Translations under genes and position numbers: made by a program | Source of the DNA: Oscillospiraceae bacterium | GTDB taxonomy: Bacteria; Bacillota; Clostridia; Oscillospirales; Acutalibacteraceae | Length of the DNA stretch: 64,000 nucleotides | NCBI GenBank assembly: GCA_015065965.1 | Contig: SVPH01000013.1 | Location: forward strand, 1 to 64,000 | Direction: 5' to 3' | Shown here: positions 1 to 64,000 of the stretch, piece after piece | How the letters are laid out: every line of letters starts with the position of its first letter | Numbering within the stretch: position 1 is the first letter of the stretch | Notes under the pieces: model-generated | Database searches by the model: none | Seen by the model: only the letters and a program-made list of their open reading frames with translations | What the model was told of the DNA's origin: nothing

Positions 1-1
1 T

Positions 2-562
2 GAATCCATCGCATTGAATCCGATTACCCTCACTGAAGAGGATATGAAGAAAATCAATCAGATGGAAGATGCGGCAACAATGGGCAGCAATCCGTTTATG
101 ATGGCAGGCAGAATGACGGATGCACAGGCAAATGCAATGGAAGCTGCAGCAGCCAACGAAGCAGGAGCAATGACAGGCTTTATGGGTATGGGAATGGCAA
201 TGAATGCAAAAGGCGGCTTCAATCCTGCAGCAATGTATAACGCAGGTGTACAGCAGCAACAGCAGATGGCGGCACAGCAGCAGTCGGCACCTGCAAATGG
301 CTGGAAATGTGCTTGCGGAGCAACGGTAAGCGGCAACTTCTGCACGGAATGCGGCGCAAAGAAGCCTGAAGCAGAGGGCTGGACCTGCACCTGCGGAGCA
401 GTAAACAAAGGCAAGTTCTGCCCCAACTGCGGACAGAAAAAGCCCGAGGGTGCACCGCTTTATCAGTGCGACAAATGCGGCTGGAAACCCGAAGACCCCA
501 ACAACGTTCCGAAGTTCTGTCCCGAATGCGGCGACAGATTTGACGAAAACGATATTAAATAA
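2..562 (+). CDS. C-terminal part of an SPFH-domain/zinc-ribbon protein (YdjI-like 'virion core protein'), truncated by the window edge
   Basis: Frame is open to the left edge (…ESIALNPITLTEEDMKK); Gln/Met/Ala-rich linker followed by three CxxC…CxxC zinc ribbons. Confidence 0.65.
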   Translation, partial: ESIALNPITLTEEDMKKINQMEDAATMGSNPFMMAGRMTDAQANAMEAAAANEAGAMTGFMGMGMAMNAKGGFNPAAMYNAGVQQQQQMAAQQQSAPANGWKCACGATVSGNFCTECGAKKPEAEGWTCTCGAVNKGKFCPNCGQKKPEGAPLYQCDKCGWKPEDPNNVPKFCPECGDRFDENDIK

Positions 563-580
563 TAAAAAGGAGAATTAATC

Positions 581-1498
581 ATGGGACTTTTTGACAAAAA
601 ATATTGTGACATTTGCGGCGACAAAATCGGACTTTTAGGCAACAGAAAACTCGAAGACGGCAATATGTGCAAGGACTGTGCAAGGAAGCTGTCACCGTTT
701 TTCAGCGACAGAAGAAGCTCAACCGTTAACGAAATCAAACAGCAACTTGCTTACAGAGAGCAGAACAAGCAGACTCTTGCAAGCTTTTCACCGATGTTCA
801 CATTTGGTGAGGACGACAAAATTTATATCGACCCGATGAAGCAGAGCTTTGTTGTTTCACGCCGCAATCCCGGCAGCTGGAGCGATGAAAATCCCGATGT
901 TATTCCGCTTTCAAGCGTCACGGGCTGTAACCTCAGAGTAGATGAAGACCGTGAAGAAATCTATACACAGGGTAAGGACGGCGAGGAGGTAAGTTACAAT
1001 CCTCCCAGATACAAGTTTACATACGATTTCTATATTGACATCAAGGTTAATAATCCCTATTTTGATGAAATCACAGCAAAGCTCAACGATAACGAGGTTG
1101 AGGGTATCGGCACAATGGAATATAACCGCTATCAGCAGATGGCACAGCAGGTTATAAACAACCTCACACAGAACGGTAACGCAGGTATGCCGATGACTGG
1201 CGGCTATAACCAGCCTATGAATAACGGTATGCCTATGAATCAGGGCTATGCTCCTGCAGGTGCTTACGGTCAGCCCAATCCTTATGCACAACCTCAGGCA
1301 AATCCTTATACACAGCCCAATCCCTACGCACAGCAGAATGTTTATGCACAGCAACAGCCTAACCCCTATGCTCAGCAGAATCAGTATAATCAGCCTCCCG
1401 TACAGCAGCCTGTATCGCAGAATTGGGTATGTCCCTCGTGTCAGGCAAATAACGACGGCGGCAGATTCTGTGCGTTCTGCGGCACACCTAAACAGTAA
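581..1498 (+). CDS. DUF4428-like protein with N-terminal zinc finger, NPYAQ-rich linker and C-terminal zinc ribbon
   Basis: MGLFDKKYCDICGDKIGLLGNRKLEDGNMCKDCARKL N-terminus; C-terminal WVCPSCQANNDGGRFCAFCGTPKQ; RBS aaaaggag upstream. Confidence 0.75.
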   Translation: MGLFDKKYCDICGDKIGLLGNRKLEDGNMCKDCARKLSPFFSDRRSSTVNEIKQQLAYREQNKQTLASFSPMFTFGEDDKIYIDPMKQSFVVSRRNPGSWSDENPDVIPLSSVTGCNLRVDEDREEIYTQGKDGEEVSYNPPRYKFTYDFYIDIKVNNPYFDEITAKLNDNEVEGIGTMEYNRYQQMAQQVINNLTQNGNAGMPMTGGYNQPMNNGMPMNQGYAPAGAYGQPNPYAQPQANPYTQPNPYAQQNVYAQQQPNPYAQQNQYNQPPVQQPVSQNWVCPSCQANNDGGRFCAFCGTPKQ

Positions 1499-1656
1499 TG
1501 AACAAAATGAAGGCTGTGATAATCATAGTTTCGGTTGTTGCTTTGATTTTCGCCATTGCGTCAGGCGTTTGGTATTACAAAACCAAGTTCTATGTACCGG
1601 ATAAAGACGGTATGGTTTATTCTCAGACAGATACAAATACGCAAGGAGATGATTAA
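1498..1656 (+). CDS. Small single-TM protein, 52 aa (MNKMKAVIIIVSVVALIFAIASGVWYYKTKFYVPDKDGMVYSQTDTNTQGDD)
   Basis: Start codon overlaps the preceding stop (taAtg); hydrophobic segment; followed 2 bp later by the next gene. Below the ORF-track length cutoff. Confidence 0.6.
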   Translation: MNKMKAVIIIVSVVALIFAIASGVWYYKTKFYVPDKDGMVYSQTDTNTQGDD

Positions 1657-1658
1657 CC

Positions 1659-2729
1659 TTGTCAACAATTCTTGAACAGAAATGTCCGTGCTGCGGCGGT
1701 GCGGTTGAGTTCAATACAGGTGCGCAAAAGCTGAAATGTCCCTATTGTGATACCGAGTTTGATATTACCGCTATGCCAGAAGATACATCAAATCAGGTTG
1801 AGCAAATCAACTGGAATTCGCAGGGTACACAGTGGGGAGCAGGCGAAACAGACGGCATGAGCGTTTATGCCTGCAATTCCTGCGGCGGTGAAATTGTCGC
1901 TGACACAACAACGGGTGCAACAACCTGCCCTTATTGCGGCAATCAGGTTGTTATGAAGGGACAGTTTTCGGGTGCGTTGAAGCCTGACCTTGTAATTCCT
2001 TTCAAGCTCGATAAGAAAGCGGCAAAGGAAGCACTCAAAAAACATATCTCAACCAAAAAATTCGTGCCTAAATCATTCCTTACCGACAACCGCCTCGAAG
2101 AAATCAAGGGTGTATATGTACCTCATTGGCTTTTTACCTGTGATGCAATCGGCAACGCAAACTATAAAGCAAAAAAGGTAAAGACGTGGTCAGACGAAAA
2201 TTACGAATACACCGAAACCTCGTATTTTGACATTTACAGAAGCGGAAACATAGGCTTTGACAATATTCCCGTTGACGGTTCAACCAAAATGCCCGATGAC
2301 CTTATGGAATCTGTTGAACCCTTTGATTTGTCGCAGGCTGTTGATTTCAACACGGCATATCTTGCAGGCTATCTCGCCGATAAATACGATGTTACTGCAG
2401 AAGAGAGTATGCCCAGAGCGAATGAAAGAATAAGACAGAGCATAATTGATTCTTTCAAGGAAACCGTAAAAGGCTATGACGATGTTGAAAACCAGAGTGC
2501 AAATATGAATATTGCTAACGGCATTTATAAATATGCGCTCTATCCCGTATGGCTTCTCAACACAAAGTGGAACGGTGAGAATTTCACCTTTGCAATGAAC
2601 GGGCAGACGGGCAAATTTGTCGGCAATATTCCCACGGATAAAAAAGCCGTCACCAAGGCTTCATTGCTTCTCGGTGCAGGCATAGGTGCTGTTATCTACG
2701 GCCTTATGTGGCTGATTGAGCTGCTTTAA
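1659..2729 (+). CDS. TFIIB-type zinc-ribbon membrane protein (YdjG-like)
   Basis: MSTILEQKCPCCGGAVEFNTGAQKLKCPYCDTEFDITAMP; second CNSCGGE…CPYCGNQ; C-terminal TM segment. Confidence 0.75.
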   Translation: MSTILEQKCPCCGGAVEFNTGAQKLKCPYCDTEFDITAMPEDTSNQVEQINWNSQGTQWGAGETDGMSVYACNSCGGEIVADTTTGATTCPYCGNQVVMKGQFSGALKPDLVIPFKLDKKAAKEALKKHISTKKFVPKSFLTDNRLEEIKGVYVPHWLFTCDAIGNANYKAKKVKTWSDENYEYTETSYFDIYRSGNIGFDNIPVDGSTKMPDDLMESVEPFDLSQAVDFNTAYLAGYLADKYDVTAEESMPRANERIRQSIIDSFKETVKGYDDVENQSANMNIANGIYKYALYPVWLLNTKWNGENFTFAMNGQTGKFVGNIPTDKKAVTKASLLLGAGIGAVIYGLMWLIELL

Positions 2730-2742
2730 GGAGGTGCGGAAA

Positions 2743-3492
2743 ATGACTAAAAAGATTTTTGCAACTTTGGTTGCGGTTATAATTTGTTTTTCAGCGGTGA
2801 TTTCCGCATCAGCTTATACTCGGGAGTATGTTATTGACTATGCGGATAAGCTCGCATCAAGCGAAATTGAAGAACTCGATTTGTTTGCCGAAAAGCTCGA
2901 GTCGGCTTACGGCGTTAGCGTGCTTTTCTGCATAACCGAAGGTACGGGTGATGTAACTGCCGATGAATTTTCTTCGGGAACATATTCAGATTACACAGAT
3001 AACGAAAACGGACTTATAATCGTTCACGACGATTGGAAAAAAACATATTTTTCTTTCGTTTCGGGTAATGCGGACGAATATTTCAGCAATGCCGCCATTG
3101 ACAGCATGATTGATGCCTATGATTTAAATGAAAGTTATTACGGCGGAATTTACGCCTGCTATGAACTTGCTGAAGAATATCTTGAAAACGGCTACTCGGG
3201 CGGATATGTTAATGACAGCGAGCCTTTGAATAATGATACCGATGCAAAAGGTGCAAGCGAAGAAAAGGACGGCGTTTCAATTATATGGCTGCCCGTTTCG
3301 CTTCTGATAGGTCTGCTTGTCGGCTTCCTTATCATTAACGGTATAGCCTCAAAAAACAAGTCGGTAAAAATGCAGAAAAATGCAACCGTCTATACCCGAC
3401 CCGGCAGTATGATTATAACAGGAAGTGCGGACAATTTCCTTTATAATAACATTGACCGCACCGAAAAACCGAAGCAGACAGAGAAGAAATAA
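2743..3492 (+). CDS. TPM-domain (YdjH/Psb32-like) membrane protein with signal peptide
   Basis: YVIDYADKLASSEIEELDLFAEKLESAYGVSVLFCI matches TPM architecture; RBS aaggaggtg; start refined to ATG 2743. Confidence 0.75.
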   Translation: MTKKIFATLVAVIICFSAVISASAYTREYVIDYADKLASSEIEELDLFAEKLESAYGVSVLFCITEGTGDVTADEFSSGTYSDYTDNENGLIIVHDDWKKTYFSFVSGNADEYFSNAAIDSMIDAYDLNESYYGGIYACYELAEEYLENGYSGGYVNDSEPLNNDTDAKGASEEKDGVSIIWLPVSLLIGLLVGFLIINGIASKNKSVKMQKNATVYTRPGSMIITGSADNFLYNNIDRTEKPKQTEKK

Positions 3493-3505
3493 GGAGGCAT
3501 TACCG

Positions 3506-4117
3506 ATGGGATTTTTTGATTCACTCAAAAGACAGGCAGAATCCGCATTTAAAAGAGAGGTTTCGCAGGGCATTAACAAGGCGGTGAACAATGCCGTACA
3601 GTCAGTAGGCAAGGGCAGAAACCACACCGAAACCTTTACCTTTGCTTCACTTCCGACAAACGTTGCGGAACTTCAGACTCTGCCAGAAGCAAGCCTCGAT
3701 TCCGCCTTCAAAACAACTGCATTAACTCTTGCTGTGCTCTGCAATTATGAGCACAATCCCGATGCAACAATCGAAATGCTCAACTTTTTAAAAGGACCTT
3801 CAGAGGTCAGCGGATTTGAAAAGCAGTTTATTAAAGAGCATCTCGGCTCGGAAGGCTATAAAGCTCGCTCATATTTCGAGGGCGCAACACCGCAGAACAG
3901 CTATAAACCCGACGTACCCTATAAAATTACCGTTATTGAAAATCCTTATTCTTTCGATAATGCTGATTGGGCAACCCTTTATGTTAAAAGCGGCGGCGCA
4001 GATAATCCGAGACCGATGAAGCTTCGCAAAAAGCCTTCAACGGGTCAGTGGTTCTTGGTTGAAATTCAGTGCCTTTCGGATATCCGTGTGCCCGTAGAGG
4101 AAGACCCCTGGGCATAA
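3506..4117 (+). CDS. Conserved hypothetical protein (DUF6935-like, tentative)
   Basis: MGFFDSLKRQAESAFKREVSQGINKAVNNAVQ; RBS aaggaggc; start refined to 3506. Confidence 0.6.
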   Translation: MGFFDSLKRQAESAFKREVSQGINKAVNNAVQSVGKGRNHTETFTFASLPTNVAELQTLPEASLDSAFKTTALTLAVLCNYEHNPDATIEMLNFLKGPSEVSGFEKQFIKEHLGSEGYKARSYFEGATPQNSYKPDVPYKITVIENPYSFDNADWATLYVKSGGADNPRPMKLRKKPSTGQWFLVEIQCLSDIRVPVEEDPWA

Positions 4118-4137
4118 ATATTAAAGGAGATGTAGAT

Positions 4138-5568
4138 ATGAAAAAAATATTCGCATTACTTCTTGCACTTTTAATGGTATTTTCGCTTGCCGCTTGCGGC
4201 GATGATACTCCCGAAAAGCCCGATAACACAAAACAGCCTTCAAGCAATTCCGATGCAGCCATTGAAGCAACACTTTTTACCGTTGCTTACGGTGGCGACT
4301 GGATAAACATTGAGGATGACTTCAAGAATGAAGAAGAATACTCCAAGGCTGTTCTTCAGATTCTTGACCCCGAAGACGAGGAGTATTACCTTATCGAAGC
4401 GGAAATTAAGGTTGAAATTGATGAACCCTATGATTTCCGTGAGGACCTTGTATACTACGGCTTCAACCAGTATGAATACAAGGAAAACAATGCTTATGAA
4501 ACTGTAAAAGTCGGCGGTGTTGACCTTCTTAAGTATGACGACGGCGATGACACACTCATTTATTTCAACCGTGTTGAAAATGCAAACGCATCGGTTTATG
4601 TTGAATTTGATGCAACCGACACCGGCGACAGCCGCATTCAGACTCTCCTTGACGGCATAACCTTCAATCTTGAGGATATCGGAAACGAAGACGGTCCTTG
4701 GGAGTGGGAAGGTGAAAGATTCTCGGCAGATACTGCAAGTGTAAATGCAGGTGCATTCACCGTTACATCAACATTCGTTCCCTTTGAAGCGCCCGTTACA
4801 ACCTTTGAAACCTTTGACCATTCCGTTGCCGCAGTTGGTGACAGAGTTTATGTTCTTGTTGACGGCGAACTCAGCGAATGTCACTATGACGGTTCAACTC
4901 TTGCCTTTGTTAATAAAATCGAGGTTCCCGAAGACGATTATGACAGAATTGAAGCAACAGCGGACGGTACACTTTGGGTCAGCGGCTCGATGAATGACAT
5001 TCTCTGCATCAAGGACGGCAAAACAGTTGCAACATACGAAGACATCGACAACCTCGCAATTCATCCGTCAGGTGCTTGGGGCGTTAACTATTTCACATCA
5101 AATGAATGTGAAATAGTTACATTCAGCGGAAATACATACACCTCAACTCCCGTTGTATTCAAAGAAGCGGATACAATAATGAATCTGTGCGTTGACAAAA
5201 ATAATATTTATGTCTGTGCAAATGCAGCAGACGACAGCGGTCACAAGGTATTCATTTACAACAAAGACGGCGTTCTTCAGAAGACTCTCTGTGATGCCGA
5301 AGGCGAAGGACTCGGAAGTGTTACTTTTGTAACTAAGACCGCAAACGGATATATTGCCTTTGACGGCAATATGAGAGATGTTCTTCTTTGGGATAACAAC
5401 GGCTCATTTGTTGCAGAAATTTCAGACGGCGACCTGTTCAGCACAAATTATCCGTGGTTCTGCGATTCTGCAGTTCTTGATGACGGAAGCATTATTACAA
5501 TTATGACGGATGAACGTGAAGACCGTTCGGCAACAGAGGTTGTTGCGTTCATCGTCAAAGGATTCTGA
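4138..5568 (+). CDS. Lipoprotein with likely beta-propeller-type C-terminal region
   Basis: MKKIFALLLALLMVFSLAACGDD lipobox; RBS aaaggaga. Confidence 0.7.
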   Translation: MKKIFALLLALLMVFSLAACGDDTPEKPDNTKQPSSNSDAAIEATLFTVAYGGDWINIEDDFKNEEEYSKAVLQILDPEDEEYYLIEAEIKVEIDEPYDFREDLVYYGFNQYEYKENNAYETVKVGGVDLLKYDDGDDTLIYFNRVENANASVYVEFDATDTGDSRIQTLLDGITFNLEDIGNEDGPWEWEGERFSADTASVNAGAFTVTSTFVPFEAPVTTFETFDHSVAAVGDRVYVLVDGELSECHYDGSTLAFVNKIEVPEDDYDRIEATADGTLWVSGSMNDILCIKDGKTVATYEDIDNLAIHPSGAWGVNYFTSNECEIVTFSGNTYTSTPVVFKEADTIMNLCVDKNNIYVCANAADDSGHKVFIYNKDGVLQKTLCDAEGEGLGSVTFVTKTANGYIAFDGNMRDVLLWDNNGSFVAEISDGDLFSTNYPWFCDSAVLDDGSIITIMTDEREDRSATEVVAFIVKGF

Positions 5569-6842
5569 TGTCAATGGATAAACTGAAAAGAATTATCGGC
5601 ATATTACTGGTTTTGTGTTTCACAGTTGCTTTTACCTCTTGCGGAGAAGATTCTCCGCAGGAGGTTACTCCGAACGAAACAACACAGACTGCCGAAAATG
5701 AAATAAGCGAAGAAATAACCGTTCTTTCACTCAACAAGGAATACATTTCTCATTATGAATGGTATGAAGATTATCCAGAAATGCTTGTGAGAAGCGAATA
5801 TACGGATGTTACTCTTGATAAATCAATGGAGAAAAAATACCCGCTTCTTGCCAAAGCCCTCACGGAAACTTCCCTGATGAGAAAAAGAGCAATGGAAGAA
5901 GAAAAGGATAATTTCATCGTTACTGCTACCGAAGAATTTTTGAACGACAGTGAAGCCTTTTCAACCTATGTTTCAACTCTTGACGTTCAGGTACGCCGTG
6001 CCGACAGTGTTGCAGTCAGTATTGTTGAAGATTACAATTCGGAAACTGACAGAGCATTCAACTGCCTTAATTACGACACGGAAAGCGGAAAACTGCTTGC
6101 TTTTTCCGATGTTGTAACGGATGTTTCGACAATTCCCGAATTTGTTGAAAAAGTTATTATGAGCCGTATAGGTGAAGAAGAGCCTTTCGGCAAAACCGCC
6201 ATTCCCGATTATTTCAAAAACACTCCGGAAGAAGATATCACTTGGGTGCTTGAATATAACGGCATAACCTTTTATTTCGAGCCGGGCGCTGTTGCTCCCA
6301 CAAATTTCGGTATTCAGACAGCAACGGTGACCTTTGCTGAATATCCCGATTTGTTCAAAGAAAAATATACTACCGTGCCGAACGCATATACGGTAAGCTT
6401 GCCTTTGTCAGTACCGTTCTATACCGATTTGACAGGCGATGGCAGAAGCGAAGAGCTTGTTGTTTCGGGCAACTACGACCCTGACGGCAGATATTATTAC
6501 ACGCTCGGCATATATTCGGAAAGCTCAAACTATGAGGTAGATTGGTTTTCCTATGACCTGAATCCGTATTATGTCAAAACCGCAGACGGTGACAGCTTCC
6601 TCTATGTTTTCAGCGAGGAAAGCGAAGAGGAAGACCGACAGATGATTCTGAGTGTATTCAGCCTCAAAAACGGTGAAATCAAGCAGGTCAGCGAAACGGA
6701 AACAAGTTTGCTTTACAGAGGCAATAATGTTTTTGCCTTGCCCACAGACCCCGAAAATCTTCTGCTTTCTGTCTATGACGGCTCAACAGATTCTGTTTTC
6801 TCTGCAGATGAAAACGGTATTCCGATGAAAACCGCAAGCTGA
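5568..6842 (+). CDS. Lipoprotein with RsiV/PdaC-like (DUF3298/DUF4163-type) region
   Basis: LLVLCFTVAFTSCGED lipobox; NCLNYDTESGKLLAFSDVVTD and NGITFYFEPGAVAPTNFGIQTATVTF typical of DUF3298. Confidence 0.65.
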   Translation: MSMDKLKRIIGILLVLCFTVAFTSCGEDSPQEVTPNETTQTAENEISEEITVLSLNKEYISHYEWYEDYPEMLVRSEYTDVTLDKSMEKKYPLLAKALTETSLMRKRAMEEEKDNFIVTATEEFLNDSEAFSTYVSTLDVQVRRADSVAVSIVEDYNSETDRAFNCLNYDTESGKLLAFSDVVTDVSTIPEFVEKVIMSRIGEEEPFGKTAIPDYFKNTPEEDITWVLEYNGITFYFEPGAVAPTNFGIQTATVTFAEYPDLFKEKYTTVPNAYTVSLPLSVPFYTDLTGDGRSEELVVSGNYDPDGRYYYTLGIYSESSNYEVDWFSYDLNPYYVKTADGDSFLYVFSEESEEEDRQMILSVFSLKNGEIKQVSETETSLLYRGNNVFALPTDPENLLLSVYDGSTDSVFSADENGIPMKTAS

Positions 6843-7005
6843 ACTTTGCTCGAATTACCTTTTAATTTGCAAAACATACAATGGAAAATCAACATCCGAA
6901 ATATAATAGTAATTCGTGGCTGGCATTTGTCTTAGCGAGCAATGGATTTGAACGTACAAATCCACAGTTTAGGGGTTTTACCCCATACACCCCGAAGAAA
7001 AAGAA

Positions 7006-7053
7006 AATCAGGTGCAGCAGGAGTATACCCCGTTGCACCTGATTATGTTTTTT
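7006..7053. terminator. Intrinsic terminator hairpin, possibly bidirectional
   Basis: aatcaggtgca … tgcacctgatt (7006-7016/7034-7044) followed by a T run. Confidence 0.7.
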
Positions 7054-7062
7054 TAGAAATGA

Positions 7063-7440
7063 TTATGCTGTAAAAATCAACTTGTGATTAACAAATTCCC
7101 TTGCCCGTGCTTCAATGTTATTCATACGGGCAACCCACTCCATTTGGTCATCTGCCTTAAGCTTTTTTGTTATGTCCTCATTAACTTTCATCTGTTCTAC
7201 CAGCTGAGAGAACATAGCTGATGCCTGTTCATCAACCTCTGCAAGATGAGTCCACAATGTGCCATTCATAAGCATAATGTTGAATTGCACTCGCTTATGT
7301 CGCATAAGATAATCCTTGCGTTTCAGTCCCCATACACCGATAGGCTTTCTTGCTTCGGCAGCTAATGTGATGTTTGGGATTCTGTAATCGCCAACAGTTC
7401 TGTAACTTCCGCCGTTTTGTTCAAATGATGATTTATTCAT
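7063..7440 (-). CDS. TnpV-like transposon-encoded protein
   Basis: YRIPNITLAAEARKPIGVWGLKRKDYLMRHKRVQFNIMLMNGTLWTHLAEVDEQASAMFSQLVEQM…MEWVARMNNIEARAREFVNHKLI is TnpV-like; start refined to MNKSSFEQNGG with RBS aaggaagg. Confidence 0.75.
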   Translation of the reverse strand: MNKSSFEQNGGSYRTVGDYRIPNITLAAEARKPIGVWGLKRKDYLMRHKRVQFNIMLMNGTLWTHLAEVDEQASAMFSQLVEQMKVNEDITKKLKADDQMEWVARMNNIEARAREFVNHKLIFTA

Positions 7441-7454
7441 AAACAACCTTCCTT

Positions 7455-7724
7455 TCAATCAGTAAAAAATGTGTCGAATGTAAACTTTGCACCAAACCGA
7501 AAGCCAGAAATAAAACCATCAGCTATACTAACTGTCAGAAAATCGTTATATGCACTTGTGTATGTTACAAACAATTCTTTTTCTTTGCCGCTTAACTTTG
7601 AATAGAGTTCTTCTTCCTTTTCGGTGAGAATTCTTAATTTCTTCTTTAATTCATTTTTTAACTCTGAACAGCATTCCTGCGGTTCAATGTTGCCATAATA
7701 AAAATCTTCAATAAAACCAGACAT
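7455..7724 (-). CDS. DUF6809-like mobile-element-associated protein
   Basis: MSGFIEDFYYGNIEPQ…LTEKEEELYSKLSGKEKELFVTYTSAYNDF…FISGFRFGAKFTFDTF; RBS ggaggt. Confidence 0.65.
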   Translation of the reverse strand: MSGFIEDFYYGNIEPQECCSELKNELKKKLRILTEKEEELYSKLSGKEKELFVTYTSAYNDFLTVSIADGFISGFRFGAKFTFDTFFTD

Positions 7725-7837
7725 TTTGTAAACCTCCGTAATAGATTGATAATCCTTACAATTCAATCATTCCGACTGTCTACGAAAGCCAAAGGGAGGC
7801 AACTTCCTTATGAAGTGCCTCCCTTGGATGCTCTTTT

Positions 7838-8500
7838 TTATTTATCATTTGTCACATTTCCGTTACCCTGAACGGGTATTGCTTCTCCGAGGTATGTAGG
7901 CTCAGGCTGAATTATGCAATATATAAAATCTTTGTTTCTCGCCAGAATTTCTCTTATATCTCTGTAAAGTTGACCGCTGTAACTTCTCGGATTTGATGCA
8001 ACGCCGTATGCCTCAAGTCCGAGCGCGCGGGCATCATAAATTGCTCTGTAAAGGTGATAGTCCTGCGTTACGATAAGCACTTTTTCGGCCTTAAAAATTT
8101 CCTTTGCACGGTACATACTCTCATAGGTTGAAAAACCTGCATGGTCCATAAAAATATTTTCCGAAGCAACTCCTCTTTCAATGGCAAAATTTTTCATAAC
8201 ATTAACTTCGTCATAATGTTCTCTGCCGTGGTCGCCGCTCATGAGCATTTTGGTGCTTGCACCGTTTTCATAAAGTTCAATGCCCTGCAAAAGCCTGTCC
8301 TCAAGCATATGGCTCGGAGTTTCTCCCCTTACTCCGCAACCAAGAACAAGAATGCAGTCATATCCGCTGCCTACGTTTTCAGGTGTAAGAATATATTTTT
8401 CCGCACCCTTTTTAACATATAAATCAATGCCGAGTGCGCCTGCGCCGCATAATATTGCAATACACAAAACGGCAGATATAAATTTTTTTATTATTTTCAT
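7838..8500 (-). CDS. SanA/YdcF-like DUF218 family protein
   Basis: YDCILVLGCGVRGETPSHMLEDRLLQGIELYENGASTKMLMSGDHG…IVTQDYHLYRAIYDARALG. Confidence 0.85.
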   Translation of the reverse strand: MKIIKKFISAVLCIAILCGAGALGIDLYVKKGAEKYILTPENVGSGYDCILVLGCGVRGETPSHMLEDRLLQGIELYENGASTKMLMSGDHGREHYDEVNVMKNFAIERGVASENIFMDHAGFSTYESMYRAKEIFKAEKVLIVTQDYHLYRAIYDARALGLEAYGVASNPRSYSGQLYRDIREILARNKDFIYCIIQPEPTYLGEAIPVQGNGNVTNDK

Positions 8501-8502
8501 TA

Positions 8503-9348
8503 TTATTTCTCCATTCTCAATTCACAAACAACAAGTTCGGGTCGGTTAAAAACACGCAGCGGAAAAATACTGTTGCCCAGACCTCTTGAAACAATCATGT
8601 TTGTGTTATCTTTTGTGTGAACACCCTTGGTATATTCGGGGAAAAATCCTTGGTCGGGGCAGAACAAACCGCCAACAAACGGCAGCCTTATCTGACCGCC
8701 GTGGGCATGACCGCAGAAAACAACATCAAAACCCGTTTCGGCATAGATATCAAGAAGTTCGGGTCTGTGAGAGAGCAGGATGCTCGCATTTTCACCTGTT
8801 TCGGCAGCAATTGAACGCAGATTTTCCGCAAATTCAGTACGGTTTTCATTTATCATCGAACCGTTGAAGAAGGTGAGGTCATCAATGCCGGATAAAGCAA
8901 TTGTTCCGCCATCCCTTTCAAAATCAACCGTTTTGCCGTCAAGAACGGTTATACCCATGCTCTCCATTTCTGTTCGCAGTATGCTGTATTCCGCTATTCG
9001 GTTTTCGTGATTACCCGTAACATAATAAACAGGGGCAATTTTGCTGACCGATTCGGCAAAATCCGCGGCAACAGGTATATCGGTATGGTATGAATCAATA
9101 ATATCGCCCGTGATTACTATTATATCAGGCTTTGCGGCAATGATTTTATCCGTTAACTTTTCGCCGAAATCCTTGTTATGCAAATCCGAAACATGAACTA
9201 TGCGAAAACCGTCAAAACTCTTTGGCAGATTAGCAGGAGAAACAGCATATTCGGTTACGGTTATGCTGTTGTTGCCCCAATATAAATAAACTGATGCGAC
9301 GATAACAAAAGCCAGAAAAACTGCGGCAAATCGTTTCAATTTTTTCAT
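8503..9348 (-). CDS. Metallophosphoesterase (YkuE-like)
   Basis: GFRIVHVSDLHN, ITGDIID, VTGNHE, LSHRPELLD, FCGHAHGGQIRLP. Confidence 0.9.
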   Translation of the reverse strand: MKKLKRFAAVFLAFVIVASVYLYWGNNSITVTEYAVSPANLPKSFDGFRIVHVSDLHNKDFGEKLTDKIIAAKPDIIVITGDIIDSYHTDIPVAADFAESVSKIAPVYYVTGNHENRIAEYSILRTEMESMGITVLDGKTVDFERDGGTIALSGIDDLTFFNGSMINENRTEFAENLRSIAAETGENASILLSHRPELLDIYAETGFDVVFCGHAHGGQIRLPFVGGLFCPDQGFFPEYTKGVHTKDNTNMIVSRGLGNSIFPLRVFNRPELVVCELRMEK

Positions 9349-9366
9349 AAATTACCTCATAATGAT

Positions 9367-9402
9367 AAAAGACGGAGAACGATATACCGTTCTCCGTCTT
9401 TT
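9367..9402. terminator. Strong inverted repeat/terminator
   Basis: aaaagacggagaacg-atatac-cgttctccgtctttt, 15-bp perfect stem. Confidence 0.75.
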
Positions 9403-9535
9403 ATCGGATGGCTCTGACATTGTTGCTCAACTAATGCAGATATATGATATCACTATCATACTCCAACAGTATACCCTATAATTTTTACTAAGTCAACAAT
9501 TTTTTTAAAATAATTCTTAAGAAATCCTTAAGATT

Positions 9536-10789
9536 TTATACATTTACGGTTGTTTGTGTGCCTGTTTGGGTCAAAGTTGAGGGTTCTTTGTATTCAACAA
9601 GGAAATCTGCGCTCACCCAGCCGGAGAACGAATTGTATTTTGCATAAGCCCAGCCGGTAACGGATTTTGTAACATTCAGAACCGTGCCGTTGGGAATCTT
9701 CGCAACAACTGATGAGTTGGGGTCTGCAGATGCTCTCATGTTAAGCACGCTGCCCGAAGTTTTAACCGTATACTTTCCCTTGGGGATTGCAGGATCGCTG
9801 TTAACCGAAACGGGAACAGTTGTTGTGGGAACCATTGTTCCGAGATATTCTTTGTCAATGGTTATTAAGCCCCATTCGCCGCCTTTGCAGGCAATGAAAA
9901 CACCGTTTTCGCCGGGCAGAATTGCGCTGAATTCAAAGCCAACAACGGTTTCCGCATTTTTATTGATAATTCCGAAATATCCGTCCTTGCAAACAGGAGC
10001 AAGCCCGTTAACAAACGCAAATGCGCAATCCTTTCCCATTGCATCGGCAACAGCGCAGGAGTCAAAATCAAAGGGGATGGCAGTTACGCCTCTTTCATTT
10101 ATGTATCCCCATTTTCCGCCTTTTTTAACTGCCGCCATTCCGTCTGAAAAATCCATGGCGTTATCATAAAGAAGAGCAATCTCAAGGCGCAGGCTTCGGC
10201 TTATATAACCGTATTTTGCTCCCTCACCGAGCGAATTTGCAACCGGATAAAATCCTGCTGAAAGGTTGAGTTCACCTGCTTTAACTTCACCGGCATAGCC
10301 TGTTTTGTCTGTCCACGCAAGATGCTTTACCGTTTCGTTCCAACAGGGAATCTGCTCGGGTTCGGTAAGACCGTGATACTGCCTTGAAGTAACCGTACCC
10401 GTTGCGGCATCGGCAAGCAAAAGGTATTCGGAGCGAGGGCTTTCAACGGTGTATCTGTAATTTCTCCACACATCACTGCAAACGGCAAATTCATTATGCT
10501 CCGCTTTCTCCGTAACCTTGCCGCCAAAAGTCATAAGCCCTTTTTTGCCGCTTTCTTTATCGGTAAAAACAGCCATAACGCCGTTAAGGCTCTTGACATC
10601 CGAAATCTCTTCAAAACCCTTTGTGCTGAATGAATAATTCTTCTGCTGTTCGGGTTCCTTGCCGCCGTCTATCGCATTTTTTACAGCAAGAAAAACCGCA
10701 GCAATCAGAACAGCCGACAGCACAACGCAGATTACCGCAATGAGTGCCTTGGGCATTTTCTTTTTCTTTTTAAATTTGATATTTTTCAT
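9536..10789 (-). CDS. Membrane-anchored WG-repeat + SH3b domain protein
   Basis: GKWGYINERGVTAIPFDFD and EWGLITIDKEYLGT (WG repeats); YTVKTSGSVLNMRASADPNSSVVAKIPNGTVLNVTK (SH3b). Confidence 0.8.
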   Translation of the reverse strand: MKNIKFKKKKKMPKALIAVICVVLSAVLIAAVFLAVKNAIDGGKEPEQQKNYSFSTKGFEEISDVKSLNGVMAVFTDKESGKKGLMTFGGKVTEKAEHNEFAVCSDVWRNYRYTVESPRSEYLLLADAATGTVTSRQYHGLTEPEQIPCWNETVKHLAWTDKTGYAGEVKAGELNLSAGFYPVANSLGEGAKYGYISRSLRLEIALLYDNAMDFSDGMAAVKKGGKWGYINERGVTAIPFDFDSCAVADAMGKDCAFAFVNGLAPVCKDGYFGIINKNAETVVGFEFSAILPGENGVFIACKGGEWGLITIDKEYLGTMVPTTTVPVSVNSDPAIPKGKYTVKTSGSVLNMRASADPNSSVVAKIPNGTVLNVTKSVTGWAYAKYNSFSGWVSADFLVEYKEPSTLTQTGTQTTVNV

Positions 10790-11043
10790 CTCTAATCCAC
10801 CCCTGAATTTATTGAGGAAATAATTGTATTATCAGTATATCACATTTATCCGCATCGTACAATTACAAAAGTGTGACAATAATGTAACAAAATTATAATT
10901 TTCTCTTGTATTTCAAGCAGAAAGACATTATAATAGGTATTATAATAGGGTAATAGTGTATACTTGGGTCAAAAAGTTACTTTTTAGTCACAGTTTTTTA
11001 ACGAATCTTATCCTTTTAAGGATTATAATTACAGGAGGATACA

Positions 11044-12642
11044 ATGGGCAAGAAATACGTTATCGCTTACGATATCGGAACAACAGGCGTTAAAACCTGC
11101 ATTTTCGAAATTGAAAATGAAATCAGGCTCATCGCTGCGGCAATGGAGGGTTATAAACTCTATATTTTACCCGACGGCGGTGCTGAGCAGGACCCTGAAG
11201 AGTGGTGGCAGGCAATCTGCAACACCACAAAAACCGTTTTTGAAAGTTGCGACATCAAACCCGAACAAATTGAGGGTATTTCTTTCTGCTCTCAGATGCA
11301 GGGCCTTGTACTTGTTGACAAAGACCTCAAACCTGTGCACAGAGCGTTCAGTTATATGGACCAGCGTGCCAAAAAGCAGATTAAAGAGGGCATTGCAAAC
11401 GGAATCCAGATTGCAGGCGCAAACATTTTCAAACTCATTCCTTCGCTTATTATCACGGGAGCAGTTTCCGCAAGCGTAAAAGACCCCGTATGGAAATACA
11501 ACTGGGTCAAGGAAAATGAACCCGAAAATTTCAAAAAAGTTTATAAATGGCTCGATGTTAAGGAATACTTAATCTGCCGTATGACAAACAGATGCGTTAT
11601 GACAAGGGATTCTGCTTTCGGTACACTTCTCTATGATATCCGTAAAGGCAAAGAAGGCTGGAGCAAAACCATCTGTAAACTCCTCGGCGTTGATATTAAC
11701 CACATGCCCGAAATTGTGGAATCAACCGATTGGGTAGGCGGTCTGACAGAAAAGGCTGCAGAAGAACTCGGTCTTAAGGCAGGCACAGCCGTTTTCGGCG
11801 GCGGCGGCGATGCATCTCTCATCGGCGTTGGCGCAGGCAGCGTTGAACTTGGCGAAACCCATGTTTACAACGGCACCTCAGGCTGGGTTTCAACCGTTGT
11901 TGACAAGAGCGTTGTTGATGCTTCCGCAATGATTGCTGCCATCATCGGTGCTCAGAAAGACAGTTTCAACTACTTTGCAGAACTTGAAACGGCAGGCAAA
12001 TGCCTCGAATGGGTTAAAGATCACCTTGCCCTTGATGAAATCGGAATTTTCCTTGAAAAAACCGATGTTGTTCAGTCAACGGAAACTGTTTATACCAGCC
12101 TTTACGATTATCTTTCAAAAGTTATTGATGAAATTCCCGCAGGCAGTCAGGGCGTTATCTTCACACCGTGGCTTCACGGCAACCGCTGCCCGTTTGAGGA
12201 CCCGAATGCAAGGGGTATGTTCTTCAATATCAGCCTTGATGTAGGCAAAACCGAACTTATCCGCTCCGTTCTTGAAGGCGTTTGCATGCATATGCGCTGG
12301 TTCCTTGAAACTCAGGATAAGAAAATCAAAACATCAAATGTTATCCGCTTTGTCGGCGGCGGTGCACTCTCTGACGTAACTTGCCAGATTCTTGCCGATG
12401 TTACAGACAGAACCGTTGAAACCGTTGACAGCCCTCAGAATGTAGGTGCTGTAGGCGCAGCGGTTATTATGGCAGTAGGTCTTGGTGTGCTTGAGGATGT
12501 TTCACACGCAAAACGCCTCATCCCGGCAAAGAAAACCTTCATTCCCAACCCCAAAAACAAAGAGGTTTATGACCGCAACTACGAGGTCTATAAGTCACTT
12601 TATAAAAATAACAAAGATGCATTCAAAACCCTCAACGGTTGA
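11044..12642 (+). CDS. FGGY-family carbohydrate kinase (xylulokinase-like)
   Basis: YVIAYDIGTTGVKTCIF; GFGGYxxx-type YNGTSGWVSTVV; IRFVGGGALSDVTCQILADVTDRTVETV; RBS caggagga. Confidence 0.85.
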   Translation: MGKKYVIAYDIGTTGVKTCIFEIENEIRLIAAAMEGYKLYILPDGGAEQDPEEWWQAICNTTKTVFESCDIKPEQIEGISFCSQMQGLVLVDKDLKPVHRAFSYMDQRAKKQIKEGIANGIQIAGANIFKLIPSLIITGAVSASVKDPVWKYNWVKENEPENFKKVYKWLDVKEYLICRMTNRCVMTRDSAFGTLLYDIRKGKEGWSKTICKLLGVDINHMPEIVESTDWVGGLTEKAAEELGLKAGTAVFGGGGDASLIGVGAGSVELGETHVYNGTSGWVSTVVDKSVVDASAMIAAIIGAQKDSFNYFAELETAGKCLEWVKDHLALDEIGIFLEKTDVVQSTETVYTSLYDYLSKVIDEIPAGSQGVIFTPWLHGNRCPFEDPNARGMFFNISLDVGKTELIRSVLEGVCMHMRWFLETQDKKIKTSNVIRFVGGGALSDVTCQILADVTDRTVETVDSPQNVGAVGAAVIMAVGLGVLEDVSHAKRLIPAKKTFIPNPKNKEVYDRNYEVYKSLYKNNKDAFKTLNG

Positions 12643-12669
12643 GAATGTTGAACGAAAGGAACATTACTT

Positions 12670-13377
12670 ATGAAAAAATATTTTGCTCTTATTATTTCGG
12701 TAATAATTATTCTCAGTTGTTTTACCGCTTGTAAACCCAAAATCAAAAACGGTGCCGTTATCTCTGATGCTGCAAGCAAGAATTACGCAGCAGTAACAGA
12801 AGAAGGCGGCGAAATCGCAAGAGATGAAGCAGGCAACCTCCTTCTCCTTGTTACAGACGAACACGGCAGAAACGTTAAAGACGAAAACGGCGAATACGAA
12901 ACAAAACGAGTAAAAATCGACCATGCTCTTGTAGTAGGCAACAAAATTGAATGCGCCGATTATGCTCTTACCATTCCCAACGGCTGGTCAGACAAAATGA
13001 GTTATGCTGACCTGATTATTTCAAGAGACGGAACAGAAGATATCCTTAAAATCTCCGTAACAGACGATTCTTCTCTCAACAATGTTATGGAAACCAGATT
13101 GAAGAGCATCAATCTCATTAAAAATAACTTCCCCAAAGCGGAAACAGGTTCAAAAGAAATAACTCTCGGTGATGAAATCATCGCTCAGTTCTCATATGCA
13201 TTCGTTGAAGATACAGGCGCAAGAGATGAAAACCTCAATGTTCTCAGTTCATATCTCGGATTCATCTTCTTTGAGCACAAAGGCGAAGTTTACACCTGCA
13301 TGCTCACTTCAAACAGAAACATGACCGAGCAGATTGATGAAATCGCAGGAATTCTCAACACAATTGAATTTATCTGA
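12670..13377 (+). CDS. Lipoprotein of unknown function
   Basis: MKKYFALIISVIIILSCFTACKP lipobox. Confidence 0.65.
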   Translation: MKKYFALIISVIIILSCFTACKPKIKNGAVISDAASKNYAAVTEEGGEIARDEAGNLLLLVTDEHGRNVKDENGEYETKRVKIDHALVVGNKIECADYALTIPNGWSDKMSYADLIISRDGTEDILKISVTDDSSLNNVMETRLKSINLIKNNFPKAETGSKEITLGDEIIAQFSYAFVEDTGARDENLNVLSSYLGFIFFEHKGEVYTCMLTSNRNMTEQIDEIAGILNTIEFI

Positions 13378-13410
13378 TTTTAACCCTATTCTTAAAAGGA
13401 GATAATAAAT

Positions 13411-14427
13411 ATGCTGTTCACACAAGATATCGGTATAGATTTAGGCACAGCCAACACCCTTGTTTTTGTTAAGGGTAAAGGCATAGTTATAAGAGAACCT
13501 TCTGTTGTTGCCGTTGACCAGAAAAGCAATCCTCCCAGAGTTGTTGCTGTCGGCATGGAAGCAAAAGAAATGATAGGCAGAACACCCGGCTCAATAACCG
13601 CAGTGCGTCCCCTTAAGGACGGCGTTATTGCAGATTTTGAAATCACTGCGGAAATGATTGCCGCTTTCATTAAGCGTACAACAAAAAGAACTCCTTTCTC
13701 ACGAATCAGAGTTCTTATCTGCATTCCCTCAGGCGTTACAGAAGTTGAAAGAAAGGCTGTTTATGACGCCGCAAAGAGCGCAGGCGCAAAATATGTAAGC
13801 CTTATTGAAGAACCCATGGCAGCCGCTATCGGTTCAGGTCTGCCCGTAAGCGAAGCAACAGGCAGCATGGTCGTTGATATCGGCGGCGGTACGGCTGAAG
13901 TTGCCGTTATCTCGCTGGGCGATGTTGTTACCGCAAACTCCGCAAGAGTTGCAGGCGATAATTTTGACGAAGCAATCATTTCTTATATCAAGAAAAAATA
14001 TAATCTTCTTATCGGTGAAAGAACCGCCGAAGATATTAAAATTAAAATCGGCTCTGCATATCCTTATGAGGGCGAAGGCACAATCAACATCAAAGGCAGA
14101 AACCTCATGGACGGTCTGCCCAAGAATGTTGACGTAACAAGCGAAGAAATCCGCGAAGCACTTGCAGACCCCGTTTCACAGATAGTTGACGCCGTTAAGT
14201 CAACCCTTGAAAAGACTCCTCCCGAACTTGCCGCAGACATCATTGACCACGGCATTATGCTCACGGGCGGCGGCGCTCTGCTCAGAGGTCTTGATAAACT
14301 TATCTCAACCGAAACAAAAATTCCCGTTATCATTGCTCAGAATCCTCTTGACTGCGTTGCTGACGGCACAGGCATCTGCCTTGAAAACGATTCTCTCAGC
14401 ATCACAAGCAATAAAAAGTATATCTAA
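13411..14427 (+). CDS. mreB: Rod shape-determining protein MreB
   Basis: [67 protein letters not shown]. Confidence 0.97.
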
Positions 14428-14441
14428 GGAGAAATTAACCG

Positions 14442-15287
14442 ATGATCCGTTTCCTGAAAAGTTCGGCATTTAAAATTTTTGCAGTTATAGCCGCCGCATT
14501 GTTGGCAGGCTCTGTATTTGCTGTAACTTCAAGAAACGGGTCTTCGCCTTTGACGAGCGTTACAAGCGTTGTATTCGGTCCGCTTTCGCAACTTTCGTCA
14601 TCGGTTGCGGCAAAATTTCAGAATCTCCCCATCTCCTTTAAATCTTCCTCTGAACTTTTAAAGGAAAACGAAGAACTCCGCAAAAAAATTGACGGTTTAA
14701 CAGATCAACTTGTTGACTATGAGCAACTCAGGCATAAAAACGAGTTTTATCAACAGTTCCTTGAAATCAAGGAAGATCACTCCGACTATGTTTTTGCCGA
14801 AGCAGCAATAATCGGCAGAGATGCTGCGGATAATCTCGGCTCATTCACTCTCAACAAGGGTTCAGCTCACGATATAAAGGTTAACGATCCTGTCATCTAC
14901 GGCAACTACCTTGTAGGTGTCGTTGCTTCGGTTACACCAACGCAGTGCACCGTTAACACAATACTTAACCCCAAAGTCAACGTCAGCGCATACGAGGTAA
15001 GAACAAGAGATTTGGGCTACGTTACGGCAACTGTTGCCCTCGCTCAGGAAGGTCACTGCCACATGCCCGGACTTGCATCATCAACAGCGGTTACAGCAGG
15101 CGGAATAGTCTGCACCTCGGGTGTCGGCGGAATTTTTCCCCGTGACCTTATAATCGGCAACATTATTGATGTTGTTGACGGAACTGTTGATATCTCCGCA
15201 AGCGCAATTATTGAACCCGGCGTTGATTTTACTCAGATTACCGATGTTTTTATCATTACTTCATTTGACGGACAGAATACTGACTGA
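14442..15287 (+). CDS. mreC: Rod shape-determining protein MreC
   Basis: Position after mreB; N-terminal TM + coiled coil ELLKENEELRKKIDGL; NKGSAHDIKVNDPVIYGNYLVGVV. Confidence 0.92.
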   Translation: MIRFLKSSAFKIFAVIAAALLAGSVFAVTSRNGSSPLTSVTSVVFGPLSQLSSSVAAKFQNLPISFKSSSELLKENEELRKKIDGLTDQLVDYEQLRHKNEFYQQFLEIKEDHSDYVFAEAAIIGRDAADNLGSFTLNKGSAHDIKVNDPVIYGNYLVGVVASVTPTQCTVNTILNPKVNVSAYEVRTRDLGYVTATVALAQEGHCHMPGLASSTAVTAGGIVCTSGVGGIFPRDLIIGNIIDVVDGTVDISASAIIEPGVDFTQITDVFIITSFDGQNTD

Positions 15288-15289
15288 CT

Positions 15290-15808
15290 ATGACTATTGA
15301 ATCACAACGCAAAAACATAATAATTCGCAGAATATGCCTTGCTCTGATTTTGCTGCTGCTGTCCGTTTTACAGAATACTGACGGCTTCTTTCCGCAGATT
15401 TTCGGTGTCAGGGCTTTGTTGCTTATCCCCTGCGTTGTATGTGTTGCAATGTATGAGCGTGACATATGGGGAATGCTGCTCGGCCTTTTTGCGGGCGCAC
15501 TGTGGGATATTTTTGCTTCGGGCGCAAGTTTTAACGCGCTGTTTCTGCTTGCCGTCGGCTTTGCCTGCGGTACGCTGATAAACACCATTATGCGCAACAA
15601 CATAGTAACTGCAACTCTGCTTTCGTTCATCTCTTCTCTGATTTATAATTCAGGTTACTGGCTGTTTAATTTTATCATACCCAAAACAGACAGCGCCGTT
15701 TTTATGCTGCTGCGTTACTATATGCCGGGTGTACTTTATACCTCAGTGCTTACTCCGATTATTTTCCTTGCCGTTCGTGCAGTTGTAAAGCATTTTTCAG
15801 AAGAATAA
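15290..15808 (+). CDS. mreD: Rod shape-determining protein MreD
   Basis: Multi-TM ~170 aa protein following mreC. Confidence 0.85.
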   Translation: MTIESQRKNIIIRRICLALILLLLSVLQNTDGFFPQIFGVRALLLIPCVVCVAMYERDIWGMLLGLFAGALWDIFASGASFNALFLLAVGFACGTLINTIMRNNIVTATLLSFISSLIYNSGYWLFNFIIPKTDSAVFMLLRYYMPGVLYTSVLTPIIFLAVRAVVKHFSEE

Positions 15809-15841
15809 AATTAATTTTAAAATACAAAAGGAGGAAATTTT

Positions 15842-17893
15842 ATGCATGTTAAAATAACGCCGAAAAGGCGTATTATTTCTGTTTGCGTAATGCTTGCCTT
15901 CTTTGTTTTTTTTGCCTTTGACCTGGTTAAAGTTCAGATTATAGACGGCGAAAAGTATGATGCCGCAAGTTCATCCGTATCGGCTAAAACCGCAACAATT
16001 TCTGCCGCAAGGGGCGAGATTGTTGACTGCTACGGCAAACCTCTTGTTTATAACGACCAAGGGTACTCAATTATTTTTGACGCTGCATATTTTCCTTCGA
16101 CCAAAGAACAGGCGCAGCGCAACGAAATAATAATAAATCTTATCAGACTTTTTGAAAATAATTCTCTTGAATGGAACGATAATCTTCCGCTTATTATTGA
16201 CGAGAGCGGCAACATTGCTTTTAAAGAGGACAGCGAAAAACTCATTAAAGAAATGAAAAGCGAAGATATGCTTGACCTCAACGAATATGCAACCGCCGAA
16301 AACTGCTTTCTCGAACTTGTTGCAGATTATGATTTGCAGGAGTATTCCAAAGAGGATGCAAGAAAAATTGCATCGGTCTGTTACGAAATGCGCCGTATTT
16401 TCTTTAAAATCGGCAATCCCTATACCTTTGCTGAAGATGTTCCCAATGAAATCGTCTCAAATATAAAAGAAAACAGCGATTTCTATAAAGGTGTTGACGT
16501 GCGCGTTGACCCTGTCAGAAAATATACAGACGGCACTCTTGCCCCTCATATCCTCGGCAGAATCGGCGCAATTGATGCCGATGAATACAAAGAAAAGAAA
16601 AATGACGGTTACAAAATAACCGATTATATAGGTAAAAGCGGCATTGAACTTGCCATGGAAAATTACCTCAAAGGTAAGGACGGTGAAGCAACCGTTTATA
16701 CCGATGAAAACGGCAACAACTCAACCGAAGTTACCATTGAACCCGTTCAGGGCAATACCGTTGTGCTGACCATTAATTCGGACTTGCAGAAAGTTGCTCA
16801 GGATTCGCTTGAAGCGGCTCTGCTTGATTATGCAGGCACAAAGGGTAATATGGTTGAAAATGCAGGTGCAGTTATCGTTCTCAACTGTAAGGACAGTTCA
16901 ATTCTTGCCTGTGCAACCTATCCTTCATACGATATTTCAACTTACAGCGAAAATGTTGCCGAACTCAACAGCGCTGCCGGCTCTCCCCTTTGGAACAGAG
17001 CGCTGCTTTCAACCTACGCAACAGGTTCAACAATGAAACCTTCCGTTGCGATTGCCGCACTTGAAGAAGGACTTATTGACGATGAATATACCGTTTACTG
17101 CAGCGGTTTATACACATATCTCGGTCAGCAATTCAAATGCGAACAGTCGCATGTTACAAGATTCGTAAATGTAGTTAATGCTATTGACGAATCCTGCAAC
17201 ACTTTCTTTTATGAAGTCGGCAAAAACCTCGGAATTGAAAAAATGAATGAATACAGAACCCTTTTCGGTCTGGGTTCAAAAACAGGCTGCGAACTGGGCG
17301 AAGCAACAGGTGTTCTTGACAGCCCTGAATACCGCTCATCGCTCAATCAGAAATGGCTGCCCGGTTATACCGTTCAGTCTGCTATCGGTCAGGCAGGCAA
17401 CCTTTTCTCTCCCATTCAACTCGCCAACTACTGCGCAACTATTGCCAACGGCGGCACAAGATATAAAACCCATTTTGTAAAGAGCATAAAGAGTTACGAT
17501 TACTCAGAAACAATCCTTGAAAACGAAGCGGAAGTAGTTGCCGAAACAGGCATCTCGCAAAAAACTCTTGAACTTGTAAAAAGCGGTATGCTTGAGGTTG
17601 GTACAACCGGATACTGCGCAAAATATTTCTCGCATCTGCCCGTTCAAGTTGCCGCAAAAACAGGTACTTCACAGGAAATCCGCAAACTCGGCGGTCATTC
17701 CGTCAAAATAAACAACGGTTTCCTCATCGCTTTCGCACCTTATGATAACCCCGAACTCGCTATTGCCGTTGTAGGCGAAGGTATGACTTCAGGCGCATTT
17801 GTTGCCCCTGTTGTTGCCGATATCGTTGAATATTACTACGGTCAGAGCGATACTCTTGACACATATCAACCCGAAAATACACTTATACCTTAA
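15842..17893 (+). CDS. mrdA: Penicillin-binding protein 2-type transpeptidase
   Basis: GRIGAIDADEYKE…YIGKSGIELAMENYLKG; ATGSTMKPSVAIAALE; VQVAAKTGTSQ. Confidence 0.9.
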   Translation: MHVKITPKRRIISVCVMLAFFVFFAFDLVKVQIIDGEKYDAASSSVSAKTATISAARGEIVDCYGKPLVYNDQGYSIIFDAAYFPSTKEQAQRNEIIINLIRLFENNSLEWNDNLPLIIDESGNIAFKEDSEKLIKEMKSEDMLDLNEYATAENCFLELVADYDLQEYSKEDARKIASVCYEMRRIFFKIGNPYTFAEDVPNEIVSNIKENSDFYKGVDVRVDPVRKYTDGTLAPHILGRIGAIDADEYKEKKNDGYKITDYIGKSGIELAMENYLKGKDGEATVYTDENGNNSTEVTIEPVQGNTVVLTINSDLQKVAQDSLEAALLDYAGTKGNMVENAGAVIVLNCKDSSILACATYPSYDISTYSENVAELNSAAGSPLWNRALLSTYATGSTMKPSVAIAALEEGLIDDEYTVYCSGLYTYLGQQFKCEQSHVTRFVNVVNAIDESCNTFFYEVGKNLGIEKMNEYRTLFGLGSKTGCELGEATGVLDSPEYRSSLNQKWLPGYTVQSAIGQAGNLFSPIQLANYCATIANGGTRYKTHFVKSIKSYDYSETILENEAEVVAETGISQKTLELVKSGMLEVGTTGYCAKYFSHLPVQVAAKTGTSQEIRKLGGHSVKINNGFLIAFAPYDNPELAIAVVGEGMTSGAFVAPVVADIVEYYYGQSDTLDTYQPENTLIP

Positions 17894-17909
17894 GGGAGGT
17901 AACTCCATA

Positions 17910-18632
17910 ATGGCTCAGATAATTCTTGTTGCTTCAGGTAAAGGCGGCTCAGGCAAATCATCGTTTGTAACAGGCGTTGGCAGGGCGCTCACTGCGCTGG
18001 GCAAAAAGGTGCTTGTTGTGGATTGCGATATAGGACTGCGCTCTCTTGATATTATGCTTGATGTTACTGAAAAAGTTGTTTTTGACTGGGGCGACCTTCT
18101 GCTTGAAAGGTGCAATGCAGAGCAGGCAGTTATCAAAGGCGATATTGATTTGCTTGCCGCACCCAGAAGTTTCTGCGACGAACTCACTCCGGAAGCCACG
18201 GCAAAACTTTTTAAATCTTTTACAGAAGATTATGACTACATTCTGCTCGATTCCCCTGCAGGAATTGACAGAGGATTTTCACTTGCTGCCTCTGCGGCGG
18301 ACAGAGCAGTTGTTGTTTCAACGCCTGATAATGTATGCGTGCGCAGTTGTTCAAGAGCGTTTGACGAACTGCGAAGGATGGGTAAAGAAGATGTCCGCCT
18401 CGTTATCAACATGTTTGAGATTAAACCTGTATGTAAGAGAAAACTGCTTAACATAGACCAATGTATTGATGAAACCGGTGTGCAACTTCTCGGCGTAGTA
18501 CCGAGGGATTATAACATTTCCTTCAGCACTGTAACGGGCAAACAGCCGCCGTCGGATTCGCCTGCAACCCTTGCTTTTTCACGAATTGCAAGGCGAATTA
18601 CAGGTCAGAGAATTCCGCTTATCTGCGAATAG
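17910..18632 (+). CDS. MinD/ParA-family ATPase
   Basis: MAQIILVASGKGGSGKSSFVTGVGRALTALGKKVLVVDCDIGLRSLDIMLDV; DYILLDSPAGID; start refined to 17910 with RBS gggaggt. Confidence 0.85.
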   Translation: MAQIILVASGKGGSGKSSFVTGVGRALTALGKKVLVVDCDIGLRSLDIMLDVTEKVVFDWGDLLLERCNAEQAVIKGDIDLLAAPRSFCDELTPEATAKLFKSFTEDYDYILLDSPAGIDRGFSLAASAADRAVVVSTPDNVCVRSCSRAFDELRRMGKEDVRLVINMFEIKPVCKRKLLNIDQCIDETGVQLLGVVPRDYNISFSTVTGKQPPSDSPATLAFSRIARRITGQRIPLICE

Positions 18633-18642
18633 GACTGATAAT

Positions 18643-20010
18643 ATGGATAACAGAACAATTGCCGCCGTTGCAACTCCGAATGCGCCGGGCGGAATAGGAA
18701 TCGTCCGCATTTCGGGCGAAGAAGCAATTGAGATTGCAGCAAAAATCTTTAAACCCGTCAGCGGCAAAAACCTTACCGAAAGCAAGGGATACTGCGCCCA
18801 TTTCGGAAATGTATATGATGATAACGAAAAGATTGACGAGGCGGTTTGCCTCGTTTTTCGTGCGCCCAGAAGTTATACGGGCGAAGATGTTGCCGAGATT
18901 TCATGCCACGGCGGTCTTTATGTAACAAAGCGAGTTCTCCGTGCCGCTCTCAATGCGGGCGCAACTCCTGCCGAAGCAGGTGAATTCACAAAACGAGCCT
19001 TCCTCAACGGTAAAATCGACCTTGCCGCAGCCGAAAGTGTTATGGCGCTCATCGGTGCATCGGGCAAGCAGGCTGCCGCAGCCGCTCTCAACACTCTTGA
19101 CGGTAACCTCAGCCGTGAAATTAAAGGCGTTGCACAGTCCATTATCTCAATCTGCGCCTCTCTTGCTGCATGGGTTGACTACCCCGATGAGGATATTGAA
19201 GATACAAGCGCAGGGGATATGCTCCCTGTTTTTGAAAATGCGAAAAAAGAACTTTCAGATATAATCCGCCGCTACGACTGCGGGCAAGCCGTAACCGACG
19301 GCGTTGATGCCGTTATAGTCGGCAGACCAAATGTAGGCAAATCGACCCTCATGAATATGCTCACGGGCTTTGAGCGCTCAATCGTCACCGATATTGCAGG
19401 CACAACCCGTGATGTTGTTGAGGAAAAAATTGTCCTCGGCGAAATCATAATGCGTGTTGCGGATACCGCAGGTATCAGAGAAACCGAGAATGTTGTTGAG
19501 AATATCGGTGTCAGCCTTGCAAAACGCCGCCTTGAACGTGCCGAACTCGTGCTTGCCGTTTTTGACGGCAGCGAACCGTTGACTGCGGATGACCTTGATA
19601 TAATAAACCAGAGCAAAAACAAAAAAGCAATTGCTCTTCTCAATAAATCCGACCTACCTCTTTCGGCAGACAGAAAAATCATTGCCGATTCCTTTACCCA
19701 TGTTGTTGAACTTTCAGCATCAACGGGCGAGGGCAGGGATGACCTTGAAAAGGCGGTTGCCGAAATCTGCTCAACCAACGAGTTTGACCCGAACTCTGCC
19801 TGCCTTACGAGCGAACGGCAGAGGCAGTGCTGCGTAAACGCACTGAGCAGCATCGAAGATGCCATTGCTGCCATCAACGGCGGAGTTACTCTTGATGCGG
19901 TTAACGTCTGCGCTGACTGCGCAATTGATGCTCTTCTTGAACTTACGGGCGAAAAAGCAACCTCTGCCGTTGTTGACGAGGTATTCTCCCGTTTCTGTGT
20001 CGGAAAGTAA
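18643..20010 (+). CDS. mnmE: tRNA modification GTPase MnmE
   Basis: MDNRTIAAVATPNAPGGIGIVRISG; VGRPNVGKSTLMNMLTG; DIAGTTRDVVEE; C-terminal FCVGK. Confidence 0.96.
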   Translation: MDNRTIAAVATPNAPGGIGIVRISGEEAIEIAAKIFKPVSGKNLTESKGYCAHFGNVYDDNEKIDEAVCLVFRAPRSYTGEDVAEISCHGGLYVTKRVLRAALNAGATPAEAGEFTKRAFLNGKIDLAAAESVMALIGASGKQAAAAALNTLDGNLSREIKGVAQSIISICASLAAWVDYPDEDIEDTSAGDMLPVFENAKKELSDIIRRYDCGQAVTDGVDAVIVGRPNVGKSTLMNMLTGFERSIVTDIAGTTRDVVEEKIVLGEIIMRVADTAGIRETENVVENIGVSLAKRRLERAELVLAVFDGSEPLTADDLDIINQSKNKKAIALLNKSDLPLSADRKIIADSFTHVVELSASTGEGRDDLEKAVAEICSTNEFDPNSACLTSERQRQCCVNALSSIEDAIAAINGGVTLDAVNVCADCAIDALLELTGEKATSAVVDEVFSRFCVGK

Positions 20011-20202
20011 TTTTCTGTTCTTATTTTTCTTTTTTATAATTAAGACGGGCGTTTTTAATTCTTTATCAGCATTATTATGCCGATTTTGGAATACAGACGA
20101 TTGCTTGAATCAAAATGACCTGAGCATCGTTTCAAAAATTTCCATTGGCTGTAAACAAGCGTTTTATTTTTCTCATTTATCAATATTGTTGTGGTGTAAT
20201 TT

Positions 20203-22077
20203 ATGGAATACATTTCTGAAAATTTTGATATTGCCGTTATCGGTGCAGGCCATGCAGGTATAGAAGCAGGGCTTGCCGCTGCACGCCTCGGATGCAAAAC
20301 GGCGGTTTTCACAATCAATCTGGATTGGGTCGGCAACATGCCGTGTAACCCGTCAATCGGCGGCACATCAAAAGGTCACCTTGTGCGTGAAATTGATGCG
20401 CTCGGCGGTGAGATGGGTGTTGCGGCAGACCTCAACACTCTGCAAAACAGAATGCTCAACCTCGGCAAAGGGCCTGCCGTTCACAGCCTGCGTGCGCAGA
20501 TTGACCGCCGCGCATACTGCGATTACATGAAATTTGTCATGGAAAAGCAGGATAACCTCTATCTCCGTCAGGCAGAGATTGTTGATATCCGCAAAGACGG
20601 CAGCGAATGGATTCTCAAAACACGCCTCGACGCTCTCCACAGAGTAAAGGCGGTTATCATTGCAACCGGCACTTTCCTTGCAGGCAAAATATTTATCGGT
20701 GATGTTTCTTATGACAGCGGACCTGACGGCATGTTCCCCTCAGTTGAACTTGCTCGCTCTCTTAAGGAACTCGGAGTAATGACACGCCGCTTCAAAACAG
20801 GCACTCCGCCAAGAATTAACCGCCGAAGTGTTGATATTGAAAATCTCGAGCCGCAATACGGCGATGAAAAAATAACTCACTTTTCATACAGAAAAGATAT
20901 TGAGGTTCGCAACAGCGAACCCTGCTATATAACATATACGGGCGAAGAAACAAAAAAGATTATTCTTGAAAATCTTCACCGTTCTCCCCTTTATTCGGGC
21001 AAAATTGACGGTGTTGGTCCGCGTTACTGCCCCAGTATAGAGGATAAAATCGTGCGTTTCTCCGAAAAAGAGCGCCATCAGATATTTGTTGAGCCCTGCG
21101 GAGCAAACACAGACGAGATGTATCTTCAGGGTCTTTCGTCCTCGCTGCCCGAGGATGTTCAACTTAAAATAGTCCGCAGCATACCCGGTCTTGAGAAAGC
21201 AGAGTTTTTGCGCACGGCATATGCAATTGAATATGACTGCGTTGACCCGCTTTCACTCAGGCAGACACTCGAATTCAAGGATTTTGACGGTCTTTACGGC
21301 GCAGGTCAGTTCAACGGCTCCAGCGGATATGAAGAAGCCGCCGCTCAGGGACTTGTTGCAGGCATGAATGCTGCGCTTAAAGTTCAGGGCAAAGACCCGG
21401 TTATTCTTGACCGCACAACATCATATATCGGCACTCTGATTGACGATTTGGTAACAAAGGGCTGCTCAGATCCTTACAGAATGATGACTTCACGCTCGGA
21501 ATACCGACTTATTTTAAGGCAGGATAATGCTGACCGCCGCCTTACTGAAATCGGCTATAAGGCAGGACTTATCAGTGAGGAAAGATATCAGTCCTTCCTT
21601 AAAAAACTTGAACTTATCGCCGAAGAACGTGAAAGAGTTGCAAATCTTTCAATCCCAAAAACTCCCGAACTTGACGGTATGCTTGTTTCACGTGAAACAT
21701 CTGCGCTTGAAAAGGGTGTTAAAATGATTGAACTTCTGCGCAGACCTCAGATTAACTACGAAGCACTTGCACCTTTTGATAAATCCCGACCCGATTTACC
21801 CGATGAGATTTTTGAACAGGTTGAAATCGACATTAAGTATGAGGGCTATATCAAACGCCAGCAAATGCAGATTAACGAACTGCGCCGCCTTGAAGTAAAA
21901 AGGCTGCCTTCAGACCTCGATTATAACCTTATTACCGGTCTGCGGCTTGAAGCAATTGAAAAACTCAGCAAAATCAGACCCGAAACAGTCGGTCAGGCAT
22001 CAAGAATCTCCGGCGTTTCCCCTGCCGATATCTCGGTTTTACTTATCTATCTTGAGAGGAACGGTATAAATGTTTAA
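20203..22077 (+). CDS. mnmG: tRNA uridine-5-carboxymethylaminomethyl modification enzyme MnmG (GidA)
   Basis: [64 protein letters not shown]. Confidence 0.98.
21684..21699. promoter_or_regulatory. parS site (tgtttcacgtgaaaca) inside mnmG
   Basis: Perfect 16-bp palindrome matching TGTTNCACGTGAAACA. Confidence 0.9.
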
Positions 22078-22780
22078 TACCTCACTTTTAATCTCTGATG
22101 CAGAAAGGCTTGGCATTGCACTTACTGATGAGCAACTCAGCCGCTTTGATGCTCTTTCCGATTTGCTCGTTGAGCAGAATAAAACAATGAACCTCACCGC
22201 CATAACCGATCCGGACGGAATTGCAACAAAACATTTTGCGGACAGTATCTCCGTGCTTTCCGCCGCAGAAATTCCGCAAGGAGCAAGGGTGCTTGACGTA
22301 GGCACCGGTGCAGGTTTCCCCGGCATTCCCCTGCTGATTATGCGCCCCGATATTGACCTTACCATGATTGACAGTACTGCAAAAAAGTTGAAATATGTTG
22401 AAAACACGGTTAACGAACTCGGCCTTATCGCAACAACTCTCCACACAAGGGCTGAGGAAGCAGGTCAGAGCAAGGAATACAGAGAAAAATTTGACTTTGT
22501 TTTTTCAAGAGCAGTTGCCGCACTGAACATTCTTTGCGAATACTGCCTGCCGTTTGTTAAACAAAACGGGCTTTTCATAGCAATGAAAGGCGCAAAAGCA
22601 CAGGAAGAAATTGATGCCGCAAAGGCTGCTATCAAAACTCTCGGCGGCAAAATAATTGCAGAAAAGACATTTTCACTTGCCGACGGCGGCGAAAGAACCC
22701 TTGTTATTATCAAAAAGATATCGCAAATTCCGCCCAAATATCCAAGACCCTCTGCTCAAATCGCTAAAAAACCGCTTTAA
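22070..22780 (+). CDS. rsmG: 16S rRNA m7G527 methyltransferase RsmG (GidB)
   Basis: [46 protein letters not shown]. Confidence 0.95.
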
Positions 22781-22834
22781 ATTTAAAATTCATTGTCGAT
22801 TAGCCATGCTTTTTGGCGCACGAAATTGCTGGAC

Positions 22835-22879
22835 AATCCCCCTTTTCGGTGATATGATTGAGTCATCGAAAGGGGGATT
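22835..22879 (+). promoter_or_regulatory. Hairpin sequestering the Shine-Dalgarno of the noc-like gene (or a terminator of rsmG)
   Basis: aatcccccttttcggtgat … gtcatcgaaagggggatt; ~20-bp stem with one bulged T; the aaaggggg SD lies in the 3' arm and the TTG start is at 22886. Confidence 0.5.
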
Positions 22880-22885
22880 TACTTT

Positions 22886-23716
22886 TTGAAAAACAGCAAA
22901 TATAAAATCGGCGGACAGATAATTCTTGTCCCTCAGGAGGAAATCTACCCCAACCCAAATCAGCCGCGTATGAGGTTTGACTTTGATGAACTTGAAGGTC
23001 TTGCGCAAAGCATTCGACAAAACGGCATAATTCAGCCCATCGCCATAAGAATAAATGAAAAAGGTCAATATGAACTTATTTCGGGCGAACGCAGACTGAG
23101 GGCATCAAGACTTGTCGGCATACCGAGAATTCCGTGTATTATCATGGAAGCGAACGACAGCAAATCGGCACTGTTTGCCCTTATTGAGAACATACAGCGC
23201 ACCGACCTCGGGTTTTTTGAAGAAGCGCAGGCAATCGAAAAACTGCTGACGGACTACGGGATGTCACGCGATGAAGTCTGCAAAAAACTCGGTAAAGCAC
23301 CGCCGACTATATCAAACAAACTCCGACTTCTACGCTTACCCGAAGATGTCAGGCTCAAAATAGTTCAGGAAAATCTTACCGAACGCCACGCAAGGGCACT
23401 GCTAAGGCTTACATCAGTCAGCCAGATTGAAAGAGCGCTTTCAATCATTGCTGAAAAAAGGCTTACAGTTACCGAATCCGAAAAACTGATATCGCAGATT
23501 CTCAGCAGCGACAGCAGAAAGAAACAGCCGCCCATGAAACTGTTTAAAGATGTCAGAATTTTTGTTAACACGCTTAACCATGCGGTTGACACCATGCGCA
23601 GGGCAGGCATTGAAGCCGACTCAGCAAAAAGCGAAACCGATGAATACATCGAATATATTGTGCGCATACCCAAAACAGGCAACTGCGTTATAAAAACGAA
23701 AAAATCATCGGCATAA
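22886..23716 (+). CDS. ParB/Noc-like nucleoid occlusion protein
   Basis: IILVPQEEIYPNPNQPRMRFDFDELEGLAQSIRQNGIIQPIAIR; GERRLRASRLVGIPRIPCII; LIENIQRTDLGFFEEAQAIEKLL; upstream of soj/spo0J homologues. Confidence 0.9.
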   Translation: MKNSKYKIGGQIILVPQEEIYPNPNQPRMRFDFDELEGLAQSIRQNGIIQPIAIRINEKGQYELISGERRLRASRLVGIPRIPCIIMEANDSKSALFALIENIQRTDLGFFEEAQAIEKLLTDYGMSRDEVCKKLGKAPPTISNKLRLLRLPEDVRLKIVQENLTERHARALLRLTSVSQIERALSIIAEKRLTVTESEKLISQILSSDSRKKQPPMKLFKDVRIFVNTLNHAVDTMRRAGIEADSAKSETDEYIEYIVRIPKTGNCVIKTKKSSA

Positions 23717-23780
23717 ATCATTCTTATTTATTTTAACCACTTCTAACTTACCATATCTTTCTCTTTCACACCCACATCCA

Positions 23781-23818
23781 CAGCAAGAGGGGCAGGTTAA
23801 TTCCTGCCCCTCTTGCTG
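23781..23818. terminator. Long terminator-like hairpin
   Basis: cagcaagaggggcagg-ttaatt-cctgcccctcttgctg, 16-bp perfect stem. Confidence 0.8.
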
Positions 23819-23836
23819 TCTTTCTCTCCGTCGAAA

Positions 23837-23852
23837 TGTTTCACGTGAAACA
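23837..23852. promoter_or_regulatory. parS site (tgtttcacgtgaaaca) upstream of parA
   Basis: Perfect match to parS consensus. Confidence 0.95.
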
Positions 23853-23955
23853 ATTTAAATTTTTATATTTTATCTTTCATTTCTCGGTTATATATGATAT
23901 ACTATAAAAAAAGAGAATTCTTATATTAATTACATTATATAATGGAGAGATTATT

Positions 23956-24723
23956 TTGGGCAAAACAATTGCTATAGTCAATCAGAAAGGCGGAGTCGGC
24001 AAAACAACCTCTGCCGTTAACCTCACTGCTGCACTCGGCAGCAAAGGATATAAGGTTCTGCTTGTTGATATTGACCCTCAGGGAAACTCAACGAGCGGAC
24101 TCGGCGTTAACAAAAGAGGGCTTGAAAAATCCTCTTATAATGTCCTCATCGGCGGCTGCCCTGCAGAACAGGCAATAGTTGAAACACCTTATTCAAATGT
24201 CTTTGTTATGCCGTCGAGCATGGACCTTGCAGGTGCGGAACTTGAACTTGTTGATATTCAGAAAAGAGAATCAAAACTCAAAAACTCCCTTGCCGCAGTA
24301 AAGGACAGATTTGATTTTATTTTTCTTGACTGTCCACCGTCGCTCGGTTTAATTACGCTAAACGGTCTTTGCGCGGCTGATACGCTGATTGTCCCCATTC
24401 AGTGTGAATTCTTTGCTCTTGAAGGACTTTCTCAACTTATCTCAACCGTGCGCACTGTAAAAAGACTCTACAATCCTTACATAGAAATTGAAGGCGTGCT
24501 TCTCACAATGTATAACGGACAACTCAACCTCACCCAGCAGGTTGTTGAGGAAGTCAAGCGTTGCTTCCCAAAAAAAGTTTATTCAACCGTTATCCCCAGA
24601 AATGTCCGTCTATCTGAGGCTCCGAGTTACGGTCAGCCCGTTATGTATTATGACAAATCATCAAAGGGCGCTCACGCTTACAGCGACCTTGCAGACGAAT
24701 TTCTTAAATTAAACGGAAGGTAA
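23956..24723 (+). CDS. parA: Chromosome partitioning ATPase ParA/Soj
   Basis: KTIAIVNQKGGVGKTTSAVNLTAALGSKGYKVLLVDIDPQGNSTSGLG. Confidence 0.97.
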   Translation: MGKTIAIVNQKGGVGKTTSAVNLTAALGSKGYKVLLVDIDPQGNSTSGLGVNKRGLEKSSYNVLIGGCPAEQAIVETPYSNVFVMPSSMDLAGAELELVDIQKRESKLKNSLAAVKDRFDFIFLDCPPSLGLITLNGLCAADTLIVPIQCEFFALEGLSQLISTVRTVKRLYNPYIEIEGVLLTMYNGQLNLTQQVVEEVKRCFPKKVYSTVIPRNVRLSEAPSYGQPVMYYDKSSKGAHAYSDLADEFLKLNGR

Positions 24724-24731
24724 GATGAAAT

Positions 24732-25598
24732 ATGGCACCTAAAAAAAGCGGTCTCGGCAGAGGTCTTGATTCTCTGCTTTTTGATAATTCATTGGAAGAA
24801 ACAAGCGCTTCTCATCCCGTTAAACTCAACCTCATGGAAATTGAGCCTAACAAGGAACAGGCAAGAAAACAGTTTGACAATGATGCTCTTTCTGAACTTG
24901 CGGATTCAATTGCTCAGCACGGCGTTCTTCAGCCCTTGCTTGTCCGCCCTATGATTGGCGGCGGCTATCAACTTGTTGCAGGCGAAAGACGCTGGAGAGC
25001 GAGCCGTATTGCAGGGCTTACACAAGTGCCCGTTGTTATAAAGGAACTCAGCGATACCGAAGCGGCTGTTATTTCCTTGATAGAAAACTTGCAGCGTGAA
25101 GACCTGAACCCTGTTGAAGAAGCATTCGGTTTTGCAAGCCTTATGAAAGATTTCAACTTGACTCAGGATGAGGCAGCGCAAAAGGTAGGCAAATCACGCC
25201 CCGCCGTTGCCAATGCTCTTCGCTTGCTCAAACTTCCCGAAGCAGTTCTTGATATGGTCCGCGAAAATAAACTCTCCGCAGGTCATGCAAGAACACTCGC
25301 CTCTCTTAATGATGAAAAACTGATTATTTCAACAGCAGAGTTCATCATCGCAAAATCTCTCTCTGTAAGGGCAGCAGAAAAACTTGTTAAATCCCTTACA
25401 GCCGAAAAGAAAGAAAAAAAGAAAACTCCGTCAAGAAACACATTCTTTGACGAAGTTGAACTTTCACTCAATAACAGCCTTGGCAGAAAAGCGAAGGTCA
25501 TCACCAAAAACGGCAAAGAAAGCGGCACTCTTGAAATTGCTTTCTATGATAAAGATGACCTTGCAAGGATTGCATCAATACTTTCAGCGCTTGAATAA
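24732..25598 (+). CDS. parB: Chromosome partitioning protein ParB/Spo0J
   Basis: KKSGLGRGLDSLLFDN; IEPNKEQARKQFDNDALSELADSIAQHGVLQPLLVR; GERRWRASRIAGL. Confidence 0.97.
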   Translation: MAPKKSGLGRGLDSLLFDNSLEETSASHPVKLNLMEIEPNKEQARKQFDNDALSELADSIAQHGVLQPLLVRPMIGGGYQLVAGERRWRASRIAGLTQVPVVIKELSDTEAAVISLIENLQREDLNPVEEAFGFASLMKDFNLTQDEAAQKVGKSRPAVANALRLLKLPEAVLDMVRENKLSAGHARTLASLNDEKLIISTAEFIIAKSLSVRAAEKLVKSLTAEKKEKKKTPSRNTFFDEVELSLNNSLGRKAKVITKNGKESGTLEIAFYDKDDLARIASILSALE

Positions 25599-25603
25599 AA
25601 AAC

Positions 25604-25628
25604 ATCCACCCGACAAAATCGGGTGGAT
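25604..25628. terminator. Terminator hairpin downstream of parB (copy 1 of a 25-bp palindromic repeat)
   Basis: atccacccgacaaaatcgggtggat. Confidence 0.75.
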
Positions 25629-25846
25629 ATTTTACTGTCGATAAAGTCGTCAGAACATGAACAAAATCAAACAAATGGCAGGAATGCTTTTTCCTGTCGT
25701 TTCCTTATTGTAGGGGTCGGCGACTCGACGACCCGTAATAATGTTTTAATCTTTTTGTTCATTCGACGTTTTTTCTCCCATCGGAGTATCTTTATACACC
25801 TTCGGTCGAAGAAAACGCCGTCTGACTTCCTTTCTCAACAGCCACT

Positions 25847-25878
25847 CAGTTTGTCAAAAACTTGTTTTTGACAAACTG
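25847..25878. repeat. Perfect inverted repeat cagtttgtcaaaaa-cttg-tttttgacaaactg
   Basis: 14-bp perfect arms. Confidence 0.85.
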
Positions 25879-25880
25879 AA

Positions 25881-25905
25881 ATCCACCCGACAAAATCGGG
25901 TGGAT
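25881..25905. repeat. Copy 2 of the 25-bp palindromic repeat
   Basis: atccacccgacaaaatcgggtggat, identical to 25604-25628. Confidence 0.85.
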
Positions 25906-25998
25906 TCTTCTTTTAAAGAAATAAAAATGTTGATAACGTGTTGAAAAAGTGAATAACTCCCTTTGAAAACACGAAAATCCGCTTCAATGAAGCGGTTA

Positions 25999-26074
25999 TG
26001 GAGCGGATGACGAGGCTCGAACTCGCTACCTCCACCTTGGCAAGGTGGCGCTCTACCAGATGAGCTACATCCGC
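25999..26074 (-). tRNA. tRNA-Gly (GCC), CCA encoded
   Basis: RC: GCGGATGTAGCTCATCTGGTAGAGCGCCACCTTGCCAAGGTGGAGGTAGCGAGTTCGAGCCTCGTCATCCGCTCCA; cloverleaf with anticodon GCC. Confidence 0.97.
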
Positions 26075-26237
26075 AACTGCAAGAGAGATTATAGCAAAGA
26101 CTTAAGCAATTGTCAAGAGTTATTTTAATTTTTTTATAACCTTTTTTTCGATAAAAAATTTGAAAAGGTGTTTATTTGTTTTTGATTTGCTGTTATAATT
26201 AAATATATCGTATTATTTCTTTTTTCGGAGGGATTTT

Positions 26238-26978
26238 ATGTATAATATTCTTATTTGCGATGACGAGACGGATATCCGCGCTGCTCTGCGTATTTATCTT
26301 TCACATGAAAATTATAATATCCTTGAAGCGGAAAACGGAAAACAGGCTCTTGAAATGATTGAGAAAGAAGATATTCATCTTCTCCTTATGGATATCATGA
26401 TGCCTGTGCTTGACGGTATACGCACGCTTACTAAACTGCGTGAAAACGGAAATAACATTCCTGTTATTCTGCTTACTGCAAAAAGTCAGGATACCGATAA
26501 AATCCTCGGTCTTAATGCCGGCGCAGACGATTATATAACAAAACCTTTTAACCCCGTTGAAGTTATAGCAAGAGTAAAATCACAGATTCGCCGTTATATA
26601 CGCTTTGGCGGTTCAACTGCAGGAACATCCGGCTCAAAATCAAATGTGCTGCGTAACGGAAGCATTGAACTTGATATCAACTCAAAAACTGTTACCCGTG
26701 ACGGTGAACCCGTAAACCTCACCCCTACCGAACTTATGCTTCTTAAATTCTTTATGGAAAACCCTGATAAGGTATATTCGCCCAAGGATATTTACAGAAA
26801 TGTCTGGGGTGATGACCCACTCGGCGCAGAAAACACGGTTACGGTGCATATCCGCCATTTGCGTGAGAAAATCGAAATTGACCCTGCAAACCCTGATTAT
26901 CTTAAAGTTTCATGGGGACACGGCTATAAAATGGTAAGCAAAAAAGTTCCTGAAATGATAACAAGGAGTGATTCCTGA
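26238..26978 (+). CDS. OmpR/PhoB-family response regulator
   Basis: NILICDDETDIRAALRIYL; LLLMDIMMPVLDG; winged-helix C-terminus VNLTPTELMLLKFFMENPDKVYSPKDIYRNVWGDDPLGAENTVTVHIRHLREKIE. Confidence 0.95.
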   Translation: MYNILICDDETDIRAALRIYLSHENYNILEAENGKQALEMIEKEDIHLLLMDIMMPVLDGIRTLTKLRENGNNIPVILLTAKSQDTDKILGLNAGADDYITKPFNPVEVIARVKSQIRRYIRFGGSTAGTSGSKSNVLRNGSIELDINSKTVTRDGEPVNLTPTELMLLKFFMENPDKVYSPKDIYRNVWGDDPLGAENTVTVHIRHLREKIEIDPANPDYLKVSWGHGYKMVSKKVPEMITRSDS

Positions 26979-28948
26979 TGAAATTCGGAAAACTGCACTC
27001 TGACAGCGACCGTTCCGCTGCCATTATATTGCTTATTACGCTTTCAATCATTGCGGTAGGCTGTATTCTCGGCATGGCATATCTTTTTGAATACCATTTT
27101 TATGAAAAAGGCGATAACGGTGAAACAGCCAGAAACGTTGCGGTTCAGATTTATTCAATGGATGATACAGAACTTGCAAAAGATTACTATAACTACACCA
27201 TAAATGACAAAGATTCTCATATGGTAAAGTATTACAAAGACAAGTTCTCCCGTGATAATTCAAACTTTGCTTTTGTAATTACGGAAACCGTTTCCGGCAA
27301 AGTCTGCCTTAACAGCACAGACTCAGGCGGCGATTCTTTTGAAGAATTGAAAGCCAAATCAAAATATACGGGTAAATCCAACTTTTATATTACCGATGAA
27401 AACGGCAATATTGTTTCAATGACATTGAACTATGCAATCGTTGATAAAGAAGACCAGCAGGCATCCGATAAATATACCCTTGCTTTCCGCTGGATAAATG
27501 CCGCCAACTATCTGAAGAACTTTCTCTTTATCGTCCTTTTCCTTGTTGTTCTGGTTATAGTCATTCTTCTGACCTTGCTAGCAATAAACGCAGGCACAGA
27601 GGATGAGGAAAACGGAGAAATTATACCCGGCTTTATAGATAAACTGCCGCTTGACTTCTGTACGGTGGTATTTGTTCTTCTGTTTGTTGTTGCGTGGATA
27701 ATCATTAACCTTACCTCTGCAGCAGCGGTTGACATGGTTCTCAACAATGTTGTTGTTGTTATAACCTGCGTTATTGCAGTTATTGTTACCATGACCTATC
27801 TTAATACTCTTTCTGTCAGAGTCAAAATGGGTAAAATACATAAAAACACCGTTATTTACAGGATATACCGTAAATTCAAACGCAAAACTTCAAGAAATGT
27901 AAGGCGAAAGATAAGCAGCATAACATTTTTTGAAAAAATGGTTGTCTGCATTATTTTGTTCTTCCTTATAGAAGCGGCAATTCTTATTACCCTCGCTTAT
28001 TTCGGTGTTCTTAACGAAACAGATAACTCAAGGTCTGTTATGCTGATATTCATTGTGGTATGGGGAATAACAAGGCTTATTCTTATTCCCATTGTTGCAA
28101 TGATTGCCATTAACCTTAACTATGTTAAAGAAGAAGGTCAGCGTCTTGCAGAAGGCATCCTTGGAGATGAAATTGCATCAAAACTCTCGATTTCGAGTAT
28201 CAGAGCGCACGGTAAACACCTTGACAGCATAAAAAAAGAAATCAACAAAGCCGTTGAGCAGGAACTTAAAAGCGAAAGGCTGAGAAATGAACTTATAACA
28301 AATGTTTCTCACGATATCAAAACTCCTCTCACATCTATCAGAAGTTATATTGACTTTCTCCAAAGGGATGATTTAACCGAGGAACAGCGTAAAGAATACC
28401 TTGCAATCGTTGTTAAACACACCGATAAATTAACATATCTTACAAATAACCTTATGGAAGTTTCTCAGATTACATCGGGAAATATTGAAGTTAAGAGAGA
28501 AAAAACCAGTCTTAACATTATAATTGAACAAACCCTTGATGAATTTGCTTTGAAACTTGAACAGAGCGAACTTCTTCCCAGAGTAAACATTCCCGAAGAA
28601 GATGTTTTCATTATGGGCGACGGCGAATGGCTCTGGCGAATTTTTTCAAACCTTTTCAACAACGCATGCAAATATGCCGCTCCCGGCACTGACCTTGAAA
28701 TATCTGTTGATGAAAATGACGGAAAAGCAGTTGTCAGCATTTCAAACCTTTCAAAAACTTCTCTCAATATTGAAGGCGATGAACTTTTTGAACGCTTTGT
28801 CAGAGGCGACAGTTCAAGGCATACTGAAGGTAACGGTCTCGGTCTTTCAATAGCAAAAAGTCTTGTTGAACTTCAGGGCGGTACTCTCGATATTTCTGTA
28901 AGAGAAGAAAAGTTTGCTGCTGTTATGATTTTTGATATAGCAGAGTAA
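26978..28948 (+). CDS. Membrane sensor histidine kinase
   Basis: LITNVSHDIKTPLTSIRSYIDFL (HisKA), IFSNLFNNACKYA, GNGLGLSIAKSLVELQGG; multiple TM segments. Confidence 0.93.
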   Translation: MKFGKLHSDSDRSAAIILLITLSIIAVGCILGMAYLFEYHFYEKGDNGETARNVAVQIYSMDDTELAKDYYNYTINDKDSHMVKYYKDKFSRDNSNFAFVITETVSGKVCLNSTDSGGDSFEELKAKSKYTGKSNFYITDENGNIVSMTLNYAIVDKEDQQASDKYTLAFRWINAANYLKNFLFIVLFLVVLVIVILLTLLAINAGTEDEENGEIIPGFIDKLPLDFCTVVFVLLFVVAWIIINLTSAAAVDMVLNNVVVVITCVIAVIVTMTYLNTLSVRVKMGKIHKNTVIYRIYRKFKRKTSRNVRRKISSITFFEKMVVCIILFFLIEAAILITLAYFGVLNETDNSRSVMLIFIVVWGITRLILIPIVAMIAINLNYVKEEGQRLAEGILGDEIASKLSISSIRAHGKHLDSIKKEINKAVEQELKSERLRNELITNVSHDIKTPLTSIRSYIDFLQRDDLTEEQRKEYLAIVVKHTDKLTYLTNNLMEVSQITSGNIEVKREKTSLNIIIEQTLDEFALKLEQSELLPRVNIPEEDVFIMGDGEWLWRIFSNLFNNACKYAAPGTDLEISVDENDGKAVVSISNLSKTSLNIEGDELFERFVRGDSSRHTEGNGLGLSIAKSLVELQGGTLDISVREEKFAAVMIFDIAE

Positions 28949-28971
28949 AGGTAAAACAAAGGTGAAATAAA

Positions 28972-29889
28972 ATGAAAAGAAGAATTATTTCTGCGGCAAT
29001 TGCAGTGCTGATGATTTCGTCTCTTTTTGCCTGTAATAACACAAATCCTGCTGAGGAAAAAACAACTCTTGCTTCTTCTTCAACAGTGCAGGCAACAACA
29101 GCCGCTGTCAACTCAACAACCTCAACAACCGCAAAAATTGAAACAACAACCGCTGCTGTTGTGCAGACAGTAACGGAAACCTCAACAACCGTAAAGTCAA
29201 CCACAACAACGCAGGCGGAAACCACTTCAAAACCAACAACTACCGCTGCAACAACCACCTTGCCGACTTATGATGAAAATAAACCTGAGGGTTATTACAA
29301 AACTATTCAAAATGCCTTCAGAGAAGATCTGAAATACGGCGTTTTCCGCAGAAGAAACGTAATAAACCATATTGAAACGCTTATTGACGGCACGGAAATT
29401 ATTGTAAAACAGGATATTACGGAATACTATAACCGATTGTTTTACTATGCCGATTTTGATGACCTTCTCCCTGCTGCAATTGAAAACAAGGATACTTATT
29501 CTGATGAAATAAGTCTTGTTCTGGATATCATAAACGGTTACAGAAAAGAGCAAAACATTGCTCCGCTCACCTTGAGCAATGAACTTACGGAAATTGCATG
29601 TGCAAGGGCAGAAGAAATCGCATGGTCAGGCGAACATTCACACCGCAGACCAAACGGCACAATGTTTTCAACTCTCCTCAAATCAGCCGGAATTTCAGAC
29701 GGCATTGTCGGCGAAAATATCGGCTGGGGCTATGAAACTGCCGAGTCTGTCTGCATAGCATGGAGAAATTCAGAGTCTCATTATGATAATATTATGAATC
29801 CCGAATTTGTTAAAATCGGAATCGGTGTTGCCGCTGACCCTGACCCTGACGGCAAACTTTGCTGGACTCAGATATTCATGAATGAATAG
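28972..29889 (+). CDS. CAP/SCP-domain lipoprotein with Thr-rich linker
   Basis: SLFACNN lipobox; Thr/Ser linker; VLDIINGYRKEQNIAPLTLSNELTEIACARAEEIAWSGEHSHRRPNGT…GENIGWGYETAESVCIAWRNSESHYDNIMNPEF. Confidence 0.88.
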   Translation: MKRRIISAAIAVLMISSLFACNNTNPAEEKTTLASSSTVQATTAAVNSTTSTTAKIETTTAAVVQTVTETSTTVKSTTTTQAETTSKPTTTAATTTLPTYDENKPEGYYKTIQNAFREDLKYGVFRRRNVINHIETLIDGTEIIVKQDITEYYNRLFYYADFDDLLPAAIENKDTYSDEISLVLDIINGYRKEQNIAPLTLSNELTEIACARAEEIAWSGEHSHRRPNGTMFSTLLKSAGISDGIVGENIGWGYETAESVCIAWRNSESHYDNIMNPEFVKIGIGVAADPDPDGKLCWTQIFMNE

Positions 29890-29928
29890 TTTTACCCCGT
29901 TATGAAATCAATCATAACGGGGCACTTT

Positions 29929-31014
29929 TTATTCACTCCACCATTCACTCTGCCATATTCTTTCAATCAGATTTTTCGATATTTCCTCAATTTTCTCAAA
30001 ATCCATTGCTCCGATATAGCAACTTTCAAGTTCATCATGGTTTTCCTTTGCGAGTTTAAGCGATAATACCGCCTCAGCAAGCAGTTCATTTGCTGCCTTT
30101 TTTGCGAATGTAAGCCTTGCCTTGTGAGCAGAAATTTCAGATAACGAATAAAATCTGCGCAGGTTTACGGTTTTTGTAGGTTCAATATTAAGTTCGCATA
30201 ATTTATCAGCAGTAAAAAATCCGAGTGAAAGTTCTTTTATAATAATATGGCGTGCAGTTTTCTCTTTGCTGATACTCGGGCTTGTTATAACGGAAAAACC
30301 GCTTGCAAGGGCATATGAACGTATTTCTCCGATAAGTTTCGATGACGCAACGCCGAAATCATCTTCAAATACTATTTTTTCATCGCAGAGCATGTTAACC
30401 GTTTCACTGAGAAAATAATATCCTTTTGGAGTTATGGCATCAAGCATTCTGATTTTTTCCATGCCGATTTTTCCGCTCGGTTTTTTAAAATGACGGCTTG
30501 AAACTCTTGAAGCATAACGCATAAGCCTGTTTTCATCAAGACATTCACGGCAGATTTTTTCGCCGTCGCCAAAGATTGAAAATGCGGATTCTATAAATCT
30601 TCTGCTTCTTTGATGGCAGGCTTTGTTTTTATCCGTAAGCCTTATGATTTCTTCTCTGTTATCGTGCAGTTTCTGCTTATCCCAACAGTCACCGAGGTTA
30701 ATTATTTCCCCCGTTGCGCCGGGATAATCGGGGTCAAGGGTGTGAGGTGATGTTCCGTCACAAATGCTGACTCTCAGTGACGGAAAAATAACTCCGTCAA
30801 GCGAATTCGGGTCAGATGAACAATAGATTCTCTCGCATTCAATATCTCTTTTTTCCATTTCTTCTGCTATTTTTCGCATCAGTGATGATTTGCCGGTACC
30901 AGGTCCGCCTTTTATGATGTAGGTATACTGCCCGTCAATTTTCGGTGTCAGTTGAGAAAAACAGGAAAAAAAACCGTTTTTACCGCTTGAACCGAGAAAA
31001 TATGATTCTTTCAT
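29929..31014 (-). CDS. P-loop ATPase (PRK06851-like)
   Basis: YTYIIKGGPGTGKSSLMRKIAEEMEKRDIECERIYCSSDPNSLDGVIFPSL; start refined to MKESYFLG (31014) with RBS aggagggtg. Confidence 0.75.
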   Translation of the reverse strand: MKESYFLGSSGKNGFFSCFSQLTPKIDGQYTYIIKGGPGTGKSSLMRKIAEEMEKRDIECERIYCSSDPNSLDGVIFPSLRVSICDGTSPHTLDPDYPGATGEIINLGDCWDKQKLHDNREEIIRLTDKNKACHQRSRRFIESAFSIFGDGEKICRECLDENRLMRYASRVSSRHFKKPSGKIGMEKIRMLDAITPKGYYFLSETVNMLCDEKIVFEDDFGVASSKLIGEIRSYALASGFSVITSPSISKEKTARHIIIKELSLGFFTADKLCELNIEPTKTVNLRRFYSLSEISAHKARLTFAKKAANELLAEAVLSLKLAKENHDELESCYIGAMDFEKIEEISKNLIERIWQSEWWSE

Positions 31015-31185
31015 ATAAGCACCCTCCTGTGTTGTTATCAATATCAAATTATTCAAAATATATGAAAATGTTAAAAATTGACCTGAAAACAGCCTTGTTT
31101 TTTTGAAAATACATTGTTTTGTCAAAAATTACTCTTGATATTATTATAAATATATTATATAATATATCGGTAAATATAACGGCAG

Positions 31186-31338
31186 AAGAGTTTTCTTTTG
31201 GTCATGTGGCGTGTGGGTCCTGTGCGACAGGGCACCGTGAACCATGTCAGGCGGGTGAACCGAGCAGCATTAAGCGGACAGTCTTGTGCGCCACAGTCTG
31301 CCTACCGCCATATGACCAAGATAAAACTCTTTATTTTT
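31186..31338 (+). ncRNA. ffs: Signal recognition particle RNA
   Basis: accatGTCAGGcgggtgaaccgAGCAGcattaagc core; outer stem aagagttttcttttggtcatgtggc/gccatatgaccaagataaaactctt; followed by T run; upstream of dnaX. Confidence 0.9.
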
Positions 31339-31369
31339 TAAGGTAAACGGATAATAAGGATGTGAGAAA

Positions 31370-33001
31370 ATGTATCAGGCACTTTACCGCAAATGGAGAC
31401 CGCAGGATTTTAACGATGTTTACGGTCAACCTCATGTTACAAGAACTCTGCAAAGCCAACTTGAAAGCGGCAGAATTTCTCACGCATATCTTTTTACAGG
31501 TTCAAGAGGTACGGGTAAAACCACCTGTGCAAAGATTCTTTCAAAAGCCGTTAACTGCCTTAATCCCGTTGACGGCAATCCCTGCAACGAATGTGAAATC
31601 TGCAGAGGTATTGATAACGGTTCAATTCTTGATGTTATTGAAATTGACGCTGCCAGCAACAACGGCGTTGATAACATAAGAGATTTGCGTGAGGAAGCAA
31701 ACTTCACTCCTGCAAATGCAAAGTTCAGAGTTTATATTATTGACGAGGTGCACATGCTCTCAATCGGTGCTTTCAATGCACTGCTCAAAACTCTTGAAGA
31801 ACCGCCCTCACATGTTATTTTTATCCTCGCAACAACAGAAATACACAAACTGCCTTCAACTATTCTTTCAAGATGCCAAAGATTTGATTTCAAGCGCATC
31901 GCACCCGAAGATATAACGGCAAGGCTGATGTATGTTGCGGAAAAAGAAAATGTAAACTTAACTTCAAACGCTGCAAGCCTTATCGCAAGAATTGCAGACG
32001 GCGGCATGAGAGATGCTCTCTCGCTGCTTGACCGCTGCTTTGCAATGGGCAGTAATATTGATGAAGAAACTGTCAGTGATGCAGCAGGCATTGCAGGAAC
32101 AATCCATCTGTTTTCATTCTCAGAATATGTAGCAAAAGGCGATTTTACAAGCGCACTTAAACTTGTTTCAAAACTCCACAGTGACTCCTGTGATATTGAC
32201 AGCCTTTGTACTGAACTTACTCTGCATTTCCGCAATCTTATGGTTGCAAAAACCGTTAATGACTGCGAAGGTCTGATTGTCTGTTCAAAAGACGAACTTC
32301 TTAAAATTAAAGAAAGAGCAGGCGAACTCAAACTTTCAAAAATTCTTTCATGTATAGAAATTCTCGGTCAGACCGCTAAAAATATTAAAAATGCGGCAAA
32401 TAAAAAAATTCAACTTGAAGCGGCAGTTATTAAAATGTGCGCTCCGTCTGCTTCATCGGGTGAAGGAATTTCTGCCGAACTTGAAGACAGAATCAGCGCA
32501 ATTGAAGAAAAACTTGCTTCTCTTTCAAGCGGAACTCCGATTATTGCAAAAACGGAACCCATAAAGACATCCGAGCAAAAACAAACACCTGCACCGGTTA
32601 TGCCTGCTCCGCCCGTATCAGCGCCTGAGCCGCCGCCGGAAGAGGAAAAATTACCGCCTCCCCCTGCGCCGGAAACAGATTCGGCAATACCGGACGGACC
32701 TTTTGAAAACTGGCCGGAAGTTCTTGATAAAATCAAAATTTACGATATTCCTCTTTACGGAATTATGGCTAATTCAACCGCATCAATCAAAAACGGCAGA
32801 GTTGTAATTCATTCAGAAAATCCTACTCTTTTTGATTTTATCTGCACAGATACTCATTCAAAAGAACTTGCCAGAGCGGTTTTTGATATTATGGGCAGAA
32901 AAATGAAAATTGCGGTTTCAAACAATGAAAAACCAAAACAGGCAACAAGTCCTTTGGAAAATCTTAAATCAAAAATAAATAATTTTAACAGTAACCAATA
33001 A
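31370..33001 (+). CDS. dnaX: DNA polymerase III subunit gamma/tau
   Basis: MYQALYRKWRPQDFNDVYGQPHVTRTLQSQLESGRISHAYLFTGSRGTGKTTCAKILSKAVNC. Confidence 0.97.
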   Translation: MYQALYRKWRPQDFNDVYGQPHVTRTLQSQLESGRISHAYLFTGSRGTGKTTCAKILSKAVNCLNPVDGNPCNECEICRGIDNGSILDVIEIDAASNNGVDNIRDLREEANFTPANAKFRVYIIDEVHMLSIGAFNALLKTLEEPPSHVIFILATTEIHKLPSTILSRCQRFDFKRIAPEDITARLMYVAEKENVNLTSNAASLIARIADGGMRDALSLLDRCFAMGSNIDEETVSDAAGIAGTIHLFSFSEYVAKGDFTSALKLVSKLHSDSCDIDSLCTELTLHFRNLMVAKTVNDCEGLIVCSKDELLKIKERAGELKLSKILSCIEILGQTAKNIKNAANKKIQLEAAVIKMCAPSASSGEGISAELEDRISAIEEKLASLSSGTPIIAKTEPIKTSEQKQTPAPVMPAPPVSAPEPPPEEEKLPPPPAPETDSAIPDGPFENWPEVLDKIKIYDIPLYGIMANSTASIKNGRVVIHSENPTLFDFICTDTHSKELARAVFDIMGRKMKIAVSNNEKPKQATSPLENLKSKINNFNSNQ

Positions 33002-33014
33002 GGAGATAAATAAT

Positions 33015-33347
33015 ATGAAAGCAAGAATTCCCGGCGCTCCTCAGGGCGGCAATATGATGAAAAAAATTCAGGAAATGCAGGAGAATATGGCTGCTATCCA
33101 GCAGGAAGTTGAAGCAACCGAATTCTCATCATCAGTCGGCGGCGGCGCAGTTGAAGTTATCGTAAACGGTGCTCACGAAGTTACCGCTGTTAACCTTAAA
33201 CCGGAAGTTGTTGACCCCGAAGATATTGAAATGCTTCAGGATCTCATAATCTCAGCCTTTAATGAAAGCATCCGCAAGGCTAACGAAGCAATGGAGCAGG
33301 GAATGGAAAGAGCAAAAGGCGGTCTTTCAATCCCCGGTCTTTTCTGA
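33015..33347 (+). CDS. YbaB/EbfC nucleoid-associated protein
   Basis: [72 protein letters not shown]. Confidence 0.95.
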
Positions 33348-33946
33348 TGAGCGGATTTACACCTTCACTTGACAAACTCATTGACCAGTTTGCACGCCTC
33401 CCATCTGTCGGCAGAAAAAGCGCTCAGAGGCTTGCATTCCATGTTCTTTCAATGAGCGATGCAGATGCGCAAAAATTTACCGAAACAATTCTCAACGCAA
33501 GAAGTTCGATAAAACGCTGCGAAATCTGCTGCAACCTTACCGACGGCGAGGTTTGTTCGGTTTGTTCTTCACCATCAAGGGATAAATCAACAATCTGCGT
33601 TGTTGAAGACCCGAGAGATGTTATTGCCATTGAGCGTACACACGAGTATAACGGACTTTATCATGTTCTCCACGGCGTTATTTCACCCATGAATGATATC
33701 AACCCTGAAGATATATGCATAAAAGAACTGCTTTTAAGGCTCGGCGATGATACGGTTAAAGAAATAATCATGGCAACTAACCCTACCGTTGAAGGCGAAG
33801 CAACTTCAATGTATATTTCAAGGCTCATAAAGCCGCTCGGCATTAATGTAAGCCGCCTTGCTTACGGCGTACCCGTTGGCGCAGACCTTGAATATGCGGA
33901 TGAATTTACGCTCATCCGTGCGCTCGAAGGTAGAAATGAACTTTAA
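33347..33946 (+). CDS. recR: Recombination protein RecR
   Basis: [65 protein letters not shown]. Confidence 0.97.
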
Positions 33947-34241
33947 AAAGTTTTCCACTTATTTATACTTTTCCACTTTCACTTTTTCCACATTTACACA
34001 TTGGTAAAAACTGTGAAGTTGATAACTTCAACTTATCCACAATTCAGCGTTGAATAATTTTTTTAAAAAATCCAGTATTTTCAACGCATTCCGAAGTTTT
34101 ACCATATTTTCACGCACTCTACTATTACTACTATAATAATGATATTATATCCATTCCTATAATAAGAAAAAATTCTTTATTTTGCCGCAAGCGGCACTTA
34201 AATTAAATTTTCCGAGTGGATAAATCCAAGGAGGAAGAAAG
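33947..34241. other. Candidate oriC-like intergenic region with DnaA boxes and AT-rich tract
   Basis: Perfect DnaA box ttatccaca (34033-34041), near-matches ttttccaca (33983-33991) and RC ttatccact (34215-34223), AT-rich aataatttttttaaaaaatc ~34050. Confidence 0.4.
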
Positions 34242-35351
34242 ATGAAAATTTTCTGTAACACGGTTGAACTTTCAGAGGCTTGCCAGAATGTTCAGAGAGC
34301 GGCTTCAACCAAAACCGCTATCCCTGCAATTGAAGGTATCCTTATGGTTGCCAAAGAGGGCACTCTTACCCTTACCGGTTATGACCTTGAAATGGGCATA
34401 ACAACTTCAATCCCTGCAAGAATTGAAGAAGAAGGCGAGCTTGTTCTCAATGCCCATATGTTCAGCGAAACTCTCAGAAAACTGCCTGAAAGCGTTGTAA
34501 GCATTTTCAGCGATCAAAGAAATATTGCTGCAATTGCATGCGGTGAGTTTGAGTCTACCCTCATTGGTATTTCTGCTGAGGAATATCCCGACCTTCCCTC
34601 AGTTACGGGCGGATATCCAATAACAATAAATCAGGAACTTCTCAAAGACATGGTAAAAAAGACAATTTTCTCCGTTTCCGTTAAGGACAGCAAAATTGTT
34701 CACACCGGTGTTAAGTTTGAGATTGAAGAAAATCATATAAGACTCATTGCGGTTGACGGCGTACGCCTTGCAATCAGAAACGAAAATATTGATTACAGCG
34801 GCGAAGTTCTTTCATTTGTTGTTCCTGCAAAAACTCTTTCGGAAGTTGTTAAACTTATGAAAGAGGACGATGAAAACGTAACAATCGGCGTCGGCAAAAG
34901 ACATATTATCTTTGAACTCGGCGGTTATCAGATTATTTCTCGTCTGCTTGACGGCGAATTTCTCAACTATAAGGCTGCAATTCCCTCAGCAACAAAAACC
35001 GTTATCAATGTTAATACAAGAAGTTTTATTGAAAGTATAGACAGAACATCTCTTATCATTACAGATAAGATTAAAAGTCCTGTTAAGTGCGTTTTTGAAG
35101 ATAATCTTATCAAGATTTCAAGCATTACTTCTCTCGGCACTGCAAACGATAAAATTTCCGCAAAAATTGAGGGTGAAAGTTGCACAATCGGCTTTAATAA
35201 TAAGTATATGATTGAAGCGCTCAGAGTTTGCGACACTGACGAAGTCAGAATTATGCTCAACGGAGCAGTTGCTCCCATACTTATCGTTCCAAATCAGGGC
35301 GATGAATTCATATTCTTAATTCTTCCCGTGAGGCTGAAAAATGAAGATTAA
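34242..35351 (+). CDS. dnaN: DNA polymerase III beta sliding clamp
   Basis: MKIFCNTVELSEACQNVQRAASTKTAIPAIEGILMVAKEGTLTLTGYDLEMGITTSIPA; followed by S4 and recF. Confidence 0.97.
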   Translation: MKIFCNTVELSEACQNVQRAASTKTAIPAIEGILMVAKEGTLTLTGYDLEMGITTSIPARIEEEGELVLNAHMFSETLRKLPESVVSIFSDQRNIAAIACGEFESTLIGISAEEYPDLPSVTGGYPITINQELLKDMVKKTIFSVSVKDSKIVHTGVKFEIEENHIRLIAVDGVRLAIRNENIDYSGEVLSFVVPAKTLSEVVKLMKEDDENVTIGVGKRHIIFELGGYQIISRLLDGEFLNYKAAIPSATKTVINVNTRSFIESIDRTSLIITDKIKSPVKCVFEDNLIKISSITSLGTANDKISAKIEGESCTIGFNNKYMIEALRVCDTDEVRIMLNGAVAPILIVPNQGDEFIFLILPVRLKNED

Positions 35352-35580
35352 AGTTAAAGTTGCGCAAAAACAGCAGGTGTCAAAAAAAATTGATACAGAT
35401 TTTATAAGGCTCGATTCTTTTCTTAAGATGTGTGATGCCGTTCAGACGGGCGGACACGCAAAAATGGTTATTCAGGACGGAGAAGTAAGAGTAAACGGCG
35501 AAGTATGCACTCAGAGAGGTAAAAAACTCAGAAGCGGTGACTGCGCCGAGTTTGAAAATGTAATTTACAGCGTTGAATGA
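35341..35580 (+). CDS. S4-domain RNA-binding protein (YaaA-like)
   Basis: FIRLDSFLKMCDAVQTGGHAKMVIQDGEVRVNGEVCTQRGKKLRSGD; between dnaN and recF. Confidence 0.93.
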   Translation: MKIKVKVAQKQQVSKKIDTDFIRLDSFLKMCDAVQTGGHAKMVIQDGEVRVNGEVCTQRGKKLRSGDCAEFENVIYSVE

Positions 35581-35601
35581 TATCTGAAAGGGGCGGAAAA
35601 T

Positions 35602-36696
35602 ATGATAATAAAACATCATTCCGCCAAAAATTTCAGAAATCTTCAGTCTGTTTCCTTTGACCCTCATCCCGAAATGAATGTTATTTACGGTGAAAACGGT
35701 CAGGGTAAAACAAATATAATTGAAAGCATCTGGATTCTGACGGGTTTTTACAGTTTCAGAGCAAGAAAAAATGCCCAACTCATTGAGCAGGGCAAATCAG
35801 AGGCTGAAATTGAAAACATATTTTATTCACACTCGCGTGAACAAAATGCGGTTATGAAAATAAATAAGCGCAAAGAAATTGTTCTCAACGGAGTTAAAGA
35901 AGAATCGCCTAGAGTAATGATGGGCAAGTATTATGCCGTTGTTTTTTCACCGTCAACGCTCGGACTTGTTCAGGATGGGCCCGGTGAAAGGCGGAAGATG
36001 CTTGATGTTGCGCTCAGCCTTGTAAAACCGAATTATGCGGTTATTATGTCACGCTATCTGCGTGTGCTTGACCAGAGGAATGCTCTGCTCAAAAAATTCG
36101 GTGAGCGCAGTTTTGAATACGATTATATTATGCCGTGGGATAATGAACTTGCATCTCTCGGCGCAAAAATAATAAAATATCGCCTTGATTATGTTGAACA
36201 ACTTTCAGCACTTTCAAGTGAAATTTATAAAGGCATAAGTTCGGGCAGAGAAGAGTTTACTTTTCACTATGATTTTTCCGCGGAAAACATCAGCGAAGAA
36301 GAGATAAAAGAAAAACTTATTGCTGATATAGAAAAAACAAGGGAAGCCGATATAAAAAGGCTCTATACAAACGCAGGTCCGCATACCCATGACCTTGTTC
36401 TCAACCTCAACGGCAGGGATGCAAGAACTTTCGGCTCGCAGGGTCAGCAAAGGTCATGCGCGCTTGCAATGAAACTGGGCGAAGCCTCAATTATTGAAAA
36501 AATAACCGGTGAATGCCCTGTTGTTTTGCTTGACGATGTTATGAGTGAACTTGACGAAGGCAGGCAGACATTTATACTTAATTATCTTGATAATTGGCAG
36601 GTATTTATTACTTGTTGTGACCCGTCACAATTGCTTCGCTCAAAAAAGGGCAAGGCGTTTGAAGTTATAAACGGCGAAATAAAAGAAATGGAGTAG
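35602..36696 (+). CDS. recF: DNA replication/repair protein RecF
   Basis: HSAKNFRNLQSVSFDPHPEMNVIYGENGQGKTNIIESIW; GSQGQQRSCALAMKLGEASI; LLDDVMSELDEGRQ. Confidence 0.97.
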   Translation: MIIKHHSAKNFRNLQSVSFDPHPEMNVIYGENGQGKTNIIESIWILTGFYSFRARKNAQLIEQGKSEAEIENIFYSHSREQNAVMKINKRKEIVLNGVKEESPRVMMGKYYAVVFSPSTLGLVQDGPGERRKMLDVALSLVKPNYAVIMSRYLRVLDQRNALLKKFGERSFEYDYIMPWDNELASLGAKIIKYRLDYVEQLSALSSEIYKGISSGREEFTFHYDFSAENISEEEIKEKLIADIEKTREADIKRLYTNAGPHTHDLVLNLNGRDARTFGSQGQQRSCALAMKLGEASIIEKITGECPVVLLDDVMSELDEGRQTFILNYLDNWQVFITCCDPSQLLRSKKGKAFEVINGEIKEME

Positions 36697-36699
36697 GCT

Positions 36700-36972
36700 A
36701 TGTATCTTCACCTTGGTATGGATAAAGTTATAACTTTTGATGAAATCATCGGCATTTTTGACCTTGATACATCAACTGTTTCAAAAAGCACAAGAAATTA
36801 CCTTGCCATGGCTGAGAAGGCAGGAATAGTCGAAAATATCTGCTATGATTTGCCTAAATCATTTATAGTATGCCGCGATAAAAACGGAAAAGATAAGGTT
36901 TATATTTCGCAGATTTCATCCGCAACTCTGCTGAAAAGAACAAACTTTGTGGACAGCCTTAATAATGTATAA
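36700..36972 (+). CDS. DUF370 family, RemB/YaaB-like regulator
   Basis: MYLHLGMDKVITFDEIIGIFDLDTSTVSKSTRNYL; located directly after recF as in B. subtilis yaaB. Confidence 0.85.
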   Translation: MYLHLGMDKVITFDEIIGIFDLDTSTVSKSTRNYLAMAEKAGIVENICYDLPKSFIVCRDKNGKDKVYISQISSATLLKRTNFVDSLNNV

Positions 36973-36975
36973 AAA

Positions 36976-37004
36976 AATCCGCTTTGTTTTATGCAAGGCG
37001 GATT
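36976..37004. terminator. Terminator-like hairpin (aatccgctttgttttatgcaaggcggatt)
   Basis: Inverted repeat; near-inverted copy of 37310-37337. Confidence 0.7.
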
Positions 37005-37095
37005 TATAAATTTTGATGTAAGGGACGGTGACCTCAACGTCCCGTATGCACCGTAAGGTGCATAATAATTATTGTCAATATAGGGAGTAAAAACT

Positions 37096-37296
37096 ATGAT
37101 TATTTTTGATAAACTCTGGGATACAATGGAATCCAAAGGGGTTTCAACATATCAACTCAGAGAAAGTTGCGGTATAGACAGCAAAACAGTCAGAAGGCTT
37201 AAGGCTAATGAGAATATAGAAACCAAAACCTTAAATAAACTCTGTTCTTTTTTAAACTGCAAACTTGAAGATATTGCTGAATATATTGAAGATTAA
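37096..37296 (+). CDS. Small XRE/Cro-like helix-turn-helix protein
   Basis: WDTMESKGVSTYQLRESCGIDSKTVRRLKANENIETKTLNKLCSFLNCKLEDIAEYI. Confidence 0.85.
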   Translation: MIIFDKLWDTMESKGVSTYQLRESCGIDSKTVRRLKANENIETKTLNKLCSFLNCKLEDIAEYIED

Positions 37297-37309
37297 ATAT
37301 GTATAAAAA

Positions 37310-37337
37310 AATCCGCCTTGCATTAAGCAAAGCGGAT
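37310..37337. terminator. Terminator-like hairpin (aatccgccttgcattaagcaaagcggat)
   Basis: Inverted repeat between converging genes. Confidence 0.7.
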
Positions 37338-37350
37338 AATTTTTTAATTA

Positions 37351-37785
37351 TCAGTCGTCGCAATCGTCACAGCAGTCATCGCAATCGCAGTCATAGTCGA
37401 TTTCGAATTCAAGAAGTTCGTTGCAGTTGGGGCAATTGATGCTTCCTTCTTCAAGGATATCGCCGTCAACGCAGATAACTTCGCCGCAACTGGGGCATTC
37501 AACATCATAATATTCTTCGTCCTCGTCTTCGTCGCAGCAATCATCGCAGCAGCAATCGTCGAGGTCTTCATAAACATAACCTTCAAGTTCATCAAGATCT
37601 TCGTCAACAGCGTCAAGTTGCTCGCTGAAGAGGTCAAGACCGTCCTCAAGATCGCTTACTGAAAGAGCGATATCATCGAGAACATCAATCATAGCATTGA
37701 TAATTTTTGCTTCGGGCTTGCTCTCATCAAGTGCAAGGCCTTCTGCAAGACCTTTGAGGTATGCAACCTTTTCAGTAATGGTCAT
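37351..37785 (-). CDS. CD1247 N-terminal-domain-like protein with CxxC zinc ribbon and Asp/Cys-rich tail
   Basis: MTITEKVAYLKGLAEGLALDESKPEAKIINAMIDVLDDIALSVSDLEDGLD…CPSCGE…CPNCNELLEFEIDYDCDCDDCCDDCDD. Confidence 0.75.
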   Translation of the reverse strand: MTITEKVAYLKGLAEGLALDESKPEAKIINAMIDVLDDIALSVSDLEDGLDLFSEQLDAVDEDLDELEGYVYEDLDDCCCDDCCDEDEDEEYYDVECPSCGEVICVDGDILEEGSINCPNCNELLEFEIDYDCDCDDCCDDCDD

Positions 37786-37824
37786 TTCTTTGTCCTCCGT
37801 AAAATATATTATATTCGTTACCCT

Positions 37825-38382
37825 TTATGCACGGCTGAGATATTCGCCTGTGCGGGTGTCAACAACAATCATTTCACCCTCGTCGATGAACAGGGGAACT
37901 TTAACTTCTGCACCTGTTTCAAGAGTAGCGGGCTTAGTTGCGTTAGTTGCAGTGTTGCCTGCAAAGCCGGGATCAGTCTTTGTTACCTGAAGAGTAACTG
38001 AGTTGGGGGGTTCAACGCCGAAAACGCTGCCTTTGTATGAAAGAACACGGCATGTTTCATTTTCCTTAACGAACTTGAAGTTCTCGGGAAGAGTGTCAGC
38101 GCCGATGGGAACCATATCATAGGTTTCGGGATCCATGAAGTAGTAAAGATCACCGTCTGCATATGAATATTCCATTTCCTTACGCTCAATGTAAGCGGTG
38201 GGGAACTTTTCTGTGGGGTTGAATGTACGCTCAACAACTGCGCCGCCGATAACGTTTCTTATCTTTGTTCTTACGAACGCTGCGCCTTTACCGGGCTTAA
38301 CATGCTGGAATTCGATAATCTGATAGACCTGACCTTCCATTTCGAAGGTTACGCCGTTTCTGAAATCGCCTGCTGATACCAT
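37825..38382 (-). CDS. efp: Elongation factor P
   Basis: MVSAGDFRNGVTFEMEGQVYQIIEFQHVKPGKGAAFVRTKIRNVIGGAVVERTFNPTEKF. Confidence 0.98.
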   Translation of the reverse strand: MVSAGDFRNGVTFEMEGQVYQIIEFQHVKPGKGAAFVRTKIRNVIGGAVVERTFNPTEKFPTAYIERKEMEYSYADGDLYYFMDPETYDMVPIGADTLPENFKFVKENETCRVLSYKGSVFGVEPPNSVTLQVTKTDPGFAGNTATNATKPATLETGAEVKVPLFIDEGEMIVVDTRTGEYLSRA

Positions 38383-38474
38383 AAAATTATTTCTCCTTAT
38401 TTATATGTTTTCACAGTTATTTTATACTATTCACATATATTTTTCAAGTCTTTTTTATTAATTATCCTTATATA

Positions 38475-39530
38475 TTAAAGAATTATAAGGTTTTTAGGGC
38501 TTTTTGTAAGGTTTTCAAAGCCGTTTTCGGTTATAAAAGCCATATCTTCAATGCGCACACCGAACTCTGATGGCAGATAAATGCCCGGTTCAACCGTAAC
38601 TATATCGCCCGATTTAAGAATATCCTTTGATTTCGGATTAAGAGTCGGCGCTTCGTGGATTTCAATGCCTACTCCGTGACCCGTACCGTGACCGAAAAAG
38701 TTTCCGTAACCTGCGTTTTTGATAACATCTCTTGCGGCGGCATCGGCATCTTTGCAGGTAACGCCTGCTTTCAGAACTTCAAGGCTGTTTTTCTGCGCCT
38801 TAAGAACAGTTTCGTAAACTTCTGCCTGTTTTGATGAAACACTGCCGACTGCAACCGTGCGTGTCATATCGCTGTGATAGCCGTCAATAACCGCGCCATA
38901 GTCCATAGTTATGAAATCGCCTTTTTCAACCTTTTTGTCAGACGGAACGCCGTGGGGCATAGATGAATTTTTACCGCTGACGGCAATGGTTTGAAATGAG
39001 ATATCTTCTGCACCGTTTCTGAGCATGAAAAAGTCAAGAGTCAGCGCAATTTCACGCTCGGTTACGCCTTCTTTGATAAATGTCAGAATATTATCAAATG
39101 CTTTTTCGGCAATTGCCTGAGCAGCAAGAATTTTATTTTTTTCTTCCTCGCATTTTATGCGGCGCAGTGCGCTGATTTCCTTATCCGCTTTGGTGAATAA
39201 ACAGTCACAGCAGCAGATTTTTTTGATTGATTCCGCCTTTGAAACGCTCAGTGAACCTTCAAGGTGGAGTTTTTTTATTGAAAGCAAATCAATGTATTTG
39301 GGCAGTTGCTTTGAAAAATTCTTAAGCAATGCAATCTCAGAGCAGCAGGTGATTTTACTCTTTGCCGCTTCGATGTATCTGCTGTCAATAAGAAAAACGG
39401 ATTCGGTTTTTGTTATCAGAAGATAGCCTGCAGATGAAGGAAAACCTGTAAGATATCGCCTGTTTTCAGGTGAAATTATAAGATAGGTTTCGCCTTTTTT
39501 AAGGCTTGCCTGAAGATTCTGAATATTCAT
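38475..39530 (-). CDS. M24-family Xaa-Pro aminopeptidase
   Basis: DFITMDYGAVIDGYHSDMTRTVAVG; GHGTGHGVGIEIHEAPTLNPKS; GDIVTVEPGIYLP; start refined to MNIQNLQ with RBS aaggag. Confidence 0.93.
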   Translation of the reverse strand: MNIQNLQASLKKGETYLIISPENRRYLTGFPSSAGYLLITKTESVFLIDSRYIEAAKSKITCCSEIALLKNFSKQLPKYIDLLSIKKLHLEGSLSVSKAESIKKICCCDCLFTKADKEISALRRIKCEEEKNKILAAQAIAEKAFDNILTFIKEGVTEREIALTLDFFMLRNGAEDISFQTIAVSGKNSSMPHGVPSDKKVEKGDFITMDYGAVIDGYHSDMTRTVAVGSVSSKQAEVYETVLKAQKNSLEVLKAGVTCKDADAAARDVIKNAGYGNFFGHGTGHGVGIEIHEAPTLNPKSKDILKSGDIVTVEPGIYLPSEFGVRIEDMAFITENGFENLTKSPKNLIIL

Positions 39531-39550
39531 AAAATTCTCCTTAAAAAGGG

Positions 39551-39583
39551 ACAATGCCGAATGTGTGCAGCATTCGGCATTGT
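39551..39583. terminator. Hairpin acaatgccgaatg-tgtgcag-cattcggcattgt
   Basis: 13-bp perfect stem downstream of the M18 gene on the minus strand. Confidence 0.7.
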
Positions 39584-39766
39584 TGGGGAAAGAGAAAATA
39601 AAAATGAAAAAAGAAGTTGTCTGAATAATAAGACAAAATTTTGTCTATTTGTATAATATTGCATGATTTCTCCATTTGTGTTGTAGAAATATGAACAAAC
39701 TGTAAACAAATATACAAATTCAGACGATTTTGTATGCTGCACATATTAAATTTTTATTTTAAGTTA

Positions 39767-41176
39767 TTACTGTTCAAGGAATGCTTTGAAACCTTTGTAT
39801 GCCATATAAACATCAAGTTTTGAAACAACCTCAAAAGGAGCATGCATTGAGAGAACGGGAACGCCTACATCAACAACCTCAACGCCGAGATTGGCAACAT
39901 ATTTTGCAACCGTTCCGCCGCCGCCTTCATCAACCTTGCCGAGTTCGCCGGTCTGCCATGCAACGCATTTGCTGTCAAAAATTGTTCTGATTTTTGACAT
40001 GAATTCTGCGTGTGCATCGTTTGTGCTGCTCTTGCCTCTTGAGCCTGTGTATTTTGTAACTACAATGCCTTTGTTTATGAAAGCGGCATTGTTTTTATCG
40101 TGAACCGAAGGATAAGTCGGGTCAAAGCCTGCGTTTACATCGGCTGAAAGGCATTCCGATGCTCTGAGAACATCTCTGCCGCAAAGACCCTGAGTTTTTG
40201 CGATATCGGAAATAAAATGCTTAAGATATGCGGAGTTAAGTCCTGTGTTTCCGTCTGAACCTGTTTCTTCCTTATCGGTGATAACGGTAACGGTTGTGTA
40301 TTTGGGTGCTTTAACCTCAAATGCCGCGATAACCGACGGATAAGCGCAAACTCTGTCGTCATGGCCGTATGAGCCGATCATGCTGCGGTCAAAGCCGATA
40401 TCCGCCGCTTTGAATGCAGGCACCATTTCAAGTTCTGCCGAAAGAAAATCCGCTTCAACAATGCCGTATTTCTCGTTGAGAAGTTTCATGATGTTGAGTT
40501 TAACCATTTCACTGCCCTTATCTTTACCGAAAGGACGGCTGCCGACAAGGATATTGAGGTTTTCGCCGAGAATTGCATCTTCAAGCGGCTTTGCTGCTTG
40601 TTTTTTATCAAGGTGAGGAAGAAGATCGGTTACTACAAACTGAGGATCACCCTCATCTTCACCCAGGCGGACTGTTACGCAACTGCCGTCACGGCGGTAA
40701 ACAACACCGTGAAGTGAAAGGGGAATTGCTGTCCACTGATATTTCTTGATTCCGCCATAGTAATGAGTTTTGAAAAGAGCAAGTTCGGTGTCCTCATAGA
40801 GCGGATTGGGTTTAAGGTCAAGGCGCGGTGAATCAATGTGCGATGCAACGATTTTTGCGCCTTTTTCGAGGCTTTCAGTGCCGAAAGTGCAGAGAATGAG
40901 CGCTTTTGAACGGTTAAGGTAATAAACCTTATCACCTGCTTTGTAGGTTGCTTTTGCATCAAAGGGAACATAACCCTCTTTTTCCGCAAGGTCGGTTACA
41001 TAAGCGGCTGCTTCTCTTTCTGTTTTGCACATATCGAGGAATTTCTTGTAACCCTCACAGAATTCATCTGCTTTGGCAATTTCATCATCGCTGCAGGTAT
41101 ATGATGCGTGGTCGGGAGAATAAAAAAGTTCTTCCTTAAGAATTTCTGCCTGTGTTTTTTCTGACATTGTATTCAT
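39767..41176 (-). CDS. M18-family aminopeptidase
   Basis: KIVASHIDSPRLDLKPNPLYEDTELALFKTHYYGGIKKYQW; SYGHDDRVCAYPS; DKEETGSDGNTG; STNDAHAEF. Confidence 0.93.
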   Translation of the reverse strand: MNTMSEKTQAEILKEELFYSPDHASYTCSDDEIAKADEFCEGYKKFLDMCKTEREAAAYVTDLAEKEGYVPFDAKATYKAGDKVYYLNRSKALILCTFGTESLEKGAKIVASHIDSPRLDLKPNPLYEDTELALFKTHYYGGIKKYQWTAIPLSLHGVVYRRDGSCVTVRLGEDEGDPQFVVTDLLPHLDKKQAAKPLEDAILGENLNILVGSRPFGKDKGSEMVKLNIMKLLNEKYGIVEADFLSAELEMVPAFKAADIGFDRSMIGSYGHDDRVCAYPSVIAAFEVKAPKYTTVTVITDKEETGSDGNTGLNSAYLKHFISDIAKTQGLCGRDVLRASECLSADVNAGFDPTYPSVHDKNNAAFINKGIVVTKYTGSRGKSSTNDAHAEFMSKIRTIFDSKCVAWQTGELGKVDEGGGGTVAKYVANLGVEVVDVGVPVLSMHAPFEVVSKLDVYMAYKGFKAFLEQ

Positions 41177-41766
41177 CCTTCCTTATAGAGGTTTGTATAT
41201 ATATTTATTGCTTTATTAACCTTGTTTACATAGTGTGCCGTTTCGGCAACAGGGATATTGTTGAGAGTTTTGCCGTCGGGCGAAATATTGCTGTCCTCAA
41301 GCCATTCGTTAACCCGTCCCCTGCCTGCATGATAGGCAGCAAGAGCGGTGTCTGTGTTTTCAAATTCATCCATCAGATAACCGAGAAAGAATGCGCCGTA
41401 TTTTATTGAAGTTTCAGGGTCAAATAAGGATAAATCCTCACTTTCTTCACCGAGTTTTGTTTTAAGCCAGTCAAAAGTTTCGGGCGTTATCTGGGTCAGA
41501 CCGGCTGCATCGGCATCCGAAACAGCATCCGGATTAAAAGAACTTTCGGTTTTAATGACCGCATAGAGCAGTTCTTTTTCAATGCCGTATTCCTTACTGT
41601 ATTTTTCAACATATTCTGAATATTTTACGGGATAGAGCACTTTCATAATGCTTTTACCCGATACACAGAAAGCAGCAAACAAAACCGCCGCTGAAACAAC
41701 AAATATTAAGATTGTTTTTATTCTGCCTTTAGGTGTCATATTTTCTCCCGAATTAAAAATCTGCAA
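41173..41766 (-). CDS. Lytic transglycosylase (SLT domain)
   Basis: EYGIEKELLYAVIKTESSFNPDAVSDADAAGLTQITPETFDWL…ALAAYHAGRGRVNEWL. Confidence 0.9.
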   Translation of the reverse strand: MQIFNSGENMTPKGRIKTILIFVVSAAVLFAAFCVSGKSIMKVLYPVKYSEYVEKYSKEYGIEKELLYAVIKTESSFNPDAVSDADAAGLTQITPETFDWLKTKLGEESEDLSLFDPETSIKYGAFFLGYLMDEFENTDTALAAYHAGRGRVNEWLEDSNISPDGKTLNNIPVAETAHYVNKVNKAINIYTNLYKEG

Positions 41767-43348
41767 GTTGTCCGTTTAAATCCAAACCGTTGTTATCTAT
41801 AATTATATCCGCTTTTTCTGTGTAGTATTCCGCAGGCGGCTGAGCACCCATGCGAAGAAGTGCATCTTTTTCTGATAATGAATCACGGTTCATGATTCTT
41901 TCAAGGCGCAGTTTTTCATCGGCAATAACGCTGATATTTTTTTCGCATATCGCAACAAGAGGACTGTCAAATAGCAGAGCAGCATCAATAACTGCTGCCT
42001 TTGCGCCGCATTTTTCGGCAGTATGTATTTCCTCAACGGCAAGCCTTGTGATTTCGGGATGCGTGATTGCGCTGAGAGCGGCGGTGCCATCTTTGGATGC
42101 AAAAGCACGCCTTGCAAGTTCACGGCGGTCAAGAATGCCGTCATTTATAATATCAACGCCGAAACGCTTTGTCAGCAATGCAATAACTTCGGGATTTTCA
42201 ACTGCTTTGCGGGCAAGAATATCGGTGTCAACAATGTGATATCCCTTATTTTTGAGGATATCGGCAACCGTTGTTTTGCCTGAGCCTGTCTGACCCGTAA
42301 GACCGATAACCGGTATGCTGAATTCAAGGTCAATAACTCTGAATGCCGCTGAGCGGAGCAGTCTGTTATACACCGCAAGCCCTACACCGCTTGAAAGCGG
42401 ACAGCGCACAAACGCACTTTCGCAGCCCATTGCATCAACTTCACGCAAGGCGTCAAAAATATGATGTGCCTGCGAAATATCGTCATTTTCTTTGCCGTAC
42501 TCAATATATTTTTCAAAATTTTTGCCTTCGCCCTCAAAGCATACGGCACAAACCGTGCCTTTTTGAGCAAGGACAAATTTTTTGTAGTTTTCAAAACTGC
42601 CTTTTACAATTGTAACCTGAGCAGAAGGAGCATAGTGCTTATACTTCATGCCGGGTGATTCTGCCTTTTCGCCTTCACGCAGTTTTTCAAAAACCGCAGG
42701 CGAAATCTGAATGGAGCCGAGTACATCTTCAAGTTGCTCGGGTGTGATTCCGCCGGGTCTGAGCAGAGTAGGCGGAGTTGTAACAAGGGTAACAACCGTT
42801 GATTCAACGCCTACGGAGCATTCGCCGCCGTCAACAACGGCATCAATCTTTCCGTCAAGGTCCTCAATAACATGGGATGCCTTTGTAGGGCTGGGTTTAC
42901 CCGATGCGTTTGCGCTCGGAGCGGCAAGCGGCAGACCCGATGCCGAGATAATTTTTCTTGCACCATCGTGAGAGGGCATTCGGATTGCAACCGTTTCAAG
43001 CCCTGCGCTGACTTCGTCGGGGATAAGAGCGGATTTTTTCATTATAACCGTCAGCGGACCGGGCCAGTATTTTTCCGCAAGGGCATAAACTCTCGGGTCA
43101 ACGGATTCAACAAGCGGCTCAATTTCACTCAGCGAAGAAACATGAACAATCAGCGGATTATCCTGCGGTCTGCCCTTGGCAATGAATATTTTTTTGACCG
43201 CATCGCCGTCAAGCGCATTTGCCGCAAGGCCGTAGACCGTTTCAGTCGGTATGGCAACAAGACCTCCGTTTTTAAGAATTTCCGCAGCGGTCTTTATTGA
43301 ATTTGTATCCTGTTCTTTAAGATATAGTGTTTTCATGCTGTCACTCAT
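41753..43348 (-). CDS. Fused threonylcarbamoyl-AMP synthase (TsaC/Sua5) – dephospho-CoA kinase (CoaE)
   Basis: N-terminus GGLVAIPTETVYGLAANALD…KGRPQDNPLIVH…APSANASGKPSPT; C-terminus IPVIGLTGQTGSGKTTVADILKNKGYHIVDTDILARKAVE…LFDSPLVAICE, one uninterrupted frame. Confidence 0.93.
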   Translation of the reverse strand: MSDSMKTLYLKEQDTNSIKTAAEILKNGGLVAIPTETVYGLAANALDGDAVKKIFIAKGRPQDNPLIVHVSSLSEIEPLVESVDPRVYALAEKYWPGPLTVIMKKSALIPDEVSAGLETVAIRMPSHDGARKIISASGLPLAAPSANASGKPSPTKASHVIEDLDGKIDAVVDGGECSVGVESTVVTLVTTPPTLLRPGGITPEQLEDVLGSIQISPAVFEKLREGEKAESPGMKYKHYAPSAQVTIVKGSFENYKKFVLAQKGTVCAVCFEGEGKNFEKYIEYGKENDDISQAHHIFDALREVDAMGCESAFVRCPLSSGVGLAVYNRLLRSAAFRVIDLEFSIPVIGLTGQTGSGKTTVADILKNKGYHIVDTDILARKAVENPEVIALLTKRFGVDIINDGILDRRELARRAFASKDGTAALSAITHPEITRLAVEEIHTAEKCGAKAAVIDAALLFDSPLVAICEKNISVIADEKLRLERIMNRDSLSEKDALLRMGAQPPAEYYTEKADIIIDNNGLDLNGQLADF

Positions 43349-44408
43349 TTTTTAGTTTTTCCGCTGTATCGGCAGTCACCAAAGCGTCAATAATCTCATC
43401 AAGGTCGCCGTTGAGGATTGCCTCAATGCGGTAAAGGGTGAGATTTATTCTGTGGTCGCTTACTCTGCCCTGCGGATAGTTATATGTGCGTATTCTTTCG
43501 CTTCTGTCACCGGTGCCGACCTGTGCTTTGCGCTCGCCTGCTATTGCATCGTGCTGCTTTTCGCGCTCGGCTTCAAGGATTTTGGAGCGGAGAATTTTCA
43601 TTGCTTTGTCTTTGTTTTTATGCTGGCTGCGCTCATCCTGACATTCAACAACAGTGCCTGTAGGCAAGTGAGTGATGCGGATTGCGCTTTCGGTTTTGTT
43701 AACATGCTGACCGCCTGCGCCGCCTGAGCGGTAGGTGTCAATCTGCAAATCTGCAGGATTTATTTCAACATCAACCTCTTCCGCTTCGGGAAGAACGGCA
43801 ACGGTTACGGTTGAAGTATGGATTCTGCCCTGACTTTCGGTTTCAGGCACACGCTGAACTCTGTGAACGCCGCTTTCAAACTTGAAGCGTGAGTATGCGC
43901 CGTCACCGGAGATGCTGAAACTGATTTCCTTAAAACCGCCGAGTTCTGTGGGATTTGAGTTAAGAATTTCGGCTTTCCAGCCCTTTGTTTCGGCATACAT
44001 TGAATACATTCTGAAAAGCACGCCTGCAAAAAGAGAGGCTTCTTCGCCGCCTGCACCGCCGCGGATTTCAACGATAACGTTTTTATCGTCATTCGGGTCG
44101 CGTGGCAGCAGAAGAATTTTAAGTTCTTCCTGAAAAGTTTTAACATCCTCCCCTGCCTGCTCAAATTCCTCCTGCACCATTTCGCGGAAGTCTTTGTCAA
44201 GCCCGCCTGCATCGAGCATTTCCCTTGCTTCTGTGAGAGTTGCCTGAGCAGATTTGAGTTGACGGTATTTTTCAACAATCGGGGTTAAAACCTTAAGTTC
44301 CTGCATAAAATTTTTATACTGCACCATATCTGACACAACATCGGGGTCGCAGAGTTTTTTATTGATATCTTCAAAGCGTTCTTCAACTTTAATCAGTTTA
44401 TCAAGCAT
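43341..44408 (-). CDS. prfA: Peptide chain release factor 1
   Basis: VEIRGGAGGEEASLFAGVLFRMYSMYAE; DTYRSGGAGGQHVNKTESAIRITHLPTGTVVECQDERSQHKNKDKAMKIL. Confidence 0.98.
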   Translation of the reverse strand: MLDKLIKVEERFEDINKKLCDPDVVSDMVQYKNFMQELKVLTPIVEKYRQLKSAQATLTEAREMLDAGGLDKDFREMVQEEFEQAGEDVKTFQEELKILLLPRDPNDDKNVIVEIRGGAGGEEASLFAGVLFRMYSMYAETKGWKAEILNSNPTELGGFKEISFSISGDGAYSRFKFESGVHRVQRVPETESQGRIHTSTVTVAVLPEAEEVDVEINPADLQIDTYRSGGAGGQHVNKTESAIRITHLPTGTVVECQDERSQHKNKDKAMKILRSKILEAEREKQHDAIAGERKAQVGTGDRSERIRTYNYPQGRVSDHRINLTLYRIEAILNGDLDEIIDALVTADTAEKLKNE

Positions 44409-44411
44409 GGA

Positions 44412-44600
44412 TTACTCCTCTTCGTCACGGATGATTTTTTTGATGTTTTTTTCAACTTTAACTCTTTCGAGCATAACTTCTCTGCCGCACTGAAGGCATT
44501 TTATGCGGAAATCCGCACCGATGCGCAGAACAGCAAATTTATCGCAGCCGCAAGGATGCTTTTTTTTCATCAGCAGGGTATCGCCCAGTCTTACATCCAT
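44412..44600 (-). CDS. DUF951 family protein
   Basis: MDVRLGDTLLMKKKHPCGCDKFAVLRIGADFRIKCLQCGREVMLERVKVEKNIKKII. Confidence 0.9.
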   Translation of the reverse strand: MDVRLGDTLLMKKKHPCGCDKFAVLRIGADFRIKCLQCGREVMLERVKVEKNIKKIIRDEEE

Positions 44601-44756
44601 AAATATCTCTCCGTTAAAAATATATTTACATTATAATATAACATAAAAAATACGGAAAGTATATGCCGAGTGTAAAATTTTTTGGAATTTTATTGAAATT
44701 TAAGCCATATATTTGATTGACGATAATAAAGCCGAAAGGCGGAACGGTGGTCAGAA

Positions 44757-45677
44757 ATGAGAACATTCAAACCAGAAGGTCAGATTATAACAACTGAAGA
44801 AAACAAGAGATATCTTTCAAGTCCGTTTGCTTTGCGTGATGCCTTTTATGGCGAGGCAGTGCTTGAAGGAAGAGTTATCCGCTGCGACAGCGAGCATAAC
44901 CTGCATGTTGATTTGGGCAGTATGAGGGGAATTATACCCAGAACAGAGGGCGCAATAGGCATTGAAGAGGGAACGGTGAGGGATATTGCCCTTATTTCAA
45001 GGGTCAACAAACCCGTTGCTTTTATTATAAGCGGATTCCGCACGGAGAACGGCGAAAATGTTGCGATTCTCAGCCGCCGCAGGGTTCAGGCGGAATGCAT
45101 GAGAGATTATATTTCACGCCTTAAATCGGGTGATGTTATCCCTGCAACGGTTACACATATCGAGGGCTTCGGAGTATTCTGCGATATCGGCGCAGGCATA
45201 AGTGCGCTCATGCCGATAGACAGTATTTCCGTTTCAAGAATACCGCACCCGAGCGCAAGGTTTGCGGCAGGACAGAATATTTTTGCCGTTGTAAAAAGTA
45301 TTGACGAGAGCGGCAGAATTACGCTCAGCCACAAGGAACTGCTCGGTACATGGGAGGAAAACGCCGCAATGTTTTCAATCGGAGAAACCGTGCCGGGAAT
45401 AGTGCGTTCGGTTGAAAAATACGGAATTTTCGTTGAACTTTCACCGAACCTTGCAGGGCTTGCCGAATTCTCCGAAGGTGTTGAGGCAGGCAGCCATGCA
45501 GGGGTTTATATCAAAAGCATTATCCCCTCAAAAATGAAGATAAAACTGATAATTGTTGATTGCTTCGATGCCGATTACCCTGTTGCTGCGCCGAAATATT
45601 TCATAAACAGCGGCCACATTGATACATGGACCTATTCCCCTGCCGAAAGCCCGAAGATAATTGAATCGAGTTTTTGA
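44757..45677 (+). CDS. S1 RNA-binding domain protein (tandem S1-like repeats)
   Basis: GDVIPATVTHIEGFGVFCDIGAGISALMPIDSIS; GETVPGIVRSVEKYGIFVELSPNLAGLAEFSEG. Confidence 0.85.
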   Translation: MRTFKPEGQIITTEENKRYLSSPFALRDAFYGEAVLEGRVIRCDSEHNLHVDLGSMRGIIPRTEGAIGIEEGTVRDIALISRVNKPVAFIISGFRTENGENVAILSRRRVQAECMRDYISRLKSGDVIPATVTHIEGFGVFCDIGAGISALMPIDSISVSRIPHPSARFAAGQNIFAVVKSIDESGRITLSHKELLGTWEENAAMFSIGETVPGIVRSVEKYGIFVELSPNLAGLAEFSEGVEAGSHAGVYIKSIIPSKMKIKLIIVDCFDADYPVAAPKYFINSGHIDTWTYSPAESPKIIESSF

Positions 45678-45729
45678 AAAAAAACCGCCTGTGTATGTAC
45701 AAAGTACATCAAGGCGGTTTTCCTTAATT

Positions 45730-46818
45730 TTATTTAAGGCTGTTTATCATATTCAGGTGTTCGGTGTAGAGGTCTTCAACATCGGTATTAACCTTAAGAA
45801 GACCGCCCTGAAGCGACATATGGTCGCCCTGATAGGTGGGCATAATATTCCATGTACCCTTGGGTATATTGTTTTCGTCAAATGTTTTTGACGGTGCGCA
45901 GGACGGTGCGGCTGCCGAAATCGTGTTTACAAGGCCATCGTTCTCAAGCCAACTTTCGTCAACAACATATCCGCCTGATGTTGTGCCGGTGAGTTTACCC
46001 ATTTCATCTGCACTGCTGTGGAAGAGAATCTCCATTCTGTTTTTATCAGCAACATATGTTCCGTTTTCGGTCAGCGTTGTTGCGGTGCAGGGAATTGAAA
46101 AATAGTATGTTTGCCCATCGGTAACTATTGTTTTGTTAAGTTCAAGCGCATGGTCAATAAACATATCGTATGCGGCAGTATCCGTATTTTCCGGTGCGGA
46201 ATTTTCAAAACCGTAAGCGGTTGTGCCGTTGTGAGGAGCGGCAAGAGCAGTCAGCGAGTAAATCCAATCACTTTTACCGCCTGTAAAGAAAGGCGAGATA
46301 TCATTTTTATCCGTTGCCTCAACCTCTGCTGCGTTACCCTGTGCCATGAGTGAAGCAAAGACGCGGATTGTTGCTCCGCCGAAAGAGTGACCGAGAAGGT
46401 TTATTTTGTTTTCTGCATCCCATTTTTCAATAAGGGCATTACCCGTAAAGTCTTTGCCGAAACGTTCGTGGCCGCAACGCTCGCTGTGAGCCTTGCCGTA
46501 GTCAACAACCGTGCCTGTAAGTTGCGCATAAAGTTCACAGGCTCTGTCCCATGCGCTGTCGCTCGGTGCAACGGATGCTGCATAACATTCATAGCCCTTA
46601 TCGTTGAGTTTGCCGAGCAATTCGCCGCCGAACATTCCCCAGTAGGGCATGATTTTATACTGCGGATCGTATTTGCCCCAGCCCATCAGACCGTGAACAA
46701 AAACATAGGAATAATTTGTGTTCCACTGAGTTTTGTCAATTTCTTCTTCCTTGCAAGGGAAAAGGAGCGAAAGGATGCTCATTATTATTGCAAGTGGGAT
46801 TGAAACGATTTTTGCCAT
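45730..46818 (-). CDS. Secreted/membrane-anchored alpha/beta hydrolase (lipase-like)
   Basis: YVFVHGLMGWGKYDPQYKIMPYWGMFGGELLGKLNDKGYECYAASVAP; KINLLGHSFGGATIRVFASLM; LAAPHNGT. Confidence 0.85.
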   Translation of the reverse strand: MAKIVSIPLAIIMSILSLLFPCKEEEIDKTQWNTNYSYVFVHGLMGWGKYDPQYKIMPYWGMFGGELLGKLNDKGYECYAASVAPSDSAWDRACELYAQLTGTVVDYGKAHSERCGHERFGKDFTGNALIEKWDAENKINLLGHSFGGATIRVFASLMAQGNAAEVEATDKNDISPFFTGGKSDWIYSLTALAAPHNGTTAYGFENSAPENTDTAAYDMFIDHALELNKTIVTDGQTYYFSIPCTATTLTENGTYVADKNRMEILFHSSADEMGKLTGTTSGGYVVDESWLENDGLVNTISAAAPSCAPSKTFDENNIPKGTWNIMPTYQGDHMSLQGGLLKVNTDVEDLYTEHLNMINSLK

Positions 46819-47048
46819 AAAACTTCCTCCGATTTTTATTTTCTCTATATAACACAGCCGTCCTTTGATTGTTCAAAATAAGCGGCTGTTTATATCTCTT
46901 ACTTACCTTCATAATATGCAATTTTTGCCGTAAAGTCAACATAATCAGGAGATTTACATTATGTTACAAATTTTGCATTAACGCATCTTGAATATATTAT
47001 TTACAAGGCGTATAATCATTGTATAAAATTGATTAAAGGAGAACTAAT

Positions 47049-47858
47049 ATGTCTGCAGTAATTCCCCTGTCATTCTGGCTGCTTTTTGCCGCAGCAATGC
47101 TTATCAGTGCAATCGGTTTTTACAAGTATGTTTATTTCATTTCTCTCGGTTACGGTTTTTCAATCGCAGGTCTCGGAGCATTGATGCTGATTCTTTTCCG
47201 TGACGGTCTGAGTGTCGGCACCGTTATTGCATGCGTTCTTTTCATCGTTTACGGTATCCGTCTTGGCGGCTATCTTCTTGTGCGTGAACTTAAGAGTGCC
47301 GCTTACCGCGGAGCAATGAAAAAAGAAATCAAAGACGGTTCAACAATGAAATTCGGCGTAAAATGCGCAATATGGGTAACCTGTGCGGCACTTTATGTAA
47401 CCCAAGTGCTCCCCGTATTCTACCGTTTGCTTAACAAAGAAACCACAGACGGATGGTGCATTGTCGGTACGGTTATCATGGTATTCGGTATTATCTTTGA
47501 ATCTGTTGCCGATATGCAGAAGAACGCATCAAAGAAAAAGAATCCGAACCGTTTCTGCGACACGGGTCTTTACAAAATTGTTCGCTGCCCCAATTACCTT
47601 GGAGAAATGATTTTCTGGACAGGTGTACTTATCTCAGGCGCAAACGTGCTTGAAGGAGCAGGACAGTGGATTCTTGCTCTTATCGGTTATATCGGTATTA
47701 TTTTTGTTATGTTCAGCGGTGCACGCCGCCTTGAACTCAGGCAGAACAAAAATTACGGCGATGACCCCGAATATCAGGCATATGTAAAGAAAGTGCCCAT
47801 CATGGTGCCGTTTATTCCTCTTTACAGCGTTGCAAAATATAAATTTTTGGTAGCATAA
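47049..47858 (+). CDS. DUF1295/steroid 5-alpha-reductase-like membrane protein
   Basis: NRFCDTGLYKIVRCPNYLGEMIFWTGVLISG; multi-TM. Confidence 0.8.
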   Translation: MSAVIPLSFWLLFAAAMLISAIGFYKYVYFISLGYGFSIAGLGALMLILFRDGLSVGTVIACVLFIVYGIRLGGYLLVRELKSAAYRGAMKKEIKDGSTMKFGVKCAIWVTCAALYVTQVLPVFYRLLNKETTDGWCIVGTVIMVFGIIFESVADMQKNASKKKNPNRFCDTGLYKIVRCPNYLGEMIFWTGVLISGANVLEGAGQWILALIGYIGIIFVMFSGARRLELRQNKNYGDDPEYQAYVKKVPIMVPFIPLYSVAKYKFLVA

Positions 47859-47869
47859 ACAGAACAGAA

Positions 47870-47897
47870 AAAAGGACTACAGGAATGTAGTCCTTTT
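47870..47897. terminator. Intrinsic terminator
   Basis: aaaaggactaca-ggaa-tgtagtcctttt followed by T run. Confidence 0.85.
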
Positions 47898-47979
47898 TTT
47901 GATATAATTTATCTTCAGTGAAAAACCAACTGAAGATTGAGGTTTTGAATCAGGCTGACCGGTAAAGGGATTTTACATA

Positions 47980-50745
47980 TCAAAAGAATATAGGAACCCA
48001 CGGAAAAATTATCTGAATATAGTGCATTTCTCCGCATTCGCAAACGGGCAGAATACCAAAAAGTCTGTGGAAGAAGTTTCCTATTGTCCAGATGAATTTC
48101 AGGAACCTGTTGTCACTGTGGCAGATATGCTCACATTCTTCTTCCCAGATGTTTTCTTTGCCGCAAAGGTCGCATGTTTCATCAAAGTTATCATCAACAT
48201 GATATCCTTCATCAAGCGGTAATTCTTCGTGACCGTAGACAAATTTTTCGCATTCGTTACAGTAAAGTCCGTTGGTATAGCCGTGTTCCGTGCAATTTGA
48301 ATATGTACCTTCAACATAATCAAAATCCGTATGTTCTGTGCCGTTGTCTGAGGTATGGATTATACGATTAACGGAAACAGTGAAAGTTCCTTCGGGGTAA
48401 CAGTTGTGAGCATCAAAATAATAGGTTTCTCCTGCCTCAAAACAGTAAATAAGGTCAAAATCCGAACCGTTGACATCATTGCTGTAGAAAACCCATTCGC
48501 CGTCTGCGTCATAAAGGATACAGTCAGGGTCAGCATTTTCGGAAACCGATTTGAATGAATAAAAACCGCTTACTTCGGGAGCAAATCTGAACCAGAAAAT
48601 CTCAGTTTCTGCAGCGTTTTCAAGTTCAAATTCATCGCCGTCATTTATGTCTTTTCCAAGGAATTTTTCACCGCAGGGACAGTAGCCGAGAAATGCAATT
48701 TTGCTGTGGTCGCAGTTTTTGCCGCAGATAACGCAAGTGCCGTCATCAAAATTATGACCGCAATCAATAACAAGCGCAAATGTTTCTGCGCTATCTGAAT
48801 AAGTATAAATATTCAGATAATATATTTTGCCTGCTTCAAACTCATATTCAAGACGGAAATCACCGCTTTCTTCGGTATCATCCTGATATTCGCCAAAAAT
48901 CTCTTCGCCGTTTGAATCAAACAGGAAAGCACCGGTGTCAACTCCGTCAGATTCGGTTCTGAAAATATATTTACCGGATTTTTCGGGAACAAACTTAACA
49001 AAAACGCCGTCGGCGGATTCTGTTTCAATTGTCAGCGTATCGCCGTATTCCGTTTCATAATCACTTTCAGGAGCGTTGGGACTATTGGAGATAATTGTGA
49101 TTCTGCCGTCACCGTTGGGGTTGCCGTATTTTTCGGCAGTTATTTTTCCGCCGAGATTTTCTGTGAAATATTTAATGAGCATTTCGGAATCGCAAGGAAG
49201 CCCTTCCTGCTGAAGAACTCTTGCACCGTCAAGCATTGTAAGTCCGTCGCCGCCCTGAAGAAGCACATAAGTGCTGCCTGTGAGTGTATACTTTTTGTCA
49301 AGATCAACAGGTTCACCGCCAATACAGACATCCTGAACACGGCGTTCCATTGTTTCGTCAACCTCCACAAAATCACCAAGCTGATCGGTAATAACGGGAG
49401 TTTTTCTGTATGTGTGAATTTCGAATGTCATACCCGAAACCTGGAAAAAGCTGCCGAGTTCTTCGGGGCACTTGCGTGCACCGTGCTCAAGTATGTCAAT
49501 AATCTGCTGACCCGTAACCTCAAGAACACACATATTGTTATTGAATGCATTCACATCCATAAGACTCTTTCTTGTTACGCTTCCGACCTCAACCTCTGCA
49601 CGGATACCGCCGCCGTTAGCTATTGCTACATCAGAGCCGGTTACCGCACGGTAAGCGTCGGCAACAAAATCACCTGCATTGGTTTCTCTCTTTCTTACAG
49701 CTCTGCTCAAATCGGAATCACGGATAATAAGATTTGCTTCGGATGTGCCTATTTCTTCAAAAAGATATGCAATGTCTTCGTTGTAACCGTCAATTTTTTC
49801 CTTAACGGCAGTGTAAGCCGATTTTGCGTCCGACGACATCGTTTCAATATCAACATTATCGGGATTTATAAGTTCAAAGCTTTTATTGTCACCGCTGATT
49901 GTGAACATACCGAAGTTTGCAAACTTTTCACCCGTTGATGTAAGGAAAACATCTTCGTTATCTTTGTTTTTATAGACTGCTTTTTCCGTTGTTTCATGGG
50001 AATGAGCGTCAATGAAGCAGTCTATACCGTCGGTATTTGCAATGATATCGCTTGATTTCCAACCGTCATTCGAACCGATAATTCCCGCATGACCTACCGC
50101 AACAACATAATCCGCACCGTCATTTATCGCTTTGTCAACGCTTTCCTGAACATTCTCGTATAAATCTTCGTTTGTCATTCCGCCGGGATATACGGGAAAT
50201 CCGTAAATAAAATTGCCGCTTTCATCCTTGAAATATTCGGGAGTTGTTGAGGTGATTGTATCCGGAGTTGAAATGCCCACAAAGGCAATCTGATATGCTC
50301 CGAAATCTTCAATGGCGTAAGGTTTAAGCACGGGCGAAACAGAGGTAAGGTCATAGAAATTTGAGCTGATATAATCATATTCCGCCTTGTTCTGTGCAAG
50401 GTCAAGGAATACCTCCATGCCGTAGTCAAATTCGTGGTTGCCGGGCACCGCATAGTCATAGCCGACTGCATTCATAATATCAACTATAGCTTCGCCTTCG
50501 GTTGTTGAGCCGATAACCTCGCCCTGAATTGCATCACCTGCGTCAACAACAACAACATTTTTGCCCTTAGCAACAAGGTCTGCCTTATAAGCTGCAAGAA
50601 CCGCATAATTCTCGATTGCACAGTGAACGTCGTTTGTATAAAGAATAATGGTTTCAGTATCGGTTGCGACAGCAACAGAAGGTAAAAACGCAAGAAGCAT
50701 TGCCGCTGCAAGCAGCATGCTTATGAGTTTGTTTGTTTTTTTCAT
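47980..50745 (-). CDS. Secreted 5'-nucleotidase/UshA-like metallophosphatase with C-terminal Cys/His-rich modules
   Basis: ETIILYTNDVHCAIENYAVLAAYKADLVAKGKNVVVVDAGDAIQGEVIGSTTEGEAIVDIMNAVGYDYAVPGNHEFDYG; signal peptide; CxxCG modules. Confidence 0.9.
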   Translation of the reverse strand: MKKTNKLISMLLAAAMLLAFLPSVAVATDTETIILYTNDVHCAIENYAVLAAYKADLVAKGKNVVVVDAGDAIQGEVIGSTTEGEAIVDIMNAVGYDYAVPGNHEFDYGMEVFLDLAQNKAEYDYISSNFYDLTSVSPVLKPYAIEDFGAYQIAFVGISTPDTITSTTPEYFKDESGNFIYGFPVYPGGMTNEDLYENVQESVDKAINDGADYVVAVGHAGIIGSNDGWKSSDIIANTDGIDCFIDAHSHETTEKAVYKNKDNEDVFLTSTGEKFANFGMFTISGDNKSFELINPDNVDIETMSSDAKSAYTAVKEKIDGYNEDIAYLFEEIGTSEANLIIRDSDLSRAVRKRETNAGDFVADAYRAVTGSDVAIANGGGIRAEVEVGSVTRKSLMDVNAFNNNMCVLEVTGQQIIDILEHGARKCPEELGSFFQVSGMTFEIHTYRKTPVITDQLGDFVEVDETMERRVQDVCIGGEPVDLDKKYTLTGSTYVLLQGGDGLTMLDGARVLQQEGLPCDSEMLIKYFTENLGGKITAEKYGNPNGDGRITIISNSPNAPESDYETEYGDTLTIETESADGVFVKFVPEKSGKYIFRTESDGVDTGAFLFDSNGEEIFGEYQDDTEESGDFRLEYEFEAGKIYYLNIYTYSDSAETFALVIDCGHNFDDGTCVICGKNCDHSKIAFLGYCPCGEKFLGKDINDGDEFELENAAETEIFWFRFAPEVSGFYSFKSVSENADPDCILYDADGEWVFYSNDVNGSDFDLIYCFEAGETYYFDAHNCYPEGTFTVSVNRIIHTSDNGTEHTDFDYVEGTYSNCTEHGYTNGLYCNECEKFVYGHEELPLDEGYHVDDNFDETCDLCGKENIWEEECEHICHSDNRFLKFIWTIGNFFHRLFGILPVCECGEMHYIQIIFPWVPIFF

Positions 50746-50787
50746 AGGGTTTCCTCCTTTGTATGTGAATACAAATTATTAACGTAA

Positions 50788-51459
50788 TTAAAAAGCATTT
50801 TCTTTTTCAACGTATTCTTTGAACTCGTTGAAAATGCGTTTGCCGATTGAACGGTAATCCATTGCAAGAACTTTTTCAATCTTTATCCTGCGGATTTCTT
50901 CGGGCACATTGTAAATTGTCATAATGGCATTCAACGCTCCCGAAATACGAGTTTCAAGCGGTACGGTTTTATCAATGGCATTCAGCGTTGCGTGTTCAAT
51001 GCCTGCAACAAGAATTTCCGCTTCTCTGAACTGCTCATCTGTCCAATCGGGACAGTATTCCGCAAAAACCTCTTTTGCACGGGCGGTATCATTGTTGTGG
51101 ATGATTTCAAGGCATTTCGGACTCTGATAAGTCGAAACGAAAAAGTCTTTCGCAACCTCGCTTTCTTCGCAAGCCGCCGCCATTGACATCAGTTCAAGGC
51201 ATATTGCAAGCAGATTGCTTATTCCGTCATCCGCTTCGTTCCTCATTAATTTCCATTGAAATTTGCAGAGAATTCCGACAAGTTCGGCAAGAATATCGTC
51301 TTTTGAATGAAAATGAAAGGTGAAATTGCCTTTGCTGATTCCAAGTTCGCTGCAAACGAACTGAATCGTAGTCGGAGTATAGCCGTTTTCAAGAAACATT
51401 CGGGTTGAAACACGGAGTATTTTATCTCTTGTATTTTCTTTTTTAACTGTTTGAGCCAT
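50788..51459 (-). CDS. TetR-family transcriptional regulator
   Basis: NTRDKILRVSTRMFLENGYTPTTIQFVCSELGISKGNFTFHFHSKDDILAELV; start refined to MAQTVKK with RBS aaggaggaa. Confidence 0.88.
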   Translation of the reverse strand: MAQTVKKENTRDKILRVSTRMFLENGYTPTTIQFVCSELGISKGNFTFHFHSKDDILAELVGILCKFQWKLMRNEADDGISNLLAICLELMSMAAACEESEVAKDFFVSTYQSPKCLEIIHNNDTARAKEVFAEYCPDWTDEQFREAEILVAGIEHATLNAIDKTVPLETRISGALNAIMTIYNVPEEIRRIKIEKVLAMDYRSIGKRIFNEFKEYVEKENAF

Positions 51460-51484
51460 TGTTCCTCCTTGAATTTTTTGAAAC

Positions 51485-51520
51485 TGCACATGTACTAATT
51501 CACAGTTTAGTACATGTGCA
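51485..51520. promoter_or_regulatory. Palindromic operator candidate for the TetR regulator, overlapping its promoter
   Basis: tgcacatgtactaa-ttcacagt-ttagtacatgtgca, 14-bp perfect arms, 26 bp upstream of the start; minus-strand TTGACA-17-TAAACT overlaps it. Confidence 0.7.
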
Positions 51521-51689
51521 ATATTTTGTCAACAGGTTATTTGAAAATTTGTATGTTTTATTTTACCGCACAACAAAAGATTGGTCGAATGTATAATATA
51601 TTAAATCAATTTCACTATTTATACCTGAGAGACAGAAAAAATCCGAACGCTTCTCCTACTTTGAAGAGAGGGTTCGGATTATCATCTTT

Positions 51690-51734
51690 TGGTCGGAGTG
51701 CAGAGTTTCGAACTCTGGGCCTCGTGGTCCCAAA
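51690..51734. repeat. Distal att-type repeat: exact copy of the 3' portion of tRNA-Pro
   Basis: tggtcggagtgcagagtttcgaactctgggcctcgtggtcccaaa, identical over 45 bp to 53496-53540. Confidence 0.93.
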
Positions 51735-51868
51735 TTTTAGTGGCGGATGTTTTCCGCCGTTTTTTATTGCAAAAATCAAGGAATATCAACAGTTTTTGTT
51801 CCAATGATGTCCACAGTTTTCCATAGATGTTTAGTCACTTTTTAGTCACTTGGCAATGTGTACCTATA

Positions 51869-53299
51869 TTATAATGTTCTGCTTGTGACTTCAACCTGAG
51901 TAATTACTTCTTTCAAAGTTTCTCCTGTAGCAAGTTTATAAGTCAGCAATTCATCTACGGTATCATATTCACGGTCGGTTTCGTTGTGTCCGACCTGACA
52001 TATTCCGACTTTGCCATTAAACCAGGTAATTGTATAATCAATATCTTTCCAGCAAAATTCAACTTCTGCGCCGCCGTTTATACACCATTTAAAATCGCTG
52101 ATTGTATCAAAATTATCACACGATGTAATGATGTTTATTTTTTCACCCGGATATTTCTTTTCTAATTCCTTTAATAACTCTTCACTTATATAACTCATAT
52201 CAATATCCTTTCTGAATTTGAATTCAGGAACATCAGATCCTTCCGGATAGTTTATTATCTGATGCTGAGGGTTAGGTTTTCCGGTAATGGGATCCCATGA
52301 GAATATATGGTCATGAGGATTGGTGTGATTTGTCCTATCATGAGTTGTATAGTGCCTTTCTTTTACAGCACGACCATCCTCACCTATTTTTGTTTCAGCA
52401 ATATATCCGCCTTTTTTACCGGGCATAGAAGTTCTTTTAATTTCTCCGGGTTTTCCTAAAAATCGCTCCGCCAATTCGTTTTTGGGTTGCCATTTTCCGC
52501 CATAAGCACTTCCCATGCCCTTAAAGCATTCCGGCATGACAAATCCATAAATTTGTTTCTTTTTTGAGTTTTCAGAAATACTGTTGTTTGTTATTGCTCC
52601 GAATTTTTCAACAAACACTGTATTTGCAGATTTACCAATGTCATCACCGTAATGCTGCCAAGAACTCAAATCATAGTCAACAAAAAGAATGTTACCTTCC
52701 ATTTCGGGGAACGGAGTGTTGTAACAGATAACCAACTCAGGTTCAATGCGTTTGAGCATTTCGTTGTAGCCTTTTAAGAAAAATTCCTTTTGGTCTTTGT
52801 GGCTTCCGTGTTCGGATACCATATAGGTTGAAACCGCAACTGTTGAACCTTTTTCAATACCATTAAAACAGAAATCAAATGTATTTTCAAGACCCCAACT
52901 TACAGTCGGAATAACTTTGATACCCTTTTCCGCAAGATATGCCCCGACCCAACGGTTTCTGAATGTGTTATACAACTGCATAACGGGATTCATTTCAATA
53001 TACATACTGTAATCGGGAGACAAAACCGCTTTGTATTTTTTGAGCATATCAATATATTTATCGGGTTTTGTCCATATATCCTCAAATTTATAATCATACA
53101 GGAAAAAGTGAACGATTCTTTCGTAATGTTCATCTTTTCCTGTTTTTATTTTGTCAAATCCAATCAGGCGTTGATCGTCAAAAGGAGTTAATCCCAAATC
53201 CACTTTTGAAATAACAGGTATATTCCATTTACCTTCACCTTTAAATTGATTCCGTAAAAACATAGGGCTTGTGCGATAGTTATAGTTCTCTTCTGTCAA
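51869..53299 (-). CDS. DUF4417-like protein with extra C-terminal module (mobile-element cargo)
   Basis: N-terminal DLGLTPFDDQRLIGFDKIK…YKAVLSPDYSMYIEMNPVMQLYNTFRNRWVGAYLAEKGIKVIPTVSWG; C-terminal GGKWQPKNELAERFLGKPGEIKRTSMPGKKGGYIAETKIGEDGRAVKERHYTTHDRTNHTNPHDHIFSWD…; TTG start with RBS ggaggt. Confidence 0.75.
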   Translation of the reverse strand: MTEENYNYRTSPMFLRNQFKGEGKWNIPVISKVDLGLTPFDDQRLIGFDKIKTGKDEHYERIVHFFLYDYKFEDIWTKPDKYIDMLKKYKAVLSPDYSMYIEMNPVMQLYNTFRNRWVGAYLAEKGIKVIPTVSWGLENTFDFCFNGIEKGSTVAVSTYMVSEHGSHKDQKEFFLKGYNEMLKRIEPELVICYNTPFPEMEGNILFVDYDLSSWQHYGDDIGKSANTVFVEKFGAITNNSISENSKKKQIYGFVMPECFKGMGSAYGGKWQPKNELAERFLGKPGEIKRTSMPGKKGGYIAETKIGEDGRAVKERHYTTHDRTNHTNPHDHIFSWDPITGKPNPQHQIINYPEGSDVPEFKFRKDIDMSYISEELLKELEKKYPGEKINIITSCDNFDTISDFKWCINGGAEVEFCWKDIDYTITWFNGKVGICQVGHNETDREYDTVDELLTYKLATGETLKEVITQVEVTSRTL

Positions 53300-53323
53300 T
53301 ATTTAACCTCCATAAATTAAAAA

Positions 53324-53347
53324 TGTAGCGAACGAATGTTCGCTACA
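53324..53347. promoter_or_regulatory. LexA/DinR-type SOS box (CGAACGAATGTTCG) within a 24-bp palindrome
   Basis: tgtagcgaac-gaat-gttcgctaca; core CGAAC-N4-GTTCG at 53329-53342. Confidence 0.85.
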
Positions 53348-53352
53348 AATGT

Positions 53353-53381
53353 ATTATAGAGAATAAATTCTATTTTGTTAA
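53353..53381 (-). promoter_or_regulatory. Sigma-A-type promoter of the DUF4417 gene
   Basis: Minus strand TTAACA (53381-53376) – 17 bp – TATAAT (53358-53353), immediately upstream of the SOS box. Confidence 0.75.
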
Positions 53382-53495
53382 GTGTTTTTCACCATTAGCG
53401 GTTATGTTTTGAAAAATATTAGTCACCTGTCTGAATTTCAAACAAAGAACTCCTTGCGTCAACGGCTGAAACCGTTGATATACAAGGAGTTTGAG

Positions 53496-53571
53496 TGGTC
53501 GGAGTGCAGAGTTTCGAACTCTGGGCCTCGTGGTCCCAAACCACGCGCGCTACCAGCTGCGCCACACCCCG
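53496..53571 (-). tRNA. tRNA-Pro (UGG), CCA encoded; its 3' part serves as the proximal att-type repeat
   Basis: RC: CGGGGTGTGGCGCAGCTGGTAGCGCGCGTGGTTTGGGACCACGAGGCCCAGAGTTCGAAACTCTGCACTCCGACCA; acceptor stem and T-arm pair. Confidence 0.96.
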
Positions 53572-53622
53572 AATTTAGTTTTCCTGTATATTTTATGATA
53601 TTTGAGAGAGAATGTCAACAAG

Positions 53623-54183
53623 TTATTTTATTAATTTATTTATTTCTCTTACAACCTTTGCCACCGGCAGACCGACTATGTTGAAATAATCGCCCTCAAT
53701 TTTTTCAACAAGGGTGCAGCCTTTACCCTGAATGCCGTAACTGCCTGCCTTGTCCATGGGCTCGCCCGTTGCAACATAGGCTTCAATTTCTTCATCAGTC
53801 AGTTCATAAAATTTGACTTTACTGACCTTTACAAAACTCTCCGACTTGCCTTCGCAGACAAGGCACACACCTGTTATTACTTCATGTTCAATGCCCGAGA
53901 GCATTCTGAGCATTGCGGCAGCATCCGCTTTATCCTTCGGCTTGCCGAGGATTTTATCCCCTGCAACAACTATTGTATCCGCGCCGATAACAATATCATC
54001 CTTATGGCTCTCTGCTGTTGCAAGAGCCTTTTTTGTTGCCGTCAGTTTTGCGGCATCGAGCGGTTTTGTGCCCTCGGGAATGCTTTCGTCAACATCGGCA
54101 ACGCATACTTCAAACTCAATGCCTGCTGTTTGGAGAAGTTCTTTTCTGCGAGGTGATGCCGATGCAAGAATTATTTTTTTCAT
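53623..54183 (-). CDS. maf: Maf-family nucleotide pyrophosphatase
   Basis: MKKIILASASPRRKELLQTAGIEFEVCVADVDESIP; IGADTIVVAGDKILGKPKD; YGIQGKGCTLVEKIEGDYFNIVGLP. Confidence 0.97.
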   Translation of the reverse strand: MKKIILASASPRRKELLQTAGIEFEVCVADVDESIPEGTKPLDAAKLTATKKALATAESHKDDIVIGADTIVVAGDKILGKPKDKADAAAMLRMLSGIEHEVITGVCLVCEGKSESFVKVSKVKFYELTDEEIEAYVATGEPMDKAGSYGIQGKGCTLVEKIEGDYFNIVGLPVAKVVREINKLIK

Positions 54184-54731
54184 CTGCCTATAGTTCCCCT
54201 TCTCTGCATTTCGGCAACACGCATAACAAGTGCCTGAGTTTTACCGTCACAGATTTCGCCGTTGAGTACCATATCAACTGCTTTATCAAGAGGAATTTTC
54301 TCAACTTCAAGGTATTCGTCGTCGTCAAGATTCATGCCGGTTTCCCTAAGTTGCCAGCCGACATAGAGATAGATAATTTCTCCGCAATAGCCGGGTGTGG
54401 GGTAAAACTTGCCGAGGCTTGCATATTTTTCGGCAACGCAGCCCGTTTCTTCTTCAAGTTCACGCTTACCGGCCTCAAACGGGTCTTCGCCCTTTTCAAG
54501 TTTGCCTGCAGGGAGTTCAAGGATAACTTCCATATAAGGATACCTGAACTGGCGGACAAACATCAGTTCGTTTTTATCGGTGATCGCTGCTACGCATACT
54601 CCGCCGTTATGCTCAACAACCTCTCTTGTGCAGGGCTTGCCTGTGGGAAGAGCGGCTTTATCGCAGCGGACATTTATTATTTTGCCCTCATATACATAGT
54701 TTTTCTCTAAAGTCTTTTCAAAAAGTTCCAT
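54180..54731 (-). CDS. NUDIX hydrolase (ADP-ribose pyrophosphatase-like)
   Basis: ILELPAGKLEKGEDPFEAGKRELEEETGCVAEKYASLGKFYPTPGYCGEIIYLYV (Nudix box). Confidence 0.95.
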   Translation of the reverse strand: MELFEKTLEKNYVYEGKIINVRCDKAALPTGKPCTREVVEHNGGVCVAAITDKNELMFVRQFRYPYMEVILELPAGKLEKGEDPFEAGKRELEEETGCVAEKYASLGKFYPTPGYCGEIIYLYVGWQLRETGMNLDDDEYLEVEKIPLDKAVDMVLNGEICDGKTQALVMRVAEMQRRGTIGR

Positions 54732-54795
54732 ATGCAGCCTCCGTGAATTTATAGTGTTGTTTCGGAATATTATTAACCGAAAGGGGTTGCTTTTT

Positions 54796-55692
54796 ATGAA
54801 TTATATCACAAAACCTATGATAATGACAGATGAAAATCAAAGAAAAATGATTTTTTCATTAAAAAAAGCGTATCCGCTGCTGAATATCAGGGTTATAGGC
54901 AAATCATTATGCGAAAGAAGAATTTTTTCGCTGCATATCGGAAGGAGTGAAAATCCTTTGCTCATTGCGGCAGGCTTCCACGCTCAGGAATGGCTTACAA
55001 CCCTTCTTGCCCTGCGATTTGCAGAGGTTATTCTGCACGCAAAAGCGAACCGTAAATCCGTATGGAGCATTCAGCCCTGCGCCTTTTGCAGAGAGATTAT
55101 AATTGTTCCTTGTGTTAACCCCGACGGAATGCAGATTGCGCTCAGCGGAGCAAAAACCGCAGGTAAGTATGAGCAGACCGTCCGAAAAATCAGCGAAAAT
55201 TCAGCCGATAAATGGAACGCAAACGCAAGAGGAGTTGATATAAACCATAATTTTGACGCAGGATGGAAAGAACTGCGGCAAATTGAGATTGAAAGCGAAA
55301 TAGTTGCACCTTCGCCGAGAAGATACGGTGGCTTTATGCCCGTCAGCGAGCCGGAAACAGCGGCAATCGTTGCCCTTTGCAAACAGCGTCAGCCGAGAAC
55401 GGCAATTGCTTTGCACAGCCAAGGCGAGGAAATCTTTTGGGAATACGGCAAAAATAAGCCGCAAAGAAGCCGTGAACTTGCAAAAATTTTTGCAGCCGTG
55501 AGCGGATATGAACTTGTTGAAAACAGCGGACTTGCCTCGCACGGCGGATTTAAGGATTGGTTTATAGATTACTTTAACCGGCCTGCGTTCACCGTTGAAA
55601 TCGGCAAGGGTGAAAATCCGCTGCCGCTTACGGATTTTGACGGAATTCTTGAACATATGCTTCCGCTTCTGAGCGTTGCGGCGGTGTTATAA
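54796..55692 (+). CDS. M14-family zinc carboxypeptidase
   Basis: PLLIAAGFHAQEWLTTLLALRF; IIVPCVNPDG; ARGVDINHNFDAGW; HSQGEEIFWEYG; FTVEIGKGENPLPL; start refined to 54796. Confidence 0.85.
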   Translation: MNYITKPMIMTDENQRKMIFSLKKAYPLLNIRVIGKSLCERRIFSLHIGRSENPLLIAAGFHAQEWLTTLLALRFAEVILHAKANRKSVWSIQPCAFCREIIIVPCVNPDGMQIALSGAKTAGKYEQTVRKISENSADKWNANARGVDINHNFDAGWKELRQIEIESEIVAPSPRRYGGFMPVSEPETAAIVALCKQRQPRTAIALHSQGEEIFWEYGKNKPQRSRELAKIFAAVSGYELVENSGLASHGGFKDWFIDYFNRPAFTVEIGKGENPLPLTDFDGILEHMLPLLSVAAVL

Positions 55693-55695
55693 GGC

Positions 55696-55730
55696 AAAAA
55701 AAATAGCCGCCCTTTTGGGCAGCTAAATTA
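55696..55730 (-). terminator. Terminator of the 5S rRNA gene
   Basis: Minus strand: agctgcccaaaagggcggct followed by attttttttg. Confidence 0.8.
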
Positions 55731-55736
55731 AAAAGT

Positions 55737-55852
<116 letters not shown>

Positions 55853-55888
55853 TAAAAAAACGCAACGGCGTTTTTTGAATGCTTGATG

Positions 55889-55917
55889 ATTATATACTGT
55901 TTGTTGAGTTTTGTCAA
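55889..55917 (-). promoter_or_regulatory. Consensus sigma-A promoter driving 5S rRNA
   Basis: Minus strand TTGACA – 17 bp – TATAAT, both hexamers perfect, 37 bp upstream of 5S. Confidence 0.85.
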
Positions 55918-56032
55918 TAGTTTTTTTAAAAAATTTTAATTTTTTTGAAATATCTGTAATAAATCAACGTTTTATGTTGACCAATATTAAAATTAAGAAT
56001 AAAATAAAACAAAAATATTAGGGAGAAAATAC

Positions 56033-57022
56033 ATGTTTATAATAAAAATATTCTACTTCCTTCTGTTTATGATTATTTCGGACAGATGCTTGAAATGGGT
56101 ATGGAAAGCCGTTTACCGCTCATCATACAAAAGGGAAGAAGATGTTGAACGTCACAAAGAGTTAAACAGTTTTGGCAAACGAAGAGATAATACTACAGGC
56201 TGGGTAATTAATTCGTCGCCAAATCCCTATAAAACTCTTGCACTCGTTGCTTTGTTTTATATAGGTCTTTTGCCTGCCGCAGCGGGTCAGTTTCTTGTGC
56301 TTTTCAGCCTTCTTTCTCCTTCAATGGAAAAGGTTGTAAATATTTTTATTGTTGCAGTACCGGTCTTATGTGTTATTTATCTTTTGTTGGGTTTTATTTA
56401 TAATAAGGTTGCAAAAGAACCTGACTATGATAAATTCAGCAAAGAACACATAACTGATTATGAATCACAAAAACTTGCAAATTATGCTGAGGATTGGGAA
56501 ACGGGAGAATATAAAAGCAAATCCCGTCTTGTACCGTCACGGCTTCCGCAGTATCTTCTTATTATTGTGATGGTTGGCGTTTTTGCTTCAACCGCAATAA
56601 TTGCATCACTGAATGGTGGAAGAATAAACCTGCGCTCAAACGATATGCAGGAATATCGAGATGCGCTTGAAGAGCAAGGAATATCCGTCAGCAACTACGG
56701 AAGGCTGAGCGAAACATACAGTTATCTTATTGACGGCTTTCATATTAGTGAAAGTGATATTCTTATGAGTGTTTATTTATATGATAGTGCAGAAAACGCC
56801 ATTGAATACAGCAAAAAAGAAATGGCAGGCGATACTTATACTCATTATACAGACGGAGAGTGTGAGGTTTTTATCGGAAGACTGATGTACAGATACATTA
56901 TCTATATCTGCAGAGACAGATATGTTGCTGAAATAAATTGCAGCGATGACAGTTTACCCGATTTAAACGATATGCTCAGCAGTATGGATTTTTGTGAAAT
57001 ACAATATAAAGAAGAAAACTGA
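56033..57022 (+). CDS. Multi-TM membrane protein of unknown function
   Basis: Several hydrophobic segments; RBS gggagaa; no family recognised. Confidence 0.6.
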   Translation: MFIIKIFYFLLFMIISDRCLKWVWKAVYRSSYKREEDVERHKELNSFGKRRDNTTGWVINSSPNPYKTLALVALFYIGLLPAAAGQFLVLFSLLSPSMEKVVNIFIVAVPVLCVIYLLLGFIYNKVAKEPDYDKFSKEHITDYESQKLANYAEDWETGEYKSKSRLVPSRLPQYLLIIVMVGVFASTAIIASLNGGRINLRSNDMQEYRDALEEQGISVSNYGRLSETYSYLIDGFHISESDILMSVYLYDSAENAIEYSKKEMAGDTYTHYTDGECEVFIGRLMYRYIIYICRDRYVAEINCSDDSLPDLNDMLSSMDFCEIQYKEEN

Positions 57023-57030
57023 TAATTTTT

Positions 57031-57121
57031 TCATTCTGAGCGACAGTGAAGAATCTTTTATAAAAAAAATACCGCTTTTAAAATCCTTGGTTAATCTCAG
57101 GATGACAAAAGCGGTATTTTT
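57031..57121. repeat. Dispersed-type inverted repeat/terminator (tcattctgagcgacagtgaagaatc … ctcaggatgac)
   Basis: Outer tcattctga/tcaggatga arms plus inner aaaataccgctttt/aaaagcggtatttt. Confidence 0.5.
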
Positions 57122-57195
57122 GATTTTTTCGGCGGTTTGTGGGCAAACCGCCTCACAGTATTAATTTGCTCACTGCATAATAGTTGCTGATATGA

Positions 57196-57774
57196 CTATA
57201 TGCGGTCATTCATTGATTTTAATATTTTCCCAACAGCAATAAGACCGACTACCGTAAGAATCAGTTCAATTGCCATGTATGAGCCGTTATATATAAAGGA
57301 ATACAGTGCAACAGCCATTCCTTCGGGGCAGTAGCCGGTCCAGATTGTAATGCCGCTGATAAAGTGGCAGATAAATCTGATAATGCATACCACCGCACCG
57401 CCCAGCGCAAGTTCTGCAGTCTGTCTGCTGCCGAATCTGCCCTTGAACATTCCGCCAAGGCCGAGGCAGCCGAAAGCGATAATATAATCCGCAAACGCAA
57501 CGATAAGATAAGCCGCAATGCCCGAAACATATGAAAAGTTCTTATATCCCATCATCATTTCAAAAATTGCAAGCACGCTTGAAGCGGCAAGGCCGTTTTT
57601 TATGCCGTGGCGGTAAGAGAGGAGGATTATCGGCACTTGACCGAACAGGCTGAAGCCTCCGCCGTAAGCATAGGGCCACGGAATGAAATCTGAAACGATG
57701 AACACTGCGATTGAAAGAGCAACCATCATTGCACTTTCGGCAAGAATTTGATTTTTTGTGAGTTTTTTTGACAT
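57196..57774 (-). CDS. thiT: Thiamine ECF transporter substrate-binding component ThiT
   Basis: NQILAESAMMVALSIAVFIVSDFIPWPYAYGGGFSLFGQVPIILLSYRHGIKNGLAASSVLAIFEMMMGYKN; TPP riboswitch upstream. Confidence 0.92.
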   Translation of the reverse strand: MSKKLTKNQILAESAMMVALSIAVFIVSDFIPWPYAYGGGFSLFGQVPIILLSYRHGIKNGLAASSVLAIFEMMMGYKNFSYVSGIAAYLIVAFADYIIAFGCLGLGGMFKGRFGSRQTAELALGGAVVCIIRFICHFISGITIWTGYCPEGMAVALYSFIYNGSYMAIELILTVVGLIAVGKILKSMNDRI

Positions 57775-57843
57775 AAGTATTTCTCCTTTCAAATGAAAGG
57801 GTGTGCAAATTATACTTTTTGTAATTCCATCACAAAAAATACA

Positions 57844-57867
57844 AGCCCGATGCTAAAATGCATCGGG
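57844..57867 (-). terminator. Riboswitch-controlled terminator hairpin
   Basis: gcccgatgctaaaatgcatcgggc; minus-strand T run after the stem (ttgtattttttg). Confidence 0.8.
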
Positions 57868-57884
57868 CGTAAAATTTGCACTGA

Positions 57885-57965
57885 GGCCTTTTTCCTACGC
57901 CCGCATTACCGGGATCAGGTTTGAGGGTATAATCTCAGCCGCCTTAAGGCAGCACCCCTTTGTCA
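57885..57965 (-). ncRNA. TPP riboswitch (THI element)
   Basis: RC: GGGGTGCTGCCTTAAGGCGGCTGAGATTATACCCTCAAACCTGATCCCGGTAATGCGGGCGTAGGAA. Confidence 0.96.
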
Positions 57966-58020
57966 ACGATATTATAATGGATAATTTTACGGATGTCAAT
58001 ATTTTTTCTGCGGCTACCGT

Positions 58021-58497
58021 TTATTCCGTAACCGTAACATCAAGCAGTTCAGCGCCTGTATACTCTGCAAGTGCATTCGGCTCAATTCCGAGCATTGTGC
58101 CGCGCACACCTGCACTGACATATATTTTGTCAAAGAGAACTGCGGTTTCGTCAATCACGGTAGGGAACTGCTTTTTCATGCCGACAGGCGAGCAGCCTCC
58201 GCGGATATAGCCCGTTGTTTTCAGCAAATCCTTGACATGGAGCATTTCAACCTTTTTTTCTCCAAAGGCTTTTGCAACTTTTTTAAGGTCAAGTTCCTCA
58301 CAAGTAGGTATGCAGCACACGCCGAAACCGTGCTTTTCACCGCTGAAAACAAGGGTTTTGAATATCTGCGACGGGTCTTTCCCCGTCTTTTTTGCAATGC
58401 TTGTGCCCGAAAGGTCACTCTCGTCAACCGCATATTCCATAACTTCAAACGGAATTTTTGCCGCTTCAAGCAGACGCATTGCGTTGGTTTTGGTCAT
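58021..58497 (-). CDS. ybaK: Cys-tRNA(Pro) deacylase YbaK/EbsC
   Basis: MTKTNAMRLLEAAKIPFEVMEYAVDESDLSGTSIAKKTGKDPSQIFKTLV; KTTGYIRGGCSPVGMKKQFPTVIDETA. Confidence 0.95.
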   Translation of the reverse strand: MTKTNAMRLLEAAKIPFEVMEYAVDESDLSGTSIAKKTGKDPSQIFKTLVFSGEKHGFGVCCIPTCEELDLKKVAKAFGEKKVEMLHVKDLLKTTGYIRGGCSPVGMKKQFPTVIDETAVLFDKIYVSAGVRGTMLGIEPNALAEYTGAELLDVTVTE

Positions 58498-58513
58498 TTA
58501 TATCACTTCTGTA

Positions 58514-61663
<3,150 letters not shown>

Positions 61664-61726
61664 TTATGTTTGTCTACAATGGATTTGTGTGGTATAATCA
61701 ATATGAATTCAGCAAAGGAGAATGTT

Positions 61727-62413
61727 ATGAACAGACCCTATGTTATATGCCATATGGTGGTATCCGTTGACGGCAAAGTGACGGGTGATTATCTTGCCGC
61801 ACCCGAATGCGTTAAAGCAACCGATTTATATTATGAAATAAACCGTGAATACAAGGCGGATGCCTTTGCTTGCGGCAGAATTACGATGGAAGGCAGTTTT
61901 ACGGGCGGATGGTACCCCGATTTATCCGCTTTTGATGCCGTTGAGGATGAAGAGGATTTTGTTCCCGATACACTTGAGGGGTTTTATGCCGTTTCTTTTG
62001 ACCCCAAAGGCAGACTCGGATGGAAAGAGAATAAAATCGTCGACGAAGACCCCGGCTACGGCGGCGCTCAGATTATTGAAGTGCTGACATCTCAGGCAGA
62101 CCCGAAATACCTCGGTTATCTCAGAGCAACGGACATTCCTTATATCTTTGCAGGCGAAACGGAAATTGACGTTGACCGTGCGCTCTTAAAACTGAAAGAG
62201 AAATTCAATATAAACAAACTCCTGCTTGAAGGCGGAAGCATTATAAACGGCTCATTCCAAAGGGCAGGTGCGATAGACGAACTCAGCCTTGTGACTGCCC
62301 CGATTATTGCAGGCGAGGGCAAGCCGCTGTTTGATGAATGCGGATTCTGCGCATATTCCGAAACGCAAGTCAGAATCCATGACGGCGCAGTGTGGATAAG
62401 GTATAAAAAATAA
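61727..62413 (+). CDS. RibD C-terminal/dihydrofolate reductase-like family protein
   Basis: MNRPYVICHMVVSVDGKVTGDYL…CGRITMEGSF…NKLLLEGGSIINGSFQRAGAIDELSLVTAPIIAGEGKPLFD. Confidence 0.88.
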   Translation: MNRPYVICHMVVSVDGKVTGDYLAAPECVKATDLYYEINREYKADAFACGRITMEGSFTGGWYPDLSAFDAVEDEEDFVPDTLEGFYAVSFDPKGRLGWKENKIVDEDPGYGGAQIIEVLTSQADPKYLGYLRATDIPYIFAGETEIDVDRALLKLKEKFNINKLLLEGGSIINGSFQRAGAIDELSLVTAPIIAGEGKPLFDECGFCAYSETQVRIHDGAVWIRYKK

Positions 62414-62432
62414 AGACCGCAGACGCGGTCTT

Positions 62433-63161
62433 TTAATTTTCTTCTTTTTCTTCGGTTTCTTCTTCTGATTTTTCTGCTTCTTCCTCTGCTTTTTTGGATT
62501 TGACTGCGTATTTTATAATCCATATAATCAGCGCAATCGGCAGAAGTATTGCGGCTGCAAGAGCGATTTTATCCATCGGCACATAATCATATAGTCCGTC
62601 ACCGAGGATTGTGAAAAGGATAACTCTCGGCAGAATGCCGCCGATTGAAATGAGAAAATAGGTTAAGAATTTCATCTTGACTGCGCCGAAAAACAGGCTG
62701 ACGAGGTCAATCGGAAAAACGGGCAGAAATCTTATTGCAAAAATGGCGGAAAGTTTGTTTTTGCCGTGGAGTTCAAGAACTTTGTTGCCGTATTTTATCT
62801 TTTGAAGTTTCGCGATAACATAGTTGCCGCCCATAATACGACCGAAAAGGTATGAAACGGAAACTTCAATAAAAATTCCGACGGCGTTGATAAGAATTGC
62901 CCAATGGGCAGGGAATGCCATGCCCACTGCAATGTAAATCAGCGATGCGGGGATAACAAAAACCATGGATTTCAGCAGGTAAATGCCCCATACCGCAAGC
63001 AGAGCGGTAAATACGCTTGAACTTGCCTCAACAATTCCCCTGACATCCATCGTTTTAAAATCCTCATATTTCCAGATAATCAGGGCAATAATAAATACCG
63101 AAACAACAATCCTTGCCGCAAGCCCGACTGCGTGCGAGCCGCGCTGAAGTTCTTTTTTCAT
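62433..63161 (-). CDS. TVP38/TMEM64 (VTT-domain) membrane protein with acidic/Lys-rich tail
   Basis: IPASLIYIAVGMAFPAHWAILINAVGIFIEVSVSYLFGRIMG; IRFLPVFPIDLVSLFFGAVKM; tail KKAEEEAEKSEEETEEKEEN. Confidence 0.9.
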   Translation of the reverse strand: MKKELQRGSHAVGLAARIVVSVFIIALIIWKYEDFKTMDVRGIVEASSSVFTALLAVWGIYLLKSMVFVIPASLIYIAVGMAFPAHWAILINAVGIFIEVSVSYLFGRIMGGNYVIAKLQKIKYGNKVLELHGKNKLSAIFAIRFLPVFPIDLVSLFFGAVKMKFLTYFLISIGGILPRVILFTILGDGLYDYVPMDKIALAAAILLPIALIIWIIKYAVKSKKAEEEAEKSEEETEEKEEN

Positions 63162-63320
63162 AATATCCTCTCCAAAAAACTTTGGTTTTGAATCAATAAT
63201 ACTCTATTTTGGAACTTAAAGCAAGAAAATTAACAATTTAAAAATAAAATTTTTGTAGACAGAAAGTTAATCCTGTGTTATATTTATATAGTATGCTTTT
63301 GCGAAGGAGGGAAGTTCGCC

Positions 63321-64000
63321 ATGATGACAATGAAAGAGAAACTTGAAAGAGCCTCGGCTGCGGTTGCTTTTGACGGTATTTATAAGTATGTCAAAAAGAA
63401 CCCCGAAGAAAATATAATTAAACTTATCAACCTTGCTCAGAAACTCATGGGCGGCGCTTTCCCCGAAAAGAATTTTGATGCATTCCGCAAGGCGGTTCAG
63501 GATAAGGATAATGTATGGCGTACTTTTGCGCTGAACATAATTGAAAACTGCGATGAAAGCGTAATCAAAAATATGCTTCTTGCGCTGGGTCTCGGTGCAG
63601 GCGTCAACGGCACGAAGGCTGTGCGTGCGAACAGAGAAAAATATAAGTGCAACATTCCTTTCCTCATGCTTTTTGACCCGACAAGTGCCTGTAACCTTCG
63701 CTGTAAAGGCTGCTGGTCGGCGGAATACGGCCACAAGTCAAACCTCACTCTTGATGAGATGAGAAGCATAATCAATCAGGGCACCGAACTCGGCACCCAT
63801 CTCTATATGCTCACGGGCGGCGAACCTCTTATCAAGAAAAAAGAGATTCTCACTCTCTGCCGTGAAAATCCGGACTGTGCATTCCTTGCCTACACAAACG
63901 CCACTCTCATTGATCAGGCTTTCTGCGATGAGATGAAGAGCGTCGGCAACCTCTCGCTTGCGTTAAGTATAGAGGGTACGGAAGACAGCAACGATGCAAG
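63321..64000 (+). CDS. Radical SAM protein, truncated by the right window edge
   Basis: MMTMKEKLERASAAVAFDGIYKYVKK…LFDPTSACNLRCKGCWSAEYGHKSNLTLDEMRSIINQ…YMLTGGEPL (CxxxCxxC); RBS gaaggaggg; frame open to end, absent from ORF track. Confidence 0.92.
   Translation, partial: MMTMKEKLERASAAVAFDGIYKYVKKNPEENIIKLINLAQKLMGGAFPEKNFDAFRKAVQDKDNVWRTFALNIIENCDESVIKNMLLALGLGAGVNGTKAVRANREKYKCNIPFLMLFDPTSACNLRCKGCWSAEYGHKSNLTLDEMRSIINQGTELGTHLYMLTGGEPLIKKKEILTLCRENPDCAFLAYTNATLIDQAFCDEMKSVGNLSLALSIEGTEDSNDA

Follow-up and report, generated by a model that had tools for sequence, protein, structure and literature searches.

We identified a 1.8-kb insertion, bounded by exact repeats, at the 3′ end of a tRNA-Pro gene in a 64-kb stretch of DNA, the whole of which we refer to as the window. 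The insertion is, in our judgement, quite probably a non-autonomous, integrase-less and CIME-like element with a single gene, mobilisable in trans and belonging to a recurrent family. The source assembly is a MAG of 2.33 Mb in 56 contigs with 86% completeness. The regenerated target gene, an intact tRNA-Pro(UGG) recognised by ARAGORN with an Rfam tRNA score of 62.2 bits, occupies positions 53496–53571 on the minus strand, on which all features of the element and its target described below also lie. The original prediction of an exact 45-bp repeat, one copy of which forms the 3′ part of the intact tRNA-Pro, was confirmed by a repeat scan and ARAGORN. The tRNA-proximal att copy (53496–53540) runs from the anticodon loop to the 3′ end, and the distal att copy is located at 51690–51734. 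The block has no third site in the window, even with up to three mismatches allowed, and it was not matched in any of 100 shuffles. The two copies are 1,761 bp apart, in agreement with the predicted spacing of about 1.76 kb, and enclose a single sizeable ORF of 476 codons. The element measures 1,806 bp counting one att copy. The predicted absence of an intact integrase was also borne out, as a profile built from 14 integrases detected no tyrosine-integrase ORF across the 64-kb window.

The case for an insertion depended on finding empty copies of this tRNA-Pro locus among related genomes, and two of them, G061 and G002, supply such sites. The genus is represented by one draft assembly per species (n = 45 in the hairpin comparison), and the comparison of occupied and empty sites is one between species. 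The order in G061 is nudix, maf, tRNA-Pro, a hairpin terminator and 5′-nucleotidase; the window has the same neighbours with the 1.8-kb insertion added. In G002, tRNA-Pro is directly followed by the sequence found past the distal repeat of the window (98% over 53 bp). A terminator-like hairpin had been described beyond each repeat. Both are present as described, the one at 53448–53491 lying inside the element and the one at 51640–51680 outside it. Because the outer hairpin sequence stands directly 3′ of tRNA-Pro at the empty sites of G061 and G002, it is the original terminator of the tRNA, displaced by the insertion. The inner hairpin (AACTCCTTG...CAAGGAGTT) adjoins the tRNA and contains ATATCAACGGTTT, the inverse of a distal-arm motif; as the empty sites show the outer hairpin to be the native one, the inner hairpin came with the element. 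The suspected swap of the tRNA terminator thus took place. The inner hairpin is found in just four of the 45 genus genomes, namely the window genome (G000), G008, G011 and G020, always beside such an element.

Between the native terminator and the 5′-nucleotidase, the window also carries a TetR gene (50788–51489), which is absent from the empty site of G061. A perfect 14-bp inverted repeat upstream of this gene (51485–51520) is probably its operator. A relative of this TetR, with 52% identity, adjoins another copy of arm and att in G002 (L128).

Judged by their sequence, the ends of the element are intact and complete attP-type arms. The proximal arm site GTGACTAA at 53419–53426 is 69 nt from the core, the same position as in the integrase-bearing element of G020 (70 nt), and the inverse motif ATATCAACGGTTT on the tRNA side begins 14 nt away from the core in both elements. 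The distal attP-type arm (51735–51855) holds two copies of GTGACTAA, at 51831–51838 and 51842–51849, and AAACnGTTGATAT at approximately 51783–51795. Its spacing to the core is the same in six elements with differing cargo: at all six distal ends, GTGACTAA ends 107 and/or 96 nt before the core and AAACnGTTGATAT ends 48 nt before it, each within 1 nt. The three copies of GTGACTAA observed in the window element compare with 0.07 expected (P ~5e-5), and the distal end of the window element matches that of the G020 element by 83%. A strict 46-base arm pattern, which is too strict to gauge prevalence, had no match in 390 Clostridia genomes.

A longer element with an integrase, as sought on the basis of the original prediction, is present in G020 at the same maf-linked tRNA-Pro. 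This 22.9-kb element has the same proximal end, with the same inner hairpin and GTGACTAA arms, and encodes an integrase (PF00589), an excisionase-like HTH protein and a Rep3 initiator. In G026, a second integrase, 49% identical to that of G020, lies beside a tRNA-Pro 3′ end, and the site carries GTGACTA[AC] repeats and the same hairpin motif. The empty sites, the attP-type arms and the integrase-bearing element of G020 together support the earlier interpretation of the repeats as the footprint of a tyrosine recombinase at a tRNA 3′ end.

Beyond the G020 element follows a unit of about 2 kb that contains a single AAA ATPase gene between two att copies (L149, 5726–7288; ATPase-TOPRIM-like, PADLOC E 1e-35) and has the same arm and a third att copy at its end. 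This arrangement favours the idea that the small cargo units at this tRNA use one recombination system in common and are not specific to DUF4417, the domain encoded by the window element. The ATPase unit has no proximal arm and may therefore be the tail of a composite element. The integrase-bearing element of G020 also carries a 2,037-residue RHS-repeat protein and further RHS C-terminal fragments in tandem (L050, 8581–18313), an organisation typical of polymorphic toxin loci. At the tRNA-Pro of G022 (L055, 7171–16827) and G008 (L068, 10030–17982), two att copies enclose a block of 8–9.5 kb with lipoprotein, TPM-like and zinc-ribbon genes; the block has the same distal arm, and we noticed no integrase in it. 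The lipoprotein gene of this block occurs elsewhere in the window, at 5574–6824.

The single cargo gene of the window element (51869–53299) has a TTG start and encodes a DUF4417 domain (PF14386; residues 22–209, E 3.4e-55) and a variable C-terminal region. A promoter, TTAACA-17-TATAAT, is predicted at 53353–53381 with 11 of 12 consensus positions matched. The protein matches PHROG families 940 and 3711. It matched no family among the PADLOC defence models at E 0.1 and none in NCBIfam, and a search of viral contigs gave no relative. Phage and plasmid records match the DUF4417 domain only and never cover 80% of the protein. The AlphaFold model is of medium quality (pLDDT 71, pTM 0.48). Because a structure search with this model against the PDB returned nothing significant (best E 0.04), and a sequence search of solved structures gave chance matches only, we claim no enzyme fold. 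The literature consulted mentions DUF4417 in passing, for instance as a fusion partner of ParB-CTPase folds in phages (PMC12704722). The cargo probably provides a benefit to the host or the element, for example in phage defence or competition, the grounds for this being its mosaic C-terminus and the defence-like genes that accompany it in other units.

Comparison with G011 revealed spread between species. The conserved module of the cargo gene, codons 1–234 (52598–53299), is 98–99% identical to G011 at the nucleotide level with a dS of 0.05–0.08, and the proximal non-coding arm is 93% identical, whereas the dS of maf and nudix between the same two genomes is saturated at 1.2–1.5. As the proximal part is near-identical despite this divergence of the core genes, it has moved recently between species. 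From codon 235 onwards, the variable C-terminal module (codons 235–476; 51869–52597) drops to 66% nucleotide identity with a dS of 1.7, and this part has been exchanged. Among 30 homologues, the mean pairwise identity is 0.78 for the N-terminal domain and 0.45 for the last domain, with some pairs at 0.94–0.96 in the former versus 0.36–0.39 in the latter. The dN/dS between the window genome and G011 is far below 1, being low in both modules, and the cargo gene is therefore under purifying selection. Within the genus, three genomes have this gene flanked by ends of this kind. Some copies have decayed, since G011 lacks the distal att copy and the copy in G008 lacks an adjoining tRNA.

The cargo gene is not confined to this genus. 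A scan of species genomes identified 34 loci with a homologue in other Clostridia, mostly Oscillospiraceae, and most of the homologues are full length. For 34 gene copies, the available upstream sequence is 600 bp or more, and 16 of these lie 122–480 bp downstream of a same-strand tRNA, where about 1.5% would be expected. These tRNAs are mostly tRNA-Pro, but also tRNA-Leu, tRNA-Arg, tRNA-Ser and tRNA-Tyr. Because relatives directly follow tRNA genes in many gut bacteria, the gene has the look of a hitchhiking cassette and not of a random leftover. Several loci repeat the 3′ end of the tRNA (CACTCsGACCA) about 67 bp past the stop codon, with a conserved arm, AAACCrTTGATnTTnCTGG...TCCTATAAT, in front of the distal copy. 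The copies in L199 and L201 are exact over 15 nt, a score reached by none of about 950 background windows. Since the arms of the family and the repeat length differ from those of the window, the gene would seem to be paired with at least two integrase specificities. No tyrosine integrase was found within 5 kb of the homologue in 28 of the 34 loci, which is an upper bound, as several loci are short.

Tandem units were observed at L197, L198 and L200, and a tandem arrangement also exists in G008 and G020. At L200, from Clostridium methylpentosum, five full or near-full arm sites and one partial site split about 7 kb downstream of tRNA-Pro(ggg) (9773–16817) into short units, most of which end in a conserved arm, about 75 bp long, that carries a tRNA 3′-end copy. 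These units contain two DUF4417 genes, one of them broken, a repeated small ORF and a DUF3644/HEPN-like gene, whose product matches PADLOC models.

Two further features were observed around these loci. A conserved leader with GTTGCACAnAAATGTGCAAC precedes the DUF4417 gene in L187, L196–L201, L206, L209 and others; it includes a hairpin that spans AGAAGGAC...GTCCTTACT directly ahead of the ribosome-binding site, with double changes at 7 of 15 predicted pairs. The leader of the window element differs from this one. The motif AAACCrTTGATwTTmCTGG also occurs within approximately 250 bp of tyrosine integrase genes in the unrelated viral contigs L221, L222, L228, L235 and L238, and because of this recurrence it may be a widespread attachment-region motif.

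Regarding known classes of elements, the window element behaves like a CIME (cis-mobilizable element; Pavlovic, Bellanger and Guedon), which is flanked by attL and attR, lacks recombinase and transfer genes and stands alone or in tandem at a tRNA 3′ end. Here, the 45-bp repeats, the empty sites and the conserved arms mark a site-specific target with both flanks, and the one DUF4417 ORF leaves no gene for recombination or conjugation inside. The likeness rests on structure, and not on an origin by deletion or on mobility by accretion. CIMEs have been described as decayed ICEs or IMEs (PMC5704250), whereas here one gene type recurs across many species in units of 1.5–2 kb and under purifying selection. 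Without an integrase of its own, the element is not an autonomous ICE, IME or prophage. Its single DUF4417 gene also sets it apart from phage satellites (PICI, PICMI, tycheposon), as hijacking, replication and integrase genes are missing, and it corresponds to no defence system known to PADLOC. The G020 element shares the tRNA-Pro target, the hairpin, the GTGACTAA arms and the distal end, but it encodes the integrase, the excisionase-like protein and Rep3, of which the window element has none. The ssrA islands of Dehalococcoides are similarly composed of tandem units split by copies of the 3′ end of a tRNA-like gene, many without an integrase (PMC3146451); they differ in their serine recombinase and dehalogenase genes from the tRNA-Pro target, tyrosine-integrase-type arms and one DUF4417 gene found here. 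CALINs are integron cassette arrays without an integrase, in which single-gene units each end in a conserved recombination site (PMC11389934). The units described here share this organisation but sit at tRNA 3′ ends with double-stranded attP-type arms at the tRNA gene, instead of folded attC sites.

How could such an element have arisen? It might be a dead remnant of a G020-like element, reduced by internal deletion to two ends and one gene, then fixed and vertically inherited. Its ends do match the integrase-bearing element, deletion is an accepted origin of CIMEs (PMC5704250), and decayed copies exist, as in G011 without the distal att. Nevertheless, a proximal half near-identical in another species with saturated core-gene divergence, two identical att copies, the presence of this gene with such ends in three genus genomes and homologous units recurring at the tRNAs of other species all speak against it, and we consider a dead remnant rather unlikely. 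Within the genus, no parent combining the cargo gene and an integrase came to light. If the DUF4417 protein itself inserted the unit as a novel recombinase, this would explain why the gene stands alone at tRNA ends, beside various tRNA species and with two or more sets of end sequences. We set this very improbable explanation aside because units devoid of DUF4417, such as the ATPase unit of G020, carry the same arms; moreover, the arms match tyrosine-integrase elements, DUF4417 occurs commonly in phages, where it has no reported role as an integrase, and the structure search yielded nothing significant. It is even harder to believe that there was no insertion at all and that an ordinary chromosomal gene lies between tRNA-Pro and a pseudogene fragment created by local duplication. 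Partial tRNA-Pro-like duplicates do occur in relatives: three species have, immediately upstream of the genuine tRNA-Pro, a broken tRNA-Pro-like 5′ part with an interruption of about 130 bp (L050, ~1480–1630; L055, ~16880–17030; L067, ~8160–8300). However, an unrelated pseudogene, which the original prediction had named as fatal to its claim, is contradicted by the empty sites of G061 and G002 with intact neighbours on both sides, by a swap of the native terminator whose position coincides exactly with the tRNA 3′ end and by integrase-type arms at both ends.

Between the trans-mobilised satellite and the domesticated remnant that were originally offered, the conserved arm spacing and the recent interspecies transfer favour the former, mobility being a prediction from sequence. 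The trans-mobilisable element would behave like a CIME or like a satellite that depends on a tyrosine integrase. Its arms would be recognised by a tRNA-Pro integrase of the G020/G026 type that a second element provides within the cell, and because the ends are complete attP-type arms, such an integrase should be able to move the element. Excision and integration would occur in trans, or together with a neighbouring element by accretion, and a vehicle would presumably carry the element between cells and species. Homologous recombination at the conserved tRNA locus could be another route. Counting against trans-mobilisation are the decayed copies in G011 and G008 and the search for a helper integrase in the window's own 86%-complete MAG, in which the best match to the G020 integrase was 27% identical.

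A broader interpretation, which we put forward tentatively and with somewhat less than even confidence, is that long-form DUF4417 genes form a widespread class of integrase-less single-gene cassettes at tRNA 3′ ends of Clostridia. Such cassettes would bring their own tRNA terminator, form tandem arrays together with other one-gene units, as seen in Clostridium methylpentosum, swap their C-terminal modules and be moved in trans by resident tRNA-Pro integrases, as a tRNA-based counterpart of integrase-less integron cassettes. Integrase-less tRNA islands are usually dismissed as decayed leftovers, but here one gene type recurs at tRNAs across species, keeps functional-looking arms, replaces the terminator and spreads. 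The G020 integrase is a defined candidate helper, and the window element would be a minimal substrate for trans-mobilisation. If this interpretation is true, non-autonomous single-gene tRNA cassettes would represent a persistent lifestyle that island finders relying on integrases have missed.

What the first reader, a model, noticed from the sequence alone, without database searches (positions are those of the whole stretch)
53324..53381. Perfect LexA/DinR SOS box at the promoter of the integrated element's cargo gene
Seen: minus-strand promoter TTAACA-17-TATAAT, followed at the presumed start site by CGAACGAATGTTCG inside a 24-bp perfect palindrome (tgtagcgaacgaatgttcgctaca). Then RBS ggaggt and a TTG start. 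CGAAC-N4-GTTCG is the established Gram-positive LexA/DinR operator. The position predicts repression until DNA damage. SOS control is expected for prophage induction or excision genes and for some defence or toxin modules, but I know of no described SOS-regulated single-gene DUF4417 element.
Basis: partly seen in the sequence, partly recalled or inferred. Interest (0 to 1): 0.78.

Follow-up and report, generated by a model that had tools for sequence, protein, structure and literature searches.

The report
DNA-damage-switched toxin-like gene on mini-element
A tiny mobile DNA element in a gut bacterium carries one gene, apparently a toxin fused to its own antidote, whose promoter holds the same DNA-damage (SOS/LexA) switch the host uses for recA and lexA, so the gene probably turns on when DNA is damaged.

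Summary
The SOS box is real. CGAACATTCGTTCG (53329-53342) is the only CGAACN4GTTCG in the 2.33-Mb genome. It lies 10 bp after the -10 of the only gene in a 1.8-kb element between 45-bp tRNA-Pro repeats. Correction: the 24-bp palindrome has perfect 10-bp arms but a non-palindromic centre (GAAT).

The host's lexA, recA, uvrB and DNA polymerase Y genes carry matching boxes. All six toxin-like DUF4417 genes found in the host genus carry one, with unrelated C-termini in some. None of 80 DUF4417 genes from viral contigs does. Induction is untested.

The cargo is more than "DUF4417": it is a DUF4417 domain, a toxin-like domain and an immunity-like domain. The last has its own ribosome-binding site and ATG in 30 of 42 relatives. 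Between sister species the DUF4417 half is nearly identical (dS 0.05), but the C-terminal half is saturated (dS ~2), implying cassette exchange as in polymorphic toxins.

The element lacks an integrase. Its tRNA-proximal end matches an integrase-bearing element at the same tRNA-Pro locus in a sister species, so it is probably mobilised in trans or stranded.

Best reading: a LexA-repressed toxin-immunity cassette on a non-autonomous tRNA-site element.

The parts
53329..53342 (-). SOS/LexA-type operator CGAACATTCGTTCG, inside 10-bp perfect inverted arms 53324-53333 / 53338-53347
   Evidence: same form as host lexA/recA/uvrB/polY boxes
53353..53381 (-). sigma-A-type promoter TTAACA-17-TATAAT (TTGACA in L034 and L035)
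53306..53311 (-). Shine-Dalgarno GGAGGT, 6 nt before the TTG start
51869..53299 (-). single ORF, 476 aa, TTG start: DUF4417 + toxin-like + immunity-like domains
52664..53299 (-). DUF4417 domain (aa 1-212); PF14386; AlphaFold2 model pLDDT 89, TIM-barrel-like
52214..52537 (-). toxin-like domain (aa 255-362), motif GRA..ERH.T.H.....H..PHDH...W; no Pfam name
51872..52198 (-). immunity-like C-terminal domain (aa 368-476; PHROG 3711) starting at a nested ATG (52196-52198)
52206..52210 (-). internal Shine-Dalgarno AAGGA, 7 nt before the nested ATG
   Evidence: family-wide test
53496..53571 (-). tRNA-Pro (UGG), integration target; its 3' part 53496-53540 is the tRNA-side att repeat
51690..51734 (.). 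distal att repeat, 45 bp identical to the tRNA 3' part
51829..51849 (-). distal arm-type direct repeats GTGACTAAAAAGTGACTAAAC, part of the conserved end module 51735-51868
53418..53427 (-). tRNA-proximal arm-type repeat GGTGACTAAT
   Evidence: same place and orientation next to the integrase in L119
53448..53491 (.). hairpin/terminator-like inverted repeat between tRNA and arm; same hairpin between tRNA-Pro and integrase in L119, similar one in L225

Best explanation
A 1.8-kb non-autonomous integrative element at tRNA-Pro(UGG) carries one LexA-repressed gene. Supported by sequence: an SOS operator just downstream of the -10 in a host whose lexA, recA, uvrB and polY carry the same kind of site; the operator kept upstream of toxin-bearing DUF4417 relatives; attachment arms at both ends but no integrase. 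Inferred: (1) LexA bound at the start site blocks transcription; DNA damage (RecA-induced LexA cleavage) relieves it. (2) Translation then gives a DUF4417-toxin-immunity fusion plus, from the nested start, free immunity protein. (3) The toxin-like domain, probably a nuclease-type effector, acts when separated from or not matched by the immunity part; the phage-type DUF4417 domain is the conserved carrier or targeting module. (4) The element excises and integrates only when a helper supplies an integrase of the kind seen at the same tRNA-Pro locus in sister genome G020.
For: SOS control: host LexA; host boxes lexA CAAACATTTGTTTG, recA AGAACATTTGTTTG, uvrB TGAACAAATGTTCT, polY CAAACAAATGTTCG; all 6 toxin-bearing DUF4417 genes of the genus have a box, chance per 200-nt upstream region ~0.6%; long-form genes 8/37 versus 0/80 viral-contig genes, Fisher 6e-5. 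Toxin-immunity: same domain order in many relatives, toxin-like domain in 33 of 300 family genomes; SD+ATG before the immunity domain in 30/42 fusions versus 10/273 other ATGs, p 1e-19; split forms with a separate immunity gene (L014, L255) and extra or orphan copies (L121-L124, L129, L241); swapped C-termini on the same DUF4417+SOS start: Ntox37-like in L127 (E 1e-4, below the curated cut-off), another in L126; dS 0.05 in DUF4417 versus ~2 in the C-terminal half against L034, dN/dS ~0.1-0.2. Non-autonomous element: att and arms; empty sites; shared integrase-proximal end in L119, PF00589.
Against: No experiment. No Pfam hit for the toxin-like domain, so catalysis is unproven. No signal peptide or known trafficking domain was recognised, so delivery is unknown. 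The toxin and immunity parts are fused in one chain, unusual for secreted toxins. Many relatives outside the genus lack a recognisable box. No homologue of the G020 integrase in the host assembly (86% complete) at E<=1e-20, so the element may be immobile.
Confidence: 0.6

Rival explanations
1. SOS-regulated, but DUF4417 is a phage-type enzyme or accessory factor (for example acting on DNA bases) for mobility, replication or interference with a helper phage; the C-terminal domains regulate it and are not a toxin and antidote.
For: DUF4417 is found mostly in phages (490 records), in part fused to ParB-CTPase folds (PMC12704722); the model resembles TIM barrels, best weakly to tRNA-guanine transglycosylase (E 0.02, TM 0.5); the DUF4417 half is the conserved part.
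Against: DUF4417 genes of viral contigs are mostly alone and lack the box; the SOS box goes with the C-terminal modules, which are exchanged, nested and duplicated like toxin/immunity cassettes. Fold similarity is below significance.
Confidence: 0.17
2. Decayed prophage or island end: a leftover att flank with one gene that happens to keep a prophage SOS promoter; no present function.
For: No integrase in the element; no helper found in the assembly; L034 has lost its distal att and L035 its tRNA side; lone end modules occur elsewhere beside other genes.
Against: The ORF is intact with dN/dS ~0.1 and shared by three species with promoter and most of both ends; recent cassette exchange; box kept in distant relatives.
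Confidence: 0.14
3. The palindrome is the operator of another repressor (such as the HTH-S24 repressor at G000:C34) or an RNA hairpin in the 5' leader.
For: The site next to that repressor, CGAACGAATGTTCA, matches this box at 13 of 14 bases including the centre; arms extend to 10 bp and could fold in RNA.
Against: L035, L127, L130 and L039 boxes (CGAACATTTGTTTG, AGAACATTTGTTCG) score like the host lexA/recA/polY boxes (18-19 bits); L130 and L039 keep the core but not the long arms; in L037 the box overlaps the -10.
Confidence: 0.08

Closest known systems
LexA-repressed colicin operons of Enterobacteriaceae (own knowledge; not compared here)
   Same: toxin gene with immunity, held off by LexA at the promoter, induced by DNA damage
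   Different: Gram-positive-type LexA box, no lysis gene or receptor-binding domains recognised, fused toxin-immunity with nested start, phage-type DUF4417 N-terminus, on an integrated element rather than a plasmid
Polymorphic toxin systems (Zhang et al. 2012, PMC3482391), including MuF phage-type carriers and Ntox37
   Same: conserved N-terminal carrier, exchangeable C-terminal domain, adjacent immunity genes, orphan immunity arrays
   Different: DUF4417 is not among the trafficking domains seen in the parts of that paper read here; SOS promoter; immunity encoded in frame inside the toxin gene
ParB-CTPase-DUF4417 phage proteins (PMC12704722; PHROG 940)
   Same: the DUF4417 domain
   Different: there fused to a ParB-like fold, no toxin or immunity domains, function unknown
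Hitcher elements: phage satellites, tycheposons, CALIN, MITE (review PMC11389934)
   Same: small cargo element depending on functions supplied by others
   Different: attP-like ends at a tRNA with one SOS-regulated gene and no integrase; satellites usually keep an integrase (own knowledge)
Clostridial LexA regulon (PMC4234289)
   Same: GAACN4GTTC/T operators at lexA, recA, uvrB
   Different: adds a mobile toxin-immunity-like cassette

Membership tests
Gram-positive LexA/SOS regulon | operator of the form CGAACN4GTTCG/GAACN4GTTY in the promoter | tested here: met
   box 10 bp after the -10; top matrix score in the window
Gram-positive LexA/SOS regulon | host LexA present and using the same operator at lexA and recA | tested here: met
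   LexA; boxes at lexA, recA, uvrB, polY
Gram-positive LexA/SOS regulon | LexA binding and damage induction | not testable with these tools
   needs EMSA and reporter or RNA data
Polymorphic toxin system | conserved N-terminal region with exchangeable C-terminal domains | tested here: met
Polymorphic toxin system | immunity gene next to the toxin | tested here: inconclusive
   immunity-like domain fused with nested start, separate gene in L014 and L255, orphan copies; immunity function itself is inferred
Polymorphic toxin system | recognised toxin domain | tested here: inconclusive
   none in the window protein; Ntox37 in relative L127 at E 1e-4, 23.2 bits, cut-off 27.8
Polymorphic toxin system | secretion or trafficking signature | tested here: not met
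   Pfam finds only DUF4417; signal peptides not run with a dedicated program
Autonomous tRNA-targeting integrative element | att direct repeats at a tRNA 3' end, arm-type repeats, empty site in relatives | tested here: met
Autonomous tRNA-targeting integrative element | own integrase | tested here: not met
   only one ORF of note in 1.8 kb; so non-autonomous at best

The most novel reading that the evidence does not exclude
A previously undescribed class of LexA-controlled, phage-domain-led (DUF4417) polymorphic toxins whose immunity protein is encoded in frame inside the toxin gene, spread in Oscillospirales by integrase-less tRNA-Pro elements that use helper integrases in trans and act as a damage-triggered intracellular defence or competition cassette.
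Probability: 0.35. Interest if true: 0.82.

Novelty: new variant of a known kind. Interest (0 to 1): 0.64.

Why it matters
It gives a testable first role for part of DUF4417, a family found in hundreds of phages with no known function: head module of a damage-induced toxin-immunity-like protein. If true, SOS-triggered toxin cassettes, known from colicins, also exist in gut Clostridia on elements so small that they carry one gene and borrow their integrase. The nested in-frame immunity start is a simple, checkable prediction.

Tried and rejected
Viral contigs with the whole protein: no relatives. Exact arm repeat in viral contigs: none. Short hits to the end module in G000:C44, G022:C17, G024 and G028 were coding-sequence coincidences or recombinase genes without att. 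PADLOC and NCBIfam: nothing useful. PDB by sequence: nothing. Full-length structure model is poor (pLDDT 69) and its matches meaningless; only the DUF4417-domain model was used. DUF4417 as the known phage DNA transglycosylase DpdA2: considered because of the fold hits, not adopted; the fold match is weak and no text or annotation found links the two. Rfam on the leader: nothing above chance. Reading the G022 and G008 gene blocks as cargo of complete elements: not adopted, because the tRNA in G022 is followed by its usual terminator and the G008 copy lacks the tRNA.

Full report
WHAT IS THERE. The box CGAACATTCGTTCG lies at 53329-53342 on the minus strand, 10 bp after TATAAT and 43 bp before a TTG start with GGAGGT. 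It is the only exact CGAACN4GTTCG in 2.33 Mb. The 24-bp inverted repeat has perfect 10-bp arms, but its centre GAAT is not palindromic. The gene (51869-53299, 476 aa) is the only notable ORF between two identical 45-bp copies of the 3' part of tRNA-Pro, 1806 bp apart.

IS IT A LEXA BOX. The host has a LexA with a good TIGR00498 score. Searching its genome with the palindromic core found sites just upstream of lexA, recA, uvrB and an impB/mucB-type DNA polymerase gene (identities confirmed). A matrix from these four scores the element's box at 15.9, the best in the window and equal to the uvrB site. Because about three such scores are expected in a random genome of this size, the score alone would be weak. 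The comparative evidence is stronger. In the host genus, all six DUF4417 genes that carry C-terminal modules (window; G011=L034; G008=L035; G017=L127; G033/G002=L126; G002=L130, the last cut by the contig end but closest to L127 in its DUF4417 part) have a box 29-44 bp upstream of the chosen start; so do L037 and L039 from other genera. In L126, L130, L037 and L039 the surrounding promoter has diverged and the core is kept. Of 80 DUF4417 loci from viral contigs, most of them stand-alone genes, none has one. Not all long-form genes in other genera have it (8 of about 37 counted by hand), so SOS control is a feature of a subset.

WHAT THE GENE ENCODES. Residues 1-212 are DUF4417 (PF14386, E 3e-55). 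Two further conserved domains follow: 255-362 with a His-rich motif GRA..ERH.TDH.....H..PHDH...W, and 368-476 matching PHROG 3711. Neither has a Pfam name. Four facts make the pair look like toxin and immunity. First, they are exchanged as a cassette: between the window and L034 dS is 0.05 in DUF4417 but about 2 in both C-terminal domains, all under purifying selection (dN/dS 0.08-0.17). Second, relatives with the same DUF4417+SOS start carry other C-termini: L127 ends in a match to Bacterial toxin 37 (Ntox37, E 1e-4, below its cut-off), L126 in another domain followed by a small CPCC-like gene and an immunity-like gene. Third, the last domain has its own translation start: a Shine-Dalgarno plus ATG in the linker in 30 of 42 fusions, against 10 of 273 other in-frame ATGs. 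Fourth, in L014 and L255 the toxin-like gene stops and the immunity-like domain is a separate gene, and extra or orphan copies lie nearby in several genomes. The toxin-like domain occurs in 33 of 300 genomes of the bacterial family, overwhelmingly behind DUF4417.

DUF4417 ITSELF. The only papers found mention it in passing; one reports fusions to ParB-CTPase folds enriched in prophages (PMC12704722). A 75-sequence AlphaFold2 model (pLDDT 89, pTM 0.87) looks TIM-barrel-like; the nearest solved folds are tRNA-guanine transglycosylases, at non-significant E 0.02 (viral library). This is a lead only.

HOW THE ELEMENT MOVES. The far end has paired repeats GTGACTAAAAAGTGACTAAAC about 95 bp from the 45-bp core; the tRNA end has one such repeat about 70 bp from the core. 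This is the layout of tyrosine-integrase attachment sites (inference). The end module recurs in five sister genomes beside other genes, including both sides of an AAA-ATPase gene in G020. In G020 the tRNA-Pro gene next to the same NUDIX-Maf genes as in the window is followed by the same hairpin and arm repeats, and then by a phage-type integrase (PF00589). G026 has a 49% identical integrase followed by arm repeats, a similar hairpin and the start of a tRNA-like sequence at the contig end. So the window element has the integrase-side end of such elements with the SOS-DUF4417 gene in place of the integrase. Uninterrupted tRNA sites continuing across the junction exist in G002, G034 and G039. No homologue of this integrase was found in the host assembly, which is 86% complete. 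Loss of att in L034 and of the tRNA side in L035 shows that some copies are stranded.

SHOWN AND INFERRED. Sequence-level facts: operator, host regulon, conservation, domain order, nested starts, module exchange, att layout, missing integrase. Inferred: LexA binding and induction; that the domains are a toxin and its antidote; the target; mobilisation in trans. Nothing here was tested at the bench.

VERDICT. The cargo is probably a LexA-repressed toxin-immunity cassette. It works like a colicin-type or polymorphic toxin operon, but I do not file it as a member of either: no delivery signature was found and the toxin domain is unnamed.

Noticed in passing
G000:C13:5290-5301 (L058) and G000:C37:101584-101595 (L072): Two similar host promoters with TTGACA-SOS box-TATAGT, each followed by a similar leader sequence; no coding gene close downstream in L058. 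Rfam gave no credible family. Possibly SOS-controlled RNAs.
   Followed up: partly
G000:C34 (L003, 1501-2826): HTH-S24 (CI-like) repressor divergent from a sigma/HTH gene, with CGAACGAATGTTCA between -35 and -10: 13 of 14 bases as the element's box.
   Followed up: partly
G000:C50:4356-4369 (L050): SOS-type box CGAACATATGTTTG between a small gene next to a tyrosine-integrase-like ORF and a DUF6076 gene: likely another integrated element under SOS control.
   Followed up: partly
G000:C11:49019-49030 (L057): Palindrome AGAACATTTGTTCT 33 bp upstream of a 139-aa protein with a sigma-70 region 4-like end: candidate SOS-controlled regulator.
   Followed up: no
L098:5500-7720 (G020:C29): Two copies of the element end module about 2 kb apart flank a single AAA_21/AAA_15 ATPase gene (defence-like), suggesting other single-gene cargoes at the same kind of site.
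   Followed up: partly
G097:C1:1197000-1314000; G331:C24:1100-4500: Dispersed and tandem copies of toxin-like/immunity-like fragments, resembling orphan immunity arrays.
   Followed up: partly
window 51485-51520: Perfect 14-bp inverted repeat TGCACATGTACTAA/TTAGTACATGTGCA upstream of a TetR-family gene (50788-51489), probably its own operator.
   Followed up: no
L131:4386-5768 (G110:C36): A DUF4417-toxin-immunity gene directly upstream of phage tail genes, without a recognised SOS box.
   Followed up: no
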